This document shows positions 1 through 64,000 of a stretch of DNA of 64,000 bases, piece after piece; positions within the stretch are counted from its first letter, which is position 1; each line of letters starts with the position of its first letter. The translations under genes and the position numbers were made by a program. The DNA lies in contig CANAWG010000004.1 of the NCBI GenBank assembly GCA_947365245.1, forward strand, positions 62,001 to 126,000, read 5' to 3'. The notes under the pieces are model-generated. The model did no database searches and was not told the origin of the DNA. It worked only from the letters and a program-made list of their open reading frames with translations. The stretch is from an uncultured Oscillibacter sp. (GTDB lineage Bacteria > Bacillota > Clostridia > Oscillospirales > Oscillospiraceae).

Positions 1-396
1 CTGTCTGCGCCGCTCCTTCAGCCGGGGGAACTGGTCGAAGACCTTCTCCAGGTCCGCCGGGTCCGGCTTGCCGCTGCGAGTGTAGGCGCCCATCTCCAGG
101 TTCTCCTGGGTGGTCATCTGCAAAAAGATGCGCCGGCCCTCCGGCACCAGGGCCAGTCCCCGGGAGACCACCTTGTGGGCCGGGACCCTTCCCAGGTCCT
201 CCCCCAGGAACGTGACGGAGCCGGTCTTGCTCCGCAGGAGGCCGGAGATGGTGTTCAGCGTGGTGGACTTGCCGGCGCCGTTGGCGCCGATGAGGGTGAC
301 GATCTCCCCCTGGGAGACCTCGAAGGAGACGCCCTTGATGGCGTGGATGCTGCCGTAGTAGACGTTGATGTTGTCGACCTTCAGAATCGTTTCCAT
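1..396 (-). CDS. livF: Branched-chain amino acid ABC transporter, ATP-binding protein LivF (partial)
   Basis: One of the two ATPases that power the HAAT-type import of branched-chain amino acids at the inner face of the membrane. The visible N-terminal 132 codons carry the Walker A motif GANGAGKSTT and the Q-loop region; the signature and Walker B parts lie beyond the left edge. Start is ATG at 396 with AAGGAGG about 6 nt upstream, embedded in the last codons of livG, so the two genes are translationally coupled. LivF rather than LivG is inferred from the short N-terminus, the sequence GSIHAIKGVSFEV and the position last in livH-M-G-F. Confidence 0.93.
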   Translation of the reverse strand, partial: METILKVDNINVYYGSIHAIKGVSFEVSQGEIVTLIGANGAGKSTTLNTISGLLRSKTGSVTFLGEDLGRVPAHKVVSRGLALVPEGRRIFLQMTTQENLEMGAYTRSGKPDPADLEKVFDQFPRLKERRRQ

Positions 397-397
397 G

Positions 398-1231
<834 letters not shown>

Positions 1232-1232
1232 G

Positions 1233-2291
1233 TCAGGCGGCCTCCTTTCCGTTGGACTTCCAGTTCAGGAAGGTCTTGATGGTGGGGTTGTTGGTGGCCA
1301 GCATCACCAGGATCAGCACGATGGCGTACACCAGCATCCGGTAGTCGGAGAACGCCCGCAGCAGCTCCGGCAGGACCGTCAAAACGGCGGCGGCCACCAG
1401 GGAACCCCACAGATTTCCGAGTCCGCCCAGCACCACGAACACCAGAATCAGAATGGAGGTGTTGAAGTTGAACTTGGTGGCCTGGAGGGAGGAGAAGTTC
1501 AGTCCGTACAGCGCCCCGGCGGCGCCGGCCAGGGCGGCGGAGGTGACAAAGGCCATCATCTTGTACTTGGTGATGTTCACGCCCACGCTCTCCGCGGCGA
1601 TGGCGTTGTCCCGCAGGGCCATGATGGCGCGGCCCGCCCGGCTGTACTTCAGGTTCAGCACCACGAACAGCGTCACCATGACCAGAATGAAGCCTGCGGT
1701 GAACGTGGCGATGGTGGTGGTGCTGGTGGCGCCCTGGGCGCCCTTGATGATGGCGATGCCGTCGGGCTGCATCCCCAGGTCCTCCACGGTCTTGCTGCCG
1801 GTGAGGTTAAAGGCCACGTGAAGACCGGATGCGTCCACGCCCACCAGGAGGCAGTTGACAAGATCCTTGATGATCTCGCCGAAAGCCAGCGTGACGATGG
1901 CCAGATAGTCGCCCCGCAGCCGCAGCACCGGGGAGCCCACCACCAGCCCCGCCAGGGCGGCGGCGGCGGCGCCCACCAGCATGGCGACAGCCAGCCGCAG
2001 CGGCGCGGCGGGAATGAGGCTTTGAAGGCTCATGGCGGCCACGATGCCGGAAAAGGCGCCCACGCTCATAAAGCCCGCGTGGCCCAAGGAAAGCTCGCCC
2101 AGAATGCCCACCGTCAGGTTCAATGAGACGGCCATGGACATGTAGCAGCATATTGGCACCAGCTGCCCGGTGAGGGAGCGGCTGAGGGAGCCGTTGGCGC
2201 TGAGGGCGTTCATGATGATGAACGCGGCCACAACGCCCAGGTAGGTGAGAAAGTTGGTGCGGGTGTGCTGTTTGATACGCATCTTTTTCAT
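1233..2291 (-). CDS. livM: Branched-chain amino acid ABC transporter, permease LivM
   Basis: Integral membrane permease, 352 residues with about nine or ten hydrophobic segments. Family-typical stretches are LSLGHAGFMSVGAF and GRAIMALRDNAIAAESVG, the latter being the cytoplasmic loop that contacts the ATPases. It pairs with LivH to form the translocation channel. Start ATG is preceded by GAGGTG at 5 nt. Nine bases separate it from livH. Confidence 0.95.
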   Translation of the reverse strand: MKKMRIKQHTRTNFLTYLGVVAAFIIMNALSANGSLSRSLTGQLVPICCYMSMAVSLNLTVGILGELSLGHAGFMSVGAFSGIVAAMSLQSLIPAAPLRLAVAMLVGAAAAALAGLVVGSPVLRLRGDYLAIVTLAFGEIIKDLVNCLLVGVDASGLHVAFNLTGSKTVEDLGMQPDGIAIIKGAQGATSTTTIATFTAGFILVMVTLFVVLNLKYSRAGRAIMALRDNAIAAESVGVNITKYKMMAFVTSAALAGAAGALYGLNFSSLQATKFNFNTSILILVFVVLGGLGNLWGSLVAAAVLTVLPELLRAFSDYRMLVYAIVLILVMLATNNPTIKTFLNWKSNGKEAA

Positions 2292-2300
2292 CTCGTCACC

Positions 2301-3203
2301 TCACACTTTCTCCGGCACGTACCGGCCCAGGAGTCCCGCGGGCTTTACCAGCAGGACGATGATCAGCACGGCGAACACGATGGCGTTGGCCAGGTTGGTG
2401 GAGATATAGGCCTTGGCCATGGACTCGATGATCCCCAGCAGCAGCCCCCCCAGGAAAGCCCCGGGGATGGAGCCGATGCCGCCGAACACCGCGGCGGTAA
2501 AGGCCTTGATGCCGGGCATGGAGCCGGTGGTGGGCTGCAGGGTGGGGTAGGAGGAGCACAGCAGCACGCCGGCGACGGCCGCCAGGGCGGAGCCGATGGC
2601 GAAAGTGGTGGAGATGGTGGCGTTGACGTTGATGCCCATCAGCTGGGCCGCGCCCTTGTCCTCGGAGCAGGCCCGCATGGCCTTGCCCATCTTGGTTTTG
2701 CTGGTGAAGAGGGTCAGGGCGATCATGATGACGATGCAGGCCCCCATGGTCAAAAGGGAGATGTAGGACACCGTCAGCTGCCCGTCAAAAAGCCGCAGGG
2801 CGTTGGGCTCCCCGTTGGCCTTGGTGGGGGCGATGAGGGGGGAGTAGACCTTGGGGGCGGCCTTCCAGATCAAAAGGGCGGTGTTTTGCAGCAGGTAGCT
2901 GACACCGATGGCGGTAATCAGCACCGCCAGGGAGGGGGCGGAGCGCAGGGGCTTGTAGGCCAGCCCCTCGATGACGATGCCCAGCACCGTGCACACGGCC
3001 ATGGCCAGGATCAGCGCCAGCCACCCGGGGAGCCCCAGGTAGCTCATGGCGCAAAAGGAGATGTAGCCGCCCACCATGATGACGTCGCCGTGGGCGAAGT
3101 TCAGCATTTTGGCGATGCCGTAGACCATGGTGTAGCCCAGGGCGATGATGGCGTACACGCTCCCCAGGTTGATGCCGCTGATGAGATAGGAGAGAAATTC
3201 CAC
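2301..3203 (-). CDS. livH: Branched-chain amino acid ABC transporter, permease LivH
   Basis: Second permease, 300 residues and eight or so membrane segments. Recognised by LISGINLGSVYAIIALGYT at the N-terminus and by GKAMRACSEDKGAAQLMGI, the ATPase-contact loop. I place the start at GTG 3203, with AGAGAGG about 10 nt upstream; the reading frame stays open further upstream but that part is arginine-rich and lies over the intergenic hairpin at 3303-3346. The gene is separated from the binding-protein gene livJ by 173 bp. Confidence 0.93.
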   Translation of the reverse strand: MEFLSYLISGINLGSVYAIIALGYTMVYGIAKMLNFAHGDVIMVGGYISFCAMSYLGLPGWLALILAMAVCTVLGIVIEGLAYKPLRSAPSLAVLITAIGVSYLLQNTALLIWKAAPKVYSPLIAPTKANGEPNALRLFDGQLTVSYISLLTMGACIVIMIALTLFTSKTKMGKAMRACSEDKGAAQLMGINVNATISTTFAIGSALAAVAGVLLCSSYPTLQPTTGSMPGIKAFTAAVFGGIGSIPGAFLGGLLLGIIESMAKAYISTNLANAIVFAVLIIVLLVKPAGLLGRYVPEKV

Positions 3204-3302
3204 AGGGGTGCACCTCTCTTTCTTTGTAATGGAGTTGGCGGTTCTATGGCAGAACCGGAGACAGAAAGCGCTTCTGTTCCCGCTTCCACCATAGAGGGGG
3301 GA

Positions 3303-3346
3303 CGCGGGACATGCCGGGAGCGGGCGCTCCCGGCAGAGGTCCCGCG
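3303..3346 (-). repeat. Strong nested hairpin between livJ and livH, no U-tract
   Basis: Inner arms GCCGGGAGCG and CGCTCCCGGC pair perfectly around two bases; outer arms CGCGGGAC and GTCCCGCG enclose them. No T-run follows on either strand, so it does not read as a factor-independent terminator. Inference: it protects the 3' end of the livJ message or partly blocks read-through, so that binding protein is made in excess over permease. Confidence 0.7.
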
Positions 3347-3376
3347 CTTTCACACGGGGGTCACAGCGCCCCAAGA

Positions 3377-4588
3377 TCAGGGCAGCACGTAGGTGCCGTT
3401 CTCGATGACCACGGCCATGGGGTCCTTGGACACGGCGCCGTCGGCGCCCCAGGTCATGCCCTGGCCGGTGAGGCCGTCCACGGAGAGGGAGGTCATGACG
3501 CCCACGATGGCCTCGCAGATGTCGGCGGTGGACATGTCGGGAGTGCAGCCGGCGGCCTCCAGGGCGGCCTTCATAATATACACGCCGTCATAGGCGTCGG
3601 CGGCAAACTGGTTGGGGATCTCGCCGAACTCGGCCTGATAGGCCTGGACGAAGTTCTGGGTCCGCGCGTCGGTGGCGTCGGCGGAGAAGGGGGTCAGCAG
3701 CATGACGCCCTCGGCCAGGGAGGCGTCGAAGTTCTCCATGGTGAGGATGCCGTCCATGCCGTCCACGCCGAAGAAGGTGGGGGCGTAGTTCATGGCGGCG
3801 GCCTGGGTCAGGATGACGGAGGCGGGCTGGTAGTAGATGGGCAGGAACACCATGTCCGCGCCGGCGGACTGGGCGCCGGTGAGCTGGACGGAGAAGTCGG
3901 TGGAGGTGTCGGCCGTGAAAGCGCCCTCATAGACCACCTCCAGACCGTTGGCCTTGGCCTGGGAGACAAAGGTGTCCCGGATGCCCTGGGAGTAGGCGTC
4001 GTCGTTGCGGTAGATCACGGCCACCTTGGACCCGGCCATGTTGGCGGAGATATAGTCGGCGGAGGCGGTGCCCTGGTTGGGGTCGGTGAAGCAGACCTGG
4101 AAGACGTTGTTCTTGCCGGCGGTGACGTCGGCGGAGGAGGCGGAGGGAGTCAGCATAAAGGTGCGCTCGGAGGACACCTTATCCGCCACGGCGATGGAGG
4201 CGCCGGTGGTGGTGGGGCCCACCAGGACCTGCATGCCCCAGTCCATCAGGGAGTTGTAGGCGTTGACGGAGGTCTCGCCGTCGGCCACGTCGTCCTCGGA
4301 CTTCAGCTCGAACTGGACGGCGCCGCCCATGGCGTTGATCTCCTCCACGGCGATCTTGGCGCCGTTGGCCACGGCCTGGCCGTAGATGGCGGCGTCGCCG
4401 GTGAGGGGGCCGATGGTGCCCAGCTTGAAAGCGCTGCCGGAGGGAGCGGCGGCGGGCTGGTTGTTGTCGGTGGAGGCGGGGGGGTTGCTGTTGGCGGGGG
4501 CGTCATTGCCGCCGCCGTTGCCGCCGCAGGCGGCCAGGCTCAGCACCATGGCGAGAGCCAGAAGGATTCCAAAAAACTTCTTCATCAT
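3377..4588 (-). CDS. livJ: Branched-chain amino acid ABC transporter, substrate-binding lipoprotein
   Basis: Extracellular lipid-anchored receptor that captures the amino acid and delivers it to LivHM. 403 residues: a short signal peptide with lipobox LAAC (Cys 21), a glycine/asparagine/proline-rich linker, then a periplasmic-binding-protein type I fold with FKLGTIGPLTGDAAIYG at the start and DVNAYNSLMD-like helices after it. Start ATG 4588 with AGGAGA 5 nt upstream; a second ATG follows directly. First gene of the liv cluster. I see no convincing promoter just upstream, so it may depend on read-through or on a promoter I cannot recognise. Exact ligand (Leu/Ile/Val or other) cannot be read from the sequence. 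Confidence 0.92.
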   Translation of the reverse strand: MMKKFFGILLALAMVLSLAACGGNGGGNDAPANSNPPASTDNNQPAAAPSGSAFKLGTIGPLTGDAAIYGQAVANGAKIAVEEINAMGGAVQFELKSEDDVADGETSVNAYNSLMDWGMQVLVGPTTTGASIAVADKVSSERTFMLTPSASSADVTAGKNNVFQVCFTDPNQGTASADYISANMAGSKVAVIYRNDDAYSQGIRDTFVSQAKANGLEVVYEGAFTADTSTDFSVQLTGAQSAGADMVFLPIYYQPASVILTQAAAMNYAPTFFGVDGMDGILTMENFDASLAEGVMLLTPFSADATDARTQNFVQAYQAEFGEIPNQFAADAYDGVYIMKAALEAAGCTPDMSTADICEAIVGVMTSLSVDGLTGQGMTWGADGAVSKDPMAVVIENGTYVLP

Positions 4589-4630
4589 ACGTTCTCCTTT
4601 TAGTCAGAATGGAATGGTCTTGCGATATAT

Positions 4631-4663
4631 AAAAAAGCGGCTCCGCCACAAGAGCGGTGCCGC
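4631..4663 (-). terminator. Rho-independent terminator of the 94-residue membrane protein gene
   Basis: Minus-strand arms GCGGCACCGC and GCGGAGCCGC (one A-A mismatch), 7-nt loop, then six T. Lies between the small membrane protein gene and livJ. Confidence 0.85.
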
Positions 4664-4690
4664 CTTGCTGTCCGTTTTACGGGACGCGAC

Positions 4691-4975
4691 CTAACTCTTG
4701 CGCGTGATTCGACGGAAAATCAGCGCTGCCGCCAGTTGAATCAGAACGGCCAGTACCAGAGAATTGACCAGGCCGCCCAGAATGACCAGGGAAATGATAA
4801 TCAGGGAAATCATAACAAAAATGGACGCCAGAATCATGGCGTCCAGAACGTTGGCGATGGTGCGGAAAGCGGCGCGCGCGCAGGCGCAATGCGTATGGGA
4901 AGCAGAGGCGTCCATGGAGCCGGCGGACGCCTGATAAGACATCATATTCGCGCTGTACATACTCATAGCGGTCAT
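4691..4975 (-). CDS. Small two-helix membrane protein, unknown function
   Basis: 94 residues with a soluble N-terminal half containing a short cysteine/histidine patch (HTHCACARAAF) and a C-terminal half with two long hydrophobic stretches rich in Ile, Leu and Val, ending in a basic tail RRITRKS. Start ATG 4975 with AGAAAGGAG 8 nt upstream. It has its own promoter (5019-5047) and terminator (4631-4663), which supports a real monocistronic gene. I do not recognise a family. Confidence 0.7.
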   Translation of the reverse strand: MTAMSMYSANMMSYQASAGSMDASASHTHCACARAAFRTIANVLDAMILASIFVMISLIIISLVILGGLVNSLVLAVLIQLAAALIFRRITRKS

Positions 4976-5018
4976 AAGCCCGGCTCCTTTCTGAAAACTC
5001 CTGTTTCATTTTTTTCAT

Positions 5019-5047
5019 ATTGTACAGAAGCGGCGGGCAGAAGTCAA
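5019..5047 (-). promoter_or_regulatory. Sigma-A promoter of the small membrane protein gene
   Basis: Minus-strand TTGACT, 17-bp spacer, TACAAT. Confidence 0.8.
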
Positions 5048-5206
5048 TCGGCGTTTTTGTTAGAACTTTTCCGGGACCGGCGGGGCATTTTAGTATAATT
5101 CATTCAGAAAGCGCCGGAAAGTGAGAGAATATTCCCCGGGGTGAAAAAATTTCCTATAGGACCGGGTGCCCTCGCCCGCCCGGCCTCCGATACCTCCGGA
5201 ATCCTC

Positions 5207-5235
5207 TTGTAAGACGGAAAAAACCGGGATATAAT
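5207..5235 (+). promoter_or_regulatory. Sigma-A promoter of the DUF2974-like gene
   Basis: TTGTAA, 17-bp spacer, TATAAT, about 30 bp before the start codon. A second TATAAT at 5094-5099 has no clear -35. Confidence 0.8.
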
Positions 5236-5267
5236 AAAGGGGACCAACAAGACCGAGGAGGCGCGCC

Positions 5268-6440
5268 ATGGCGAACCTGATGGACTATCTGGACTGGCGG
5301 GGGGATCTGACCCTGGCCCAGTCCCCTTTCAACGAGGTGGACAACCTGATTCTGGCGGAGCTGTCCTTTGTGGACTTCCAGGGCACTGTCCCCGCCCCCG
5401 GGGAGGGGGAGGGCGTGCCCCTGGCGGAGGCGGCGGAGGCCTTTTTCGCCCGCTTCCCGGAGGGGGAGACCATCGACATGGGGGTGCTGGTGCCCGCGGC
5501 CATTCCGGAGATGCTGAGGAAGATGGCCGCCTCCCGCCGCTTTGGGGAGATGCGCCTGAACTGTTTTGTGGACCACCTGGACGTGGGACGGGGGGAGCAG
5601 TTCGCGGCGCTGACCGTGGAGACCGGGGACGGGCTCTTGTACCTCTCTTTCCGGGGCACCGACGACACCCTGGCGGGGTGGAAAGAGGACTTTGAGCTGG
5701 CCTGTATGCCGGAGGTGCCCGCCCAGAAAAAGGCGCTGGACTACGTGCGGGACGTGTCGAAGCAGTACCCCCGCCGGCGGCTGCGGCTGGGGGGCCACTC
5801 CAAGGGGGGGAACCTGGCGGTGTACGCCGGGGTGTTCTGCCCCGCGGCGGTGCAGCGGCGCGTCGAGGCCGTCTGGTCCAACGACGGCCCCGGCTTCCAC
5901 GAGGACATTCTGGACCTGCCGGAGCACCGGCGGGTGGCGGACCGCATTTACTCCATCGTGCCCAAGTCCTCGGTGGTGGGGATGCTCCTGGAGCACGAGG
6001 AGGACTACGCCGTGGTGGACAGCGACCAGCTGGGCTTCATGCAGCACGACGGCTTCTCCTGGCAGGTGATGGGGGACCACTTCGTCACCCTCCGCCAGGT
6101 GACCCGCCAGGCCCGCCTCAGCGACCTGGCATTGCGGGAGTGGGTCCATGGGATGCCGGTGGAGCGGCGGGAGAAGTTCGTCTCCGCCCTCTTCGACGTG
6201 CTCTCCGCCTCCGGCGCGGTGACGCTGAAGGATCTGAAAGCGGACTCCTTCAAGGCGGCGGGGGCCATGGTAAAGGCCATGAAGGACCTGGACAAGGAGA
6301 CCCGGGACGGCCTTTTGAACTTCGTGGGCCTGCTCTTTAAGAGCAACCTTATGATGACCCTGGAGGGGATCCAGGAGGAGACGGAGAAGCGCCGGGCCGT
6401 GCGGAAAAAGGCCGCGAGGAAAAAAGAGGAAGAGGCGTAG
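5268..6440 (+). CDS. Mbeg1-like alpha/beta-hydrolase-fold protein (DUF2974)
   Basis: 390 residues, cytoplasmic, no signal peptide. The N-terminus MANLMDYLDWRGDLTL and the following FNEVDNLILAELSFVDF are typical of the DUF2974 family. A lipase nucleophile elbow GGHSKGG puts the candidate catalytic serine at residue 178, preceded by the strand LYLSFRGTDDTLAGW. This supports a serine hydrolase fold, but no substrate is known for the family. C-terminus is lysine-rich (RKKAARKKEEEA). Start ATG has GAGGAGG 7 nt upstream; its own promoter and a perfect terminator make it monocistronic. Confidence 0.85.
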   Translation: MANLMDYLDWRGDLTLAQSPFNEVDNLILAELSFVDFQGTVPAPGEGEGVPLAEAAEAFFARFPEGETIDMGVLVPAAIPEMLRKMAASRRFGEMRLNCFVDHLDVGRGEQFAALTVETGDGLLYLSFRGTDDTLAGWKEDFELACMPEVPAQKKALDYVRDVSKQYPRRRLRLGGHSKGGNLAVYAGVFCPAAVQRRVEAVWSNDGPGFHEDILDLPEHRRVADRIYSIVPKSSVVGMLLEHEEDYAVVDSDQLGFMQHDGFSWQVMGDHFVTLRQVTRQARLSDLALREWVHGMPVERREKFVSALFDVLSASGAVTLKDLKADSFKAAGAMVKAMKDLDKETRDGLLNFVGLLFKSNLMMTLEGIQEETEKRRAVRKKAARKKEEEA

Positions 6441-6443
6441 GAA

Positions 6444-6478
6444 GACCTGGGATGGGCACAGCCCATCCCAGGTCTTTT
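6444..6478 (+). terminator. Rho-independent terminator after the DUF2974 gene
   Basis: Perfect 14-bp stem GACCTGGGATGGGC / GCCCATCCCAGGTC, loop ACA, then TTTT. Lies between convergent genes and may serve both. Confidence 0.9.
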
Positions 6479-6484
6479 GTCTTG

Positions 6485-7690
6485 TTATTTCAGGTCGAAG
6501 GCCTGGACCTCCTCCCCGTACCGGTACTCCAGGGACTTGGCCTGGTTCAGGTCCACCGGCACGGGCCAGAGGAACCGGGAGACCCGCTCCCCGCCGGGCA
6601 GGTCGGTATACATCCCCCCGCTGGTGTCCAAACGGACCTCCGTGCCGTCCTTCATGATGAGATACCAGTCTCCCGTGATATGGAGATGATCCAACTGCTC
6701 CCGGTCCGCCCAGTAGATGGTGAGGTTGGTGGGCGTCGCTTTGGTGCGCAGGAACGCCATCTCCTCCGTGGGACGGGGGCCCATGGTGTTGGTGTCCCAG
6801 AACTCAAGAGAGGGATCGATGTCCCGCAGGAAAGGCTCCCCCAGAGCCGTGCCGCCGCCGGTGGTCAGGGGCTTCGCGGGCTCAATGGCCGGCAGGGAGA
6901 ACTCCAGCGTAAAGGTCCCTTCCGCCACAGGGACCGCGGTGGAGCGGAAGATGCCCCAGCTGAGGTCGGAGAGCTCCAATGTAACAACCAGGGCGCCTTG
7001 CGGCGCGGCGTTTTCCAGGGGATCGAAGCGGTATTTCAACAGGATCATTCTGGTCCCGTCCGCCCGGAGCTCATTTCGCCCAATCTCCCAATAGTAGTTG
7101 GAGTCTGCCACCGCGGGGTCAAAGGACACCGCCCTGCTGCCGAAGAAATATTCCCGGGGGCCTGTGATCGACGTGCTCCCCGCGCCGGAGCTCACGCTTA
7201 CGGTGATATCTGTGCCGTTGATATGGTACTCTTTCTGGGGGTTGGAGGCATCCTCCTCGGGCTGCGGTTCCACCAGCGCGTCAAATGCTTTTTCCAGCTC
7301 CTCCTCCGCCGGGAGGCCGTCCAGCTCCAGCAAAAACCAGACCACGTCCTCGCCCCGCGTCACGGAGTCCACCGTCACCGTCACACCGTCCACCGTATCG
7401 CTGACGCCCACGGCGTCAGTGAGCTTGGTGATGACCCCCATCTGATCCGTTTCAATGGCTTTTCCGGTCTCTTTCGTCCACTGCCGGCTGAACCACTCCT
7501 GGATTCCGGGGAGCGCCGCCGCCAGCGCCGTCCCCGCCAGAGCGAGAACCACAATGGCCGCGATCAGCACCATCCGGGGGACCTGGCGCCGGACAACCGC
7601 CTTTTCCTGTTTTGTCATGTTCAAAACCTCCTGTCTCAGCGCTTCGGAGGCATGAACTTCGTCAAAGGTCTTTCGATACAGATCGTTCAT
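6485..7690 (-). CDS. DUF4179 membrane protein, probable anti-sigma factor
   Basis: 401 residues: a cytoplasmic N-terminus of about 40 residues (YRKTFDEVHASEALRQEVL), one transmembrane helix near residues 40-60, then a large outer domain beginning IQEWFSRQWT, as in DUF4179 proteins. The gene lies 3 bp after an ECF sigma gene, the usual arrangement for a sigma/anti-sigma pair in which the N-terminus holds the sigma factor at the membrane. Anti-sigma function is inferred from family and context. Start ATG 7690. Confidence 0.82.
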   Translation of the reverse strand: MNDLYRKTFDEVHASEALRQEVLNMTKQEKAVVRRQVPRMVLIAAIVVLALAGTALAAALPGIQEWFSRQWTKETGKAIETDQMGVITKLTDAVGVSDTVDGVTVTVDSVTRGEDVVWFLLELDGLPAEEELEKAFDALVEPQPEEDASNPQKEYHINGTDITVSVSSGAGSTSITGPREYFFGSRAVSFDPAVADSNYYWEIGRNELRADGTRMILLKYRFDPLENAAPQGALVVTLELSDLSWGIFRSTAVPVAEGTFTLEFSLPAIEPAKPLTTGGGTALGEPFLRDIDPSLEFWDTNTMGPRPTEEMAFLRTKATPTNLTIYWADREQLDHLHITGDWYLIMKDGTEVRLDTSGGMYTDLPGGERVSRFLWPVPVDLNQAKSLEYRYGEEVQAFDLK

Positions 7691-7693
7691 TCC

Positions 7694-8161
7694 TCACACC
7701 TCCGTCAGCTCAATCTTCAGTTTTCCCCTGGCCCGGGCCAGGCGGGTCTGCACGGTGGAGACGTTCAGGCGCAGCAGCTCCCCGATCTCCGACACGGAGT
7801 ACCCCTCGTAGTAGTAGAGGTACAGGGGCACGCGGTACTTCCCCGGCAGGGCCATGACCTCCCGGTAGACCGTCCGGCGCTCCTCGTCGGAAAAGGCCGG
7901 CTCCGGAAGCTCCTCCAGAGATACGGTGTGGCGCCGCCAGGGGCTGCGGGACATGTCCTTGCACACGTTCAGCGTCACCCGCACCAGCCAGCGGCGCAGG
8001 TGCTCGTCGTCCGCGAACTCCGTGTCCGTCTGCCAGAGCTTCAGCATGGTTGTCTGGGCGGCGTCCTCCGCGTCGGCGGGGCTTCGGAACCAGTTCAGGG
8101 CGACGCGGTACACCATGTCCAGATGCCGCTCCGCGGCGGCGGTAAAGGCCGCTTCTTTCAT
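7694..8161 (-). CDS. ECF-type RNA polymerase sigma factor
   Basis: 155 residues, the size of a group IV sigma factor with only regions 2 and 4. Region 2 shows YRVALNWFRSPADAEDA and TTMLKLWQ; region 4 shows LYYYEGYSVSEIGELL followed by VSTVQTRLARARGKL, the DNA-binding helix-turn-helix. I chose ATG 8161 because it has AGGAGG 6 nt upstream and leaves region 2 intact; the upstream in-frame extension would cover the palindrome at 8178. Probably directs transcription of its own operon with the DUF4179 partner. Confidence 0.9.
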   Translation of the reverse strand: MKEAAFTAAAERHLDMVYRVALNWFRSPADAEDAAQTTMLKLWQTDTEFADDEHLRRWLVRVTLNVCKDMSRSPWRRHTVSLEELPEPAFSDEERRTVYREVMALPGKYRVPLYLYYYEGYSVSEIGELLRLNVSTVQTRLARARGKLKIELTEV

Positions 8162-8177
8162 TGTCCGCCTCCTCTTC

Positions 8178-8193
8178 GTGAAAAGCTTTTCAC
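8178..8193. promoter_or_regulatory. 16-bp perfect palindrome in the leader of the ECF sigma operon
   Basis: GTGAAAAGCTTTTCAC, placed 17 bp before the sigma start codon and directly upstream of its ribosome binding site. Candidate operator or mRNA structure. Confidence 0.5.
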
Positions 8194-8244
8194 TTGTATA
8201 ACGGCGCCCGACGGCGGAATATCTCATATCTCCGCAAAAAATGT

Positions 8245-8283
8245 AAAAAAAGCCGCTGCGGGACGGTTGGATCCCGCGGCGGC
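8245..8283 (-). terminator. Rho-independent terminator after the DUF362 gene
   Basis: Minus-strand arms GCCGCCGCGGGA and TCCCGCAGCGGC (one bulge), 8-nt loop, then seven T. Confidence 0.85.
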
Positions 8284-8290
8284 GGTTGGA

Positions 8291-9409
8291 TTAGATTTTC
8301 ACCAGCTCGTACTGCCGGCTCCCCAGCCCCAGCTTCTCGGCGTGCTCCAGGCACACCTCCCAGTCGGTATCCGGATGGGCGGCCTTGAAGTGGTCCTTGT
8401 CGCAGGTGCAGCCCGGGTCGGTGAGGACGGAGTTGGGGGCCGCCGGCTGGGCCAGCACCGCGTCGGCGCAGGCCTGGTCCAGCGCCACGGGATCAAAGGA
8501 GGCGAACATGCCCACGTCCGGGGCGATGGGGGCGTCGTTCTCGGCGTGGCAGTCGCAGTTGGGGGAGATGTCCAGCACCAGGGACACGTGGAAGCAGGGA
8601 CGGCCGTCCACCACCGCCTTGGTGTACTCGGCGATCTTCTTGTTCAGCAGGGCCGGCGCGTCGAACTCCCGGGACGCGATGGCGTCCTTGGGACAGATTG
8701 CCAGACACCGGGCGCAGCCCACGCACTTGTCCGTGTCGATGGACGCCTTTCCGTCGGGGCCGAACTGGGGCGCGCCGTGGGCGCAGATCTTGGCGCAGGC
8801 GCGGCAGCCCACGCACAGGCTCTGGTCCACGGAGGGCTTGCCGGAGCTGTGCTGCTCTTTCTTCCCCGCCCGGGAGCCGCAGCCCATGCCGATGTTCTTG
8901 AGGCACCCGCCCATGCCGGCCTGCTCGTGGCCCTTGAAGTGGGTGAGGCTGACGAAGACGTCGGCGTCCATCACCGCCCGGCCGATCTTGGCCTCCTTGA
9001 CATACTCGCCGCCCTCCACGGGGACGGACACCTCGTCGTTGCCCTTGAGCCCGTCGGCGATGAGGATGTGGCAGCCGGTGGAGTAGGGGGTGAAGCCGTT
9101 GACGTAGGCGGACTCGATGTGGTCCAGGGCGTTCTTCCGCCCGCCCACGTACAGGGTGTTGCAGTCCGTCAGGAAAGGCCTGCCCCCCTGGCTCTTGATG
9201 AGGTCCGCCACGGCCCTGGCCCAGTTAGGCCGGAGGTAGGCCAGGTTCCCCGGCTCGCCGAAGTGCATCTTGATGGCGACGTACTTGCCGTCCATGTCGA
9301 TCTCGCCGAACCCGGCGGTCATCATCAGCCGGGCCAGCTTCTGGGGCAGGTTCTCCCGCCAGCTGGGGCAGCGGAAGTCCGCGAAATAGACCTTGGATTT
9401 CTCAGCCAT
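8291..9409 (-). CDS. DUF362 protein with two [4Fe-4S] ferredoxin motifs
   Basis: 372 residues. The N-terminal two thirds is the DUF362 domain (VYFADFRCP, KMHFGEPGN, THFKGHEQAGMGGCLKN); an inserted ferredoxin module carries CVGCRACAKIC and CVGCARCLAICPK, each binding one 4Fe-4S cluster. Family members are predicted redox proteins of anaerobes with no settled reaction. Start ATG 9409 has AGGAGA 8 nt upstream; the frame stays open a little further upstream. Monocistronic. Confidence 0.9.
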   Translation of the reverse strand: MAEKSKVYFADFRCPSWRENLPQKLARLMMTAGFGEIDMDGKYVAIKMHFGEPGNLAYLRPNWARAVADLIKSQGGRPFLTDCNTLYVGGRKNALDHIESAYVNGFTPYSTGCHILIADGLKGNDEVSVPVEGGEYVKEAKIGRAVMDADVFVSLTHFKGHEQAGMGGCLKNIGMGCGSRAGKKEQHSSGKPSVDQSLCVGCRACAKICAHGAPQFGPDGKASIDTDKCVGCARCLAICPKDAIASREFDAPALLNKKIAEYTKAVVDGRPCFHVSLVLDISPNCDCHAENDAPIAPDVGMFASFDPVALDQACADAVLAQPAAPNSVLTDPGCTCDKDHFKAAHPDTDWEVCLEHAEKLGLGSRQYELVKI

Positions 9410-9520
9410 ATGTCGTTCTCCTTTTCTGGTTGGTGTTCTCAATAAAATACAGCTTCATTGTATCTCATGGAGTCCGCTCCATGTCAAGCCCTTTTTGCGC
9501 TTTTCGGAGTTCCGGACGCG

Positions 9521-9548
9521 AAAAAAGGGCGATTTCCCGCCCTTTTTT
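9521..9548 (-). terminator. Terminator of the 138-residue hypothetical gene
   Basis: AAAAAAGGGCG / CGCCCTTTTTT with a 6-nt loop; it reads well on both strands and the stop codon of the minus-strand gene lies in the stem. Confidence 0.85.
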
Positions 9549-9963
9549 ACGACTGGTCCAGATCCACGGAGATGTTGTCCGTGCCGTGCTCGTCAAATTC
9601 GTTGAGGTAGACGTCGATGCGGTCCATCAGCTGGGCGTAGTTCTCCCGGGTCAGGGGCTCGCCGTCCATGTCCCGCAGGGCCAGCTCCTCCGCCAGGATC
9701 TCGTAGAACACGATGTCCTCGTACCGCTCGATGGCCTCGTGGATGCCGCCGTCGGCGTAGGCCCTGGAGGGGATCAGAGCCCCCTGGTACAGCTCCACCA
9801 GCTTTGGCATCCGGTGGCGCAGGCAGTGGGAGAACACCAGACTCTCCACCTCGTCGTACTCCCGGATGCGGTCATCCTCCCGGGTGGAGTTGATGATCCA
9901 GTTTCCTATGTACACGAGATCCAGCAGGTAGCGGAACTGCTGCTCTGTCAGCTCGATTTTCAC
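9547..9963 (-). CDS. Conserved hypothetical protein
   Basis: 138 residues, soluble, acidic, predicted mostly helical (ELTEQQFRYLLDLVYIGNWI, EYDEVESLVFSHCLRHRM, RYEDIVFYEILAEELALRD). No signal peptide or membrane segment. Start is GTG 9963 with GGGAGG 9 nt upstream, downstream of an extended -10 promoter. It has its own terminator. I do not recognise the function. Confidence 0.75.
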   Translation of the reverse strand: MKIELTEQQFRYLLDLVYIGNWIINSTREDDRIREYDEVESLVFSHCLRHRMPKLVELYQGALIPSRAYADGGIHEAIERYEDIVFYEILAEELALRDMDGEPLTRENYAQLMDRIDVYLNEFDEHGTDNISVDLDQS

Positions 9964-9998
9964 GCCCGGACGCCTCCCATCACAGAATGATCGCTCTG

Positions 9999-10007
9999 AT
10001 TATAACA
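9999..10007 (-). promoter_or_regulatory. Extended -10 promoter of the 138-residue gene
   Basis: Minus-strand TGTTATAAT; no good -35 hexamer, which the TG extension can replace. Confidence 0.6.
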
Positions 10008-10061
10008 AATCCCGTTGGGAAAAGCTATATAAAAAAGCGGGAAAAAAGACTAAAATCTGTC

Positions 10062-10090
10062 TTGCGGCAGCGTGCTTCTCATAGTATAAT
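10062..10090 (+). promoter_or_regulatory. Sigma-A promoter of murI-ywiB
   Basis: TTGCGG, 17-bp spacer, TATAAT. Confidence 0.75.
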
Positions 10091-10169
10091 ATATAATCCT
10101 GGCGCAGATCGGTGCGCCCCGCCGAACGCTTCGGCGGAAAATCACGGTTGAAAGGAGCGGCGGATACTT

Positions 10170-10985
10170 ATGGATGTGCGGCCCATCGGCGTGTTCGACT
10201 CCGGCCTGGGGGGACTGACGGCGGTGCGCTCCCTGCGGGAGATCCTGCCCGAGGAGAACCTCGTCTACTTCGGGGACACCGCCCGGGTGCCCTACGGCGG
10301 CCGGGCCCGGGAGACCCTCTTGAAATACGCCCGGCAGGACGTCCGCTTCCTCCGGACCTTTGACCTCAAGGCCATCCTCATCGCCTGCGGCACGGTGTCC
10401 ACCACGTCGCTGGACGCCCTCCAGGCGGAGAACGACCTGCCCATCGTGGGGGTGGTGGAGCCCACCTGCCGCCGGGCGCTGCTGGTGACCAGACGGAAGA
10501 AGGTGGGGGTGATCGCCACCCTGGCCTCCATCCGCTCCGGGGCCTACGAGGCGGCCCTGCGGCGGCTGGATCCCGCGGTGGAGGTCTACGGCAAGCCCTG
10601 CCCGCTGTTCGTGCCGCTGGTGGAAAACGGCCGGGTGAACCGGGGGGACGTGGTCATTGAGACCGTGGCCCGGGAGTACCTGGAGCCGCTGCTGGAAAAG
10701 GGCGTCGACACGCTGATCCTGGGCTGCACCCACTACCCGCTGCTGGAGGAGATCATCGCCGACGTTTGCGGCGGCGATGTGACGCTGGTGTCCGCCGGGG
10801 AGGAGTCCGCCTTTGAGCTCAAGCGGATGCTGAAAGCCAGGGACCTGCGGGGACCGGAGGACCGCCGGGGGGAGACCGCTTTCTATGTCAGCGAGACGCC
10901 GGAGAACTTTGAGGAGATTGCGTCGCTGTTTTTGCGGGAGGACCTGCATCACGCGGCCCGGAGGATTAACATTGACGAGTATTGA
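10170..10985 (+). CDS. murI: Glutamate racemase
   Basis: Converts L-glutamate to D-glutamate for peptidoglycan, in the cytoplasm. 271 residues, normal length. Motifs in order: GVFDSGLGGLTAVRSL at residue 7, GDTARVPYG, the first catalytic cysteine in IACGTVSTTS, EPTCRRAL, and the second catalytic cysteine in ILGCTHYPLL. The first motif reads CGT where most MurI have CNT; the cysteine itself is kept. Start ATG with GGAGCGG upstream. The last 14 bases overlap ywiB. Confidence 0.95.
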   Translation: MDVRPIGVFDSGLGGLTAVRSLREILPEENLVYFGDTARVPYGGRARETLLKYARQDVRFLRTFDLKAILIACGTVSTTSLDALQAENDLPIVGVVEPTCRRALLVTRRKKVGVIATLASIRSGAYEAALRRLDPAVEVYGKPCPLFVPLVENGRVNRGDVVIETVAREYLEPLLEKGVDTLILGCTHYPLLEEIIADVCGGDVTLVSAGEESAFELKRMLKARDLRGPEDRRGETAFYVSETPENFEEIASLFLREDLHHAARRINIDEY

Positions 10986-11412
10986 GCAGAGCAGGGTCCC
11001 GGTGCTGCTGTCCATCCGGGGGGAGCAGTACTTCGACGGCGTGGACCCCGACGCCACGGAGCTGATGACCGAGGGGACCATGGAGCTGACGGCGGAGGGG
11101 ATGACGCTCACCTACGAGGAGAGCGCCCTCACCGGCATGGAGGGAACCACCACCACGTTTCAGGTGCGGGGGCCCCAGGTGATTCTGACCCGGGACGGCG
11201 GGGTGAACTCCCAGATGATTTTCGAGGAGGGCCGGCAGCACACGTCGCTGTACGAGACCCCCTTCGGGGAGCTGACGGTGGACATTCAGACCACCCGCCT
11301 GCGGCACAATCTCACAGACCGGGGCGGGGTGATGGAGATCAAATACTCCATCGCCGTGGAGCACACCGTCACCGGGCGGAACTGCTTCAAGATCCGCGTC
11401 CGGCGGAGATGA
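10972..11412 (+). CDS. YwiB-like DUF1934 protein
   Basis: 146 residues with the beta-rich, calycin-like pattern of DUF1934 (VPVLLSIRGEQYFDG, TMELTAEGMTLTYEES, DRGGVMEIKYSIA). I place the start at TTG 10972, which has GGAGG 7 nt upstream and overlaps the murI stop by 14 bp; an upstream ATG would add an arginine-rich stretch read from murI DNA. In Bacillus the family member also sits next to argS, as here. Function unknown. Confidence 0.85.
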   Translation: MTSIEQSRVPVLLSIRGEQYFDGVDPDATELMTEGTMELTAEGMTLTYEESALTGMEGTTTTFQVRGPQVILTRDGGVNSQMIFEEGRQHTSLYETPFGELTVDIQTTRLRHNLTDRGGVMEIKYSIAVEHTVTGRNCFKIRVRRR

Positions 11413-11416
11413 GAGG

Positions 11417-11442
11417 CCCTCGCGGAGGCGTGAGGGTTTTTC
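11417..11442 (+). terminator. Terminator after ywiB
   Basis: CCCTCGC / GCGTGAGGG stem (one bulge) followed by TTTTT. Confidence 0.7.
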
Positions 11443-11456
11443 CGGTCCGCGGCCGG

Positions 11457-11462
11457 TATAAT
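11457..11462 (+). promoter_or_regulatory. -10 box of the argS promoter
   Basis: TATAAT about 47 bp before the argS start; the -35 region is poorly conserved. Confidence 0.5.
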
Positions 11463-11508
11463 TCAGACAGATGATAAATTTTGAATATACACGAAAGAGG
11501 CATGGACT

Positions 11509-13254
11509 ATGATCAACATGATTCAAAACGCGAAGGACCAGGCGGCGGCGCTGGCCATGGCCGCCTATGAGGCCGCGGCATCGGACGGCACGCTGCCCCG
11601 GGCGGAGGTGAGGACCGCCCCGGTGGAGATCCCCAAGGACACCGCCAACGGCGACTTCACCACTACCTTTGCCCTGGCGGCGGCCAAGGCCCTGGGGAAG
11701 CCCCCCCGGGACATCGCCCAGGCCCTGCTGGACCATATAGACCTGGCGGGTACCTATTTCGCCTCCGCGGAGATCGCGGGCCCCGGCTTTTTGAATTTCC
11801 GCCTGGGCCAAGACTGGTACGGCGGCGTCTGCGCCGCCGTGGAGCAGGAGGGCGCGGACTACGGCACCAACGACAGCTTGAAGGGGCAGAAGATCATGGT
11901 GGAGTTCGTCTCCGCCAACCCCACCGGCCCCATGCACATGGGCAACGCCCGGGGCGGCGTGCTGGGGGACACCCTGGCCTCCGTTCTGGCCGCCTCCGGG
12001 GCGGACGTCACCCGGGAGTTCTACGTCAACGACGCCGGCCACCAGATCGACAAGTTCGCCCACTCCATCGAGGCCCGGTATCTCCAGCTTATCCGGGGGG
12101 AGGACGCGGTGCCTTTCCCGGAGGACGGCTACCAGGGGGAGGACATCAGGGACCTGGCCCGGGCCTACTACGACCAGAACGGGGACAAGCTGGCCCAGGC
12201 TCCGGAGGCGGAGCGGCAGGAGACCCTGGCTCAGTACGGCCTCAGCGTGAACCTGCCCAAGATGAAGAGCGACCTCAAGCGCTACAAGATCGAGTACGAC
12301 AACTGGTTCTACGAGTCCACCCTCCACGAGAGCGGCTATGTGGCGGAGACGGTCCAGCTGCTGGCGGACCGGGGGTACACCTATGAGAAAGAGGGGGCCC
12401 TGTGGCTGAAGACCGCGGACATCCTCCGGGAGAATCTGCGCAGGGCCGGGAAGAAAGAAAAGGACATTGAGAAGCTGGATCTGAAGGACGACGTGCTCCG
12501 CCGGGCCAATGGGTTCTACACCTACTTCGCCGCCGACATCGCCTACCACCGCAACAAATTCGCCGTCCGGGGCTTTGACCGGGTGATCAATATCTGGGGC
12601 GCGGACCACCACGGCCACGTGGCCCGCCTCAAGGGCGCCCTGGACGCCCTGGGCCTCAATGGTACGGAGCGGCTGGACATCGTCCTTATGCAGCTGGTGA
12701 AGCTGCTGCGGGACGGCGAGGTGGTGCGCATGAGCAAGCGCACCGGCAAGGCCATCAGCCTCTCGGACCTGCTGGACGAGATCCCTGTGGACGCCGCCAG
12801 ATGGTTCTTCAACGCCAAGCCGGACACCCAGATGGAGTTCGACCTGGGGCTGGCGGTGCGGGAGGACAGCGAGAACCCTATCTACTACGTGGAGTACGCC
12901 CACGCCCGGATCTGCTCGCTGCTGCGGGCTCTGGCGGAGGAGGGCGTCGCCGTTCCCGCCTGGAAGGACGTGGACATGTCGCTTCTCTCCGGGGAGACGG
13001 AGAGGGCCCTCATCAAGCAGATGGCCCAGTTCTGCGAGGAGATCAAGCTCTCCGCCCGGAGCTACGACCCCAGCCACATCAACCGCTGCCTCCAGGACCT
13101 GGCGGGGTGCTTCCACCGCTTCTACACCGCCTGCCGCATCAAGGGGGAATCCCCGGAGCTCCAGGCGGCCCGGCTGAAGCTGGCGGACGAGGCCCGCGTC
13201 GTGCTGCGCAATGGCTTAAAGCTCATCGGCGTGGACGCGCCGGAGAAGATGTGA
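11509..13254 (+). CDS. argS: Arginyl-tRNA synthetase
   Basis: Charges tRNA-Arg in the cytoplasm. 581 residues, normal for class I ArgRS. N-terminal tRNA-contact domain, HIGH-equivalent motif ANPTGPMHMGNARGG near residue 140, the FYVNDAGHQI stretch, KMSKS-equivalent VRMSKRTGKAIS, and a C-terminal DALR anticodon-binding domain starting YYVEYAHARICSLLRAL. Start ATG 11509 with AAAGAGG 8 nt upstream. Ends at a bidirectional terminator. Confidence 0.97.
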   Translation: MINMIQNAKDQAAALAMAAYEAAASDGTLPRAEVRTAPVEIPKDTANGDFTTTFALAAAKALGKPPRDIAQALLDHIDLAGTYFASAEIAGPGFLNFRLGQDWYGGVCAAVEQEGADYGTNDSLKGQKIMVEFVSANPTGPMHMGNARGGVLGDTLASVLAASGADVTREFYVNDAGHQIDKFAHSIEARYLQLIRGEDAVPFPEDGYQGEDIRDLARAYYDQNGDKLAQAPEAERQETLAQYGLSVNLPKMKSDLKRYKIEYDNWFYESTLHESGYVAETVQLLADRGYTYEKEGALWLKTADILRENLRRAGKKEKDIEKLDLKDDVLRRANGFYTYFAADIAYHRNKFAVRGFDRVINIWGADHHGHVARLKGALDALGLNGTERLDIVLMQLVKLLRDGEVVRMSKRTGKAISLSDLLDEIPVDAARWFFNAKPDTQMEFDLGLAVREDSENPIYYVEYAHARICSLLRALAEEGVAVPAWKDVDMSLLSGETERALIKQMAQFCEEIKLSARSYDPSHINRCLQDLAGCFHRFYTACRIKGESPELQAARLKLADEARVVLRNGLKLIGVDAPEKM

Positions 13255-13257
13255 GAG

Positions 13258-13289
13258 AAAAGACGGACTGAACTATCAGTCCGTCTTTT
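13258..13289. terminator. Bidirectional terminator between argS and a small zinc-finger gene
   Basis: Perfect 14-bp stem AAAAGACGGACTGA / TCAGTCCGTCTTTT, loop ACTA. The stop codon of the minus-strand gene is inside the stem. Confidence 0.92.
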
Positions 13290-13458
13290 TTCTCCGCTTC
13301 CAGTCGTATAAAAACTTAAGAGTCCGCTCCCGCCGGATCACAGGGCGGAATTGCCCGCATCCCTCGCATAGATCGTACTCATCCGTCAAAAGATAGTCCC
13401 GTTCGGTCTTGTGGAAGCCATTGATCCTGTTCCAACAGTCCAGACAAAATTCTGCCAT
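13276..13458 (-). CDS. Small protein with two CxxC motifs (probable zinc ribbon)
   Basis: 60 residues: FCLDCWNRING near the N-terminus and CEGCGQFRPV in the middle give four cysteines suited to one zinc ion; the C-terminus is basic (ERTLKFLYDWKRRKK). Start ATG with GGAAAGAAG 5 nt upstream. Divergently transcribed from an XRE regulator, sharing a promoter region. No function known to me. Confidence 0.75.
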   Translation of the reverse strand: MAEFCLDCWNRINGFHKTERDYLLTDEYDLCEGCGQFRPVIRRERTLKFLYDWKRRKKTD

Positions 13459-13479
13459 CGTAACTTCTTTCCGTTTTAG

Positions 13480-13551
13480 TTATCTTTGAGATAATCCTAA
13501 CACCGGATACATGGTATTGTCAAGCCATACTTACTTATCTTTAGACTAAAG
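13480..13551. promoter_or_regulatory. Divergent promoter region with a shared -35 and two inverted repeats
   Basis: TTGTCA at 13517-13522 is the plus-strand -35 (17 bp before TTTAGA); shifted by one base the same site is TTGACA on the minus strand (18 bp before TAGGAT). Inverted repeats TTATCT-TTG-AGATAA (13480-13494) and CTTTAG-A-CTAAAG (13539-13551) overlap the two -10 regions and share the core TTATCTTT. They fit an operator for the XRE product. Confidence 0.6.
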
Positions 13552-13565
13552 CGGGCTTGACGGCT

Positions 13566-13814
13566 ATGAAGATCTATGACTATCAGGGCAGATACAACTG
13601 CTCCGGCCGCTACATCCGGCAGCGGCGAAGCGCCATGGGGCTCTCCCAGGAGGCGCTTGCCGCGAAGCTGCAGCTGGCGGGGCTGGAGATGACGCAGAGG
13701 GCGGTCAGCCGCGTTGAAACGGGGCTGCGGATCGTCCCGGACTATGAGATCCCGTTTTTCGCCGACGCGCTGGGAGTATCGCCTCTGTGGCTGCTGGGAC
13801 TTGACGAACAATAA
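13566..13814 (+). CDS. XRE-family transcriptional regulator
   Basis: About 82 residues, a single Cro/C1 helix-turn-helix: YIRQRRSAMGLSQEALAAKL then MTQRAVSRVETGLRIVPDYE, ending ALGVSPLWLLGLDEQ. Start ATG 13566; TTG 13557 in the same frame is an alternative, and no strong ribosome binding site decides. Small size and flanking inverted repeats suggest autoregulation and control of the divergent zinc-ribbon gene. Confidence 0.82.
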   Translation: MKIYDYQGRYNCSGRYIRQRRSAMGLSQEALAAKLQLAGLEMTQRAVSRVETGLRIVPDYEIPFFADALGVSPLWLLGLDEQ

Positions 13815-13815
13815 C

Positions 13816-13846
13816 AAAACCGAGGGACATCCGTCCCTCGGTTTTT
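13816..13846 (+). terminator. Terminator after the XRE gene
   Basis: Perfect 13-bp stem AAAACCGAGGGAC / GTCCCTCGGTTTT, loop ATCC; also usable by the convergent adenine deaminase gene. Confidence 0.9.
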
Positions 13847-13864
13847 GCGCCGTTCCAGTTGGTC

Positions 13865-15589
13865 TCAGATATAGCTCTGGCTGTTCACGTCAAACACGCC
13901 CCGGGTGGTGATCCGCAGGGAGGGGATCACCGGCAGGGCCATGAAGCTCAGGGTCATAAAGGGGTCGATCCCCCGGCCCACGCCTAGGGCATGGGCCTTT
14001 TCTTTCGCGGTCTCCAGCCTCTCGTTCACCACCTCCAGCGGCTCGTCGCTCATGATGCCGGCGATGGCCAGGGGCACCTCGGCAGCGGATGTGCCGCCGT
14101 CCCACACCACGATGCCGCCGTTCATCTCCACCACCCGGTTCACCGCGTCGGCCATGGCCTGCTCATTGGCGCCCACCACGATGATGTTGTGGGAGTCGTG
14201 GGAGATGGAGGTGGCCACGGCGCCGGACTTGAGCCCGTAGCCCTGGAGAAAGCCCACGCCGATGTGGTGGGTGTTCTTGTGCCGCTCCACCACGGCGATC
14301 TTCAGCACGTCGTACTCCACGTCGATGCGGTCGGAGTAGCCCGCGTCCTGGGTGGTGATTTCCCCGTCCACCATGCCGATGATGCCCCGGGGCCGGTGGT
14401 CCATAAAGTCCTCCGCCGTCAGGCGGCCCAGGTGGAAGGTGCTGTGGGCCCGCTTGGTGAGATAGGGCTCCACCTCCGGGGCGGGGAAGTCCCGCATCAC
14501 GCCGTCCTCCGCCATGAGGACGCCTTTTTTGAAGACTTTTTCGATGTGGAAGCTCTGGAAGTTGTCGATCACCACAAAATCCGCCAGATACCCCGGGGCG
14601 ATGGCCCCGCGGTTGTTGAGCAGGAAGTACCGGGCGGCGTTGTGGCAGGCCACTTTCACCGCTGTGATGGGATCCGCCCCCAGGCGGATGGCCTCCTTGA
14701 CGATGTAGTCGATGTGGCCCTTTTCCAGCAGGTCGCTGGGGTGCTTGTCGTCGGTGCAGAACATGCACCGCTCGGCGTACTGGCCCCGCAGCAGCGGAGC
14801 CAGAGCCTCCAGGTTCCGGGCGGCGGTGCCCTCCCGGATCATGATAAACTGGCCCCGCTCCAGCTTGTTGAGGGCGTCCTGGAGGTCGTGGCATTCGTGG
14901 TCGGAGTACACCCCGGCGGCAATGTAGGCGTTGAGGTCGTTGCCCTGGAGGTCCGGGGCGTGGCCGTCGATCTTCTTGTGGTGGGCCTGGGCCGCCACGA
15001 TCTTCTCCAGCGGCTGGTCGTCCCCGGCGATGATCCCCACAAAGTTCATCATCTCCGCCAGCCCCTGGACCCTGGGATGGTCGTAGAAAGAGTCCAGGCT
15101 GCGGTAGTCCAGGATGGCCCCGGACTCGTCCAGGGGCGTGGCCGGGACGCAGGAGGGCAGCATGAACCGCACGTCCACCGGCAGCCCCTCCGTGGCCTGG
15201 AGCATATACTCGATGCCGTCGGTGCCCATGACGTTGGCGATCTCATGGGGGTCGGTGATGACGGTGGTGGTGCCGTGGGGCAGCACCGCCTTTACAAACT
15301 CCCGGGGGGAGACCAGGGAGCTCTCCAGGTGGATGTGGGCGTCCAGGAAGCCCGGCAGAACGATCTTGTCCCCGCAGTCCACCTCCACCTCGCCGGAGTA
15401 GTCCCCGATGCCCACGATGAGCCCCTCCGCCACGGCGATGTCGGCGGTGCAGAGGCGGCCGGCGAACACGTTGACGTAAGTGGCGTTTTTCAGCACCAGG
15501 TCCGCCGTCTCCCGTCCGGCGGCGGCTTCGATGATGCGGCGCTTTTTTATCAGTTTCCGGTTGATCTTGCCCGCGTAGCTCTCAGACAT
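13865..15589 (-). CDS. ade: Adenine deaminase
   Basis: Deaminates adenine to hypoxanthine plus ammonia for purine salvage. 574 residues, amidohydrolase fold. Metal-site motif PGFLDAHIHLESS near residue 85, TTTVITDPHEIANVMG, HAPDLQGNDLNAYIAAG, CTDDKHPSDL, and a C-terminal domain with TSISHDSHNIIVVG. Start ATG 15589 has AAGGAG 8 nt upstream; the in-frame upstream extension lacks a site. Own promoter (15669-15697). No purine riboswitch was recognised in the leader. Confidence 0.95.
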   Translation of the reverse strand: MSESYAGKINRKLIKKRRIIEAAAGRETADLVLKNATYVNVFAGRLCTADIAVAEGLIVGIGDYSGEVEVDCGDKIVLPGFLDAHIHLESSLVSPREFVKAVLPHGTTTVITDPHEIANVMGTDGIEYMLQATEGLPVDVRFMLPSCVPATPLDESGAILDYRSLDSFYDHPRVQGLAEMMNFVGIIAGDDQPLEKIVAAQAHHKKIDGHAPDLQGNDLNAYIAAGVYSDHECHDLQDALNKLERGQFIMIREGTAARNLEALAPLLRGQYAERCMFCTDDKHPSDLLEKGHIDYIVKEAIRLGADPITAVKVACHNAARYFLLNNRGAIAPGYLADFVVIDNFQSFHIEKVFKKGVLMAEDGVMRDFPAPEVEPYLTKRAHSTFHLGRLTAEDFMDHRPRGIIGMVDGEITTQDAGYSDRIDVEYDVLKIAVVERHKNTHHIGVGFLQGYGLKSGAVATSISHDSHNIIVVGANEQAMADAVNRVVEMNGGIVVWDGGTSAAEVPLAIAGIMSDEPLEVVNERLETAKEKAHALGVGRGIDPFMTLSFMALPVIPSLRITTRGVFDVNSQSYI

Positions 15590-15668
15590 GGGATCACTCC
15601 TTCTTAAGATGGATTTGATATTATTATTGCTAATGATGAACATAAACTAAAATAATATCTTTGGCAGT

Positions 15669-15697
15669 AGTATACGCCAAATCGTTCCGGTTGTCTA
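15669..15697 (-). promoter_or_regulatory. Sigma-A promoter of ade
   Basis: Minus-strand TAGACA, 17-bp spacer, TATACT, about 80 bp before the start codon. Confidence 0.75.
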
Positions 15698-15707
15698 CCA
15701 TAAATTT

Positions 15708-15738
15708 AAAAAAAGGGGCCCTGCCGCAAGGCAGGGCC
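15708..15738 (-). terminator. Terminator after prfC
   Basis: Minus-strand GGCCCTGCC / GGCAGGGCC with loop TTGC, then CC and seven T. Confidence 0.9.
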
Positions 15739-15768
15739 TCTCGTTCCTTTGTGGTTGTTCCCTTTGGC

Positions 15769-17349
15769 TCACACGGACAGCGAGTCCGCCAGCTCCAGAC
15801 CGGGGTTGTGCTTGGTGAGAAAGCCCACGCTCCACTCGCCGCCGAAAGCCACCAGCAGTCGGCCCCGGAAGTCCTCCAGAATGGCGGCGCCGGTGCACAG
15901 CACCAGGTCCTCCGGCGGGCAGGGGCAGGCGGTGATGAGCCGCAGGTGGTCGTAGGGCAGGCCCTCCATGAAGAGGTCCACGCCGTACTCGGACTTCATC
16001 CGGTACTGGAACACGTCGAACTGCAGCGTGCCCACCACGCCCACGATGACCTCCTCCAGTCCCGCGCCGGGGAGCTTGAAGATCTGGATGGCGCCCTCCT
16101 GGGCGATCTGCTCCGTGCCCTTGATGAACTGCTTGCGCTTCATGGTGTCCTTGGGACTGACCCGCATGAAGTGCTCCGGCTCGAAGGTGGGGATGCCGGA
16201 GTAGCGGAACTTCTTTCCCGGCACGGTGACGGTGTCGCCGATGGCGAAGAGGCCCGGGTCGAACACGCCGATGATGTCCCCGGCGTAGGCCTCCTCCACG
16301 ATCTCCCGCTCCGCCGCCATCATCTGCTGGGGCTGGGAGAGGCGCAGCTTCTTGCCGCTTTGCACGTGGTAGTACTCCGTCTCCCGCTGGAACTTCCCGG
16401 AGCAGATCCGCATAAAGGCCAGCCGGTCCCGGTGGGCCTTGTTCATGTTGGCCTGAATCTTGAAGACGAAAGCGGAGAAGTCCTCCGAGAACGCGTCCAC
16501 CTCCCCCTGGTCGGAGACGCGGCTGAGAGGCGCCGTGGTCATCCGCAGGAACTCCTCCAAAAAGGGCTCCACGCCGAAGGTGGTGAGGGCGGAGCCGAAG
16601 AACACGGGGGAGAGGGTGCCGTTCCGGACGGCCTCCAGGTCAAACTCCCGCCCGGCTCCCAGGAGCTCCACCTCCTCCCGGAGGGCGGCGGCCCTGGTCT
16701 CGCCGATCATGTCCTCCAGGGCAGGGTCCTCCAGCTCGATTTCCTCGGAGCGGACCTTCTTGCCCCGCTCCGACCCCTGGAAGAAGAGGATACGGCGCTT
16801 TTCCCGGTCGTAGACCCCCTGGAACTCCTTGCCGCAGCCGATGGGCCAGTTGACGGCGTAGGTGTCGATGCCCAGCTCCCGCTCCACCTCCTCGCACAGC
16901 TCCAGCGGGTCCCGGGTCTCCCGGTCCATCTTGTTGATGAAAGTGAAGATGGGGATGTGCCGCAGGGCGCAGACCTTGAAGAGCTTTCTCGTCTGGGGCT
17001 CCACGCCCTTGGCCCCGTCGATGACCATGACGGCGGAATCGGCGGCCATGAGGGTGCGGTAGGTGTCCTCGGAGAAGTCCTGGTGGCCGGGGGTGTCCAG
17101 GATGTTGATGCAAAAGCCGTCGTGCTGGAACTGCATGACGGAGCTGGTGACGGAGATGCCCCGCTGTTTTTCGATCTCCATCCAGTCGGACGTGGCGGCC
17201 CGGGCCCGCTTGCCCTTGACCTCCCCGGCCTGGGCAATGGCCCCGCCGTAGAGCAGGAACTTCTCCGTCAGGGTGGTCTTGCCGGCGTCGGGGTGGGAGA
17301 TGATGGCGAACGTGCGCCGCCGGGAGATCTCAGAGCGGTAGTCAGACAT
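15769..17349 (-). CDS. prfC: Peptide chain release factor 3
   Basis: GTPase that recycles RF1/RF2 from the ribosome after termination. 526 residues against 529 in E. coli. G1 ISHPDAGKTTLTEK near residue 17, G2 region RGISVTSSVMQF, G3 DTPGHQDFSEDTYR, G4 FINKMDRE, then RF3-specific ERGKKVRSEEIEL and the C-terminal IQIFKLPGAGLEEVIVG. Start ATG 17349 with GGAGG 4 nt upstream. Monocistronic, divergent from the cysE T-box leader. Confidence 0.95.
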   Translation of the reverse strand: MSDYRSEISRRRTFAIISHPDAGKTTLTEKFLLYGGAIAQAGEVKGKRARAATSDWMEIEKQRGISVTSSVMQFQHDGFCINILDTPGHQDFSEDTYRTLMAADSAVMVIDGAKGVEPQTRKLFKVCALRHIPIFTFINKMDRETRDPLELCEEVERELGIDTYAVNWPIGCGKEFQGVYDREKRRILFFQGSERGKKVRSEEIELEDPALEDMIGETRAAALREEVELLGAGREFDLEAVRNGTLSPVFFGSALTTFGVEPFLEEFLRMTTAPLSRVSDQGEVDAFSEDFSAFVFKIQANMNKAHRDRLAFMRICSGKFQRETEYYHVQSGKKLRLSQPQQMMAAEREIVEEAYAGDIIGVFDPGLFAIGDTVTVPGKKFRYSGIPTFEPEHFMRVSPKDTMKRKQFIKGTEQIAQEGAIQIFKLPGAGLEEVIVGVVGTLQFDVFQYRMKSEYGVDLFMEGLPYDHLRLITACPCPPEDLVLCTGAAILEDFRGRLLVAFGGEWSVGFLTKHNPGLELADSLSV

Positions 17350-17432
17350 AGTACCTCCATGCGCCGTGGGGCGCGTCTTGTCAAGAGTGGGGCGGCCCCG
17401 GAAAAGGGCGCGCCGGAAAACACAACGCATTC

Positions 17433-17461
17433 AATGTACCACAGCGGGCCGGGATTTGCAA
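17433..17461 (-). promoter_or_regulatory. Sigma-A promoter of prfC
   Basis: Minus-strand TTGCAA, 17-bp spacer, TACATT. Confidence 0.7.
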
Positions 17462-17503
17462 GGGGGCTGCCGGGGCCGCGGGGCCCGCCGCGGGAAAATT
17501 TTC

Positions 17504-17532
17504 TTGACACGTCTCCCCAACCCTGATAATAT
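17504..17532 (+). promoter_or_regulatory. Sigma-A promoter of the cysE-cysS leader
   Basis: TTGACA, 17-bp spacer, TAATAT. Confidence 0.85.
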
Positions 17533-17539
17533 AATGAAC

Positions 17540-17768
17540 CGTGAAAAGTTCATAGCGCGATGATCGGAAAGAGTACCGGCGGATCCAACGGGCAGAGAGG
17601 GCGCGTCAGCGGCTGAAAGCGCGCCTGCGGCGGATGCCGGGAACGTGCGTCCGGGAGCGCGGGGGAACCGCCCCGTCCGGCCCGCGTCAAGGGCCTTGAG
17701 TGAGAAATGAGAGTGGAACCGCGATTCGTCGCCTCTCGTACCAAGTGGTACGAGGGGTTTCTTTTTTT
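17540..17768 (+). ncRNA. T-box leader, tRNA-Cys specific
   Basis: Senses uncharged tRNA and lets transcription continue into cysE-cysS when Cys-tRNA is low. The T-box sequence AGAGTGGAACCGCG is at 17710-17723. The specifier is read as TGC (Cys) at 17646-17648, in the context GAACG-TGC-GTCC on the 3' side of stem I. The terminator stem CCTCTCGTACCA / TGGTACGAGGGG (17732-17757, one G-U pair) is followed by TTTCTTTTTTT. Specifier assignment agrees with the genes controlled. This leader and the promoters explain the 456-bp gap after prfC. Confidence 0.92.
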
Positions 17769-17805
17769 CCGGTTCCCGACCTTTGATTTGATAGGAGCGT
17801 CTGTC

Positions 17806-18480
17806 ATGGAAAACGATACACCCCGGGCCAAGGGGCTGCTGGAGGCCTACCAGCGCCGGGATCCCGCCGCGCGGAGCAAGCTGGAGATTTTGCTGCTCTA
17901 TCCCGGCGTCCACGCCGTCATCAACCACCGCATCGCCCACTGGCTCTACTGTCACCACCTGAAATTCCTGGCCCGGTGCGTCTCCCAGTGGAGCCGCTTC
18001 TGGACCGGCATCGAGATCCACCCTGGGGCCAGGATTGGCCGCCGGCTGGTGATCGACCACGGCTGCGGCATCGTCATCGGCGAGACCGCCGAGATTGGGG
18101 ACGACTGCCTCATTTACCATGGCGTCACCCTGGGCGGTACCGGCAAGGACCAGGGCAAGCGCCACCCCACCATCGGCAACAACGTGATGATCTCCTGCGG
18201 GGCCAAGGTGCTGGGGCCCTTTAAGGTGGGGGACAACGCCCGCATCGCCGCCAATGCCGTGGTGCTGACGGAGGTGCCGGAGAAGGCCACCGCCGTGGGC
18301 ATCCCCGCCAAGGTGGTGCGCATCGCCGGCCAGTCCACCCACTTCGCCGACGAGGTGGACCAGACCAGCGTGGAGGACCCCACCCAGAAGATGCTGGAGA
18401 TTCTCTCCTCCCGGCTGGACCTGGTGGAAAAGCTGCTGGACGAGAAATTTTTGGACGCCGGCGGGGCAGAATCAAAGTAA
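17806..18480 (+). CDS. cysE: Serine O-acetyltransferase
   Basis: Transfers acetyl from acetyl-CoA to serine, the first step of cysteine synthesis. 224 residues of the short bacterial (EpsC-like) type. Left-handed beta-helix hexapeptide repeats run through [31 protein letters not shown] and [18 protein letters not shown]; the catalytic histidine pair is in DHGCG and [10 protein letters not shown]. Start ATG 17806 with AGGAG 8 nt upstream, past the T-box terminator. Followed after 42 bp by cysS; both respond to the Cys T-box. Confidence 0.95.
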
Positions 18481-18522
18481 TCTTTCAAATTTTAAGTATA
18501 AAAAGTAAGGAGCGGCCAGACG

Positions 18523-19971
18523 ATGTATCTCTATAATTCCGCCACCCATAAAAAAGAGGCGTTCACCACCCACACTCCCGGCCACGTGGAGATGTACACC
18601 TGCGGACCCACGGTGTACCACTTCGCCCATATCGGCAACCTCCGCAGCTATATCTGTGAGGACGTGCTGGAGAAGTACCTGCGCTGTGCCGGGTACGACG
18701 TGAACCGGGTAATGAACATCACCGACGTGGGCCACCTGGCCTCCGACGCCGACACCGGCGAGGACAAGATGCTCAAGGGCGCCCGCCGGGAGAACAAGTC
18801 CGTCATGGACATCGCGAAATTCTACACCGACGCGTTCTTCGAGGACTGCCGCAAGCTGAACATCAAGCGGCCCGACGTGGTCCAGCCCGCCACGGGGCTC
18901 ATCGACGAGTATATCAAGATCATCTCCAGGCTGGTGGACACGGGGTACGCCTACCTCGCCGGGGGCAACGTGTACTTTGACACCTCGAAGCTGGATCATT
19001 ACTACGTCTTCAACGCCCACGACGAGGAGGACCTGGCCGTGGGCGTCCGGGAGGGCGTGGAGGAGGACGCCAACAAGCGCAGCAAGAACGACTTCGTCCT
19101 CTGGTTCACCAAGAGCAAGTTCGAGGACCAGGCCCTCAAGTGGGACTCCCCCTGGGGCGTGGGCTACCCCGGCTGGCACATCGAGTGCTCCGGCATCTCC
19201 ATGAAGTACAACGGCGAGTACCTGGACCTCCACTGCGGCGGCGTGGACAACGCCTTCCCCCACCACACCAACGAGATCGCCCAGTCCGAGAGCTACCTGG
19301 GCCACCCCTGGTGCTCCCACTGGTTCCACGTCCACCATCTGAACACCAATGACGGCAAGATGAGCAAGTCCAAGGGGGAGTTTTTGACGGTCTCATTGCT
19401 GGAGGAGAAAGGGTACGATCCCCTGGCCTACCGGTACTTCTGCCTCCAGAGCCACTACCGCAAGGCGCTGGTGTTCACCTGGGAGAACCTGGACAACGCC
19501 GTGGCGGCCTACAACAAGCTGGTGTCCCGCATCGCGGCCCTGACCCCCGGCGGCGAGGTGGACCAGGCGGTGTTTGACCAGTACCGGGAGAAGTTCCTCC
19601 AGCAGGTGGGCAACGACCTGAACACCTCCATGGCGGTGACGGCGGTCTTCGACGTGCTGAAAGCGAAGACCTCCGACGCCACCAAGCTGGCGCTGATCGG
19701 GGACTTCGACCGGGTGCTGTCTTTGGACCTGCTGGAAAAGGCGGCGGCGGTGCGGGAAAAAGCCGCCGCAGCCACAACGGCCCAGTCCGGCGGCGGGGAG
19801 TACACCGTCACCGGCGAGGGCGACGGGGAGATCGACGCCCTGGTGATGGAGCGGTACGAGGCCAAAAAGGCGAAAAACTTCGCCGAGGCGGACCGGATCC
19901 GGGACGAGTTGAAGGCCCGGGGCATCGAGATCACGGACGTCAAGGGCGGCGCGGTCTGGAAGCGGGTTTGA
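18523..19971 (+). CDS. cysS: Cysteinyl-tRNA synthetase
   Basis: Charges tRNA-Cys. 482 residues, normal. Zinc-site cysteine and HIGH-equivalent lie in CGPTVYHFAHIGNLR near residue 28, the second zinc cysteine in GWHIECSGIS, then CGGVDNAFPHHTNEIAQ, and KMSKS in DGKMSKSKGEF. C-terminal helical anticodon domain ends in RGIEITDVKGGAVWKR. Start ATG 18523 with AAGGAG 9 nt upstream. Confidence 0.97.
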   Translation: MYLYNSATHKKEAFTTHTPGHVEMYTCGPTVYHFAHIGNLRSYICEDVLEKYLRCAGYDVNRVMNITDVGHLASDADTGEDKMLKGARRENKSVMDIAKFYTDAFFEDCRKLNIKRPDVVQPATGLIDEYIKIISRLVDTGYAYLAGGNVYFDTSKLDHYYVFNAHDEEDLAVGVREGVEEDANKRSKNDFVLWFTKSKFEDQALKWDSPWGVGYPGWHIECSGISMKYNGEYLDLHCGGVDNAFPHHTNEIAQSESYLGHPWCSHWFHVHHLNTNDGKMSKSKGEFLTVSLLEEKGYDPLAYRYFCLQSHYRKALVFTWENLDNAVAAYNKLVSRIAALTPGGEVDQAVFDQYREKFLQQVGNDLNTSMAVTAVFDVLKAKTSDATKLALIGDFDRVLSLDLLEKAAAVREKAAAATTAQSGGGEYTVTGEGDGEIDALVMERYEAKKAKNFAEADRIRDELKARGIEITDVKGGAVWKRV

Positions 19972-20000
19972 TACGCTGACGGAAAAGACCACATTGTGAT

Positions 20001-20098
20001 AAAAGTGCCCAGGCTTCCTCCAAAGGAGGGAGCCTGGGCACTGCGCGCCCGCAGGTGCCTTTCGGGGCTAACCACTCGCCGCAGCGGCCCCTGGTGTC
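20001..20098 (-). ncRNA. Candidate small RNA, about 95 nt, convergent with cysS
   Basis: On the minus strand TTGACA (20128-20123) and an extended TGATATACT (20110-20102) form a promoter with a short 15-bp spacer. The transcript would end at a strong hairpin, GTGCCCAGGCT ... AGCCTGGGCAC (20005-20041), followed by TTTT. A second hairpin, GGCA-C-CTGCG / CGCAG-TGCC (20037-20059), shares its 3' arm with the terminator 5' arm, as in attenuators. No gene follows it in this direction, so a free-standing RNA is more likely than a leader. On the plus strand the hairpin could instead end cysS, but it lacks a T-run there. I do not recognise a known family. Confidence 0.4.
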
Positions 20099-20180
20099 TT
20101 GAGTATATCAGAAGAATGATTTTGTCAAGCGGAAAGGAACTGCCGGTTGGCGGCGTGTCAAAGTACAAAATAAAGAGAGA

Positions 20181-20229
20181 CCACTTGTAACCGCCGTCCT
20201 CAAGGCGAAAAGGTTACAAGTGGCTTTTT
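20181..20229. terminator. Terminator downstream of an XRE gene
   Basis: Perfect 12-bp stem CCACTTGTAACC / GGTTACAAGTGG with a 19-nt loop that folds again, followed by CTTTTTAA on the plus strand; the minus strand has a weaker T-run. Confidence 0.75.
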
Positions 20230-20455
20230 AATCCTCAAATAATTTGGACACCGGTATGTCCAGCACGTCGGCAATCGTAAACAGAGTTTCCATGGAGACA
20301 CCGAAAGGGCGGGTGGGGCTCTCAATTTTTGCCAGATACGACCACGAGATGCCGGCCCGGTCGGCAAAGGCCTCTTGTGTCATGCCCCGCAGCTTGCGGT
20401 AGTACTGTACCTTTAGTCCAAATTGAATGTATTTCTGTGGATAGTTTGTCTGCAT
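20228..20455 (-). CDS. XRE-family transcriptional regulator
   Basis: 75 residues, single helix-turn-helix: VQYYRKLRGMTQEAFADRAG, then SWSYLAKIESPTRPFGVSME and TLFTIADVLDIPVSKLFED. I prefer ATG 20455, with AGGGTG 6 nt upstream, over GTG 20464. Divergent from a SLOG-family gene; an inverted repeat at 20463-20479 overlaps its own leader, suggesting autoregulation. Confidence 0.82.
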   Translation of the reverse strand: MQTNYPQKYIQFGLKVQYYRKLRGMTQEAFADRAGISWSYLAKIESPTRPFGVSMETLFTIADVLDIPVSKLFED

Positions 20456-20462
20456 GATTATC

Positions 20463-20479
20463 ACCCTATTCTATAGGGT
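20463..20479. promoter_or_regulatory. Inverted repeat in the XRE leader
   Basis: ACCCTAT-TCT-ATAGGGT, perfect 7-bp arms, overlapping the ribosome binding site of the XRE gene. Candidate operator. Confidence 0.5.
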
Positions 20480-20513
20480 ATCACGTTTCCAGATCCTTAT
20501 TTATAGCCTACAC

Positions 20514-20543
20514 TTGCTATTATAAGCAATATAATGATATAAT
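20514..20543 (+). promoter_or_regulatory. Promoter of the SLOG-family gene with an inverted repeat
   Basis: TTGCTA, 18-bp spacer, TATAAT (20538-20543). The spacer holds TTGCT-ATTATA-AGCAA (20514-20529) overlapping the -35. Confidence 0.65.
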
Positions 20544-20598
20544 AGGGCAAATGAAGTGCCGAAGAGTTAAATTTGGCGCATGGATGGAGGGCTGGACT

Positions 20599-21090
20599 AT
20601 GTGCGGAAAACGACAGCAAACCGTGTGTTTTACAGGACACAGACAGATTGGAGTGCCGGCGGCGGAAGTGGAGCGCAGGGTAGCAAAAGCCGCCGGGGAC
20701 CTGATCCGGAAGGGCTGCCGATACTTCGGCGCCGGCGGAGCCCGCGGGTTTGACGCCCTGGCATCAGAGGTGATTTTGAAATTGAGGGAGCAGGATCCGA
20801 GAATCTATATGATTCTTGTGCTGCCATTTGATAATCAGTACAGGCACGAGGGAAATTGGGGGACCGCGGAGATCGAGCAGTACCACCGCTTGAGAGCACA
20901 GGCCTCGAAAGTTGTCCTGCTGGCCCCTGCGTATCATCCGGGCTTGTATTATCAGCGCAACCGGCATTTGGTGGATCATTCGTCCGTCTGTGTCGCCTAT
21001 ATGACCAGAGAGAACAGCGGGACAGGCTGTACCGTCGGCTATGCAAGATCAAAAGGACTGCAGGTGGTCAATCTTGCCGCGGCTGTATAA
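20599..21090 (+). CDS. SLOG-family protein (DUF1273-like)
   Basis: 163 residues, Rossmann-like. The nucleotide-binding pattern begins VCFTGHRQIGV, followed by GAGGARGFDALASEVIL and the C-terminal SGTGCTVGYARSKGLQV. SLOG proteins bind or hydrolyse nucleotide-like ligands; some act in defence or cell-division control, but no specific role can be read here. Start ATG 20599 has GGAGGG 7 nt upstream; an earlier in-frame ATG at 20551 lacks a site. Probably controlled by the divergent XRE protein. Confidence 0.82.
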   Translation: MCGKRQQTVCFTGHRQIGVPAAEVERRVAKAAGDLIRKGCRYFGAGGARGFDALASEVILKLREQDPRIYMILVLPFDNQYRHEGNWGTAEIEQYHRLRAQASKVVLLAPAYHPGLYYQRNRHLVDHSSVCVAYMTRENSGTGCTVGYARSKGLQVVNLAAAV

Positions 21091-21133
21091 TTTTCCGTCT
21101 TCCGGCAAAGCGGCCCGTCTTTCACGCGAACCC

Positions 21134-21162
21134 TTGACATTTCCCCCATTCAATGCTATAGT
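21134..21162 (+). promoter_or_regulatory. Sigma-A promoter of the thrS leader
   Basis: TTGACA, 17-bp spacer, TATAGT. Confidence 0.9.
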
Positions 21163-21168
21163 ACCACC

Positions 21169-21412
21169 TGAAATCAGCGTTGACGGAGAAGAAACCGCAA
21201 TGCGCCGCGCAGAGAGGGGCCCGCTTGGTGCGAGGGCCCTGCGGCAGGCGGCGGCTGTACCACTCCCGAGCCGCCCGGGACGACCGGGACGTACACCGCA
21301 CGTTACAGCGGACACGAGCGGCGGCTCCTCTCACGGGGGCCGCAAGCAGGGTGGAACCGTGGAATACGACTTCGTATCCCACCCCTGAGCACATCAGGGG
21401 CGGGATTTTTTT
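21169..21412 (+). ncRNA. T-box leader, tRNA-Thr specific
   Basis: T-box sequence AGGGTGGAACCGTGG at 21348-21362. Specifier read as ACC (Thr) at 21259-21261 (GCTGT-ACC-ACTCCCGAGC), aligned with the position of TGC in the cysE leader. Terminator: ATCCC-A-CCCCTGA / TCAGGGG-C-GGGAT (21376-21405) then seven T. Fills the 353-bp gap between the SLOG gene and thrS; the frame that stays open through it is not coding. Confidence 0.92.
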
Positions 21413-21443
21413 CATTCCTACCCCAAATACAAGGAGGATTACC

Positions 21444-23204
21444 ATGAGCGAGGAAAACAACCTGTACACCTTTGAAAACGAGACCTACCGCAAGACCTAC
21501 TGGCACACCTGCTCCCATGTGCTGGCCCAGGCCATGAAGCGGCTCCACCCGGAGGTGAAGCTGGCCATCGGCCCCAGCATCGACAACGGCTTCTACTATG
21601 ACTTCGACACCCCCGAGCCCTTCTCCGAGACGGAGCTTGCGGAGCTGGAGGCGGAGATGCGCAAGATCTGCAAGGAGAAGCTGAAGCTGGAGCGGTTCGA
21701 GCTGCCCCGGGCGGAGGCCGTGAAGTTCATGGAGGAGCGGGGCGAGCCCTACAAGGTGGAGCTCATCCACGACCTGCCCGAGGACGCCGTCATCAGCTTC
21801 TATAAGCAGGGGGACTTCACGGACCTGTGCGCCGGCCCCCACCTGGACTCCACCGGCCGCATCAAGGGCAACGGCATCAAGCTCACCGCCTGCAACGCCG
21901 CCTACTGGCGGGGCGACTCCAACCGCCAGACCCTCCAGCGGATCTACGGCGTGGCGTTCCCTAAGAAGGACGAGCTGGACGAGTATCTCCGCCGCATCGA
22001 GGAAGCCAAGAAGCGGGACCACCGGAAGCTGGGAAAGGAACTGGGCCTCTTCATGCTCCGGGACGAGGGTCCGGGCTTTCCTTTCTTCCTGCCCAAGGGC
22101 ATGGTGCTGAAGAACACGCTGCTGGACTACTGGCGGCAGGTCCACAAGAAGTACGGCTACGTGGAGATCTCCACCCCCATCATGCTCAACCGCCAGCTGT
22201 GGGAGCGCTCCGGCCACTGGGACCACTACAAGGACAATATGTACACCACCGTCATCGACGACGTGGACTTCGCCGTCAAGCCCATGAACTGCCCCGGCGG
22301 CATGCTGGTCTACGCCAGCGAGCCCCACTCCTACCGGGAGCTGCCCCTGCGGGTGGGGGAGATCGGCCTGGTCCACCGCCACGAGCTCTCCGGCGCCCTC
22401 CACGGCCTCTTCCGGGTGCGCTGCTTCAACCAGGACGACGCCCATGTCTTCATGACCCGGGACCAGATGCAGGACGTGATTCAGGAGACCGTGCGGCTCT
22501 TCGACGAGGTGTACTCCACCTTTGGCCTCAGCTACACCATCGAGCTCTCCACCATGCCGGAGGACCACATCGGCACCGTGGAGGAGTGGGAGCGCAACCA
22601 GGACATCCTCAAGGCCGCCATCACCGACATGGGCAAGGACTTTGTCATCAACGAGGGCGACGGCGCGTTCTACGGCCCCAAGCTGGACTTCCACCTGGCG
22701 GACTCCCTGGGCCGTACCTGGCAGTGCGGCACCATCCAGCTGGACAGCCAGCTGCCTGAGCGGTTCGAGCTGGAGTACACCGGGGAGGACGGCCAGAAGC
22801 ACCGGCCCGTCATGATCCACCGGGTGGTGCTGGGCTCCATCGAGCGCTTTATCGGCGTCATCACGGAGCACTTCGCCGGGGCGTTCCCCGCCTGGCTGGC
22901 CCCCGTGCAGGTGAAGGTCCTCACCGTCACCGAGCGGGCGGACGATTACGCCGCGGAGCTGGCCAGGGCGCTGGATCAGGCCGGCTTCCGGGTGGAGACG
23001 GACACCCGCAACGAGAAGATCGGCAAGAAGATCCGGGAGGCCACCCTGGAGAAGATCCCCTATATGCTGGTGGTGGGGGACCGGGATGTCGAGAACAGGA
23101 CCGTCTCCGTCCGCCACCGCAGCGGCGAGGACCTGGGCGCCATGTCTCTGGAGCAGTTTGAGACGCTGCTGGGCACGGAAGTGCGCACCCTGGAGCGGAA
23201 ATAA
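21444..23204 (+). CDS. thrS: Threonyl-tRNA synthetase, lacking the TGS domain
   Basis: Charges tRNA-Thr. 586 residues, about 55 shorter than E. coli ThrRS because the N-terminal TGS domain is absent: the protein starts almost directly with the N2 editing domain (HTCSHVLAQAM, DFTDLCAGPHL). Class II catalytic core follows: ISTPIMLNRQLWERSGHW (motif 1), MNCPGGMLVY, HRHELSGALHGLFRVR (motif 2), RPVMIHRVVLGSIERF (motif 3), then the anticodon domain. Start ATG 21444 has AAGGAGG 6 nt upstream, so the short form is genuine. Controlled by the Thr T-box. Confidence 0.96.
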   Translation: MSEENNLYTFENETYRKTYWHTCSHVLAQAMKRLHPEVKLAIGPSIDNGFYYDFDTPEPFSETELAELEAEMRKICKEKLKLERFELPRAEAVKFMEERGEPYKVELIHDLPEDAVISFYKQGDFTDLCAGPHLDSTGRIKGNGIKLTACNAAYWRGDSNRQTLQRIYGVAFPKKDELDEYLRRIEEAKKRDHRKLGKELGLFMLRDEGPGFPFFLPKGMVLKNTLLDYWRQVHKKYGYVEISTPIMLNRQLWERSGHWDHYKDNMYTTVIDDVDFAVKPMNCPGGMLVYASEPHSYRELPLRVGEIGLVHRHELSGALHGLFRVRCFNQDDAHVFMTRDQMQDVIQETVRLFDEVYSTFGLSYTIELSTMPEDHIGTVEEWERNQDILKAAITDMGKDFVINEGDGAFYGPKLDFHLADSLGRTWQCGTIQLDSQLPERFELEYTGEDGQKHRPVMIHRVVLGSIERFIGVITEHFAGAFPAWLAPVQVKVLTVTERADDYAAELARALDQAGFRVETDTRNEKIGKKIREATLEKIPYMLVVGDRDVENRTVSVRHRSGEDLGAMSLEQFETLLGTEVRTLERK

Positions 23205-23218
23205 TCGGCACAGCGCGG

Positions 23219-23248
23219 GAGGCGCGGGCAGAATGCCCGCGCCTCTTT
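23219..23248 (+). terminator. Terminator after thrS
   Basis: Perfect 11-bp stem GAGGCGCGGGC / GCCCGCGCCTC, loop AGAAT, short T-run. Confidence 0.8.
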
Positions 23249-23376
23249 CTCTGCTCCGGACCGGGGGAGAGAGAAAAATTTGCAGGACTTTCATGTAAGA
23301 ACTGCAAAACGGGACGAAAAATGAAAGAGAAAAGGTGTGAACTTGCATAAAAAGGGGGAGTAATCTAAAATTACAC

Positions 23377-23405
23377 TTGAAAAATGAAAGAAGAGCTGTT
23401 ATAAT
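23377..23405 (+). promoter_or_regulatory. Sigma-A promoter of the TAXI-TRAP operon
   Basis: TTGAAA, 17-bp spacer, TATAAT. Confidence 0.85.
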
Positions 23406-23454
23406 ATTCAGCATTAGCAAGACCGTGCATCAAAATAGGAAAAGAGGATTTGAG

Positions 23455-24462
23455 ATGAAAAAGATTCTGTCTCTTCTGATGGCCGTCTCCATGATGGTCA
23501 CCGTACTGGCCGCCTGCGGCGGCGGCAATTCCGGCAGCGGCGACGCCGGCAAGGGCGCGGCCAAGGTGGACACCAACACCGTGGCCGTGGGCGCCGTGGT
23601 CATCGCCCGGGACGACGTGCCCGAGGCCGATATCTATGACTTTGTATCCACAATCTTCGAGAACAAGGACGCCATCACCGAGCAGCACGCCAAGGGCGGC
23701 GAGCTGGACCTGGACTTCGCCTCCTCCGTCACCAGCGTCCCCTACCATCCCGGCGCGGCCAAGTACTTTGCTGAAAAGGGCAAGGACGTGGCGGCCGTGA
23801 AGGACGGCGCCGGCACGGGCACCTCCAAGGCTCTGACGTTCGGCACCGGCGGTGAGTCCGGCACCTACTATGCGTTCGGCGGCGTGCTCTCCAGCTATGT
23901 CTCCAACAACACCGGCGTCTCCGTCACCGCCGTCACCTCCGGCGGCTCCAAGGCCAACATCGAGGACCTGGCCGCCGGCGACGTGCAGCTGGGCTTCGTC
24001 CAGTCCGACGTTATGAGCTACGCCTACAACGGCGAGCGGCTGTTTGACAGCGCCGTCACCGGCTTCTCCGTGGTGGCCGCGCTGTACATGGAGCAGGTGC
24101 AGATCGTCACCACCAACCCCGACATCAAGTCCGTGGCCGATCTGGCCGGCAAGTCCGTCTCCATCGGCGACCGGGGCTCCGGCGTGTGGTTCAACGCCGT
24201 GGACGTGCTGGGTGCCTACGGCATCGACCCCGACACCGGCATCAGCCCCGTGTTCCAGGGCTTCGGCGACAGCGCCGAGAGTCTGAAGGACGGCAAGATC
24301 GACGCCGCTTTCGTGGTGGCCGGCGCGCCCACCACCGCCATTGTGGACCTGGCCACCTCCAAGCCCGTGTACCTGGTGGGTCTGGACGAGGAGCATACCA
24401 ACGACCTGCTGGCCGCCTCCCCCTACTACAGCGCCTATACCATCCCCGCCGGGACCTACTGA
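23455..24462 (+). CDS. TAXI-family TRAP transporter substrate-binding lipoprotein, circularly permuted
   Basis: 335 residues. Signal peptide and lipobox LAAC (Cys 21) are normal. The order of the rest is not: residues 38-112 (TVAVGAVVIARDDVPEAD, FVSTIFENKDAIT, SVPYHPGAAKYFAEKG) are what other TAXI proteins carry at their C-terminus. A short linker (about 113-124) leads into the usual N-terminal start LTFGTGGESGTYYAFGGVL, then VTSGGSKANIEDL, QSDVMSYAYNGERLF, and VSIGDRGSGVWFNAVDVLG. The protein stops at SPYYSAYTIPAGTY, exactly where the moved segment would normally follow. All segments are well conserved, so the fold is probably intact. Start ATG 23455 with AGAGGA 7 nt upstream. Ligand unknown; TAXI proteins often bind glutamate-like or other carboxylates. 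Confidence 0.92.
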   Translation: MKKILSLLMAVSMMVTVLAACGGGNSGSGDAGKGAAKVDTNTVAVGAVVIARDDVPEADIYDFVSTIFENKDAITEQHAKGGELDLDFASSVTSVPYHPGAAKYFAEKGKDVAAVKDGAGTGTSKALTFGTGGESGTYYAFGGVLSSYVSNNTGVSVTAVTSGGSKANIEDLAAGDVQLGFVQSDVMSYAYNGERLFDSAVTGFSVVAALYMEQVQIVTTNPDIKSVADLAGKSVSIGDRGSGVWFNAVDVLGAYGIDPDTGISPVFQGFGDSAESLKDGKIDAAFVVAGAPTTAIVDLATSKPVYLVGLDEEHTNDLLAASPYYSAYTIPAGTY

Positions 24463-24514
24463 TCCCGCGTTCAGGGACCGTTAAAATTCCCCGTCCGGAG
24501 GGGATTCCATCCGG

Positions 24515-24584
24515 CAAGGGCCGCGTTTCGCGGCCCTTGCTGTGTTGAAAGGGCAGAGGCGGGTTCTCCGCCTTTTCAACACAG
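24515..24584 (+). repeat. Two tandem hairpins between the TRAP binding protein and permease genes
   Basis: First: CAAGGGCCGCG-TTT-CGCGGCCCTTG (24515-24539). Second: CTGTGTTGAAA (24540-24550) pairs with TTTCAACACAG (24574-24584) and encloses AGGCGG / CCGCCT. Neither has a U-tract. Likely mRNA-stabilising or partial-termination structures that favour binding protein over permease. Confidence 0.7.
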
Positions 24585-24616
24585 CAGGAGAAATTCGATC
24601 GAGGAGGTTTCACTGT

Positions 24617-26647
24617 ATGAGTGAGAAAGACAAGAACGCTCTGCCAAACCCGGACACCGGCACGGCGGAGGAGATGGACCAGGTCATGCGCAAGTTCGAC
24701 CGGGAGTCCGCCACCCGGATCTGGGAGGGAAAGCCCAAGGCGGTGGTCAGCGTGGTCACGGCGCTGTTCTCCCTGTACTGTATCTGGTCCACGCTGTGGA
24801 GCACGGCGGATTTACCCATTCGCCTCTCGGCATTCCTGGGCCTCATCATCGTCATGGGCTATCTCAACTACCCCGTTCACAAGGGCCATGTGACCCCCAA
24901 TTCCATGCCCTGGTATGACATCGTTTTGATGGTGCTGGGGGCGGGCTCTTTCTTCTACTACTGCCTGAACTACCGCAGCCTGGTGATGGTCATCACCAGC
25001 GCCGCCAAGATCGACCCCTGGGGGGAGAACCCCGTCAGCGGCGCGTGGCTCTACATTATTCTGGGGATTGTTGGCATCCTGTGCCTGGCGGAGCTGTGCC
25101 GCCGGTGTGTGGGACTGCCCATCCTCTTTGTGGTGGGCGCGCTGATGATCTACACCTTTGCCAGCGGCCAGAGCCTGGCCCGGGTGATCTACACCCTTTT
25201 CTACGGCACCTCCGGCGTCATGGCCACCCCCATTCAGGTGTGCGCCAAATTCATCGCCGTGTTCATCATCTTCGGCTCTTTCCTGGAGCGCACCGGCATC
25301 TCCAACTTCTTCATCGACCTGGCCAACTGTGCGGCGGGCTCCTCCTCCGGGGGCCCCGCCAAGGTGGCGGTCATCTCCTCCGCCCTGTGCGGCATGGTCT
25401 CCGGCTCCTCCGTGGGCAACACCGTGACCACCGGCTCCGTCACCATCCCCATGATGAAGAAAACCGGCTACAAGGGTGAGTTCGCCGCCGCCGTGGAGGC
25501 CGCCGCCTCCACCGGCGGGCAGATCATGCCCCCCATCATGGGCGCCGCGGCGTTCCTCATGGCGGAGTATATGGACACCACCTACGCCACCGTGGCCCTG
25601 AAGGCGATCCTGCCGGCCCTGCTGTACTTCACCGGCATCTTCCTCTCCGTCCACCTGGAGGCAAAGCGCCTGGGGCTCCAAGGCATCCCCCGGGACCAGC
25701 TGCCCAGGTTCCGGCTGCTGATCCGCAGCATCTACCTGCTGATTCCCCTGGTGGTGCTGGTGTGGCTGGTGTCCACCGGCGCCAGGACCCTCCAGTTCTC
25801 CGCCGCCATCGCCATCGTGCTGACCATTCTGGTGAGCCTGCCCCACATCTTCCGGGACAGCCGGGACCAGCACGGCGAGGGCTTCGCCGTCCACGCCGGC
25901 AAGGATATCGCCTCCATGATCGCCTCCTCCCTGGAGGCCGGCGGCCGGGGCTGCATCACCGTGGCGGTGGCCTGCTCCATGGCCGGCATGGTGGCCGGCT
26001 GCATCACCGTGACGGGCCTTGCCTCCAAGCTGGTGAACGCCGTGGTGAACATCAGCCGCATGATCCCCAATGAATCGCTGGCCCTGTTCATCGCCCTGTT
26101 CCTCACCATGCTGTGCTGCATCGTGCTGGGCATGGGCGTGCCCACCACCGCCAACTACTGCATCATGGCCTCCACCTGCGCCCCCATTTTGATCACCCTG
26201 GGCATCGGCAAGATCCCCGCCCACTTCTTCGTGTTCTACTTCGGCATTGTGGCGGACATCACGCCCCCCGTGGCGCTGGCCGCCTACGCCGGCAGCGCCA
26301 TCGCCAAGTCCAACCCCATGAAGACCGGCATCAACGCCACCAAGCTGGCCATCGCCGCTTTCATCGTGCCCTATATCTTCGCGTTCAACCCCGCCATGCT
26401 GCTGGTGGACACCGGCCCCCTGGATGTGGTGGTCATCGTGGTCTCCTCCCTCATCGGCCTCTTCGGCGTGGCGGCGGCCCTGAACGGCACGCTGTTCCGC
26501 AGGATTAATCCCCTTTTCCGTCTGCTTTTGGTGGCAGGCGGCCTGAGCATGATGGTCCCCGGCTTCGCCAGCGACGTCATCGGCCTGGTGCTGGTGCTGG
26601 GCGTTGTGGCGCTGCAGAAGATGGGCGCCGACAAGGCCGCGGCCTGA
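24617..26647 (+). CDS. TRAP transporter, fused small and large permease (4TM/12TM)
   Basis: 676 residues. The N-terminal part corresponds to the DctQ-like small subunit (about four membrane helices up to residue 180); the rest is DctM-like, with SGVMATPIQVCAKFIAVFII, SGSSVGNTVTTGSVTIPMMK and GVPTTANYCIMASTCAP. Such fusions pair with TAXI binding proteins and use a sodium or proton gradient. Start ATG 24617 with AGGAGG 8 nt upstream. Second gene of the operon. Confidence 0.95.
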   Translation: MSEKDKNALPNPDTGTAEEMDQVMRKFDRESATRIWEGKPKAVVSVVTALFSLYCIWSTLWSTADLPIRLSAFLGLIIVMGYLNYPVHKGHVTPNSMPWYDIVLMVLGAGSFFYYCLNYRSLVMVITSAAKIDPWGENPVSGAWLYIILGIVGILCLAELCRRCVGLPILFVVGALMIYTFASGQSLARVIYTLFYGTSGVMATPIQVCAKFIAVFIIFGSFLERTGISNFFIDLANCAAGSSSGGPAKVAVISSALCGMVSGSSVGNTVTTGSVTIPMMKKTGYKGEFAAAVEAAASTGGQIMPPIMGAAAFLMAEYMDTTYATVALKAILPALLYFTGIFLSVHLEAKRLGLQGIPRDQLPRFRLLIRSIYLLIPLVVLVWLVSTGARTLQFSAAIAIVLTILVSLPHIFRDSRDQHGEGFAVHAGKDIASMIASSLEAGGRGCITVAVACSMAGMVAGCITVTGLASKLVNAVVNISRMIPNESLALFIALFLTMLCCIVLGMGVPTTANYCIMASTCAPILITLGIGKIPAHFFVFYFGIVADITPPVALAAYAGSAIAKSNPMKTGINATKLAIAAFIVPYIFAFNPAMLLVDTGPLDVVVIVVSSLIGLFGVAAALNGTLFRRINPLFRLLLVAGGLSMMVPGFASDVIGLVLVLGVVALQKMGADKAAA

Positions 26648-26682
26648 GCTCCCACGTCTTTCCTGCGTGCCCCGAATCATTT

Positions 26683-26720
26683 AAAAACGAAGCGCCGTCT
26701 GCTCTGCAGGCGGCGCTTCG
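26683..26720 (-). terminator. Terminator after the BTAD regulator gene
   Basis: Minus-strand CGAAGCGCCG / CGGCGCTTCG with an inner CTGC/GCAG stem, followed by TTTTTAAAT. Also lies between convergent genes. Confidence 0.88.
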
Positions 26721-26721
26721 T

Positions 26722-27888
26722 CTATTCGGTCCTGTCCGGCCAGGCTTGAGAGGACAGGGGCTGGACAAAAAAGGTCAGGCGGACGGGGGCGTGGGGATAG
26801 CGGCGGGTGAACGCCCGCACCAGCCGGGCACAGACGGCCCGGCTGGCGTCGTAGTCCGCGTGGGGCAGCAGCAGGACGAACCGGTCCGCGCCGCAGCGGG
26901 CGGCGGCGTCCCCCCGGCGCAGGCCCTCCAGCAGCACGGTCTCCAGATGGTCCATGGCCCGGTCCAGGCTGCGGCGGGCCAGGGCGGAGCCGCCGTCGGC
27001 GGTGAGCAGGGCCGCGTGTACCGGCCGGCCGTCCCTGCCGGCGGCGCGGGCGGCGCTGCGGCAGATGGCGCGAAAGTCCTCAAAGCCGCAGATCTGGGCG
27101 CCGGGGCGTGGCGGCTCCAGCAATGCGTCCAGCACCGTGGCGGGGGAGAGGGCCCGGGGGTCTTCCGTCTCCAGGGCCCGGCGGTGCAGGTCCCGCAGGG
27201 GCTGGGAGGGCAGTACCCCCGATTGAGACAGCAGACGGGTGTGGAGGGCCTCATAGGCCGCGGCGGCCTCCCGGCGGCGGCCCAGGCGCAGCAAGGCCTC
27301 CATACGGCGGCGGCAGAGGTCCTCCCGGCAGGGGGCCAACGCGCAGGCGGTATCCGTCAGAGACGCGATCTCCTGCCAGCGTTCCGCCGTCTCCAGCGCG
27401 GGGAGCAGGGAGGAGAGCCCCTCCAGGTACAGCGTCCGCAGCCGCTCCCGCCGCTCCTCCGCCCAGGGGTGGCCGGCGAGGGCCGGGAGGAAGTCCCCCC
27501 GGTACAGCGCCAGAGCCGCGCATCGGTCCTCCAGCCGCTGGGACGCCAGCAGGCGGGGCAGTTCCTCCGCGTCCAAAAGCAGGGGGACCTCCGGGTCCCA
27601 CTGGCAGCCCCCCGGTCGGCTGAGAATCAGGGGCCGCCCGGCCCCCAATCCCTCCAGGGCGGTCCTGGCCCGGTGGAGGACGGCCTTGAGGGCGTTGAGG
27701 GATCCTCCCTCCTCCCCGGCCCACAGGAGGTTCAGCAGCTCCCCGTAGGAGACGGCCCGCCGCCGCTCCCACAACAGCGCGGACAGCAGCAGACAGAGCT
27801 TGCGGGAGCGGCCGGCGGTGAAAACCGCCTCTCCCCGGCGGATGGCGAAGTCCCCCAGAGTCTGTACGCGCAGGATAGACGTTTCCAC
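26722..27888 (-). CDS. SARP/BTAD-type transcriptional regulator with a degenerate GGDEF-like C-terminus
   Basis: 388 residues. N-terminal OmpR-like winged helix (LRVQTLGDFAIRRGEAVF, RSRKLCLLLSALL, LNALKAVLHRARTAL), then the bacterial transcriptional activation domain of helical repeats (LALYRGDFLPAL, ACALAPCREDLCRRRMEALL). The last 100 residues resemble a diguanylate cyclase fold, but the signature reads CGADRFVLLLP in place of GGDEF, so no cyclase activity is expected. Start GTG 27888 with GGAGG 7 nt upstream. Target genes unknown; divergent from a transglutaminase gene. Confidence 0.82.
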   Translation of the reverse strand: METSILRVQTLGDFAIRRGEAVFTAGRSRKLCLLLSALLWERRRAVSYGELLNLLWAGEEGGSLNALKAVLHRARTALEGLGAGRPLILSRPGGCQWDPEVPLLLDAEELPRLLASQRLEDRCAALALYRGDFLPALAGHPWAEERRERLRTLYLEGLSSLLPALETAERWQEIASLTDTACALAPCREDLCRRRMEALLRLGRRREAAAAYEALHTRLLSQSGVLPSQPLRDLHRRALETEDPRALSPATVLDALLEPPRPGAQICGFEDFRAICRSAARAAGRDGRPVHAALLTADGGSALARRSLDRAMDHLETVLLEGLRRGDAAARCGADRFVLLLPHADYDASRAVCARLVRAFTRRYPHAPVRLTFFVQPLSSQAWPDRTE

Positions 27889-28061
27889 AGACCTGCCTCC
27901 TCTCTCTCGATTGCGGCGGAGCGGGCCGGAAAACCGCCGCCGCACCGCTGCTTTTGCAACAGCGTAACACATTTCTTCCCCGTTCGCAACGGTACGGTTA
28001 TATAAAAAATATAAAAATGAAAAATTTTTTGAAAAAAGTACTTCCATTTTTAAAAGAGCTG

Positions 28062-28070
28062 TGCTATACT
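28062..28070 (+). promoter_or_regulatory. Extended -10 promoter of the transglutaminase gene
   Basis: TGCTATACT, with a weak TTCCAT -35 17 bp upstream. Confidence 0.6.
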
Positions 28071-28147
28071 GACACTGAAAAAGAGGCGAGACCGGGGGAG
28101 CTTCCCGGTCTCCATGGTATGGATTCGGACAAAATGAGGGAATCATC

Positions 28148-29107
28148 ATGAACATTTTGAAGAGAATTGTTCCGCTGGCCCTCTCAGCGGCTCTGCTGGC
28201 GGGCAGTGCCTCCGCCATAGGCGGGGGAAAGAGGCTGGCGCCGCGGGAGGTGGAGCTGGCGGACGCGGCGGTGCCCCTGGCGGGGGCGTCGGATACGCTG
28301 CTGCTGCCGGTGGCCTCCGGCACGGCGGTGAAGCAGAACTCCCGGGCCGTCATCGACTACTCCAACACCAAGGACGGCTATGTGATGGTGCGCTTCACCG
28401 CCGCCACCTCCAAGAAGCTGAAAGTGCAGGTCTCCGGCCCCACCCGGGATAAGCCCTACTACGACCTGAAAGCGGGGGAGTGGACCACGTTCCCCCTGTC
28501 TGACGGCAACGGCAATTACAAGGTGACGGTATTTGAAAACACCACCGCCAACAAGTACGCCGAGGTGGTGTCCGTGAGCTTCAAGGTGACGCTCAGCAGC
28601 GAGCAGGCGCCCTATCTGCGGCCCAACCAGTACGTGGACTATGAGAACGCCGCAGCCACCCTGACCAAGGCCAAGGAGCTGGCGGGCAGCGAGACCGACC
28701 CGCTGAAGCTGGTGGAGACGGTCTACACCTTTGTGGTGAACAACCTGACCTACGACCGCCAGCTGGCGGCCACCGTCAAGAGCGGGTATCTCCCGGTGCT
28801 GGACGACGTGCTGGCGGCGAAAAAGGGCATCTGCTTCGACTATGCCAGCCTGACGGCGGGGATGCTCCGCAGCCTGGGGGTGCCCTGCAAGCTGGTGGTG
28901 GGCTATGCCGGCACCAGCAAACCGGCCTACCACGCCTGGATCAGCGTGTGGACCGAGAAGACCGGCTGGATTGACAACGCGATCTACTTCGACAGCAGCG
29001 GCTGGCACCGGATGGACCCCACGTTCGCCTCCTCCGGCAAGAGCAGCAGCTCGATTTTGAAATTCATCGGCGACGGCAGCCACTACCAGGAGAGCAGCCT
29101 CTACTAA
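28148..29107 (+). CDS. Secreted transglutaminase-like protein
   Basis: 319 residues with a signal peptide (ILKRIVPLALSAALLAGSAS). The C-terminal half is a transglutaminase-like cysteine-peptidase fold: catalytic Cys 229 in KKGICFDYASLTAGMLRSLG, His 262 in YHAWISVW and Asp 290 in HRMDPTFAS. The middle part (residues 60-160) is a beta-rich domain. Such proteins act outside the cell on peptides or cell-wall proteins; the substrate is not known. Start ATG 28148 with GAGGGAATC upstream. Confidence 0.88.
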   Translation: MNILKRIVPLALSAALLAGSASAIGGGKRLAPREVELADAAVPLAGASDTLLLPVASGTAVKQNSRAVIDYSNTKDGYVMVRFTAATSKKLKVQVSGPTRDKPYYDLKAGEWTTFPLSDGNGNYKVTVFENTTANKYAEVVSVSFKVTLSSEQAPYLRPNQYVDYENAAATLTKAKELAGSETDPLKLVETVYTFVVNNLTYDRQLAATVKSGYLPVLDDVLAAKKGICFDYASLTAGMLRSLGVPCKLVVGYAGTSKPAYHAWISVWTEKTGWIDNAIYFDSSGWHRMDPTFASSGKSSSSILKFIGDGSHYQESSLY

Positions 29108-29125
29108 ACCGCCTGTTACGACCTG

Positions 29126-29156
29126 AAACCCGCCCGGCGAAACCGGGCGGGTTTTT
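29126..29156 (+). terminator. Terminator after the transglutaminase gene
   Basis: AAACCCGCCCGG / CCGGGCGGGTTT with a 5-nt loop and TTTTT. Confidence 0.9.
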
Positions 29157-29190
29157 GCGCCAGGGCGGGAGCGGGACGGAAAATTTCCCC

Positions 29191-29219
29191 TTTACGAACG
29201 GCGAAATTTCCGGTACAAT
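29191..29219 (+). promoter_or_regulatory. Sigma-A promoter of the pilus-like operon
   Basis: TTTACG, 17-bp spacer, TACAAT. Confidence 0.75.
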
Positions 29220-29269
29220 GAAACGAGTTATTTGAATGTTGCGCCTGCGGGCGCGGATTGGAGCGTACC

Positions 29270-30313
29270 ATGAAGAACAACGGCATTTCCCACGGGGAGC
29301 TGTCCGCGCTGTGTCTGGAGCTTTCGATGCTGCTCCACGCCGGCGTGGGGACCGGAGACGCCCTGGCCCTTTTGGCGGAGGAGAGCGACCCGGAGTACCA
29401 GGTCATGCTGACGGACATGGCCAAGGAGGTGGACGGCGGCGCCCCCCTCTCCCAGGCCATGCGGGGGACGGAGAGCTTCCCTGTCTATGTCAGCGGCCTG
29501 GTGGAGGTGGGCGAGCGGGCCGGCCGGACCGAGGAGGCCCTGGCTGCCCTGTCCCGCTACTATGAGGGCCGGGCCCGCCTGGACCGCCGCATCCGCGGCG
29601 CGCTGCTGTATCCGGCGGTGATGCTGCTTTTGATGCTGGTGGTCATCGCGGTGCTGCTGGTGAAGGTGCTGCCCATTTTTGACGATGTGTACGCCTCCCT
29701 GGGCGGGCGGCTCACCGGCGTGGCCGGGAGCCTCTTGACCCTGGGCCGCTGGCTGGACGGCGCCATGCCGGTGCTGTGGGTGGTGCTGGCCATGGCGGCG
29801 GTGTTTCTGGCGGTCTTTGCCGCCGTGCCCTCTTTCCGGGAGAAGCTGACCGCCTCCTGGCGCAGGAGCCGGGGGGACAGGGGCGTGGCCCGGAAGATGA
29901 ACGACGCCCGCCTGGCCCAGGCCCTGGCCATGGGCATGGCCAGCGGTATGCCCATCGAGGAGGCCGTGGAGCTGGCCGCCGGACTGATGGAGGAGGTGCC
30001 CGCCGCCAGGGAGCGGTGCTTGGACTGTCGGGCCCGTCTGGACCGGGGCGAGCGGTCCAGCAAGGCCATGCGGGAGAGCGGCCTGCTGCCGGGCGGAGCC
30101 TGCCGCCTCTTCGAGATGGGCCAGCGGGGCGGCACCGCCGACGCGGCCATGGCGAAGATCGCCGCGGACCTCTCCGAGGAGAGCGAGGCCGACCTGGAGG
30201 AGAAGGTGAGCCGGGTGGAGCCGGCGCTGGTGCTGGTGTGCTCCATTCTGGTGGGGTTGATTCTGCTGTCGGTGATGCTGCCCTTGATGCACATCATGTC
30301 GGCGATTGGGTGA
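29270..30313 (+). CDS. Type II secretion / type IV pilus platform protein (GspF/PilC family)
   Basis: Inner-membrane platform of a type IV-like filament machine. 347 residues with the two repeated T2SSF domains: first MLLHAGVGTGDALALLAEES with GAPLSQAMRG and GERAGRTEEAL, second AMGMASGMPIEEAVELAAGL with EMGQRGGTADAAM. Membrane helices near residues 115-140, 165-185 and at the C-terminus. Start ATG 29270 with GGAG 6 nt upstream. First gene of a six-gene operon with gaps of 20 bp or less or overlaps. Confidence 0.9.
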   Translation: MKNNGISHGELSALCLELSMLLHAGVGTGDALALLAEESDPEYQVMLTDMAKEVDGGAPLSQAMRGTESFPVYVSGLVEVGERAGRTEEALAALSRYYEGRARLDRRIRGALLYPAVMLLLMLVVIAVLLVKVLPIFDDVYASLGGRLTGVAGSLLTLGRWLDGAMPVLWVVLAMAAVFLAVFAAVPSFREKLTASWRRSRGDRGVARKMNDARLAQALAMGMASGMPIEEAVELAAGLMEEVPAARERCLDCRARLDRGERSSKAMRESGLLPGGACRLFEMGQRGGTADAAMAKIAADLSEESEADLEEKVSRVEPALVLVCSILVGLILLSVMLPLMHIMSAIG

Positions 30314-30317
30314 GCCC

Positions 30318-30641
30318 ATGAGGAAGAGGAGAAATCCCCTGCTGGGGATGCTGCGGGGGCTGCTGCTGCCGGCCATCGCCGCGGCGGTGCTGGTGATGTT
30401 CGCCGCCGCCCTGGACGCCCTCTCCGCCGGCCATGACGCCGAGGACCTCAGGCAGCTGGAGGAGGCTCTGCGCCGCAGCTGCGCGGCCTGTTACGCCGCC
30501 GAAGGGGTCTACCCCCCCAATCTGGAGTATTTGGAGGACCACTACGGCATCCGGGTGGATGAGGATCGCTACGCGGTGTTCTACACCGCCTTTGCCGACA
30601 ACCTCATGCCGGAGATCACCGTGGTGGTGCGGAAGCCATGA
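30318..30641 (+). CDS. Small membrane-anchored protein of the pilus-like operon
   Basis: 107 residues: basic N-terminus, one hydrophobic helix (LLLPAIAAAVLVMFAAALDAL), then a soluble part with an alpha-helix (AEDLRQLEEALRRSCAACYA) and DHYGIRVDEDRYAVFYTAFA. The layout is that of a pseudopilin, though no clear prepilin-peptidase glycine-phenylalanine/glutamate site is visible. Start ATG 30318; overlaps the next gene by 4 bp. Confidence 0.75.
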   Translation: MRKRRNPLLGMLRGLLLPAIAAAVLVMFAAALDALSAGHDAEDLRQLEEALRRSCAACYAAEGVYPPNLEYLEDHYGIRVDEDRYAVFYTAFADNLMPEITVVVRKP

Positions 30642-31120
30642 GAGAAAAGCAGGTAAAACACCATATTGACAGCCTGGCGGCTCTGCTGCTGTTCGGGGTG
30701 TTCGCGGCGTGCGTGCTGGTGGTGCTGTTCACCGGGGCGGACGCCTACCGCCGTTTGACGAGCCGGGACCAGGCGGCCTACGAGCGCCGCACCGGCGTGC
30801 AGTACATCGCCACCCGGGTGCGGCAGTCGGACCATGCCGGCGGCGTCGCCGTGGAGCCCTTTGGCGACGGGGACGCGCTGGTCCTGGGGGCGGACGAGAC
30901 CTACGCCGCCCGGGTCTACTGCTATGACGGCTGGCTGATGGAGCTGTACTGCCTGGCGGAGGAGCCCATGGAGCCCCAGGACGGACAGAGGATCCTGGAG
31001 GCGGAAAAGCTGGCGCTGTCCCTGGAGGACGGGCTGCTGGAGATCTCCCTCACCGCCGCCGGCGGCGCGGAGGATACGCTGCGGCTGGCCCTGCGCAGCG
31101 GAGAGGAGGCGGCGGGATGA
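30638..31120 (+). CDS. Pseudopilin-like protein, probably DUF4860
   Basis: 160 residues: membrane helix at residues 12-35 (LAALLLFGVFAACVLVVLF), then a soluble domain containing GVQYIATRVRQSDHAGGV and VYCYDGWLMELYCLAEE. Four-base overlaps on both sides mark tight coupling. The DUF4860 assignment comes from memory of the family's operon context and should be tested. Confidence 0.72.
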   Translation: MREKQVKHHIDSLAALLLFGVFAACVLVVLFTGADAYRRLTSRDQAAYERRTGVQYIATRVRQSDHAGGVAVEPFGDGDALVLGADETYAARVYCYDGWLMELYCLAEEPMEPQDGQRILEAEKLALSLEDGLLEISLTAAGGAEDTLRLALRSGEEAAG

Positions 31121-31647
31121 AGAGCAAGGCGCCACTGATTTTGATGGAGCAGATGGTGATGCTGCTGGTGTTCGCCCTGGCGGCGGCGCTGTGCCTCCAG
31201 GCCTTTGCGAAGTCCGACAGCCTCTCCTCCAGAAGCGAGGCCCGGGATAAGGCGGCGGCGCTGTGCCAGACGGCGGCGGAGACGGTCCGCCACTACGGCG
31301 GCAGCGCCCAAAACGCCCTCTCCAGGGCCGCGGAGGACCTGGGCGCGGAGTACAGTGAGGAATTTGTCACCCTCTCCCTGGACTACGATGAGAACTGGAA
31401 CCCCATTCACGCCTGGGAGAGCGGCGGGAGGACGCCCTATTACCGCCTGTGGGTCGCCGCAAGTCCGGACCCTGCCGACCCGTGGACCGTGCCCTCCCGG
31501 GAGGGCGCCGACCTGTCGGACCCGGATCTTCCCGGCCTCCAGCGGGCGGCGGTCCGCGTGATCACCGGCCACGGCAATGCGGACCAGATGCTGGATACCC
31601 TGTTTACCATTGATATCGCCTGGCAGGAGGTGAGCGCCCATGACTGA
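31117..31647 (+). CDS. Pseudopilin-like protein of the pilus-like operon
   Basis: 176 residues: PLILMEQMVMLLVFALAAAL gives a hydrophobic N-terminal helix beginning with a pilin-like methionine/glutamate, followed by an amphipathic helix with many alanines and a beta-rich C-terminal part. Resembles a minor pseudopilin by design only. Start ATG with GGAGGCGG upstream; overlaps the next gene by 8 bp. Confidence 0.72.
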   Translation: MKSKAPLILMEQMVMLLVFALAAALCLQAFAKSDSLSSRSEARDKAAALCQTAAETVRHYGGSAQNALSRAAEDLGAEYSEEFVTLSLDYDENWNPIHAWESGGRTPYYRLWVAASPDPADPWTVPSREGADLSDPDLPGLQRAAVRVITGHGNADQMLDTLFTIDIAWQEVSAHD

Positions 31648-32080
31648 GAGAAAGCGGGAGACCTTCTCCCCCCCGGCGGTGGGCGGCATCTCGCTGCTGG
31701 TGGCCTTTGCCGTGCTGTGCCTGACGGTGTTCGCCCTGCTGAGCCTCACCACCGTCCAGGCCGACGGGCGCCTGGCGGACTCCTCCGCCCGGGCGGTGGA
31801 GGACTACTACGCCGCCGACTGCGCCGCCCAGGAGATTCTGGCCCGGCTGCGAAACGGCGAGACGCCGCTGGAGGTCACGTCCCACCCGGAGGACTCCTGG
31901 CACGACCCCTTGGCCGTCCGGTATACCTATGAGGTCCCCGTCTCCGACAGGCAGGAGCTCCAGGTGGAAGTCCTGGTGAACGGAGAGGACTATGAGATTC
32001 TGCGCTGGCAGGCGCAGTACACCGGAGAGTGGGAGACCGTAGAGAACCTGGACCTCTGGGACGGAGGTCTCTTTGAATAA
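31640..32080 (+). CDS. PilX-like membrane-anchored protein of the pilus-like operon
   Basis: 146 residues: hydrophobic helix at residues 16-38 (GISLLVAFAVLCLTVFALL), then AVEDYYAADCAAQEILARLR, a pattern seen in PilX-type minor pilins, and a beta-rich C-terminus. Start ATG 31640 with GGAGGTG upstream. Function inferred from context. Confidence 0.72.
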   Translation: MTERKRETFSPPAVGGISLLVAFAVLCLTVFALLSLTTVQADGRLADSSARAVEDYYAADCAAQEILARLRNGETPLEVTSHPEDSWHDPLAVRYTYEVPVSDRQELQVEVLVNGEDYEILRWQAQYTGEWETVENLDLWDGGLFE

Positions 32081-32098
32081 TCGATGGAGGTCCGAAAA

Positions 32099-33157
32099 AT
32101 GGAACTGTTGGATTATCTGAGATTTGCGGTGGAGGCGGGCGCTTCCGACCTGTTCATCGTGGCGGGCAGCCCGGTATGCGCCAAGCTGGATAAACGCATG
32201 GTTCCCGCCGGCGGCGAGCGGGTCTTTCCCCAGGAGACGGAGCGGCTGATTATGGCGATCTATCAGCAGGCCGGACGGTCTCCGGAGCGGTTTCTCAGCC
32301 GGGGGGACGACGACTTCTCGTTCTCTGTGGGCGGACTGGCCCGGTTCCGGGTCAACACCTACCGCCAGAGAGGGTCTCTGGCGGCGGTGGTGCGCATCGT
32401 GTCTTTCGACATCCCCGACTGGGAGAAGCTCTCCATCCCGTCCCAGGTGATGGACCTGGCGGAGGAGACCCACGGCATGATCCTGGTCACCGGCACGGCG
32501 GGCAGCGGCAAGTCCACCACCCAGGCCTGCGTCATCGACCGGATCAACCGCACCCGGGAGGCCCACATCATCACCCTGGAGGATCCCATCGAGTACCTCC
32601 ACCGGGACATCAAGAGCATCGTCAGCCAGCGGGAGATCGCCATCGACACGGCGGACTATATCTCCGCCCTGCGGGCGTGTCTCCGGCAGGCGCCGGATGT
32701 AATCCTCCTGGGGGAGATGCGGGACCAGGAGACCATCCACACCGCCATGACGGCGGCGGAGACGGGCCACCTGCTCATCGCCACCCTCCACACCAAGGGG
32801 GCGGTGAACACCATCGGCCGCATTGTGGACACATTCCCGGCGGCCCAGCAGGACCAGATCCGCACCCAGCTGAGCATGGTGCTGCGGACGGTGGTGTCCC
32901 AGCAGCTGCTGCCGGCCGTGGACGGCGACCTGGTGCCCGCCTTTGAGATCATGCACGCCAACGGCGCCATCCGCAGCCTCATCCGGGAGGGCAAGGTCCA
33001 CCAGATCGACAACGCCATCGCCTCCGGCGGCCGGGAGGAGGGTATGGTCTCCATGGATCAGTCCATTCTGAACCTCTTCAAGGCGGGGAAGATCACGGCG
33101 GAGACCGCGTTGGACTACGCGGACAATCCTGAGCAGCTGCGCCGCCGCATGGGCTGA
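32099..33157 (+). CDS. pilT: Type IV pilus-type ATPase, PilT family
   Basis: Hexameric motor ATPase of type IV filaments. 352 residues, PilT length. N-terminal ASDLFIVAGSPV, Walker A GTAGSGKST (Lys 138), Asp box VVRIVS, HIITLEDPIEYLH, Walker B region APDVILLGEMRDQETI, and His box TGHLLIATLHT. The Walker A glycine-alanine replaces the usual glycine-proline-threonine start. Start ATG 32099, with TGGAGG 8 nt upstream; the earlier ATG at 32084 is part of that site. It is the only ATPase of the operon, so it could drive assembly here as well as retraction. Confidence 0.92.
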   Translation: MELLDYLRFAVEAGASDLFIVAGSPVCAKLDKRMVPAGGERVFPQETERLIMAIYQQAGRSPERFLSRGDDDFSFSVGGLARFRVNTYRQRGSLAAVVRIVSFDIPDWEKLSIPSQVMDLAEETHGMILVTGTAGSGKSTTQACVIDRINRTREAHIITLEDPIEYLHRDIKSIVSQREIAIDTADYISALRACLRQAPDVILLGEMRDQETIHTAMTAAETGHLLIATLHTKGAVNTIGRIVDTFPAAQQDQIRTQLSMVLRTVVSQQLLPAVDGDLVPAFEIMHANGAIRSLIREGKVHQIDNAIASGGREEGMVSMDQSILNLFKAGKITAETALDYADNPEQLRRRMG

Positions 33158-33180
33158 GCGCGCGGATATAAGAACACTGA

Positions 33181-33212
33181 GCGGAGGGACGAAAAGTCCC
33201 TCCGCTTTTTTT
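33181..33212 (+). terminator. Terminator of the pilus-like operon
   Basis: Perfect 10-bp stem GCGGAGGGAC / GTCCCTCCGC, loop GAAAA, seven T. Confidence 0.93.
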
Positions 33213-33223
33213 CCGCGGCATCG

Positions 33224-33252
33224 TTGCGCCGGGAAAAAAGCTGTGGTATCAT
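33224..33252 (+). promoter_or_regulatory. Sigma-A promoter of the ABC exporter operon
   Basis: TTGCGC, 17-bp spacer, TATCAT. Confidence 0.65.
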
Positions 33253-33290
33253 ATAAACCGTATTGATATATGACAAGGAGTATTTTTGCC

Positions 33291-35042
33291 ATGACCACCC
33301 GGGAGTTTCAGGAAAAATCCGCCCTTCAGATCTTTCTCTCCTACTTCAAGCCCCACCGGCGGCTGTTTCTTATGGATCTCAGCTGCGCGCTGATGATCTC
33401 CCTCATCGACCTGGCCTTTCCCTATGTCTCCCGCTGGTGCATGTACGAACTGCTGCCGGAGAGCGCCTATAAGACCTTTTTCGCTGTCATGGCGGTGGTG
33501 CTGGCGGCGTTTGCCCTCCGGGCGCTGCTGACCTACGTCATCTGCTACTGGGGCCACACCTTCGGCATCCTGGTGGAGGCGGACATCCGCCGGGACCTCT
33601 TCCGCCACATGCAGGAGCTGAGCTTCGACTACTTTGACCGCAACCGCACGGGCCAGCTCATGAGCAGGCTCACGGCGGACCTTTTCGACATCACGGAGCT
33701 GGCCCACCATGGCCCGGAGGACGTGTTCATCTCCGGCGTCACCATCGTGGGGGCGCTGGCGGTCATGTTCACCATCCAGTGGCGGCTGGCCCTGGTAATC
33801 GCCGTGATATTGCCGGTGTTCTTCGCCGTGGTGTGGATGTGCCGACGGTCCATGCAGGAGGCCTCCCGGCGTGTGAAGCAGCGCACCGCCGTCATCAACG
33901 CCGACATCGAGTCCGGCCTCTCCGGCATCCGCACCGCCAAGGCCTTTGCCAACGAGGAGACGGAGCTCAGAAAGTTCGAGACCTCCAACGACAGCTTCAA
34001 GACCTCCAAGCGCCAGTTCCACAGGGCCATGGGCTGGTTCAACGCGGTGATGGAGTTCTTCCTGTGCATCCTCTCCGCCGCGGTCATCGCCGCCGGGGGT
34101 TTCCTCATCATGCGGGGGCAGATGGACACCGTGGACCTCATCACCTTCAGTTTGTATATCACCACTTTCGTCAACCCCGTCCGCAAGCTCTCCACTTTCG
34201 CCGAGCTGTTCGCCAACGGCGCGGCGGGCCTGGGCCGCTTCATCGAGCTCATGCGCACGGAGCCCGCCATGCGGGACGCCCCGGACGCCAAAGTGCTCTC
34301 CCGGGTGGAGGGCCGCATCGACGTGGACCACGTGAGCTTTGCCTACCAGGACGACCTGGCCGTCCTCCACGACGTGGACCTCCACATCCGCCCCGGGGAG
34401 ACCGTGGCGGTGGTGGGCCCCTCCGGCGGGGGGAAGTCCACGTTATGCCAGCTGATCCCCCGGTTCTACGACGTGACGGAGGGAGCCATCCGCATTGACG
34501 GGGAGGACGTGCGCCAGGTGACCCAGGAGTCCCTGCGGCAGAACGTGGGCGTGGTGCAGCAGGACGTGTTCCTCTTCGCCGCCAGCATTCTGGAGAACAT
34601 CCGCTACGGCCGCCCCGGGGCCTCCGAGGAGGAGGTGGCCCAGGCGGCGAAGCTGGCGGAGATCTACGACGACATCGTCGCCATGCCCGAGGGGTTCAAC
34701 ACCTACGTGGGGGAGCGGGGGGCCCTGCTCTCCGGCGGGCAGAAGCAGCGGATCTCCATCGCCCGCATCTTTTTAAAGAACCCGCCGGTGCTGATCCTGG
34801 ACGAGGCCACCTCCGCCCTGGACAGTGTGACGGAGGCCAAGCTCCAGGAGACCTTTGAAAAGCTCTCAAAGGGCCGCACCACCATCATCATCGCCCACCG
34901 CCTCTCCACCGTGCGCAACGCCGACCGCATCGCCGTGGTGGAGGAGGGCCGCATCGCCGAGCTGGGCTCCCATGAGGAGCTGATGGCAAAGGACGGGGCC
35001 TACGCCGCCCTGGTCCGCACCCAGGAGCTGCGCCATGGATAA
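33291..35042 (+). CDS. ABC transporter, fused permease and ATP-binding protein (exporter type)
   Basis: 583 residues. Six membrane helices in the first 310 residues with the coupling region DIRRDLFRHMQELSFDYFD, then an ATPase with Walker A GPSGGGKSTL, Q-loop VGVVQQDVFLF, signature LLSGGQKQRISIAR, Walker B VLILDEATSALDS and a switch histidine in IIIAHRLSTV. Half-transporter of the MsbA/LmrA type; substrate unknown. Start ATG 33291 with AAGGAG 10 nt upstream. Overlaps ylmH by 8 bp. Confidence 0.93.
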   Translation: MTTREFQEKSALQIFLSYFKPHRRLFLMDLSCALMISLIDLAFPYVSRWCMYELLPESAYKTFFAVMAVVLAAFALRALLTYVICYWGHTFGILVEADIRRDLFRHMQELSFDYFDRNRTGQLMSRLTADLFDITELAHHGPEDVFISGVTIVGALAVMFTIQWRLALVIAVILPVFFAVVWMCRRSMQEASRRVKQRTAVINADIESGLSGIRTAKAFANEETELRKFETSNDSFKTSKRQFHRAMGWFNAVMEFFLCILSAAVIAAGGFLIMRGQMDTVDLITFSLYITTFVNPVRKLSTFAELFANGAAGLGRFIELMRTEPAMRDAPDAKVLSRVEGRIDVDHVSFAYQDDLAVLHDVDLHIRPGETVAVVGPSGGGKSTLCQLIPRFYDVTEGAIRIDGEDVRQVTQESLRQNVGVVQQDVFLFAASILENIRYGRPGASEEEVAQAAKLAEIYDDIVAMPEGFNTYVGERGALLSGGQKQRISIARIFLKNPPVLILDEATSALDSVTEAKLQETFEKLSKGRTTIIIAHRLSTVRNADRIAVVEEGRIAELGSHEELMAKDGAYAALVRTQELRHG

Positions 35043-35832
35043 GGGGGCGCTGCTGGACCGCCTGGGGGCCGCCGGAGAGGACCGGCTGGTGCTGGCGAAG
35101 ATCCTGGACCGGGCGGAGCAGGCCGGCGCCCGGAATATCCCCGCCGCCACGGACTTTCTCTCCCCCGCCCAGCAGGCCCAGGCCGCCGACCTCCTGCGCC
35201 TGGCGGGCTTTCCGGAGACGGGGTATACCGCCCTGGGGGGCTGCGAGGGGGCGGAGCGGCGCTTGCTCCTCTTCCTGCCGGACTGGCTGGAGATGGAGGA
35301 CGCGGAGTCCCAGAGTCCCATCCGGTGTCTGCGGGCGGCTTTCCGGGAGGAATACCACCTGACCCACCGGGATTTTCTGGGGAGCCTCATGGGCATGGGG
35401 ATCGTCCGGGAGAAGGTGGGGGATATCCTGGTGGGGCCGGACAGCGCCGACCTCATCGTCCTGGACACCGTGGCAGACTTTCTGCTGGGGAGCTGGGACA
35501 GCGCCGGGCGGGCGAAGCTCACCGTCTCCGCCATTGAGCCGGGGAATCTCCACATCCCCCAGGTACAGTGCCGGGAGGTGCGGGACACCGTGTCCTCCCT
35601 GCGGCTGGACGCCGTGGCCTCCTCCGGCTTCCGGATGGCCCGGGGCAGGGCCGCCGCCCTCATCGAGAGCGGCAGGGTCCAGGTGAACTGGCGGGAGTGC
35701 GTGAAGCCGGACAAGCTCCTGGCGGCGGGGGACACGGTCTCCGCCCGGGGCTTTGGGAAATTCGTGCTCAGCGAGGTGGGCGGCGTGACGAAAAAGGGCC
35801 GCACGTCCATTTTGCTGAAAGTCTATATCTGA
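35035..35832 (+). CDS. ylmH: YlmH/RqcP2-like S4-domain RNA-binding protein
   Basis: 265 residues. N-terminal part with FLSPAQQAQAADLL and REEYHLTHRDFLGSLMGMGI, the YlmH core domain with GDILVGPDSADLIVLDTVADF, and a C-terminal S4 domain (LDAVASSGFRMARGRAAALI, VNWRECVKPDKLLAAGD). In Bacillus the homologue acts in ribosome-associated quality control. Its usual neighbours are cell-division genes; here it overlaps an ABC exporter. Start ATG 35035 with AGGAG 7 nt upstream. Confidence 0.9.
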   Translation: MDKGALLDRLGAAGEDRLVLAKILDRAEQAGARNIPAATDFLSPAQQAQAADLLRLAGFPETGYTALGGCEGAERRLLLFLPDWLEMEDAESQSPIRCLRAAFREEYHLTHRDFLGSLMGMGIVREKVGDILVGPDSADLIVLDTVADFLLGSWDSAGRAKLTVSAIEPGNLHIPQVQCREVRDTVSSLRLDAVASSGFRMARGRAAALIESGRVQVNWRECVKPDKLLAAGDTVSARGFGKFVLSEVGGVTKKGRTSILLKVYI

Positions 35833-35844
35833 GGAGTGCGCGCC

Positions 35845-36066
35845 ATGCTGGAATACGAGTTTGAAACGGTTCAATGCGACTACGGCGCCGGGTACAGCCT
35901 CTTCGGCGGCTTCGGCCTGGAGACGGACGGACACCGGGAGGCCATCCTCCGCCGGGCGGCGGAGGGCTGGCGGTACGCCGGTTTTGTGCCCGCAAAGCAG
36001 CGGGACGGGGGATACATCGAGAGCATTGACCTGGTATTTGAGCGGGAGACGGGGGACAAGCCATGA
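35845..36066 (+). CDS. DUF4177-like small protein
   Basis: 73 residues: LEYEFETVQCDYG at the start, then HREAILRRAAEGWRYAGFVP and SIDLVFERE, the alpha-beta pattern of DUF4177. Start ATG 35845 with GAGGAG 8 nt upstream. Ends with a 4-bp overlap into the next gene. Function unknown. Confidence 0.8.
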   Translation: MLEYEFETVQCDYGAGYSLFGGFGLETDGHREAILRRAAEGWRYAGFVPAKQRDGGYIESIDLVFERETGDKP

Positions 36067-36281
36067 CGAAGGAACAGATTGACCGCATCAACGCCCTGGC
36101 CCGGAAAGCCAAGACCCGGTCGGGGCTGACGGAGGCGGAAAAAGAGGAGCAGGCCGTCCTCCGCCGGGCTTATATCGACTCGGTACTGGGCAATCTCAGG
36201 GGCCAGCTGGACAACACCGTCATCGTGGACGAGAAAGGGCATAGACGCAGGCTGAAAGAGCGGAAAAAAGAGGGGGAGTGA
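36063..36281 (+). CDS. DUF896 (YnzC-like) protein
   Basis: 72 residues. Recognised by the start EQIDRINALARKAKTRSGLT and by EEQAVLRRAYIDSVLGNLRG. Bacillus YnzC is a small helical protein linked to the SOS region; the role here is unknown. Starts in an ATGA overlap with the previous gene. Confidence 0.88.
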   Translation: MTKEQIDRINALARKAKTRSGLTEAEKEEQAVLRRAYIDSVLGNLRGQLDNTVIVDEKGHRRRLKERKKEGE

Positions 36282-36284
36282 AAG

Positions 36285-37508
36285 GTGGCAGACAAGAGAA
36301 AGAACAATCAGGATGACAGCTGGCTTTCCTGGGCGCTGATTATCCTCCTCTTCGTGGTGGGAGCCTGGCCCGTGGCGCTGCTGTTTTTGTTCATCAAGCT
36401 CTTTGGAGACGATGAAAAGGAGAAGCGGGCGGCGGTGCCGCCCCTGCAAAAGCCCGCCCAGTCCCAGGGAAGACAGCCCCTGGTAAAGCCGGGGCTGGCG
36501 GGCCAGGCCGCCGCCCGGAGTGCGGCGAAGCGGACGGCCCAGGAGGACCGGGCCCGGACCGCTATGAAAAAAGCCGCCAAGTCCCCCAAGGTGAAGAAGT
36601 CCAACGCCCGGCTTTTGAAGATCGCCGGCGCTATTCTGGCCTTTTTCGGGTGCATGACCGCGGGGGCCGCATTTCAGGACGCGCTGTTCTTCGCTCTGGA
36701 CGGCCTGCGGTACTGGCTGCCGGAGATGCTCCAGGCCCTGGCTTTCCTGGTGGGGGGCGGGGCCATGCTGTACAGCGGCTTTTCCATGGACCGCCAGCTG
36801 CGGCGCTTCGCCAAGTACCTCTCCGTCATGGGGGACCGGGAGGCGGTGCCCGTGGAGGAGCTGGCCCGGACCCTGGGCTATTCCGAGAACCGGGTGGAGA
36901 AAGACCTCCAGAAGATGATCGACAAGGGATACTTCGGCGGCAAGGCGTATTTGAACGTGGAGCTGGGCTACCTCTTCCGCAGCGGTCAGGCCGGGGCGGA
37001 GTGGAGCCAAAAGCAGCGGGAGGCCGCCGTCCAGCCCCCGCCGCCCAAGGAGGCGGAGGAGGGGTACTCCGGCATCCTGCGGAACATCCGCCGGGCCAAC
37101 GACGACATCGCCGACCCCGTCCTCTCCGCCAAGATCGACCGTTTGGAGGAGATCACCGCCAAAATCTTCCGGGCGGTGGAGGAAGACCCGGGCAAGCGGG
37201 ACAAGATCGACACGTTTTTAAACTACTACCTGCCCACCACCCAGAAGCTGCTGGACTCCTACGCCCAGTTTGAATCCGCCGGGGTGGAGGGGGAGAACCT
37301 GCGCCAGGCCAAGGCGCGGATTGAGAGCACCATGGACGCCATCGTCAGGGGCTTTGAGCACCAGCTGGACGAGCTGTACAAGGCCGACGCCCTGGATGTG
37401 GACAGCGACATCCGGGTGATGGAGCACATGCTCCGCCGGGACACCGCCACCGCGGAGGACGACTTCGGGCTGAACGGCGGAACTGCCGTGCAGGAGGATG
37501 AATCGTGA
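36285..37508 (+). CDS. XpaC-like (5-bromo-4-chloroindolyl phosphate hydrolysis family) membrane protein
   Basis: 407 residues: one membrane helix near residues 14-35, a basic linker, two more helices near 110-160, then a DNA-binding-like winged segment (VEELARTLGYSENRVEKDL) and the XpaC domain (AKIDRLEEITAKIFRAVEE, FLNYYLPTTQKLLDSY). Despite the name the family's biochemical role is unclear; it is linked to tellurite/TelA proteins elsewhere, but no telA is next to it here. Start GTG 36285. Confidence 0.82.
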   Translation: MADKRKNNQDDSWLSWALIILLFVVGAWPVALLFLFIKLFGDDEKEKRAAVPPLQKPAQSQGRQPLVKPGLAGQAAARSAAKRTAQEDRARTAMKKAAKSPKVKKSNARLLKIAGAILAFFGCMTAGAAFQDALFFALDGLRYWLPEMLQALAFLVGGGAMLYSGFSMDRQLRRFAKYLSVMGDREAVPVEELARTLGYSENRVEKDLQKMIDKGYFGGKAYLNVELGYLFRSGQAGAEWSQKQREAAVQPPPPKEAEEGYSGILRNIRRANDDIADPVLSAKIDRLEEITAKIFRAVEEDPGKRDKIDTFLNYYLPTTQKLLDSYAQFESAGVEGENLRQAKARIESTMDAIVRGFEHQLDELYKADALDVDSDIRVMEHMLRRDTATAEDDFGLNGGTAVQEDES

Positions 37509-38017
37509 AAAAGAGGAAGATTGCCGTCCCCGCGGCGCTGGTTCTGGCGGCGGTTCTCCTCTGGGGCGGCGGGAGACGGGGCCCCGTCACCGTGGCACTG
37601 AACGGGGAGGAGGCCCCGGTGACGTTGACGGAGGACGAACACGTCTATCTGACGGTGGACCCCGTCACGGTCACGGCCACGGGGGCGGTGGCCACCCTGC
37701 ACAAGGAGGGGATCCCCCAGATCGGCTACGGAGACCGGTACTATATTGCCCGAAGAGCACACCACAGCGGCCGGGAGTGGACGGAGGTCCCCTGGCTGGA
37801 CAGCGAGGGTCCGTCCTGGTGGATGTCGTTGACCATCATGGGGCTTGACCCGGACGGCGAACCGGATCTGGCCCACAGGGAGAGCGATCTGCCGATGGAC
37901 TGGACGGATATCTACGGCCCCCTGGAGCCGGGGAAGTATCTCCTTGTCAAGGAGGTCGTGGACCCGGACGACCGCTCGAACGGCCGGTACATCGGGGCGG
38001 CTTTCACCGTGAAATGA
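37505..38017 (+). CDS. Secreted Ig-like-domain protein, unknown function
   Basis: 170 residues with a signal-anchor-like N-terminus (KIAVPAALVLAAVLLW) and a beta-rich domain whose end, YGPLEPGKYLLVKEV, matches the pattern of a bacterial Ig-like family. Start GTG 37505, overlapping the XpaC gene by 4 bp. Confidence 0.7.
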   Translation: MKKRKIAVPAALVLAAVLLWGGGRRGPVTVALNGEEAPVTLTEDEHVYLTVDPVTVTATGAVATLHKEGIPQIGYGDRYYIARRAHHSGREWTEVPWLDSEGPSWWMSLTIMGLDPDGEPDLAHRESDLPMDWTDIYGPLEPGKYLLVKEVVDPDDRSNGRYIGAAFTVK

Positions 38018-38027
38018 GCGCGGAAGA

Positions 38028-38056
38028 GGCGCGGGGGAACTTCCCCCGCGCCCTTT
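38028..38056 (+). terminator. Terminator of the ABC exporter/ylmH operon
   Basis: Perfect 10-bp stem GGCGCGGGGG / CCCCCGCGCC, loop AACTT, then CTTTTG. Confidence 0.85.
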
Positions 38057-38066
38057 TGCGCCGTAC

Positions 38067-38522
38067 TCAGTATTTCTTCTCCAGCCGCCGGTAGAAGTAC
38101 ACCCCCGCCCCGTACTGGACGATGAGATACGCCCCCAGAAACAGGATCACCAATCGGGCGTTCTCCACGATCTCCAGCGCGCCCAGCACGCCGAACACCA
38201 CGATGGACAGGGCGCAAAGCGCCATTCCCAGCAGCCACGCGTACCGCCCGGAGCGGTCCCGGAGCATGGACTTCCGCTCGTCCCGCAGCTCGATCTGCTC
38301 CTGTTCCAGGTATCTTTGGTATGAGTCGGCGGTCTCCAGCCTCGTCCATTTGAAGTATTTGCAGACCTGCATCAGACCGGGGCCGAAGAATGCGCCGAAG
38401 CACCCGAAGAGGATGCTGCCCAGGGGCGTATCCCAGAGGAGACCCGCGGCCAGGAAAATGAGGCTCAGGGCGATCATGCCCAGGGCGGGCCAGAGATAGC
38501 TTCTTTTCAAATCATGTTTCAC
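38067..38522 (-). CDS. Four-helix membrane protein paired with an XRE regulator
   Basis: 151 residues with hydrophobic segments near residues 10-30, 33-52, 95-115 and 122-142, and a charged cytoplasmic stretch between (ETADSYQRYLEQEQIELRDE). Overlaps the XRE stop by 4 bp, the common regulator plus small membrane protein arrangement. Function unknown. Confidence 0.78.
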   Translation of the reverse strand: MKHDLKRSYLWPALGMIALSLIFLAAGLLWDTPLGSILFGCFGAFFGPGLMQVCKYFKWTRLETADSYQRYLEQEQIELRDERKSMLRDRSGRYAWLLGMALCALSIVVFGVLGALEIVENARLVILFLGAYLIVQYGAGVYFYRRLEKKY

Positions 38523-38725
38523 AGGGCTTCGCTCCTTTCGTGAATAAAGATCTCCTCGATGGGCAGGCCAAAGAAGTCCGAGAGCGTAAAGGCCAGCTCC
38601 AGCGAGGGATTGTACCTGCCGTTTTCAATGGAGCTCACCGTTTGCCGGGACACCCGGATGGCCCGGGCAAAGTCCTCCTGGCTCAGTCCCCGGACCTTGC
38701 GCAGCTGCTCCACTCTGTTTTCCAT
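38519..38725 (-). CDS. XRE-family transcriptional regulator
   Basis: 68 residues, a minimal Cro/C1 helix-turn-helix: VEQLRKVRGLSQEDFARAI, VSRQTVSSIENGRYNPSLEL, ending FGLPIEEIFIHE. Start ATG 38725 with GGAGGT 6 nt upstream. Two operator-like palindromes flank its promoter, so autorepression is likely. Translationally coupled to a membrane protein. Confidence 0.9.
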   Translation of the reverse strand: MENRVEQLRKVRGLSQEDFARAIRVSRQTVSSIENGRYNPSLELAFTLSDFFGLPIEEIFIHERSEAL

Positions 38726-38745
38726 GGGATCACCTCCGAGAAAAT

Positions 38746-38805
38746 GTAAAGGCACCTTTACCATTGGTATACCACAGCGAGGAACGATTGTCAAGGTTCC
38801 TTTAC
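38746..38805 (-). promoter_or_regulatory. XRE promoter flanked by two related palindromes
   Basis: Minus-strand TTGACA (38794-38789), 17-bp spacer, TATACC (38771-38766). Palindrome GTAAAGG-TG-CCTTTAC (38761-38746) lies just after the -10; GTAAAGG-AA-CCTTGAC (38805-38790), one mismatch, covers the -35. Confidence 0.75.
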
Positions 38806-38817
38806 AAAAAACGGCGG

Positions 38818-38846
38818 TTGTTTTTTCGTCTGGGGTGTGGTATACT
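38818..38846 (+). promoter_or_regulatory. Sigma-A promoter of the zinc-binding lipoprotein gene
   Basis: TTGTTT, 17-bp spacer, TATACT. Confidence 0.7.
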
Positions 38847-38852
38847 CCTATT

Positions 38853-38867
38853 TGAAAATGATTCTCA
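38853..38867. promoter_or_regulatory. Fur-family (Zur/Fur/PerR) box
   Basis: TGAAAATGATTCTCA matches the 7-1-7 consensus TGATAATNATTATCA at all but two symmetric positions, and lies just after the -10 of a metal-binding lipoprotein gene. Zur is the likeliest regulator. Confidence 0.75.
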
Positions 38868-38888
38868 AATTGGAAAGAGGGACTGCGC

Positions 38889-39851
38889 TTGAGACGGATG
38901 ATTGCGCCGGCGCTGCTGTGCGCCCTTTTGCTGACGGGCTGCGCCCGGTTGGACCGGGAGCCCGCCGACCCAGAGAAGCTCCAGGTGGTGGCCACTATCT
39001 TCCCCGCCTACGACTTCGCCCGTGCCGCCGCCGGGGAGCTGGCGGAGGTGACGATGCTGCTGCCTCCGGGGGCGGAGAGCCACTCCTACGAGCCCACCCC
39101 GGCGGACATCCTGGCGGTGGAGGGCTGCGACCTCTTCGTGTACCTGGGGGGCGAGTCGGACCACTGGGTGGAGACGATCTTGGAAAACATCGACTTCCAG
39201 GGCCGGGCCCTGCGGATGGTGGACTGCGTGGAGCTTCTGGAGGAGGAGACTCGGGAGGGGATGCAGGCCGCTCCCGGCCACGACCACGAAAGCCACGACC
39301 ACGGTCCCGGCGAGGTGATGGAGATGGACGAGCACGTCTGGACCGCCCCTCAAAACGCCGCCGCCGTTACCCGGGCGGTGGGGGAGGCCCTGGCGGAGCT
39401 GGACGGCGCCCACGCCGGGGAGTACCGGGCCGCCGCCGGGGACTACGCCGCCAGGCTCACGGACCTGGACGGGCGCTTCGCCGCCTTTTTTGACGGCCTG
39501 GACCGCCGGACCGTGGTCTTCGGGGACCGCTTCCCCCTGCGCTACTTCGCCGCGGCCTACGATCTGGACTATTACGCCGCGTTCCCCGGCTGCGGGTCCC
39601 AGACGGAGCCCTCGGCGGCCACCGTGGCCTTTCTGACGGAGAAAGTCCGGACGGAGGCGCTGGGTACCGTGTGGTACATCGAGTTCTCCAACCACCTGGT
39701 GGCGGACAGCATCGCCGAGGCCGCCGGGGCGGAGACGGCCATGTTCCACACCTGCCACAACGTCTCCCGGGCGGAGGTGGAGGCGGGGGCCACCTACCTC
39801 TCCCTGATGGAGGGAAATCTGGAGACGCTGCGGGCCCGCGTGGGAACGTAA
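38889..39851 (+). CDS. znuA: Zinc/metal ABC transporter substrate-binding lipoprotein
   Basis: 320 residues: signal peptide and lipobox LTGC (Cys 18), cluster A-I fold with VATIFPAYDFARAAAGELA, HSYEPTPADI (metal His), a histidine-rich loop with HDHESHDHG, DEHVWTAPQNAAA (metal His) and FGDRFPLRYFAAAYDL (third site). Start TTG 38889 with AGAGGG 7 nt upstream gives a positively charged signal start; ATG 38898 is possible. No permease or ATPase gene is adjacent, so it must use components coded elsewhere. Probably repressed by a Fur-family protein. Confidence 0.9.
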   Translation: MRRMIAPALLCALLLTGCARLDREPADPEKLQVVATIFPAYDFARAAAGELAEVTMLLPPGAESHSYEPTPADILAVEGCDLFVYLGGESDHWVETILENIDFQGRALRMVDCVELLEEETREGMQAAPGHDHESHDHGPGEVMEMDEHVWTAPQNAAAVTRAVGEALAELDGAHAGEYRAAAGDYAARLTDLDGRFAAFFDGLDRRTVVFGDRFPLRYFAAAYDLDYYAAFPGCGSQTEPSAATVAFLTEKVRTEALGTVWYIEFSNHLVADSIAEAAGAETAMFHTCHNVSRAEVEAGATYLSLMEGNLETLRARVGT

Positions 39852-39876
39852 TCCATAAGAACTCGCAAATTTTTTC

Positions 39877-39905
39877 TTGCCTGCGGAGACAGTTTCCCGT
39901 ATAAT
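39877..39905 (+). promoter_or_regulatory. Sigma-A promoter of the DUF1576 gene
   Basis: TTGCCT, 17-bp spacer, TATAAT. Confidence 0.8.
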
Positions 39906-39938
39906 GAACAGGAAGAAACAGGAAGAGGGGGTCCTGGC

Positions 39939-41306
39939 GTGCAGAACCGCTACGAGAAGATTTTCCCCGGCACCATCGCTGTCTCCGGCATTATGATCCT
40001 CCTGGGCGTCCTGCTGGGCGATCCGCGGGAGATTCCCATGGGGCTCTACCACATCGTCACCATGCAGGACCTGCTGATTACGGACTACGTGGCCATCGGC
40101 GGCGTGGGGGCGGCGCTGGTGAACTCCGGCCTTGTGATGGTGCTGTCCATCTGCCTCATCAAGCTCTCCAAGGACCCGTTTAACGGCTTTACCATGGTGG
40201 AGATGGGCCTGATGGCGGGCTTCTCCCTGTTTGGGAAGAACCTCTTCAATATCTGGCCCATCATCCTGGGCACCTGGCTGTATGCCAAGTACCAAAAGGA
40301 GCCCTTCTCCAGGCATGCCTCCGTGGCGCTGCTGGCCACGTCCCTGGCCCCTCTGGTGAGCTACATGGCGCTGGGCAGCGTCCACGCCAGCCTGCCCCTG
40401 GGGATTTTCACCGGCGTGGTCATCGGATTCATCCTGCCCTCTCTCTCCGCCTACACCTACAAGGTGCAAAACGGCATGAACCTCTACAACATGGGCTTCG
40501 CCTGCGGCCTCTTCGCCATGATGATCGTGCCCATTCTCACCGCGTTCGGCGACCATCCGGACTCCGCCATGTACTGGGCCACGGAGTACAACAGCACCTT
40601 TGCCATCATTCTGGGGATCCTCTGCGCCTCTTTCATCCTCACCGGCCTCTTCGGCACGGGGACGCCGGCCTGGGCCGTCTGGGCGGGATACCGGCGGCTG
40701 CTGTCCACCACCGGCCGGGCCCCCAGCGACTACCTGCGGATGTTCGGCGCCGGGCCGGTGCTGGTGAACACCGGCGTCAACGGCCTCATCGGCATGGCCT
40801 ATATTTTCCTCGTGGGCGGACAGCTCAACGGCCCTACCCTGGGGGGCATCTTCACCATCATGGGCTTCTCGGCTTTCGGAAAGCACGCCAGGAATATCAT
40901 CCCCGTCATGGCGGGCATCGCCCTGGGGGCCTATGGGATGCACTACACGCCGGACTACCCCGCCTTGCAGCTGGCGGGGCTCTTCGGCACCACCCTGGCC
41001 CCCATCTCCGGCCACTTCGGCTGGCCCTACGGCGTTTTGGCGGGGTTCATCCACTCCGCCCTGGTGCTCCAGACCGGCGGCCCCGTGGCGGGACTGAACC
41101 TCTATAACAACGGTTTTTCCGGCGGATTGATTGCCATCGTCCTCTATCCCACCGTCACGGCCATCGCCCGCCACCGCAACCCCAAGCTGCGGGACCAGGA
41201 CTACTACGACCTCTTCGAGGAGAGCGACCCCATCGATATCTCCCGCTGGCGCACGGAGCAGGCGGAGGAGGACCGGCAGGAGGAGCCGGAGTCCCCCGGC
41301 CAATAA
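39939..41306 (+). CDS. DUF1576 multi-pass membrane protein
   Basis: 455 residues with about ten or eleven hydrophobic segments. Two similar halves can be seen: GFTMVEMGLMAGFSLFGKN resembles GGIFTIMGFSAFGKHARN, and MNLYNMGFACGLFAMMIVP resembles LNLYNNGFSGGLIAIVLYP, so the fold is probably an inverted or direct internal repeat typical of transporters. The C-terminus is acidic. Start GTG 39939 behind GAGGGGG. No substrate known. Confidence 0.85.
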   Translation: MQNRYEKIFPGTIAVSGIMILLGVLLGDPREIPMGLYHIVTMQDLLITDYVAIGGVGAALVNSGLVMVLSICLIKLSKDPFNGFTMVEMGLMAGFSLFGKNLFNIWPIILGTWLYAKYQKEPFSRHASVALLATSLAPLVSYMALGSVHASLPLGIFTGVVIGFILPSLSAYTYKVQNGMNLYNMGFACGLFAMMIVPILTAFGDHPDSAMYWATEYNSTFAIILGILCASFILTGLFGTGTPAWAVWAGYRRLLSTTGRAPSDYLRMFGAGPVLVNTGVNGLIGMAYIFLVGGQLNGPTLGGIFTIMGFSAFGKHARNIIPVMAGIALGAYGMHYTPDYPALQLAGLFGTTLAPISGHFGWPYGVLAGFIHSALVLQTGGPVAGLNLYNNGFSGGLIAIVLYPTVTAIARHRNPKLRDQDYYDLFEESDPIDISRWRTEQAEEDRQEEPESPGQ

Positions 41307-41426
41307 GGCGGGAGGCCCCGCGGCCGGCCGCCCTGTCAGAGCTTGGATAAGGTTTGAACAAACCGTGAAATTTCCCCCGAATTTCTAAATTTGTTGTATT
41401 TGCAACTAGAAATTTTCCGGACATCC

Positions 41427-41435
41427 TGCTATACT
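41427..41435 (+). promoter_or_regulatory. Extended -10 promoter of the rubrerythrin gene
   Basis: TGCTATACT. Upstream, AATTTCTA (41380-41387) and TAGAAATT (41407-41414) form an inverted repeat that could bind a regulator of oxidative stress. Confidence 0.6.
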
Positions 41436-41503
41436 TGCCTCAGTCCATAAGGGGAGAAGAAACCCCAAATCAAACAATTTTCACATTTTGAGGAGGAATA
41501 TTC

Positions 41504-42046
41504 ATGAAAAAGTGGGTTTGCCAGGTTTGCGGCTATGTGTACGAGGGAGCCAATCCCCCCGAGAAGTGCCCCCAGTGCGGCGTGGGCCCCGAGAAGTTCA
41601 GCGAGCAGAAGGGTGAGATGAGCTGGGCCGCCGAGCACGTGGTGGGCGTGGCCAAGGGCGTGGATCCCGAGATCATCGAGGGTCTGCGGGCCAACTTCTC
41701 CGGCGAGTGCACCGAGGTGGGCATGTACCTGGCCATGGCCCGTGTGGCCCATCGCGAGGGCTATCCCGAGATCGGCCTGTACTGGGAGAAGGCCGCTTAT
41801 GAGGAGGCCGAGCACGCCGCCAAGTTCGCGGAGCTCCTGGGCGAGGTTGTGACCGACTCCACCAAGAGAAATTTGGAGATGCGCGTTGAGGCCGAGAACG
41901 GCGCCACCGCCGGCAAGTTCGAGCTGGCCAAGAAGGCCAAGGCCCTGAACCTGGACGCCATCCATGACACCGTCCACGAGATGGCCCGGGACGAGGCCCG
42001 CCACGGCAAGGCTTTCGAGGGCCTGCTGAAGCGTTACTTCGGCTAA
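41504..42046 (+). CDS. Reverse rubrerythrin (rubredoxin-first)
   Basis: 180 residues. N-terminal rubredoxin-like iron site [10 protein letters not shown] and [11 protein letters not shown], followed by the four-helix diiron domain with [40 protein letters not shown] and [13 protein letters not shown]. In normal rubrerythrin the rubredoxin part is at the C-terminus. Reduces hydrogen peroxide and oxygen in anaerobes. Start ATG 41504 behind GAGGAGG. Monocistronic with a strong terminator. Confidence 0.95.
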
Positions 42047-42056
42047 GCAAAGCGAA

Positions 42057-42088
42057 AAAAGCGGGAGGGGAAAGCCCCTCCCGCTTTT
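42057..42088. terminator. Bidirectional terminator between rubrerythrin and nicotinamidase genes
   Basis: Perfect 14-bp stem AAAAGCGGGAGGGG / CCCCTCCCGCTTTT, loop AAAG. Confidence 0.93.
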
Positions 42089-42098
42089 CTTGCGCTTT

Positions 42099-42650
42099 TT
42101 ATCCGTTCTCAATGACCACCTGGCACATCTTCATGGCCTCCAGGGCGTTTTTGTGGCTCACGGCCGTCACGCCGGCGCAGCAGGCGGCGTCCACCACCAC
42201 CTCTGTCTCCGGCAGGAACGCCTTTACCAGCAGCGCGTTGGAAATCACGCAGATATCGGTGCAAAGGCCGATGAACGTGGCCCGCTCCACCCCCGGCTGG
42301 CCCTGCTTGCGCAGGTCCTCGTCCCGGGCTTTCAGCATGGCCCCCAGATACCGGCTGCCAAAGGTGGGCTTGTTGATGGGCGTCCGGCCGGCGGTGTAGG
42401 CCGACAGCTGGGGGATGATCTCCCAGCCCTCCGTGCCATGGATGCAGTGGGGCACCGGGAGGCGTCTGCCCTCCTGGGTGTTCAGGTAGTCGGGGCCGTG
42501 GGTGTCCCGGGTGAAGACGACCTCCTCACCCTGCTCCAGGGCCCTGGCCACCCGGCGGGCCACGGCGGGCACAATGGACTTCGCCTCCGCTGTGCCCAGG
42601 CTTCCTGTGACAAAGTCGTTTTGCATATCCACGACGATCAGATAGTTCAT
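42099..42650 (-). CDS. Nicotinamidase-type cysteine hydrolase (isochorismatase family)
   Basis: 183 residues. Catalytic triad Asp 8 (VVDMQNDFV), Lys 94 (INKPTFGS) and Cys 134 (GLCTDICVISNAL); metal site Asp 49, His 51 and His 71. This matches nicotinamidase (nicotinamide to nicotinate for NAD salvage), though other amidases share the pattern. Start ATG 42650. Monocistronic, convergent with rubrerythrin. Confidence 0.85.
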   Translation of the reverse strand: MNYLIVVDMQNDFVTGSLGTAEAKSIVPAVARRVARALEQGEEVVFTRDTHGPDYLNTQEGRRLPVPHCIHGTEGWEIIPQLSAYTAGRTPINKPTFGSRYLGAMLKARDEDLRKQGQPGVERATFIGLCTDICVISNALLVKAFLPETEVVVDAACCAGVTAVSHKNALEAMKMCQVVIENG

Positions 42651-42721
42651 GGCGCGACCTCCCGGCTTTTTTCCTATTTTACTCCATCCCCGCGGATTTT
42701 ACAACCCCCCGCCGCCCCGGC

Positions 42722-43873
42722 TCACTGCTGAAATTTCTCCAGCATCTCCACATAGCGGTCCGTGTGCTCCATCAGGTCCGCCTCGCCCAGATAGAAGACA
42801 TCCAGGACCTGCCCGCCCCGGCGGAGCATCAGCGCCTGCCGCTTCCCCTGGATCTCGTCCCGCCAGTACCAGGCGCTGTCCGTCCCGGGGACGGCGACCC
42901 GCAGCTCGGGATGGTCCCCGTCCCCCAGGTAGGCCCACCGCCGCAGCAGCTGCTCCTCCAGGTTCTCCGCCATGGAGGAGAATCGGAGGCTGTAATACTC
43001 CGCGCTGCAGTGGGGCGAGGCGTCATAGCTGCCCTCGGCGGTCCACCAGACGGACTTTGCCCAGATGCTGTGGAAGTCCACGGCCTCCACCTCCCCCTCT
43101 GCCGGAGTCCCCAGCTCCGCCAGGGAGACACAGGGCACCGGCCGGTCGTACTGGGACACCGGCCGATAGGGCCGGTGCTCATAGGGACGGAACAGGTTCC
43201 CGATCATCACCACGAGAATCAGCGCGTACAGCCCCTGGAACACCCACACCCTGGCCCTGGCCCGGCCCCAGGGGGCCCGCTGGGGCGCCGGCTCCTCCTG
43301 CCGCAGCCGCCGGGTGAACCGGACCAGACGCACAGCGCGGTCGACCAGGTGCAAAGTCAGCAGGACGTTGCAGCACAGCATCAGAATCGTGGAGTCGGGA
43401 TGCCCCTCCAGCAGGTACTCCCGGGGATGGCTCCACACGAGCCACCACATCACCGCCAGCACCGCCGCGATCAGCGGCACCCCCATCCAGATGTTCCGCC
43501 AGCCGCGGCGCAGGAGGTCCCCGTAGGCCTCCTCCCGCAGGGTCTGGTCCGTGTCCAGCTCCGGCGTGCCCGGGTCCTCGCACCGCCAGATGTGGAACTC
43601 CGTCTTCACGTCGGAAAGGCTCCTGCCCAAAACGGTGGAACAGACATAGGTCCAGCCCATCTCCCGATAGCTCTCCCGGGTGTCCTGGTCCGGCTCTCCG
43701 CACCCGCCTCCTACGGGCTGGAGACGGTAGCGGACATCTTTCTGCCTCTCCCCCCGCGCAAAGCTGACCAGATTCTTCCCGTAGCTCTCCACATACCACC
43801 CCCTGGCGGCCCAGTCCTCCAGCCACGCCTGGACGGCGGGGACGTCCATGGGGTCCAGCGCCAATCTCCTCAT
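42722..43873 (-). CDS. DUF2812 membrane protein
   Basis: 383 residues. The N-terminal 90 residues (VQAWLEDWAARGWYVESYG, EMGWTYVCSTVLGRSL) are the DUF2812 domain; membrane helices follow near 128-148, 160-180 and 215-235, then a soluble C-terminal domain. Start ATG 43873 lies in a 4-bp overlap with the padR stop. PadR plus DUF2812 is a frequent pair in Firmicutes; the protein's role is unknown. Confidence 0.85.
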   Translation of the reverse strand: MRRLALDPMDVPAVQAWLEDWAARGWYVESYGKNLVSFARGERQKDVRYRLQPVGGGCGEPDQDTRESYREMGWTYVCSTVLGRSLSDVKTEFHIWRCEDPGTPELDTDQTLREEAYGDLLRRGWRNIWMGVPLIAAVLAVMWWLVWSHPREYLLEGHPDSTILMLCCNVLLTLHLVDRAVRLVRFTRRLRQEEPAPQRAPWGRARARVWVFQGLYALILVVMIGNLFRPYEHRPYRPVSQYDRPVPCVSLAELGTPAEGEVEAVDFHSIWAKSVWWTAEGSYDASPHCSAEYYSLRFSSMAENLEEQLLRRWAYLGDGDHPELRVAVPGTDSAWYWRDEIQGKRQALMLRRGGQVLDVFYLGEADLMEHTDRYVEMLEKFQQ

Positions 43874-44196
43874 GTCTCTTCCTCCTCCCTCATCTCCCGC
43901 TGTCCGTCGTCCACACAGCGGCGCATATTCTCCAGCTCCCGCCGGAACAGCGCCCGGCCCGCGTCTGTAATCCGGTACACCCGCATCCGGCCCTGGGACC
44001 AGGTCTCTTTGATCAGCTCCTCCTCCTGGAACTTCCCCAGGATGGCGTACAGCGTCCCCGGGCCCAACGTCACCCGGTCCTCCGTCAGCTCCCGGACCCA
44101 GGCGGCGATCTCCGTGCCGCACCGCTCCTGCCGCCACAGGGCCAGCAGGACGTAGAACATGCTCTCCGTCAGTGATTTCAACGGCTGCTTCGCCAT
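43870..44196 (-). CDS. PadR-family transcriptional regulator
   Basis: 108 residues, winged helix: LTESMFYVLLALWRQERCGT, VTLGPGTLYAILGKFQEEEL, IKETWSQGRMRVYRITDAG, then a dimerisation helix. Start ATG 44196 with GAGGAGG 8 nt upstream; the longer open frame upstream is not supported. Two 17-bp operators in the promoter (44220-44276) point to autorepression of the padR-DUF2812 operon. Confidence 0.93.
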   Translation of the reverse strand: MAKQPLKSLTESMFYVLLALWRQERCGTEIAAWVRELTEDRVTLGPGTLYAILGKFQEEELIKETWSQGRMRVYRITDAGRALFRRELENMRRCVDDGQREMREEEET

Positions 44197-44219
44197 GTCG
44201 GCCCTCCTCTCCCATCGCG

Positions 44220-44276
44220 ATATCGCCTTACGATATTCTTTGACCCCAGTATAATATCGTAAGACGATATTGTCAA
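44220..44276 (-). promoter_or_regulatory. padR promoter with operator filling the -35/-10 spacer
   Basis: Minus-strand TTGACA (44276-44271), spacer of exactly 17 bp that is itself the palindrome ATATCGT-CTT-ACGATAT (44270-44254), then TATACT (44253-44248). A second site ATATCGT-AAG-GCGATAT covers 44236-44220. Confidence 0.85.
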
Positions 44277-44327
44277 GCGCAAATTGGGGGGCTGGGAGGT
44301 CCTTCCAGCTCTGGCAGGTTTTGAGGG

Positions 44328-44357
44328 TTGCCTCCCGCCCCCGCCCTCCGGTAAAAT
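44328..44357 (+). promoter_or_regulatory. Promoter of the cell-wall hydrolase gene
   Basis: TTGCCT, 18-bp spacer, TAAAAT. Confidence 0.55.
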
Positions 44358-44391
44358 AGACCCAGAATTGTTTGCAGAAAGGAAGGGATGT

Positions 44392-45222
44392 ATGAGACAA
44401 CCGACAAACCCGACGAAGAAGACCGGGCCCGCGTTTCCCGTCAGGCGGGCGCTGCTGGGGCTGCTGGCGGCCCTGACTCTGGCCGTACCCGCCAGGGCCG
44501 CGCGAACGGTGCCCGTCCAGATTGACGGCACGGCCCTGGAGGCCGTCTGCCATCTGGAAAACGGCGTCACCTACGTTCCTCTCCGGGCGCTGCTGAACGC
44601 CCTGGGGGGCTGGGAGCTGGCCTGGGACAAAGAGCTGCGGGCGGCGGTGGCCGTCTCCGGCGGCTCTCGACTGACGGCCAGCCCGGCGGCGGGCACCGTG
44701 ACGGTGGACGGCAGCGCCCGCTCCGGCAGGGTCTACGTCCGGGAGGGCGTCACCTATGTGCCCCTGCGTCTGACCGCGGAGCTGCTGGGGGGCGCCGTGG
44801 AGTGGGACGCCCACTATCAGGGGGCCGCCGTCACCTCCCCGGACGCATCGCACAACGCGGTGGACTTCTACTGGCTTAGCCGCATCATCAGCGCCGAGAG
44901 CCGGGGCGAGCCCATGGAGGGCCAGATCGCCGTGGGCAACGTGGTGCTGGAGCGGGTGGAGAGCCCCGACTTCCCGGACACCATCCCGGAGGTGGTCTTC
45001 CAGGTGGCGGACGGCTTCACGCAGTTTGAGCCGGTGGAGAACGGCACCGTGTACTTAGAGCCCACGGAGCAGTCCCGGGAGGCCGCCCGGCGGGCCCTGG
45101 ACGGGGAGAAGTCCCTGGAGGGAGCTATGTTCTTCTACGCTCCGGCCCTGTCCGAGGGCGTGTGGATCAACGGCAACCGGACCTACCTCACCACCATCGG
45201 CTGCCACCGGTTCTATCTCTAA
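44392..45222 (+). CDS. SleB/CwlJ-type cell-wall hydrolase with copper-amine-oxidase-like repeats
   Basis: 276 residues: signal peptide (RRALLGLLAALTLAVPARA), two copper-amine-oxidase N-terminal-like repeats (YVPLRALLNALGGWELAWD and YVPLRLTAELLGGAVEWD) that probably bind the wall, then a Hydrolase_2 domain with SRIISAESRGEPMEGQIAVG and FEPVENGTVY. The catalytic glutamate is expected in SAESRGE. In spore formers this family opens cortex peptidoglycan at germination. Start ATG 44392 behind GGAAGGG. Confidence 0.9.
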   Translation: MRQPTNPTKKTGPAFPVRRALLGLLAALTLAVPARAARTVPVQIDGTALEAVCHLENGVTYVPLRALLNALGGWELAWDKELRAAVAVSGGSRLTASPAAGTVTVDGSARSGRVYVREGVTYVPLRLTAELLGGAVEWDAHYQGAAVTSPDASHNAVDFYWLSRIISAESRGEPMEGQIAVGNVVLERVESPDFPDTIPEVVFQVADGFTQFEPVENGTVYLEPTEQSREAARRALDGEKSLEGAMFFYAPALSEGVWINGNRTYLTTIGCHRFYL

Positions 45223-45234
45223 AATGCGTCAAAA

Positions 45235-45278
45235 TCCGCCGGCCGCGGTCATTCGGACTTCGGCCGGCGGACTTTTTT
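45235..45278 (+). terminator. Terminator after the cell-wall hydrolase gene
   Basis: Perfect 11-bp stem TCCGCCGGCCG / CGGCCGGCGGA, 15-nt loop, then CTTTTTT. Confidence 0.88.
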
Positions 45279-45333
45279 GTAAAAACCGCAGAAATTTTTT
45301 TGAATCCGCAGGCCGATTTCGGTAACTTCACCC

Positions 45334-45363
45334 TTGTGCGAAACGGCCGCTTTTCGGTATGCT
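45334..45363 (+). promoter_or_regulatory. Promoter of gdhA
   Basis: TTGTGC, 18-bp spacer, TATGCT. Confidence 0.55.
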
Positions 45364-45403
45364 ATATACGAAAAGTTCATGAAAAAGAGGAGAGGGGCGG
45401 TAA

Positions 45404-46756
<1,353 letters not shown>

Positions 46757-46765
46757 CTTGAAGAG

Positions 46766-46804
46766 GCGATCCGCGGACATCCGTCCGCGGATCGCTCTTT
46801 TTTT
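46766..46804 (+). terminator. Terminator after gdhA
   Basis: Perfect 13-bp stem GCGATCCGCGGAC / GTCCGCGGATCGC, loop ATCC, then TCTTTTTTT. Confidence 0.93.
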
Positions 46805-46968
46805 GTACAGACCCGATCTCCGGTCACAGCCCCTGTCAAGGCATCCACTCCGATTCGCTGCTGGTGGACGATGGCCCCGGCCACGGCCTCCGCGGTCTCC
46901 TCCTCCGCCAGCGCCGCGGCGATCTTCTCACGGTGTGCGCTCCGGGGCTCCTTTTTTCTCCGTCCCAT
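46800..46968 (-). pseudogene. Possible remnant of a TetR-family regulator gene
   Basis: From ATG 46968 the first residues MGRRKKEPRSAHREKIAAAL resemble the start of TetR regulators, but no helix-turn-helix follows; the frame goes on as ETAEAVAGAIVHQQRIG and runs into the gdhA terminator and gene. GGAAGGG lies upstream, and a 15-bp inverted repeat sits at 46979-47011. I read it as the leftover 5' end of a deleted gene; it could also be a short real peptide or chance. Confidence 0.3.
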
Positions 46969-46978
46969 TGGGCCCTTC

Positions 46979-47011
46979 CGCCGTAATTAAACTATGAGTT
47001 TGATTACGGCG
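46979..47011. promoter_or_regulatory. Long inverted repeat upstream of the TetR-like remnant
   Basis: CGCCGTAATTAAACT-ATG-AGTTTGATTACGGCG, 14 of 15 arm positions paired, no T-run. Suits a TetR-type operator. Confidence 0.45.
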
Positions 47012-47056
47012 GGGAATTCAGCCTCTGTCAACCCCGTCCGGGAAAGAGTCCGGACA

Positions 47057-47093
47057 GAAAAACCGGGCGGCGCTTATGGCGCCGCCCGGTTTT
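47057..47093 (-). terminator. Terminator after the SH3/Big2 protein gene
   Basis: Minus-strand AAAACCGGGCGGCGC / GCGCCGCCCGGTTTT with a 5-nt loop. Confidence 0.92.
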
Positions 47094-47112
47094 CATATTA
47101 TCTCTTAGATAC

Positions 47113-48138
47113 TCAGTTGGACAGGTACTCGCCTTTCATGTAGCCGGTGGTCTTCACGCCGCCCACGTTGGAGAACGTGATCTCGTACCAGCCGTCCCCG
47201 GCGCTCTGCACCACCTGGACGGAGCCGCCGTTGGGCACGGTGGCCAGGATGTCGTAGCTGGTGCCGGGGCCGGAGCGGACCCGCACGCCGTTGCCGCCGT
47301 TGATGACGGTGGCCGCGCCGGCTTTCAGAGTTCCGCCGCCGGTGCTGGGCGTGGTAGTGGAAGTGCCGGTGCCGGTGCTGGGGGTGGTGGCAGGGGCGCT
47401 GCCGCCGCCCACCACCCGGACGGTGCAGATCACTTTTTTGCTGCCGTCGGTGACCAGGACGTGGGTGACGCCGGCGGAGATGGGCGTCACATTGCCGTCG
47501 CTGTCCACGGAGGCGATGCCCGGGTCCTCGCTGATCCAGCTGTAGGTGCCGCTGCCGCCGGAGACTTTCAGCCGGTAGGCCCCCTCGGAGACCTTGCGGG
47601 TGAAGTCGTTGCCGCTGACGTTGGTCAGCGTCAGGCCGTTGGGCAGGGCGCTGGCGGCCTCATAGCTGTCAGCGGGGCCGGCGGGCTGGGTGGTGGTATC
47701 GCCGGGCGTACTGGGAGCCGGGTCCTCAGGCATCTGGCCGTTGGGCTCCTCCGGATCCGTGACATCCGGGTCTGTGACGGCGGGATCCGCGGCCGCGGGC
47801 TCCTGGGCCTCGGGATCTGTCTGTTCCGGCTTGTTCGGAGTGATGGGATCCTCCACGCCGGGCTTGTTATCCGGGTCTTTATCCTTGTCCTTGCCGGTGA
47901 GCTTGTCCCCCCACAGGAGGTATACCAGCAACGCCGCCATCAGGAGGATCAGCACCACCAGGGTGCACGTCACCAAATTGGGCCGGCGGGGGCTGCCCAC
48001 GCCTACCCGGCGCCCGCTCCGGCCGGAGGCCCGGCGGGGATCCTCCTCCTGGTCCAGGTCCGCCTCCTCGCAGAAAGGACAGTAGCGGTATGTATCGGAA
48101 TATTTTTCCCCGCAGACGGGGCAGCGCTTCATAGCCAT
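47113..48138 (-). CDS. Zinc-ribbon membrane protein with Big2 and SH3 domains
   Basis: 341 residues: N-terminal zinc ribbon CPVCGEKYSDTYRYCPFCEE inside the cell, one membrane helix (LVTCTLVVLILLMAALLVYLL, residues about 55-76), a long Asp/Pro/Glu linker, a Big2-like domain (GGSGTYSWISEDPGIASVD, ISAGVTHVLVTDGSKKVI), a Thr/Gly/Ser linker and a C-terminal bacterial SH3 domain (VRVRSGPGTSYDILATVPNG). Domain layout fits a sensor or anchor at the cell wall. Start ATG 48138 with AGGAGG 6 nt upstream. Confidence 0.85.
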   Translation of the reverse strand: MAMKRCPVCGEKYSDTYRYCPFCEEADLDQEEDPRRASGRSGRRVGVGSPRRPNLVTCTLVVLILLMAALLVYLLWGDKLTGKDKDKDPDNKPGVEDPITPNKPEQTDPEAQEPAAADPAVTDPDVTDPEEPNGQMPEDPAPSTPGDTTTQPAGPADSYEAASALPNGLTLTNVSGNDFTRKVSEGAYRLKVSGGSGTYSWISEDPGIASVDSDGNVTPISAGVTHVLVTDGSKKVICTVRVVGGGSAPATTPSTGTGTSTTTPSTGGGTLKAGAATVINGGNGVRVRSGPGTSYDILATVPNGGSVQVVQSAGDGWYEITFSNVGGVKTTGYMKGEYLSN

Positions 48139-48174
48139 GGCGGTCCTCCTGTAATCTACAATCCTGTACTCTAT

Positions 48175-48203
48175 ATCATATCGGTTTTTCTCTTTTTCGT
48201 CAA
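48175..48203 (-). promoter_or_regulatory. Sigma-A promoter of the SH3/Big2 gene
   Basis: Minus-strand TTGACG, 17-bp spacer, TATGAT. Confidence 0.75.
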
Positions 48204-48276
48204 GTGCGGCTGTCGAATTTTTGGGAAACCGGGCGGAAAAGGGCGGGCGGCGGGGCAGCGCCGGGCGGCGGGGATG

Positions 48277-48308
48277 AAAAAATCCCCCCGCTCCGGCGGA
48301 GCGGGGGG
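48277..48308 (-). terminator. Minus-strand terminator with no gene in front of it
   Basis: CCCCCCGCTCC / GGAGCGGGGGG, loop GCC, followed by ATTTTTT. The only candidate transcript it could end is the minus-strand unit starting near 48485. Confidence 0.8.
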
Positions 48309-48521
48309 AGAGGGGACGTTTGAAAGTTCGAGAGGGGGACGGGAAGATAGCCCTTGCAATTCCGGCAGAAGTAGGGTAAAATGGAAGCCGGAAACATAAA
48401 TGCGGCAGGCCGCGGAGTGGTCGCAACACCCCACGGCCCTGTACGAGTGGATTGGTCACTCAGCACAGCAGTATCAACTGCACCACGGGCCTATTATACC
48501 TGTTTCACGCTCTGTTTGCAA
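48277..48521 (-). ncRNA. Candidate non-coding transcript, minus strand, about 210 nt
   Basis: Promoter TTGCAA (48521-48516), 17-bp spacer, TATAAT (48498-48493). The RNA would start near 48485, contain hairpins GCAGT-TGAT-ACTGC, GAGTG/CACTC and a long GGCCG/CGGCC stem-loop, and end at the terminator 48308-48277. It is antisense to the first half of the plus-strand unit at 48387. No reading frame with a ribosome binding site was seen. Confidence 0.45.
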
Positions 48522-48668
48522 GGGCGGGGAATGGGTTTGTGGGCGTGCGCTCGCATGATTTGATGCGGTGTTGAGTTCAAGGACTCGGCACCGCTTTTAT
48601 GTTTCCGGCGGACGCCCGGGGCGGGGTTGCTGATCCCGCCCCCGCTCCGGGGTTCGTTCGCCGGAAAT
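48354..48668 (+). ncRNA. Candidate riboswitch- or attenuator-like leader of the DUF5067 lipoprotein gene
   Basis: Promoter TTGCAA (48354-48359), 17-bp spacer, TAAAAT (48377-48382); RNA start near 48388. A 19-nt segment starting GCCGGAAACATAAA (48387-48405) pairs with one ending TTTATGTTTCCGGC (48591-48609), one mismatch. Between them lie the same hairpins as on the minus strand, two of them enclosed by GGCCC/GGGCC. A terminator (arms 48565-48576 and 48583-48594, loop TCAAGG, TTTTA) overlaps the right arm, so pairing of the left arm would break it. TTTCCGGCG (48602-48610) can also pair with CGCCGGAAA (48659-48667). Not a family I recognise. Confidence 0.5.
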
Positions 48669-48691
48669 TTTGACAAAGAGAGGTAGAGAGC

Positions 48692-49246
48692 ATGCAAAAG
48701 AGGATCGCGATTTTCGGTTTGGCGCTGGCCTTGTGCGCGGTGCTGGCCGCCTGCGGCGGGGATACGGACGGGGCCGGTCAGGAGCCGGTCTCCGCCCCTG
48801 CGGAAACACAGGGGGCGGAGACCGGGCCGGCGGACGCCGCGGACAGTGGGAGCGGAAGCGGAGAGCAGGCGGGCTCCGGCGACCTGGGTGACTACCATGT
48901 GGAGATTAAGGGCGCGGAGCTGGCGGAGGACTACGAGGGCAAGCCGGTGATCGTCATCACCTACGCCTGGACCAACAACAGCGAAGATACCACCAGCGCC
49001 ATGGTGGCCGTGGCGGAGAAAGCCTTTCAGGATGGGGTGCAGCTGGAGACGGCCATCGTCATAGACGATGAGGTGTACGATTCCAGCGCCAATATGAAAG
49101 AGGTCCGCCCGGGTACGACACTGGACATTCAGTGCGCGTATCTGCTGACAAGCGAGACTTCCACAGTGGAATTTGAGATTACGGAGTGGATCAGCTTCTC
49201 TGACGATGTGGTGACCATGGACTTTGAGCCTGCGAATTTGAAGTAG
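48692..49246 (+). CDS. DUF5067 lipoprotein
   Basis: 184 residues: signal peptide with lipobox LAAC (Cys 21), a low-complexity linker rich in Gly, Ala, Ser and Glu (residues 22-65), then the DUF5067 beta-sandwich (YHVEIKGAELAEDYEGKP, VIVITYAWTNNSEDTTSAM, VRPGTTLDIQCAYLLTSE). Start ATG 48692 behind AGAGAGG. It follows the structured leader at 48387-48668 and precedes a small membrane protein by 24 bp. Function unknown. Confidence 0.85.
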   Translation: MQKRIAIFGLALALCAVLAACGGDTDGAGQEPVSAPAETQGAETGPADAADSGSGSGEQAGSGDLGDYHVEIKGAELAEDYEGKPVIVITYAWTNNSEDTTSAMVAVAEKAFQDGVQLETAIVIDDEVYDSSANMKEVRPGTTLDIQCAYLLTSETSTVEFEITEWISFSDDVVTMDFEPANLK

Positions 49247-49270
49247 CCGCATTTTAGAGAGGAGTTCAAC

Positions 49271-49615
49271 ATGAAAAATTGGAAATTGGTATCGGGGATT
49301 CTGTCCATTGTCCTGACCTTTTTTGTGCTGCTGCAGTCCTGCGCGGCCGGGGTGAGCAACAGCCTGCAAAACAACGGAGAGATAGGCGGGAGCGCCGGAG
49401 TTGTTGTTGCAATCATGCTTCTGGCCGGTGGGATCACATCTGTTGCCACCAGGGAAGGGGGCCGCGGCGGGAATATCGCGTTGACAGTCATCTATGGGAT
49501 CGGCGCGTTGCTGGGCTTCACTATGGCCGGAAGTTATGCCGATTTGATGATTTGGGCGGGCTGGTGCCTCGTCTGTGCCGCCTTGGCGGTAATCGCCCTT
49601 GTCCGGAAGTGCTGA
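49271..49615 (+). CDS. Small membrane protein next to the DUF5067 lipoprotein
   Basis: 114 residues with three or four hydrophobic segments (LVSGILSIVLTFFVLLQS, AGVVVAIMLLAGGI, NIALTVIYGIGALLGF, LMIWAGWCLVCAALAVIAL). Start ATG 49271 behind AGAGAGGAG. Second gene of the operon; such pairs recur in Firmicutes without an assigned role. Confidence 0.78.
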   Translation: MKNWKLVSGILSIVLTFFVLLQSCAAGVSNSLQNNGEIGGSAGVVVAIMLLAGGITSVATREGGRGGNIALTVIYGIGALLGFTMAGSYADLMIWAGWCLVCAALAVIALVRKC

Positions 49616-49630
49616 ATACACCTAAAGAAA

Positions 49631-49662
49631 GACACCCGCGCAAGCCAGCGCGGGTGTCCTTT
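49631..49662 (+). terminator. Terminator of the DUF5067 operon
   Basis: Perfect 11-bp stem GACACCCGCGC / GCGCGGGTGTC, 6-nt loop, then CTTTT. Confidence 0.92.
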
Positions 49663-49676
49663 TGTGCTCGGATTTT

Positions 49677-49738
49677 ATGCCTCCGCCAAGGCCTTGGCGG
49701 AGGCGATGGCCTTTTCCTGGGCGGCGGGGGACAGTCCC
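49677..49738 (-). repeat. Second copy of an EF-G C-terminal coding tail
   Basis: Reads GLSPAAQEKAIASAKALAEA and then a stop (TAA). It matches the last residues of the intact neighbouring gene (PPAAQEKAIAEAKALAEG) with about 85 percent base identity and an unbroken frame. It is cut off from the gene by a 128-bp non-coding element. Confidence 0.85.
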
Positions 49739-49866
49739 TCCCCGCAAAAGCGGCGCTTTTGCGGGGGCCCCTGATTAAACTCAAATCGTCCGAAGTGAAT
49801 TCGGCCGATTTCAAGATTTTTGCTGCGCAAAAATGCTTGGACGCCGGACTTCCGGCGAGGGCCGCC
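49739..49866 (-). mobile_element. Four-hairpin element A at the 3' end of the EF-G paralogue
   Basis: Non-coding. Plus-strand hairpins: CCCCGCAAAAG/CTTTTGCGGGG (49740-49766), AAATCG-T-CCGAA/TTCGG-C-CGATTT (49783-49811), TTTTTGC/GCAAAAA (49817-49833) and CGCCGG/CCGGCG (49842-49857). Linkers ACTCAAA, TTTCAAG, GCTTGGACGC and GCGAGG are shared with element B at 55325. The stems differ in sequence between A and B but keep pairing. Calling it mobile is an inference from the repeated insertion next to duplicated gene ends. Confidence 0.6.
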
Positions 49867-51936
49867 TCAGCCCTCCGCCAGCGCCTTGGCCTCGGCGATG
49901 GCCTTTTCCTGGGCCGCCGGCGGGCAGTCCTCGTAGCGGACGAAGTGGAACGTGAAGCTGCCCCGGCTCTGGGTCATGGCCCGGAGGTCGATGGCGTAGC
50001 TGCCCATCTCGCCCATGGGGACCTCGGCGGAGATCACCTGGTCGCCGTCGCCGGTGGGGTCCATGCCCATGACGCGGCCCCGGCGCTTGTTGAGGTCGCC
50101 GATGACGTCGCCCATGTAGCTGTCGGGCACGGTGACCTTCAGCTCGCCCACGGGCTCCAGCAGCACGGGGTTGGCCTCCGGCAATGCGGCCTTGTAGGCC
50201 AGCTGGGCGGCGGTCTTAAAGGCGATTTCAGAGGAGTCCACCGGGTGGTAGGAGCCGTCATACAGCACGGCCTTCAGGTTCACCACGGGATAGCCCGCCA
50301 GGGGCCCGTGGACGCAGGCCTCCCGCAGGCCCTTTTCCACGGCGGGGAAGTAGTTCTTGGGCACGGAGCCGCCGAAGACCTCCTCGGCAAACTCCATCTC
50401 CTCCACCTCCGGGTTGGGCTCGAAGCGGATCCACACGTCGCCGAACTGGCCGCTGCCGCCGGTCTGCTTCTTGTGGCGGCCCTGCTTCTGGACGGTCTTG
50501 CGGATCTTCTCCCGGTAGGGGACCCGGGTGGGCTTCAGCTCCGCCTCCACGTTGAAGCGGGTTTTGAGCTTGCTCACCAGCACGTCCACCTGCATATCGC
50601 CGGCGCCGGAGAGGACCATCTGGTGGGTCTCGGCGTTATTGACCATGGAGAAAGAGGGATCCTCCTCGTTGAGACGCACCAACCCCTGGGCGATCTTGTC
50701 CTCCTGGCCCCGGGTCTTGGGGACGATGGCCACGGAGTAGCAGGGCTCGGCAAAGGGGATGGGCTTGAGGGAGACCACCTTGCGCTCGTCGCACAGGGTA
50801 TCGCCGGTCTTGATGTCCATCTTGGCGATGGCGCCGATGTCGCCGCAGCTGAGCTCCTTGACCTCGGTGGTCTTCTTGCCCCGCAGAGTGTACAGGCGGC
50901 CCAGCTTTACTTTCTCGCCGGTGCGGGCGTTGACCATGGGCAGGTCCGGGGTGATGGCGCCGGAGAGCACCTTGACGAAAGAGTACTTGCCGTACTGGTC
51001 GGAGATGGTCTTAAAGACAAAGGCCGTGGGCACGCCGCCGGGGGAGACCACGAACTCCTCGGTCTCACCGTCGGACTTGGTGGCCTTGTGGTAGTTGCCC
51101 TCGGCGGGATTGGGCAGCAGGTCCACGATGTTGTCCATCAGCATGAGGCTGCCCAGGCAGCTGACGGCGGAGCCGCACAGCACGGGGAACAGGCTCAGCT
51201 CCCGCACGCCCTGGCGCAGGCCCTGGATCATCTCGGCGTAGGTGAAGTCCTCGCCGCCGAAGAACTTGTCCATAAACTCCTCGGAGGTCTCCGCCACAGA
51301 CTCCTTGAGGGCGTCGTTGAACTCGGTGACCACGGCCTCCTTGTCGGCGGGGAGCTCGATCTCCGCCCGCTTGAGATTCTGCATCTCATAAGCCCGCTTA
51401 TTGAGCACGTCGATGATGCCGGTGACTTTCTTTGCGCCGTCCCAGATGGGCACCACAATGGGGGCGATCTTCTTGCCGAAGCGCTCCCGGAGGGCGTCAA
51501 AGGTGGCGTTGTAATCGCTGTTTTCCTCGTCGGTCTTGGAGATATAGATGAAGCGGGGCATATTCCGCTCCTCGCAGTATTTCCACGCCTTCTCCAACCC
51601 CACGGAGATCCCGTCCTTGGCGGAGCAGACGATGATGGCGGCGTCGGCGGCCCGCAGGGCCTCCATCACCTCGCCGGCGAAGTCAAAGGCGCCGGGGGTG
51701 TCCAGCACGTTGATGCGGCAGCCCTTGTACTCCAGGGGGGCCACGGCGGTGGACAGGGAGATCTGGCGCTTGGTCTCCTCCGGGTCGTAGTCGCAGACGG
51801 TGTTGCCGTCGACGGCGCGGCCCATGCGGTCGATGGCGCCGGTCATGTAGAGCAGGCTCTCGGCCAGGGCGGTCTTGCCGCTGCCGCTGTGGCCCAGCAG
51901 GCAGACGTTGCGGATGTTCTGTACAGAATAGCTCAT
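49867..51936 (-). CDS. Elongation factor G-like GTPase (paralogue)
   Basis: 689 residues, EF-G length and domain order. G1 GHSGSGKTALAES near residue 12, G3 DTPGAFDFAGEV, G4 reads YISKTDEE where EF-G has NKMD, then domains II-V with SGAGDMQVDVLVSKLK, GGSGQFGDVWIRFEP and the C-terminal GDVIGDLNKRRGRVMGMD. The altered G4 and G2 regions mark it as the EF-G2-like paralogue, whose role is not settled (possible ribosome rescue or stress factor). Start ATG 51936 with AAGGAG 11 nt upstream. Its last 20 codons are duplicated downstream. Confidence 0.9.
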   Translation of the reverse strand: MSYSVQNIRNVCLLGHSGSGKTALAESLLYMTGAIDRMGRAVDGNTVCDYDPEETKRQISLSTAVAPLEYKGCRINVLDTPGAFDFAGEVMEALRAADAAIIVCSAKDGISVGLEKAWKYCEERNMPRFIYISKTDEENSDYNATFDALRERFGKKIAPIVVPIWDGAKKVTGIIDVLNKRAYEMQNLKRAEIELPADKEAVVTEFNDALKESVAETSEEFMDKFFGGEDFTYAEMIQGLRQGVRELSLFPVLCGSAVSCLGSLMLMDNIVDLLPNPAEGNYHKATKSDGETEEFVVSPGGVPTAFVFKTISDQYGKYSFVKVLSGAITPDLPMVNARTGEKVKLGRLYTLRGKKTTEVKELSCGDIGAIAKMDIKTGDTLCDERKVVSLKPIPFAEPCYSVAIVPKTRGQEDKIAQGLVRLNEEDPSFSMVNNAETHQMVLSGAGDMQVDVLVSKLKTRFNVEAELKPTRVPYREKIRKTVQKQGRHKKQTGGSGQFGDVWIRFEPNPEVEEMEFAEEVFGGSVPKNYFPAVEKGLREACVHGPLAGYPVVNLKAVLYDGSYHPVDSSEIAFKTAAQLAYKAALPEANPVLLEPVGELKVTVPDSYMGDVIGDLNKRRGRVMGMDPTGDGDQVISAEVPMGEMGSYAIDLRAMTQSRGSFTFHFVRYEDCPPAAQEKAIAEAKALAEG

Positions 51937-52042
51937 AGTCGTTTCCACTCCTTATGTTTGTTGCTCTCCCCCGGCTCCACGCGGCGGCGCGGAGCCGCAG
52001 CAAGTCCCATCCGGCGGTTTGCCGGGATCGCTCAATATATGA

Positions 52043-52071
52043 ATTATACAACATCCCCCCGGGTAATACAA
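52043..52071 (-). promoter_or_regulatory. Sigma-A promoter of the EF-G paralogue
   Basis: Minus-strand TTGTAT, 17-bp spacer, TATAAT. With the scfA promoter it accounts for the 309-bp divergent gap 51937-52245; nothing else was seen there. Confidence 0.8.
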
Positions 52072-52151
52072 CAAAAATTTTGGCACTTTTCCCATTTTCG
52101 GCGGGAGGGAGAAAAAGAGGGGCTGTTTTTGGCGGCGTTTGCGCCTTGACC

Positions 52152-52180
52152 TTGACTTTTTTGCCGGTGTATGGTATAAT
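52152..52180 (+). promoter_or_regulatory. Sigma-A promoter of scfA
   Basis: TTGACT, 17-bp spacer, TATAAT. Confidence 0.88.
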
Positions 52181-52245
52181 TTTCTCCGCTGAAAATCCGC
52201 CGCTCCCCGGGGCGGCGGCAAAAACCACAAGAGGGGAGAATCACC

Positions 52246-52386
52246 ATGGAGAGAATCAAGACCCTTGAGACCCGCAGCCTCTGCGAGAGCGCCAAGAAGG
52301 GCGGCTGCGGCGAGTGCCAGACTTCCTGCCAGTCCGCCTGCAAGACCAGCTGCGGCGTGGCCAACCAGAAGTGCGAGAACAAGTGA
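52246..52386 (+). CDS. scfA: SCIFF peptide precursor (six cysteines in forty-five)
   Basis: 46 residues, ribosomally made peptide modified by a radical SAM enzyme into a thioether (ranthipeptide/sactipeptide-type) product. The family pattern is plain: IKTLETRSLCESAKKGGCGE, then CQTSCQSACKTSCG and a final cysteine at 43. Cysteines are 13, 21, 24, 28, 32, 36 and 43. In the studied homologues the link joins Cys 32 to Thr 37; here residue 37 is Gly. Start ATG 52246 behind GAGGGGAG. The maturase gene follows after a hairpin. Confidence 0.95.
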   Translation: MERIKTLETRSLCESAKKGGCGECQTSCQSACKTSCGVANQKCENK

Positions 52387-52397
52387 GTGCCCACTGA

Positions 52398-52423
52398 AAG
52401 CGCCGCCGGGAGGCGGCGCTTTT
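52398..52423 (+). terminator. Leaky terminator between scfA and scfB
   Basis: Perfect 10-bp stem AAGCGCCGCC / GGCGGCGCTT, loop GGGA, followed by only TTC. Probably lets a minority of transcripts reach scfB so that peptide exceeds enzyme. Confidence 0.7.
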
Positions 52424-52463
52424 CTTCGCGGCAGGGTCCGTTCAACGACATACGGAGGTTTCT

Positions 52464-53843
52464 ATGGTACATCAATATCAGCTGGGCGGCTATAATATCG
52501 TCCTGGACACCTGCTCCGGCGCCATCCACGTGGCGGACGAGGTGGCTTATGACGTTATCGCCCTCTTTGAAAGCAGCAGTCCGGAGGAGATCACCGCGGC
52601 CCTGCTGGAAAAATACGCGGACAGGCCCGACGTGACGGCGGAGGAGCTGCGCTCGTGCATGGAGGACGTGCAGAGCCTGAAAGACGACGGCAGGCTCTTC
52701 ACGCCGGACACTTTCGCCCCGCTGGCCGGGACGTTCAAGGAGCGCTCCGGGGACGTGGTGAAGGCGTTGTGCCTCCACGTGGCCCACACCTGCAACTTAA
52801 ACTGCGCCTACTGCTTTGCAAGCCAGGGCCGCTACAGCGGGGACCGGGCCCTCATGAGCTTCGAGACCGGAAAGCGGGCGCTGGACTTTTTGATTGAACA
52901 CTCCGGCAGCCGCCGCAACCTGGAGGTGGACTTCTTTGGCGGCGAGCCGCTGATGAACTGGGACGTGGTGAAACGGCTGGTGGCCTATGCCCGCGGTGTG
53001 GAGGGCGCAGCCGGCAAGCACTTCCGCTTTACCCTCACCACCAACGGCCTTTTGATCGACGACGAGGTCATTGACTTCGCCAACCGGGAGATGGACAACG
53101 TGGTGCTGTCCCTGGACGGGCGGAGAGAGATCCACGACGCCCTCCGGGTGGACTGCGCCGGAAGCGGCAGCTATGACCGCATTGTCCCCAAGCTCCAGAA
53201 GCTGGTGAAGGCCAGGGGAGGGAAGAACTACTACATCCGGGGCACGTTCACCCACCGGAATCCCGACTTTACGAAAGACCTTTTCCACATGGCGGACGAT
53301 CTGGGCTTCACCGAGCTCTCCATGGAGCCGGTGGTCTGCGCCCCGGGGGACCCGGCGGCGCTGACGGCGGAAGATCTGGAGATCGTCAAGGAGCAGTATG
53401 AGATCCTGGCGAAAGATATGCTCCGGCGGAGAAAAGAGGGCAGGCCCATCACGTTCTACCACTACATGCTGGATTTGGAGAACGGGCCCTGCGTCTACAA
53501 GCGCATCTCCGGCTGCGGCTCCGGCACGGAGTACATGGCCGTCACCCCCTGGGGGGACCTGTACCCCTGCCACCAGTTCGTGGGGGAGGAGCGCTGGAAG
53601 CTGGGGAACCTCTGGGACGGCGTGACGAATACGGCGCTGCGGGAGGAATTCCGCGCCTGCAACGCCTACGCCCGGGCGGAGTGCGCCGACTGCTGGGCCA
53701 AGCTCTACTGCTCCGGCGGCTGCGCCGCCAATGCCTATCACGCCTCCGGCTCCATTCGGGGGGTGTACGAGGCGGGGTGCGAGCTGTTCCGCAAGCGGAT
53801 CGAGTGCGCCATCATGCTGAAAGCCGCAGAGGCGGACTTGTGA
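52464..53843 (+). CDS. scfB: SCIFF radical SAM maturase
   Basis: 459 residues. N-terminal peptide-recognition part, radical SAM cluster CNLNCAYC (Cys 110, 114, 117), GGEPLMNWDVV, and a C-terminal SPASM domain with GPCVYKRISGCGSGTEY, PWGDLYPCHQFVG and CADCWAKLYCSGGCAANAY for two auxiliary 4Fe-4S clusters. Forms thioether cross-links in ScfA. Start ATG 52464 behind ACGGAGG. The stop overlaps the next start (TGATG), so the decarboxylase gene is coupled to it. Confidence 0.96.
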   Translation: MVHQYQLGGYNIVLDTCSGAIHVADEVAYDVIALFESSSPEEITAALLEKYADRPDVTAEELRSCMEDVQSLKDDGRLFTPDTFAPLAGTFKERSGDVVKALCLHVAHTCNLNCAYCFASQGRYSGDRALMSFETGKRALDFLIEHSGSRRNLEVDFFGGEPLMNWDVVKRLVAYARGVEGAAGKHFRFTLTTNGLLIDDEVIDFANREMDNVVLSLDGRREIHDALRVDCAGSGSYDRIVPKLQKLVKARGGKNYYIRGTFTHRNPDFTKDLFHMADDLGFTELSMEPVVCAPGDPAALTAEDLEIVKEQYEILAKDMLRRRKEGRPITFYHYMLDLENGPCVYKRISGCGSGTEYMAVTPWGDLYPCHQFVGEERWKLGNLWDGVTNTALREEFRACNAYARAECADCWAKLYCSGGCAANAYHASGSIRGVYEAGCELFRKRIECAIMLKAAEADL

Positions 53844-55183
53844 TGGAGACGCCCATCGCGGACTTCGTCCGAAGCTACGTCAATAGCGGCGTCAGCCGCC
53901 TCCATATGCCGGGCCACAAGGGCGCGGGGCCCCTGGGCTGCGAGCCCTGGGATATCACCGAGGTGGCCGGGGCGGACGAGCTGTACGGCGCCTCCGGCAT
54001 CATCGCAAAGAGTGAGCAAAACGCCGCCGCCCTCTTCGGCTCCGGGGCCACTTTCTACTCCACGGAGGGCTCCAGCCAGTGCGTCAAGGCCATGCTGTGC
54101 CTGGCCCTCCAAAACCGCTCCGCCGGAGCGCCGTCGGTGATCGCGGCCGCCCGGAACATCCACAAGTCTTTTGTCCACGCCGCCGCCCTGCTGGATTTCC
54201 AGCCGGTGTGGCTGTGGCCGGAGGGGGGGACCGATTCCCTCTGCGCCTGCCCCGTGACGGCGGAGGGCCTGGAGCGGACGCTGGACACCCTGGACGCGCC
54301 CCCCGCCGCCGTCTATGTCACAAGCCCCGACTACCTGGGGAACCTCCAGGACATTCCAGCCCTGGCGGCGGTGTGCCATGCCCATGGGACGCCGCTGCTG
54401 GTGGACAACGCCCACGGGGCCTATCTCCGCTTTCTGAAGCCCTCCCGGCACCCCCTGGACCTGGGGGCGGACCTGGTCTGCGACTCCGCCCACAAGACGC
54501 TGCCGGTGCTCACCGGCGGAGCGTACCTGCACGTCTCCAAAACCGCTCCGGCGGCTTTCCGGGAGCGGGCGAGAGCGGCCCTGGCCCTGTTCGGCTCCAC
54601 CAGCCCGTCGTATCTGACCCTGACGTCCTTGGATCTGTGCAATGCTTACCTCTCCGGGGAGGGGGGAGGCCGCATCCGCTCCGCCGCCGCCCGCCTGGCG
54701 GCGCTGAAAGAGGCGCTGTCTCGTCAGGGCTGGACCCTGGCGGGGGAGGAGCCCCTAAAGCTCACCCTGGACGCCGCCGCCCGGGGCTGGGACGGTCTGG
54801 AGCTGGCGGCGCATCTGCGGAATGGGAACGTGGAGCCGGAATACGCGGACCGGAATTTCTGCGTGCTGATGGTCTCCGGATCCTCGGATGAAAAGGACGT
54901 TTCCCTTTTGGAGGACAGCCTGGGTCGTGCCGCTGGAAAGCCGCCCCTGTTCCGCTCCGCTCTGCCCCTGGCCAGGGGGGAGCAGGTGCTGTCCGTTCGG
55001 GAAGCCCTCTTCGCCCCCCAGGAGACCGTCCCGGCGGAGGAGAGCCTGGGCCGCGTCTGCGGCGCCCCAACGGTGAGCTGTCCCCCGGCGATTCCCGTGG
55101 CCGTCTCCGGGGAGCGGATCGGGCCGGAGGCGGTGGCCCTGTTCCGCCGCTGCGGTGTGGAGACCGTGGATGTGGTGCGATAA
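53843..55183 (+). CDS. Orn/Lys/Arg decarboxylase-family PLP enzyme
   Basis: 446 residues, the short YaaO-like form of the fold type I decarboxylases. Substrate/PLP motifs: SRLHMPGHKGAGPLG at the start, EGSSQCVKAMLCL, VYVTSPDYLGNL, LVDNAHGAYLRF and the PLP lysine 218 in CDSAHKTLPVLTGGAYL. Most homologues make polyamine precursors by decarboxylating arginine, lysine or ornithine; which one is not decidable here. It starts inside the scfB stop codon without a strong ribosome binding site of its own. Confidence 0.88.
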   Translation: METPIADFVRSYVNSGVSRLHMPGHKGAGPLGCEPWDITEVAGADELYGASGIIAKSEQNAAALFGSGATFYSTEGSSQCVKAMLCLALQNRSAGAPSVIAAARNIHKSFVHAAALLDFQPVWLWPEGGTDSLCACPVTAEGLERTLDTLDAPPAAVYVTSPDYLGNLQDIPALAAVCHAHGTPLLVDNAHGAYLRFLKPSRHPLDLGADLVCDSAHKTLPVLTGGAYLHVSKTAPAAFRERARAALALFGSTSPSYLTLTSLDLCNAYLSGEGGGRIRSAAARLAALKEALSRQGWTLAGEEPLKLTLDAAARGWDGLELAAHLRNGNVEPEYADRNFCVLMVSGSSDEKDVSLLEDSLGRAAGKPPLFRSALPLARGEQVLSVREALFAPQETVPAEESLGRVCGAPTVSCPPAIPVAVSGERIGPEAVALFRRCGVETVDVVR

Positions 55184-55217
55184 TCGGCAGGCCCCAGGCC
55201 AGGCTGTGAGAGAAAGA

Positions 55218-55252
55218 GAGGCGCCGCCCCTTTTGGGGCGGCGCCTCTTTTT
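55218..55252 (+). terminator. Terminator of the scfA-scfB-decarboxylase operon
   Basis: Perfect 13-bp stem GAGGCGCCGCCCC / GGGGCGGCGCCTC, loop TTTT, then TTTTTCTT. Confidence 0.95.
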
Positions 55253-55263
55253 CTTATCTTTGG

Positions 55264-55324
55264 GTCAGCTTCTCTGATTGCCGCCGATGGTGGTATCTTT
55301 CAGCAGGACGTCGTGGGCGCCGCC
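55264..55324 (-). repeat. Second copy of the guaB C-terminal coding tail
   Basis: Reads [18 protein letters not shown] then stop, identical in protein to the end of the intact guaB gene, with five base differences that are all synonymous third positions. Separated from guaB by element B. Confidence 0.92.
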
Positions 55325-55467
55325 GTACCCCGTGGGACCTGTCCCGCGGGGACCCCGCATAGGACTCAAACGGCCGGGCAAAGCCCGGCCGTTTCAAGGT
55401 TTTGCCGCGCAAACCGCTTGGACGCGCTGATGCGCGAGGTGGAAAGCGGCGCTGCGCAGAAAGCAGG
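55325..55467 (-). mobile_element. Four-hairpin element B at the 3' end of guaB
   Basis: Non-coding. Plus-strand hairpins in the same order as element A: CCCCG-T-GGGAC/GTCCC-G-CGGGG (55328-55351), AAACGGCCGGGC/GCCCGGCCGTTT (55368-55394), TTTGC/GCAAA (55401-55413) and CGCGC/GCGCG (55423-55436). Shared linkers ACTCAAA, TTTCAAG, GCTTGGACGC and GCGAGG. About 26 extra bases lie between the last linker and the guaB stop. The element name and mobility are inferred. Confidence 0.6.
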
Positions 55468-56982
55468 TCAGCTTCTTTGGTTGCCGCCGATGGTGGTGTC
55501 TTTCAGCAGGACATCATGGGCGCCGCCCTCCACGATGGAGACGGAGCTCACCAGTGTCAGCTTGGCCTTCTCCCGGAGCTCCGGGATGGTCAGCGCGCCG
55601 CAGTTGCACATGGTGGAGCGGATCTTGGAAAGGGTGGTGGCCATGCCGTCGGAGAGGGCCCCGGCGTAGGGGACGTAGGAGTCCACCCCCTCCTCAAAGG
55701 AGAGCTTGGAGGCACCGCCCAGGTCGTAGCGCTGCCAGTTCCGGGCCCGGGCGCTGCCCTCGCCCCAGTACTCTTTCATATAGCTGCCGCCGATCATAAT
55801 CTTGCTGGTGGGGGACTCGTCAAACCGGGAGAAATACCGGCCCAGCATGCAGAAGTCCGCCCCCATGGCCAGGGCCAACGTGATGTGGTAGTCCTGGACG
55901 ATGCCGCCGTCGGCGCAGATGGGGACGTAGACGCCGGTCTCCTCAAAATAGCGGTCCCGCTCCGCCGCCACGTCGATCACCGCCGTGGCCTGGCCCCGGC
56001 CGATGCCCTTGGTCTCCCGGGTGATGCAGATGGAGCCGCCGCCGATGCCGATCTTCACAAAGTCCGCCCCGGCCTGGGCCAGAAAGCGGAAGCCCTCGCC
56101 GTCCACCACGTTGCCCGCGCCCACTTTCACCGTGTCGCCGTAGCGCTCCCGGATCCATTGCAGCGTCCGGAGCTGCCACTCGCTGTAGCCCTCGGAGGAG
56201 TCGATCACCAGCACGTCCACGCCGGCGTCCACCAGGGCGGGAACTCTTTGCTCGTAGTCCCGGGTGTTGATGCCGGCCCCCACCACATAGCGCTTCTGGC
56301 CGTCCAGCAGCTCCAGGGGGTTGCCCTTGTGGGAGTCGTAGTCCTTGCGGAAGACGAAGCTCTTGAGCCGCCGGTCCGATGAGACAATGGGCAGGGCGTT
56401 GAGCTTGCGGTCCCATATAATGTCGTTGGCCTCCTTGAGGCTGGTGCCCTCCGGGGCCCAGATTAGCTTTTCAAAGGGGGTCATGAAATCCGCCACCTTC
56501 GCGGCGGCGTCCATGCGGCTCACCCGGTAATCCCGGCTGGTGACCAGGCCCACCAGCTTTCCCTCCGCCGTGCCGTCCTCGGTGACGGGCATGGTGGAGT
56601 GGCCGGTGCGCGCTTTCAGGGCCAGCACGTCCGCCAGCGTGTCGTCGGGGCGGAGGTTGGAGTCGCTGGAGACGAAGCCCGCCTTGTAGTTTTTCACCTT
56701 GCGGACCATCTCCGCCTGCTGCTCCACCGGCTGGGAGACGTAGATAAAGGCGATGCCGCCCTCTTTTGCCAGGGCGATGCCCATCTTCTCGCCGGAGACG
56801 GCCTGCATGACGGCGGAGACCATGGGCACGTTCATGGTCAGGGGGCACTCCTCGCCCCGCTTGAACTTCACCACCGGGGTCTTCAGGGAGACGTTGGCGG
56901 GGACGCACTCCGAGGAGGAGTAGCCGGGCACCAGCAGGTATTCGGAGAACGTGCGGGAGGGTTCGGAGAAAAAGTAGGCCAT
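55468..56982 (-). CDS. guaB: IMP dehydrogenase
   Basis: Oxidises IMP to XMP with NAD, the committed step to GMP. 504 residues. CBS pair at about 95-215, then the barrel with [27 protein letters not shown], the catalytic Cys 319 in [33 protein letters not shown], and the active-site flap [11 protein letters not shown] followed by [10 protein letters not shown]. Start ATG 56982 with GAGGTG 4 nt upstream. Lies 42 bp after a GNAT gene and is probably co-transcribed. Its last 18 codons are duplicated downstream. Confidence 0.95.
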
Positions 56983-57024
56983 AGTACACCTCGTTTTCAG
57001 AATTGGAAATGATGGGCTGGGGGT

Positions 57025-57507
57025 TTACAGGTCCAGTCCCAGGTAGATGGTGGAGTCCAGGGGGCTGTCGTTGTAGCGGGGGATCTCGGAAAAGCCGAAG
57101 CGGCGGTAGAGGCGGAGGGCGCTTTCCATAAAGGGCAGCGTGTCCAGCAGCAGTGATCGGTATCCGACGGCGCGGGCGTCACGGATCAATTGCCGCAGCA
57201 GGGCCTCCCCGATGCGGCGTCCCCGGAAGGCCGGGCGGACGTAAAGGCGTTTGAGCTCACACCGTCCGCTGTCCAGCTTCCGCAGCCCTCCGCAGCCCGC
57301 CGCCGCCCCGTCCCACCGGGCCAGGTACAGCCGGCCCTCCGGCGGGCCGTATTTGTGCTCCAGGTGGGCGGTCTCGTCGTCATAGTGCTGGAGGTCCAGG
57401 TAGGCCTGGAAGGACGGGACGTTCTCCAGGATCATGTCCGTGTACTCCCGGAAGAGGGGCCGGACTTCCTCCGGCGCCGAAAGCGCGGAGGTCAGCTCCA
57501 AAGGCAT
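57025..57507 (-). CDS. GNAT-family N-acetyltransferase
   Basis: 160 residues. Acetyl-CoA-binding motif A in LKRLYVRPAFRGRRIGEALL, motif B in LDTLPFMESALRLYRRFGF. Substrate unknown. Start ATG 57507 with GAGGT 6 nt upstream. Promoter at 57538-57566; probably in an operon with guaB. Confidence 0.9.
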   Translation of the reverse strand: MPLELTSALSAPEEVRPLFREYTDMILENVPSFQAYLDLQHYDDETAHLEHKYGPPEGRLYLARWDGAAAGCGGLRKLDSGRCELKRLYVRPAFRGRRIGEALLRQLIRDARAVGYRSLLLDTLPFMESALRLYRRFGFSEIPRYNDSPLDSTIYLGLDL

Positions 57508-57537
57508 GGCGGTACCTCACTTCTGTAAATTTTACGC

Positions 57538-57571
57538 AGTATACACGATCCCGTGGGGCTTGTCAAGCCCC
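57538..57571 (-). promoter_or_regulatory. Sigma-A promoter of the GNAT-guaB operon with a palindrome over the -35
   Basis: Minus-strand TTGACA (57566-57561), 17-bp spacer, TATACT (57543-57538). GGGGCTTG-T-CAAGCCCC (57555-57571) is centred on the -35, a possible operator. Confidence 0.75.
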
Positions 57572-57574
57572 CGC

Positions 57575-60500
57575 TCAGAGGACGCTGAAGTAGTCCCGGG
57601 CGCTCTCAAAGAGATGCAGGTCGTAATTGCCGGGGACGTTTTTGTAGAGGTTCGGGCCCACCCGCTCGCTGTGGCCCATCTTGCCCAGGACCCGCCCGTC
57701 GGGGGAGGTGAGGGCCTCCACCGCCCACACGGAGCCGTTGGGGTTCCCCGCCGGGTCCATGGTGGGCAGGCCGCGGAGATCCGCGTACTGGGCGGCGATC
57801 TGGCCGTTTTCCGCCAGCTTTTCAAGCAGCTCCGGCGGGCAGAGGAAGCGGCCCTCCCCGTGGGAGATGGGGACGTCCACCACATCGCCCACCCGTACCC
57901 GGCTCAGCCAGGGGGAGCGGCTGGAGGCGATCCGCGTCCGGACGATGCGGGACTGGTGCCGCCCCAGGAGGTTATAGCTCAGCGTGGGGCAGGCGCTGTC
58001 CGTGTCCCGGATCTCCCCGAAAGGCACCAGCCCCAGCTTGATGAGGGCCTGGAAGCCGTTGCACACGCCCAGCATCAGCCCGTCCCGGTTTTGAAGCAGG
58101 TCATGGACGGCGTCCGTCAGCCGGGGGCTGCGGAACAGCGAGACGATGAACTTGGCGGAGCCGTCGGGCTCGTCGCCGCCGGAGAAGCCGCCGGGGAGGA
58201 ACACAATCTGACTGCGGCGGATGGCGGCTTCCAGCGCCTGGACGGAGGAGAGCAGGGCCTCCGGCGTCAGGTTGCGGATCACCACCGTCTCCGCCTCCAG
58301 CCCCGCCCGGACCGCGGCCCGGGCGCTGTCGTACTCGCAGTTGGTGCCGGGGAACACGGGGATCAGCACCCGGGGCTTTGCCGCGCCCACCCTGGGGGCG
58401 GGCCGGGAGAACGCCGGGGCCTCCAGGACGGGGGCGGGGCCCTCCGCCGGGACGCCGGTGGGGTACACATCCGCCAGCACGGCCTCGTTGAGGGATAACA
58501 ATTCGTCGATTTTTGCCGAATCACTACCGATTGTAATCATCCCGTCCGCCGTGGTGACGCCCAGGCGGACGACGGAGCGGGGGTCCGCCTCGATTTCCTC
58601 CGTCAGCTCCGCCAGGATGGCGCCCTTGGCGGGGGCGTACCAGTCGGCCTCCAGCCCCGGGTCCGCTGTAAAGCCGATCCGGTTGCCGAAAGACATCTTC
58701 ACCACGCCCTCGGCGGGGCTGTCCTCCACCGCCCAGGCGGCTTTCACCTTGCCCGCCTGGCAGAGGCCGTGGAAGGTGTCCCAGAGGGCCCGGTTCTCCT
58801 CCGGACTGCCGCACAAAAAGGCGTACACCGGGTGTCCCGCCTCCTTGAACTCCGGGGAGAGGACCTCGGTGGCCTTGATGGGGGCGATGGCGAAAGAGAT
58901 CAACGTGGGGGGCACGTCCAGATCCAGAAAGGACCCGGACATGGAGTCCTTGCCGCCGATGGCGGCGCAGCCGTACCGGAGCTGTGCGTCCAGGGCCCCC
59001 AGCAGGGCGGCGAAAGGCCTGCCCCAGCGCTTGGGGTCATCCCGGAGCTTCTCGAAGAACTCCTGAAAGGTCAGGTAGGCCTTTTTGTAGTCCGCTCCCG
59101 CCGCCACCAGCTTGGCAAGGGATACGGTGACGCTGGTCCGGGCCCCGATGAAGGGGTCTGCGGACAGCCACTCTGTCTCGCAGCCCCAGGCCATGACGCT
59201 GGCCTGGTCCGTCTCCTGCCCCGGCGGCACCGGCAGCAGCGCCGCCATGGCCTGGGCCGGGGTGGTCTGGGTTTTGCCGCCGAAAGGCATGAGGACGGAG
59301 CCCGCGCCCACGGTGCTGTCAAACCGCTCCACAAGCCCCCGGCGGGAGGCGCACTTCAAACTGGAGGCCATCTCCCGCAGAGTGGTGGAGTCCCGGCCGG
59401 GCAGGGGGACCCTCCCCTCCGTCACGGTGACGGCGGCGTGCTTCACCGCGCCGTTGGAGTTCAGAAACTCCCGGCTGAGGCTGACAATGGTTTTCCCTTG
59501 CCAGCGCATGACCATGCGGGGATTCTCCGTCACCACGGCCACCTGGTAGGCCTCCAGGTTCTCTTTTTCCGCGGCGGCGATGAACGCCTCCGCGTCCTGG
59601 GGGGCCACCACCACCGCCATGCGCTCCTGGCTCTCGGAGATGGCCAGCTCCGTGCCGTCCAGGCCGTCGTACTTCTTCCGCACGGCGTCCAGGTCGATCT
59701 CCAGGCCGTCCGCCAGCTCGCCGATGGCGACGGACACGCCGCCGGCGCCGAAGTCGTTGCACCGCTTGATGAGGCGGGTGACGCGTCCGTCCCGGAACAG
59801 GCGCTGGAGCTTCCGCTCCTCCGGGGCGTTGCCCTTTTGCACCTCGCTGGCCATGGTCTGGAGGGATTTTTGATTGTGGCTCTTGGACGAGCCCGTGGCC
59901 CCGCCGATGCCGTCCCGGCCCGTGCGGCCTCCCAGGAGGATTACCACATCCCCGGGGACGGGCCGCTCCCGCCGGACGTTGGCCGCCGGGGCGGCGGCAA
60001 CCACCGCGCCGCACTCTAAGCGCTTGGCGGCGTAGCCGGGGTGGTAGAGCTCCGCCACATGGCCGGTGGCCAGGCCGATCTGGTTTCCGTAGGAGGAGTA
60101 GCCGGCGGCGGCGGTCTGGCAGAGCTTGCGCTGGGGGAGTTTGCCCTCCAGCGTCTCGGAAAAGGGGGTCCGGGGGTCCGCCGCGCCGGTGACGCGCATG
60201 GCCTGGTGGACGTAGGCCCGGCCCGACAGGGGGTCCCGGATGCACCCGCCGATGCAGGTGGCCGCGCCGCCGAAAGGCTCGATCTCCGTGGGATGGTTGT
60301 GGGTCTCGTTTTTGAACATGAGGAGCCAGTCCTGCTCCTGGCCGTCCACCACCGCGCCGACGTGGATAGAGCAGGCGTTGATCTCCTCGCTCTCGTCCAG
60401 CTCGGGCAGGAGGCCCCGCTTTTTCAGGGCCTTGGCGCCGATGGTGGCGATGTCCATCAGGGTCTGGGGGCGTTCCGCCGCCCCCGCCTTGCCGTAGACC

Positions 60501-61264
60501 TCCTCCCGGGCCGCCAGATACCGCTCATAGGCTCCTTTCACCCGGGGGCTCCGGATGTCCACATCGTCCAGGTGGGTGGAGAAGGTGGTGTGGCGGCAGT
60601 GGTCGGACCAGTAGGTGTCCACCACCCGCACCTCCGTGACGGTGGGGTCCCGCCGCTCCGTATCCCGGAAATAGGCCTGCAGAAATTTCAAATCGTCCAG
60701 GTCCATGGCGAGGCCCAGCCTGTCCAGCAGGGCGGCGAGGTCCGCCCCGTCCATGGCGGTGAAGCCGCCGATGGTCTCCACGTGGTCCGGGGCGGCGTGG
60801 GAGCGCTCCAGGGTCTCCGGCACTTCCAGGGCGGCCTCCCGGCACTCCACGGGGTTGATGAGGTAGCCCTTGATTCTCTCGAGGTCCGTCTCCGTCAGGG
60901 ATCCGGACAGCAGATAGATTCTGGCGCAGGCGATGCGGGGCCGCTCTCCGCCGGCCATCAGCTGGACGCACTGGGCGGCGGAGTCCGCCCGCTGGTCAAA
61001 CTGCCCCGGCAGGGGCTCCACCGCCAGGACGGTCCAGTCCCCGGCGGGCAGGGCCTCCCAGGCGTCGTCCACCTGGGGCTCGGAGAACACCGTCCCCACG
61101 GCCCGCTGAAACAGGGCCTCCTCCAGCCCCTCCGCGTCGTAGCGGTTGAGAATCCGCAGGTCCTCCAGGGCGGTGACGCCCAGCACCGTCCGCAGCTCGC
61201 CGAGAAGCCCCGCGGCCTCCTGCCGCAGGGCGGGCTTTTTCTCCACATAGATCCGCCGTACCAT
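57575..61264 (-). CDS. purL: Phosphoribosylformylglycinamidine synthase, fused PurL-PurQ
   Basis: Makes FGAM from FGAR, glutamine and ATP in purine synthesis. 1229 residues, single-chain form. ATP-grasp-like synthase part with VDTYWSDHCRHTTF, LMFKNETHNHPTEIEPFGGA and GGRTGRDGIGGATGSSK; glutaminase part at the C-terminus with VFPGTNCEYDSARA, the nucleophile cysteine in MLGVCNGFQALI and the His/Glu pair in SHGEGRF. Start ATG 61264, two bases after the purD stop, with GGAGGG 8 nt upstream. Confidence 0.95.
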   Translation of the reverse strand: MVRRIYVEKKPALRQEAAGLLGELRTVLGVTALEDLRILNRYDAEGLEEALFQRAVGTVFSEPQVDDAWEALPAGDWTVLAVEPLPGQFDQRADSAAQCVQLMAGGERPRIACARIYLLSGSLTETDLERIKGYLINPVECREAALEVPETLERSHAAPDHVETIGGFTAMDGADLAALLDRLGLAMDLDDLKFLQAYFRDTERRDPTVTEVRVVDTYWSDHCRHTTFSTHLDDVDIRSPRVKGAYERYLAAREEVYGKAGAAERPQTLMDIATIGAKALKKRGLLPELDESEEINACSIHVGAVVDGQEQDWLLMFKNETHNHPTEIEPFGGAATCIGGCIRDPLSGRAYVHQAMRVTGAADPRTPFSETLEGKLPQRKLCQTAAAGYSSYGNQIGLATGHVAELYHPGYAAKRLECGAVVAAAPAANVRRERPVPGDVVILLGGRTGRDGIGGATGSSKSHNQKSLQTMASEVQKGNAPEERKLQRLFRDGRVTRLIKRCNDFGAGGVSVAIGELADGLEIDLDAVRKKYDGLDGTELAISESQERMAVVVAPQDAEAFIAAAEKENLEAYQVAVVTENPRMVMRWQGKTIVSLSREFLNSNGAVKHAAVTVTEGRVPLPGRDSTTLREMASSLKCASRRGLVERFDSTVGAGSVLMPFGGKTQTTPAQAMAALLPVPPGQETDQASVMAWGCETEWLSADPFIGARTSVTVSLAKLVAAGADYKKAYLTFQEFFEKLRDDPKRWGRPFAALLGALDAQLRYGCAAIGGKDSMSGSFLDLDVPPTLISFAIAPIKATEVLSPEFKEAGHPVYAFLCGSPEENRALWDTFHGLCQAGKVKAAWAVEDSPAEGVVKMSFGNRIGFTADPGLEADWYAPAKGAILAELTEEIEADPRSVVRLGVTTADGMITIGSDSAKIDELLSLNEAVLADVYPTGVPAEGPAPVLEAPAFSRPAPRVGAAKPRVLIPVFPGTNCEYDSARAAVRAGLEAETVVIRNLTPEALLSSVQALEAAIRRSQIVFLPGGFSGGDEPDGSAKFIVSLFRSPRLTDAVHDLLQNRDGLMLGVCNGFQALIKLGLVPFGEIRDTDSACPTLSYNLLGRHQSRIVRTRIASSRSPWLSRVRVGDVVDVPISHGEGRFLCPPELLEKLAENGQIAAQYADLRGLPTMDPAGNPNGSVWAVEALTSPDGRVLGKMGHSERVGPNLYKNVPGNYDLHLFESARDYFSVL

Positions 61265-61265
61265 A

Positions 61266-62555
61266 TTACTGTCCCTCCAGGGCGGCCAGCGCCCGTCTTC
61301 CGATGTCCGTCCGCAGGTACTTGCCGTCAAAGTCCACCGCCTCCGCGGCGGCGTAGGCGTCGCGCAGGGCCTCCCGCAGGGTGGGGGCCGCGGCGGTGAC
61401 GCCCAGCACCCGCCCGCCGCTGGTCACAAGGGTTCCGTCCTCCCTGAGAGCGTCCCCGGCGTGGTAGAGGGTGACGTTCTCCGGCAGTTTCTCCGGCAGG
61501 GTGATGGCTTTGCCCTTTTCGTAGTGCTCCGGGTAGCCGCCGGAGGCCAGGATCACGCAGGCGGCGGCTCCATCGTGCCACTCCACCTCCAAATTCCCCA
61601 GGGTCTCCTCCTCCACCGCCCGCATGATGGTCAGCAGGTCGGTCTTCAAAAGGGGCAGCACCACCTGGGTCTCCGGGTCGCCGAAGCGGCAGTTGTACTC
61701 GATGACTTTCGGCCCGTCCAGGGTGAGCATGAGGCCGAAGTAGAGGCAGCCCTTGAAAGGGCAGCCCTCCGACCGCATGGCGGCCAGGGTGGGCAGGAAG
61801 ATGGTCTCCATACAGACGGAGGCGATCTCCGGCGTGTAGCAGGGGTTGGGGGCAACGGTGCCCATGCCGCCGGTGTTGAGGCCGGTGTCGCCGTCCCCTG
61901 CCCGTTTGTGGTCCATGGAGGAGACCATGGGGCGGATGGCGGTGCCGTCGGTAAAGGCCAGAACGGAGACCTCCGGCCCGGTCAAAAACTCCTCGATGAC
62001 AATCTCCCGCCCGGAGTCGCCGAAAGCCCGGTCCTCCATGATGGATTTTACGGCGCCCTCCGCCTCTTCCAGCGTCTGGGGGATCAGAACGCCCTTGCCC
62101 AGGGCCAGGCCGTCGGCCTTGATGACGGCGGGGAAAGACACGCCGCCGCGGCGGAGGTAGTCCAGGGCCTTTTTGGGGTCGTCAAAGACCTCGTACCGGG
62201 CGGTGGGGATGCCGTATTTCTTCATCAGGTTCTTGGCAAAGACCTTGCTGGACTCGATGCGGGCGGCCTTGGTGCTTGGCCCAAAGCAGGGGATGCCGGC
62301 CTCGTGGAGCCGGTCCACGCACCCCAGGGCCAGGGGGTCGTCCGGGGCCACCACGGCGAAGTCCACGGCGTGGGACCTGGCGAAATTTACGATCCCGTCA
62401 ATGTCTTTGGCGCCGATTTCGGGCACGCAGACGGCGTCGGCGGCAATGCCGCCGTTGCCGGGGAGGGCGTAGACGGTCTCCACCGACGGGTTCTCTTTCA
62501 GCTTTTTAATAATGGCGTGCTCCCGGCCTCCGCCGCCAACGACGAGAAGATTCAT
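61266..62555 (-). CDS. purD: Phosphoribosylamine-glycine ligase
   Basis: Joins glycine to phosphoribosylamine. 429 residues, normal. MNLLVVGGGGREHAIIKKL at the start, PLALGCVDRLHEAGIPCFGP, ATP-grasp segments (FPAVIKADGLALGKGV, EIVIEEFLTGPEVSVLAF), NTGGMGTVAPNP, YNCRFGDPETQVVLPLL. Start ATG 62555. Followed directly by purL. Confidence 0.97.
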   Translation of the reverse strand: MNLLVVGGGGREHAIIKKLKENPSVETVYALPGNGGIAADAVCVPEIGAKDIDGIVNFARSHAVDFAVVAPDDPLALGCVDRLHEAGIPCFGPSTKAARIESSKVFAKNLMKKYGIPTARYEVFDDPKKALDYLRRGGVSFPAVIKADGLALGKGVLIPQTLEEAEGAVKSIMEDRAFGDSGREIVIEEFLTGPEVSVLAFTDGTAIRPMVSSMDHKRAGDGDTGLNTGGMGTVAPNPCYTPEIASVCMETIFLPTLAAMRSEGCPFKGCLYFGLMLTLDGPKVIEYNCRFGDPETQVVLPLLKTDLLTIMRAVEEETLGNLEVEWHDGAAACVILASGGYPEHYEKGKAITLPEKLPENVTLYHAGDALREDGTLVTSGGRVLGVTAAAPTLREALRDAYAAAEAVDFDGKYLRTDIGRRALAALEGQ

Positions 62556-62796
62556 GTGGTCGAAGTCCTCCTTGCAGAGAATTTTGCCGAAGACAAACGC
62601 AGTTTAATCATTTTCGCCGCGACATGTGCGTGGCGAAAATACTTTGACTCAGCCGCCGGGGGCGGCGTTCACCAGTGACCGATGTCACTGGTGGTGGGGG
62701 AGGTCGAGGCTGCGCCCGCAGGCGCGTTTCGGAGGCCAACCGCCCGTAGGGCGGCTCTTAGGCCGGAGATGGAGCCTGCTCCCCCTCGAAAAAGTT
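62556..62796 (-). repeat. Hairpin-rich 241-bp intergenic region between purH-like gene and purD
   Basis: Holds, on the plus strand, TTTTCGCC/GGCGAAAA (62611-62639), GCCGCC/GGCGGC (62652-62666), CACCAGTGAC/GTCACTGGTG (62670-62693) and an ACCGCCC/GGGCGGC stem near 62740. The first two with the linker TACTTTGACTC resemble part of elements A and B, but no copy of a gene end was found. No terminator-like T-run on the minus strand, so the purine genes may be co-transcribed. Confidence 0.45.
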
Positions 62797-63978
62797 TTAG
62801 TGGTGGAACAGCCGCATCCCCGTAAAGCACATGGTCATGCCGTACCGGTCCGCCGTCTCAATGACGTTGTCGTCCCGGATGCTGCCGCCGGGCTGGACGA
62901 TATAGGCAACGCCGCTCCGGCGGGCCCGCTCCACGTTGTCTCCAAAGGGGAAGAACGCGTCGGACCCGCAGGTGACGCCGGTGAGTTCCTTAAGATGAGC
63001 GGACTTCTCCTCCGCCGTCAGGGGCTCCGGACGGGCGGTGAACGTCTGCTGCCACGAGCCGTCGGCCAGCAGCCACTTAGACTCCTCCTCCGAGAGGTAG
63101 CAGTCGATGGCGTTGTCCCGGTCCGGACGGCGGATGCCCGGGATAAAGGGCAGACTCAGCACCTTGGGGTGGCGGCGGAGATACCAGCTGTCCGCCTTGG
63201 TGCCCGCAAGGCGGGTGCAGTGGATGCGGCTCTGCTGGCCCGCCCCCACGCCGATGGCCTGGCCGTCCTTGACGTAGCACACGGAGTTGGACTGGGTGTA
63301 CTTCAGCGTGATGAGGGCCACCACCATGTCGGTTTTCGCCGCCTGGGGGAGACGGCGGCTTTTGGTGACGATGTTGGTCAAAAGGCTCTCGTCGATCCTG
63401 TATTCATTCCGCCCCTGCTGGAACGTGACGCCGAAGACGTCCTTGTACTCGATGGGATCCGGCATGTATGCGGAGTCGATCTGCACGACGTTGTAATTGC
63501 CCTTTTTCTTGGTTTTCAGGATCTCCAGCGCCTCCGCCGTGTAGCCGGGGGCGATGATGCCGTCGGACACCTCCGCCTTGAGGTACTGGGCGGTGTCCGC
63601 GTCGCACACGTCGGAGAGGGCCGCCCAGTCGCCGTAGGAGCACAGGCGGTCCGCCCCCCGGGCCCGGATGTAGGCGCAGGCGATGGGGGAGAGGGGCCGG
63701 TCCCCCTCCACAAAGTAGACCCGCCGGTCCACCTCGCTGAGGGGCAGGCCCACGGCGGCCCCGGCGGGGGAGACGTGCTTGAAGCTGGCGGCAGCGGGGA
63801 GGCCGGCGGCCTCCTTCAGCTCCCGGGCCAGCTGCCAGGCGTTCAGGGCGTCCAAAAAGTTGATGTAGCCCGGCTTCCCGTTGAGAACGGTGACGGGCAG
63901 ATCGGAGCCGTCGCGCATGAAGATGCGGGAGGGCTTTTGATTGGGGTTGCAGCCGTATTTCAGTTCCAGTTCCGTCAT
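62797..63978 (-). CDS. purH: AICAR transformylase (PurH C-terminal domain type)
   Basis: Formylates AICAR in the penultimate purine step. 393 residues, only the transformylase half: LKYGCNPNQKPSRIF at the start, SFKHVSPAGAAVGLPL with the catalytic Lys-His pair, VSDGIIAPGYTAEALEIL, YTQSNSVCYVKDGQAIGVG and the C-terminal GSDAFFPFGDNVERARRSG. The MGS-like IMP cyclohydrolase half of normal PurH is missing, so ring closure must be done by another gene product outside the window. Start ATG 63978 with AGGAGG 10 nt upstream. Confidence 0.93.
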   Translation of the reverse strand: MTELELKYGCNPNQKPSRIFMRDGSDLPVTVLNGKPGYINFLDALNAWQLARELKEAAGLPAAASFKHVSPAGAAVGLPLSEVDRRVYFVEGDRPLSPIACAYIRARGADRLCSYGDWAALSDVCDADTAQYLKAEVSDGIIAPGYTAEALEILKTKKKGNYNVVQIDSAYMPDPIEYKDVFGVTFQQGRNEYRIDESLLTNIVTKSRRLPQAAKTDMVVALITLKYTQSNSVCYVKDGQAIGVGAGQQSRIHCTRLAGTKADSWYLRRHPKVLSLPFIPGIRRPDRDNAIDCYLSEEESKWLLADGSWQQTFTARPEPLTAEEKSAHLKELTGVTCGSDAFFPFGDNVERARRSGVAYIVQPGGSIRDDNVIETADRYGMTMCFTGMRLFHH

Positions 63979-64000
63979 GGTGGCAGTTCCTCCTGAATCA

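What the first reader, a model, noticed from the sequence alone, without database searches (positions are those of the whole stretch)
49739..55467. Elements A and B are one family with covarying hairpins: a possible undescribed 3'-end-targeting element
A (49739-49866) and B (55325-55467) share four hairpins in the same order and the linkers ACTCAAA, TTTCAAG, GCTTGGACGC and GCGAGG, while stem sequences differ but stay paired (for example AAATCG..CGATTT against AAACGG..CCGTTT). Paired substitutions argue for selection on structure, in RNA or in single-stranded DNA. There is no coding capacity, so movement would need a protein in trans (a recombinase, a reverse transcriptase, or a transposase acting on structured single-stranded DNA).
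Basis: partly seen in the sequence, partly recalled or inferred. Interest (0 to 1): 0.9.

Follow-up and report, generated by a model that had tools for sequence, protein, structure and literature searches.

The report
Guide-carrying mobile elements at gene ends
Gut bacteria related to Oscillibacter carry small non-coding DNA units inside the ends of essential genes; each unit typically holds a short guide complementary to its own insertion site and is flanked by a second copy of the gene end, which suggests an undescribed guided mobile element whose enzyme is still unknown.

Summary
Hairpins H1 and H4 covary. Layout on the scaffold strand: gene body | s | gene end T1 | spacer | 13-14 nt guide | hairpin scaffold | second gene end T' | native flank. 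Direct repeats flank 115 of 129 copies versus 4 of 329 control windows. New here: the segment before the scaffold is complementary to insertion site s, about -6 to +7, and follows its own host's target where two species differ (107 own, 22 other, 5 neither). Insertions lie at 3' ends (scaffold sense) and 5' ends (scaffold antisense). T1/T' differences are mostly synonymous (148 versus 26 codons). Empty sites exist in relatives; occupancy is patchy. Reverse transcriptase, IS110 and TnpB do not track the element; Y1 transposases do weakly. No Rfam match at gathering score. Best reading: a non-coding, guide-directed mobile element acting through an unknown enzyme. Structure and guide are well supported; mobility and chemistry are inferred.

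The parts
49867..51948 (-). Host gene of A: elongation factor G family protein; its last 63 nt (49867-49929) are the T1 copy
   Evidence: ORF; NCBIfam NF009381 elongation factor G E 3.4e-261; T1 coordinates
49856..49866 (-). Guide (LE) of A: 9 of 11 nt complementary to the junction 49929|49930 (weak; not among the 54 loci of the footprint). Its 3' edge against the scaffold is approximate
   Evidence: score 8
49738..49858 (-). Scaffold of A (hairpins H1-H4)
   Evidence: R2 match E 2.2e-20 (A is one of the 55 sequences R2 was built from); fold
49812..49839 (-). H2 hairpin of A (CAAGC..GCA..CTTG)
49675..49736 (-). T' of A: second EF-G tail, followed by a terminator-like hairpin (by eye)
   Evidence: one-base length difference from T1
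55468..56982 (-). Host gene of B: IMP dehydrogenase; its last 60 nt (55468-55527) are the T1 copy
   Evidence: ORF; NCBIfam NF005493 IMP dehydrogenase E 1.3e-285
55439..55452 (-). Guide (LE) of B: 12 of 14 nt complementary to the junction 55527|55528 (positions -6 to +8)
   Evidence: score 12, G-U type mismatches neither counted nor penalised; score 10 with mismatches penalised
55326..55439 (-). Scaffold of B (hairpins H1-H4)
   Evidence: R2 match E 4.0e-17 (B is one of the 55 sequences R2 was built from); fold
55395..55420 (-). H2 hairpin of B
55265..55324 (-). T' of B: second IMPDH tail, 5 synonymous and 0 nonsynonymous codon differences from T1, followed by the native 3' flank

Best explanation
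A non-coding mobile element whose insertions are directed by a built-in guide. Shown by comparison: (1) the typical inserted unit is a copy of the gene end (T1), a spacer, a 13-14 nt guide, and a scaffold of hairpins. (2) It lies at one defined point s inside the coding sequence near a gene end. (3) The guide is complementary to the intact site across s. (4) The displaced gene end T' and its native flank follow the scaffold. (5) The same site is empty in related species (guaB). Inferred: the scaffold strand acts as RNA or single-stranded DNA. The guide pairs with the strand carrying x|y and places the scaffold's 3' end at s, joining it to T'. The gene's 5' part is then extended over the same stretch, giving T1, so the host gene stays intact and the insertion is silent. 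Only insertions whose copy reaches past the stop codon or the ribosome-binding site survive. An enzyme in trans does the chemistry. Because target complementarity is maintained or rebuilt, the element can home repeatedly into the same conserved sites.
For: Family and covariation. Flanking repeats in 115 of 129 copies versus 4 of 329 control windows. Guide: score at least 10 in 50 of 72 loci versus 5.3% of mismatched locus pairs and 8 of 72 on the same strand. Footprint in 54 of 72 loci (those scoring at least 9, register chosen for best match): pairing 57-98% at -6..+7, 87-98% at -3..+5, roughly 25-30% outside. Test without knowing s: 55 of 120 own-upstream scores at least 10.5 versus 2.0% (other loci) and 0 of 105 (own downstream). 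Geometry: the guide ends 18-21 nt (24 loci) or 31-37 nt (24 loci) before H2, of 54. Covariation of guide with own target: 107 own, 22 other, 5 neither, over 37 same-target pairs. One polarity: the coding frame runs from the gene body on the guide side into T1 in 71 of 71 loci (58 sense, 13 antisense), and T' keeps T1's stop position in 53 of 57 sense loci. Empty guaB sites in relatives and 4 changes of occupancy on the gene tree, 3 forced by well-supported branches. Targets include IF-2, LepA, MutS, MutL, UvrB, Era, HisS, ArgG. AP018533.1: of 20 model matches, 12 have repeats (score 25 or more) and 11 a guide (score 10 or more).
Against: No enzyme found. Movement was never observed; the evidence is comparative. 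T1 and T' within a genome are closer (0.038) than across genomes (0.133 and 0.145), and T1 copies do not cluster more than T' copies across species (p 0.09, 48 pairs). So either the duplication is remade locally or recombination homogenises the two. The T1/T' match usually ends at the stop codon (42 of 57 within 5 nt), which a random second cut would not give without later erosion. In G042 2 of 30 inspected copies have a gene-type repeat and guide scores are not above control. 14 of 129 copies have no repeat of score 25. A's own guide is weak. How a guide is rewritten for a new target is unexplained.
Confidence: 0.5

Rival explanations
1. Old insertions kept and spread by ordinary homologous recombination. 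T1 and T' are homogenised by slippage or exchange with empty alleles, and the guide complementarity is kept by template switching between inverted repeats rather than by use as a guide.
For: Tandem arrays with a period of about 190-215 nt exist. Within-genome T1/T' identity exceeds between-genome identity. The scaffold clusters by target gene (32 of 41 nearest neighbours). Some species pairs look like shared old insertions (L104/L070, L062/L045).
Against: Template switching should extend inverted repeats outward, but the footprint ends near -6 and +7. The two arms are separated by most of T1 (33-92 nt long). It does not explain how the scaffold reached many different genes with one polarity.
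Confidence: 0.22
2. The stretch T1-guide-scaffold is a very small self-splicing intron: the guide is an internal guide sequence, s the 5' splice site, and splicing joins the gene body to T'.
For: The guide order matches P1 plus P10 of group I introns (P10 recalled). T' keeps its protein sequence and stop (148 synonymous versus 26 nonsynonymous codon differences at 57 sense loci; same stop in 53 of 57).
Against: 13 of 71 insertions are antisense to the gene. The guide pairs with T1 rather than T' where they differ (18 versus 2, 8 neither). [quoted passage not shown] No Rfam match at gathering score in the window. The scaffold is about 120 nt; group I ribozymes are 200-500 (PMC4227781, passages).
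Confidence: 0.08
3. Element moved as single-stranded DNA by a Y1 HUH transposase (IS200/IS605 TnpA or a REP-associated RAYT), the guide being an extended version of the IS200 left guide.
For: The guide lies at the foot of a hairpin, as in IS200/IS605 (recalled). H2 often carries a GNA triloop closed by GC, a stable DNA hairpin (recalled). Y1 matches (E 0.001 or better) in 8 of 10 element-rich versus 7 of 27 other same-genus genomes, Fisher p 0.005, one of four families tested.
Against: No Y1 match in element-rich G008 (95% complete), G023 or G042. The association falls to p 0.08 at completeness 85% or more. By eye the ten proteins looked at are of two unlike groups, IS200-type and RAYT-like (labels recalled), and the RAYT-like type also occurs in element-free G015 and G034. 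Known IS200 guides are about 4 nt and fixed (recalled).
Confidence: 0.08
4. Retroelement mobilised by a reverse transcriptase through target-primed synthesis.
For: RNA-like structure; the product geometry fits target-primed synthesis.
Against: RVT_1 not found in 6 of 11 element-rich genomes, including G018 (95% complete) and G042 (98%); no association in the genus, 5 of 10 versus 11 of 27.
Confidence: 0.04
5. Guide RNA of a trans-acting nuclease (IscB, TnpB or Cas9-like) that cuts empty alleles so that the unit is copied in by repair.
For: A 5' guide followed by a scaffold, with s about 6 nt from the guide's 3' end.
Against: No motif beside the guide beyond codon periodicity. The occupied allele keeps an intact target and the guide fits it better than T'. 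PF07282 over cut-off in 2 of 8 element-rich and 6 of 19 other same-genus genomes searched. IscB and Cas9 were not searched.
Confidence: 0.04
6. Ordinary palindromic repeats (terminators or REP-like) that sit after genes.
For: Hairpin-rich and adjacent to stop codons; most inspected G042 copies look like this (28 of 30).
Against: Repeats, guide, single polarity and 5'-end antisense cases.
Confidence: 0.04

Closest known systems
Group I intron internal guide sequence (P1/P10) and IStrons
   Same: A short internal segment complementary to sequence at the insertion point; insertion silent to the host; homing into cognate sites (passages of PMC4227781; P10 recalled)
   Different: No intron core recognised, no U at -1, antisense insertions, a duplicated gene end, guide pairs the intact contiguous site
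IS110/IS1111 bridge RNA or seekRNA
   Same: Target choice by base pairing with a non-coding guide (PMC11208160, start of abstract in a listing; guide lengths recalled)
   Different: One contiguous guide on one strand, guide differs from locus to locus, no DEDD recombinase tracking it
REP/REPIN and MITE families with trans-acting transposase
   Same: Short, non-coding, hairpin-rich, many copies, no ORF (PMC3116915, start of abstract in listings; PMC10969869, term search only)
   Different: Target-specific guide, gene-end duplication, insertion inside coding sequence at both gene ends with fixed polarity
IS200/IS605 ends (TnpA guides)
   Same: Guide at the hairpin foot pairs with the cleavage site (recalled)
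   Different: 13-14 nt and locus-specific instead of about 4 nt and fixed (recalled); Y1 not found in some element-rich genomes
Integrative elements that use gene 3' ends as attachment sites
   Same: Gene end supplied again so that the gene stays whole; conserved genes chosen (recalled)
   Different: No integrase in the unit, unit of about 200 nt, many unrelated targets, 5' ends too

Membership tests
Group I intron | Internal guide pairing across the insertion point | tested here: met
   footprint -6..+7 in 54 of 72 loci
Group I intron | U at position -1 (U-G wobble) | tested here: not met
   T at -1 in 5 of 53 loci
Group I intron | Catalytic core recognised by covariance models | tested here: not met
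   no Rfam match at gathering score in the window; in six loci no intron family among the 9 matches at E<=1
Group I intron | Same strand as the host gene | tested here: not met
   13 of 71 antisense
IS110 bridge-RNA system | DEDD recombinase in element-bearing genomes | tested here: not met
   PF01548 over cut-off in 4 of 8 element-rich and 5 of 19 other same-genus genomes searched, and not in G042
IS200/IS605 or RAYT/REP | Y1 HUH transposase in element-bearing genomes | tested here: inconclusive
   8 of 10 element-rich same-genus genomes; not in G008, G023 or G042; many matches partial
Retroelement | Reverse transcriptase in element-bearing genomes | tested here: not met
   RVT_1 not found in 6 of 11 element-rich genomes
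TnpB-type RNA-guided nuclease element | Nuclease in element-bearing genomes | tested here: not met
   PF07282 over cut-off in 2 of 8 element-rich same-genus genomes searched
TnpB/IscB-type RNA-guided nuclease element | TAM beside the target | tested here: not met
   no motif next to the guide footprint in 53 loci
IscB-type RNA-guided nuclease element | IscB protein in element-bearing genomes | not tested
   no IscB family was searched
MITE | Fixed terminal inverted repeats shared with an autonomous parent | tested here: inconclusive
   the left edge is a guide that differs between loci; no search for fixed terminal repeats or for an autonomous parent was run genome-wide
REP/REPIN | Intergenic palindrome without target-derived flanks (definition recalled) | tested here: not met
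   115 of 129 copies flanked by repeats; gene ends in the 70 loci of usual geometry. G042's copies mostly do fit
Any active mobile element | Transposition or excision observed | not testable with these tools
   only empty and occupied orthologous sites compared

The most novel reading that the evidence does not exclude
A self-contained RNA- or ssDNA-guided non-coding mobile element that rebuilds its guide from every new target and leaves a working copy of the gene end on the guide side. It would be a natural guided insertion system with built-in host rescue, driven by an enzyme family not yet linked to any guide.
Probability: 0.35. Interest if true: 0.95.

Novelty: categorically new. Interest (0 to 1): 0.85.

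Why it matters
If true, it adds a kind of mobile DNA in which a non-coding unit of about 200 nt finds its site by base pairing and leaves the host gene intact by duplicating its end. That makes guided insertion without double-strand-break repair directly testable in common gut bacteria, and the unknown trans enzyme would be a new tool. Even without mobility, many housekeeping genes (IF-2, LepA, EF-G, MutS, MutL, UvrB, IMPDH) carry duplicated ends and a covarying guide that need an explanation.

Tried and rejected
Phage and plasmid collections: the EF-G match in MT836870.1 is a chromosomal fragment without the element. MT838853.1 does carry one copy, in lepA. A two-sequence covariance model (R1) was built and not used because MAFFT misaligned A and B. 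Rfam: nothing at gathering score in the window; in six loci 9 matches at E<=1, each below its family's gathering score. TAM search on the guide strand: only codon periodicity, plus G at -2 in 38 of 53. Spacer versus T1 end complementarity: no signal, 4.76 versus 4.81. T'-to-T1 substitution spectrum at sense loci: ordinary, 150 transitions of 213, no sign of an error-prone polymerase. A wide repeat search around 16 loci with no or an odd nearby T' gave no distant repeat pair pointing to a larger unit (weak pairs of 34 and 22 nt at L025 and L084; ORFs were not examined); five of them (L027, L060, L077, L099, L115) still have an upstream complement to the guide. First codon-difference pass was dropped because open-frame length picked wrong frames in GC-rich DNA; one search uses codon usage. 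Replication-strand bias in AP018533.1 was not concluded because the origin was not located. Pattern scan of viral contigs gave 17 stretches that were not examined. Papers: nine searches of ten allowed; no listed title or opening of an abstract describes this element, but the listings were partial where many papers matched (12 of 62, 8 of 65, 10 of 284, 8 of 11 and 8 of 12 shown). Two papers were opened, by term search only. Subscription papers and preprints are not held.

Rows dropped before counts: of 140 pattern matches, 129 were scored for repeats after removing duplicates and matches with under 60 nt of flank; some of the 115 positives are tandem arrays in which the repeat includes the neighbouring unit. 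The guide and codon tests used 70 of the 129 (repeat score at least 28, T1 and T' in the usual positions) plus A and B. The footprint used 54 of those 72 (score at least 9). A was dropped from the codon count for its length difference, and L064 for a frame margin under 10. The alignment A3 used 55 of the 72. One search dropped A and any pair with under 30 aligned nt or over 40% difference. One search used 120 loci with enough upstream sequence.
Full report
WHAT IS THERE. Both elements lie on the minus strand directly after stop codons: A after an elongation factor G gene, B after IMP dehydrogenase. Beyond each is a second copy of the gene's last 60 or so bases. For B the second copy encodes the same 19 residues and stop with five synonymous differences. 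For A the second copy has a one-base length difference, so it is not cleanly in frame.

THE FAMILY. Their titles name Flavonifractor, Oscillibacter, Pseudoflavonifractor, Intestinimonas, Dysosmobacter, Galloscillospira and uncultured Oscillospiraceae, or only Clostridia, Clostridiales/Eubacteriales, Firmicutes or 'bacterium'. A covariance model from 55 copies (R2) finds 7 copies in the window's genome and 21, 23, 35 and 40 in G018, G008, G024 and G013. It finds none in 17 of the 37 same-genus genomes and none in 22 of the 23 other genomes of the order that were searched, the exception being G042 (with stricter filters). Hairpins H1 and H4 vary strongly in sequence while staying paired (two of its five measures do not exceed shuffles, see the observation check). 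H2 was fixed by the search pattern in that set; among copies found by the model its stem does vary.

LAYOUT. In 115 of 129 copies a direct repeat flanks the scaffold, against 4 of 329 windows placed 1.5-2.5 kb away. Some of these are tandem arrays of the whole unit. In the 70 loci of usual geometry, plus A and B, the repeat is a gene end. By codon usage, 58 of 71 loci are 3' ends with the scaffold in gene sense and 13 are 5' ends with the scaffold antisense. In all 71 the frame runs open from the gene body on the guide side into T1 (at least 60 codons or to the end of the locus); T' keeps the same stop position in 53 of 57 sense loci, so no mirrored arrangement was seen among them. At sense loci the T1/T' match stops within 5 nt of the stop codon in 42 of 57; at antisense loci it runs 11-16 nt past the start codon in 7 of 13, about to the ribosome-binding site. 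In L212 and L177 it runs to the end of a terminator-like hairpin (by eye).

THE GUIDE. The segment just 5' of the scaffold is reverse-complementary to the insertion site s, measured on the intact gene copy. Scores of at least 10 occur in 50 of 72 loci, 5.3% of mismatched pairs and 8 of 72 on the wrong strand. Averaged over the 54 loci scoring at least 9, pairing is 87-98% from -3 to +5, 57-78% at -6 to -4 and +6 to +7, and roughly 25-30% beyond, with single positions up to 44%. The register was chosen for best match, which raises the core; that the core sits at the same place relative to s is not built in. A test that does not use s gives 55 of 120 against 2.0% and 0 of 105. The guide ends 18-21 or 31-37 nt before H2 in 48 of 54, with or without an extra hairpin. 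Where two species share a target gene but differ in the footprint, the guide follows its own host 107 times, the other 22, neither 5 (37 pairs). In lepA all three differences between L047 and L083, which are synonymous, are followed. Cells count pairs of loci, so related pairs are not independent. Where T1 and T' differ inside the footprint, the guide matches T1 18 times, T' twice, neither 8 times.

HISTORY. The guaB site was read by eye in relatives: occupied in G000, G029, G008 and G013 (G004 shows both tails in the search table), without the element in others, including G000's sister G006, where only about 105 nt after the stop are available. The label needs 4 changes on the gene tree of 31 rows, at least 3 forced by well-supported branches; the bootstrap had not settled. 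Scaffolds cluster by target gene across species (32 of 41 nearest neighbours), so lineages stay with a target. T1 and T' in one genome differ by 0.038 per site against 0.133 (T1-T1) and 0.145 (T'-T') between genomes (48 pairs), and T1 is not more shared across species than T' (p 0.09). T1/T' codon differences are 148 synonymous to 26 nonsynonymous at 57 sense loci and 17 to 8 at 13 antisense loci, although about 77% of random changes would be nonsynonymous. T' therefore does not look like freely drifting debris. Either insertions are young and local, or T' is repeatedly refreshed from functional alleles, or T' is sometimes used. I could not decide between these.

WHAT MOVES IT. Four enzyme families were counted: RVT_1 and Y1 in 60 genomes, IS110 and TnpB in 43 of these. 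Reverse transcriptase, IS110 and TnpB show no association. Y1 transposases show 8 of 10 element-rich against 7 of 27 other same-genus genomes (p 0.005, four tests, no correction for kinship; p 0.08 at completeness 85% or more). They were not found in G008, G023 and G042, and the ten proteins looked at are of unlike types, several partial. Many assemblies are incomplete. Serine, tyrosine and DDE recombinases, IscB and Cas9 were not tested.

MECHANISM. The anatomy fits a guide that pairs with the target strand across s, the scaffold's 3' end joining the downstream part, and the upstream end being extended over the same stretch. That yields the duplicated gene end and the observed polarity. The guide resembles the P1/P10 internal guide of group I introns in position and length (PMC4227781, passages; P10 recalled), but membership fails on the -1 base, the core, and strand. 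How the guide becomes complementary to a new target is the main gap; copying from the target or selection after drift are both open.

AGAINST MY READING. G042 has 89 model matches, yet only 2 of 30 inspected copies (L187, L264; L258 is the neighbour in L264's array) carry the gene-end repeat, and guide scores there are not above control. In the window's genome 6 of 7 copies have the repeat, one (L203) has none. A's guide is only 9 of 11. In AP018533.1, titled a complete genome, 8 of 20 matches lack a repeat of score 25 and 9 lack a guide of score 10. Nothing here shows movement.

Noticed in passing
G042 loci L187, L239-L267: 89 scaffold-like copies in a 1.9 Mb genome of another family; of 30 inspected, 28 lack the gene-end repeat, and several show a different H2 stem with a GNA-type loop; a possible ancestral or guide-less branch.
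   Followed up: partly
L009, L016, L049, L058, L059, L063; G008:C17:27546-28073: Tandem arrays of the whole unit (period about 190-215 nt), up to three copies.
   Followed up: partly
L222 (G004:C63), L221 (G013:C42), L038, L061, L086: Arrays of the scaffold alone with a period near 122-140 nt, and several copies at contig ends, suggesting collapsed longer arrays in the assemblies.
   Followed up: no
L093, L095, L107, L111: Copies next to tRNA-like genes; L093 has a 95/95 repeat that appears to include a tRNA part and a terminator. Read by eye, not run through ARAGORN.
   Followed up: no
L113, L047, L053, L030: LepA and MutL are each hit at both ends, by separate units; other targets include MutS (L021) and UvrB (L033), so DNA repair genes recur.
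   Followed up: partly
L038, L042, L093, L095, L119: A variant with a different last hairpin (contains GAAACCCAAA or a similar string in place of the usual H4).
   Followed up: no
L288 (G000:C14:74673): The window genome's only Y1 transposase match is a remnant that reads PDQIRLL where related copies read PDHIHML.
   Followed up: yes
L003 (MT836870.1), L004 (MT838853.1): GenBank records labelled Bacteriophage sp. that hold ordinary bacterial chromosomal sequence (EF-G gene; lepA start).
   Followed up: partly
L126-L142: 17 viral-contig stretches match the loose H2 pattern; not examined.
   Followed up: no
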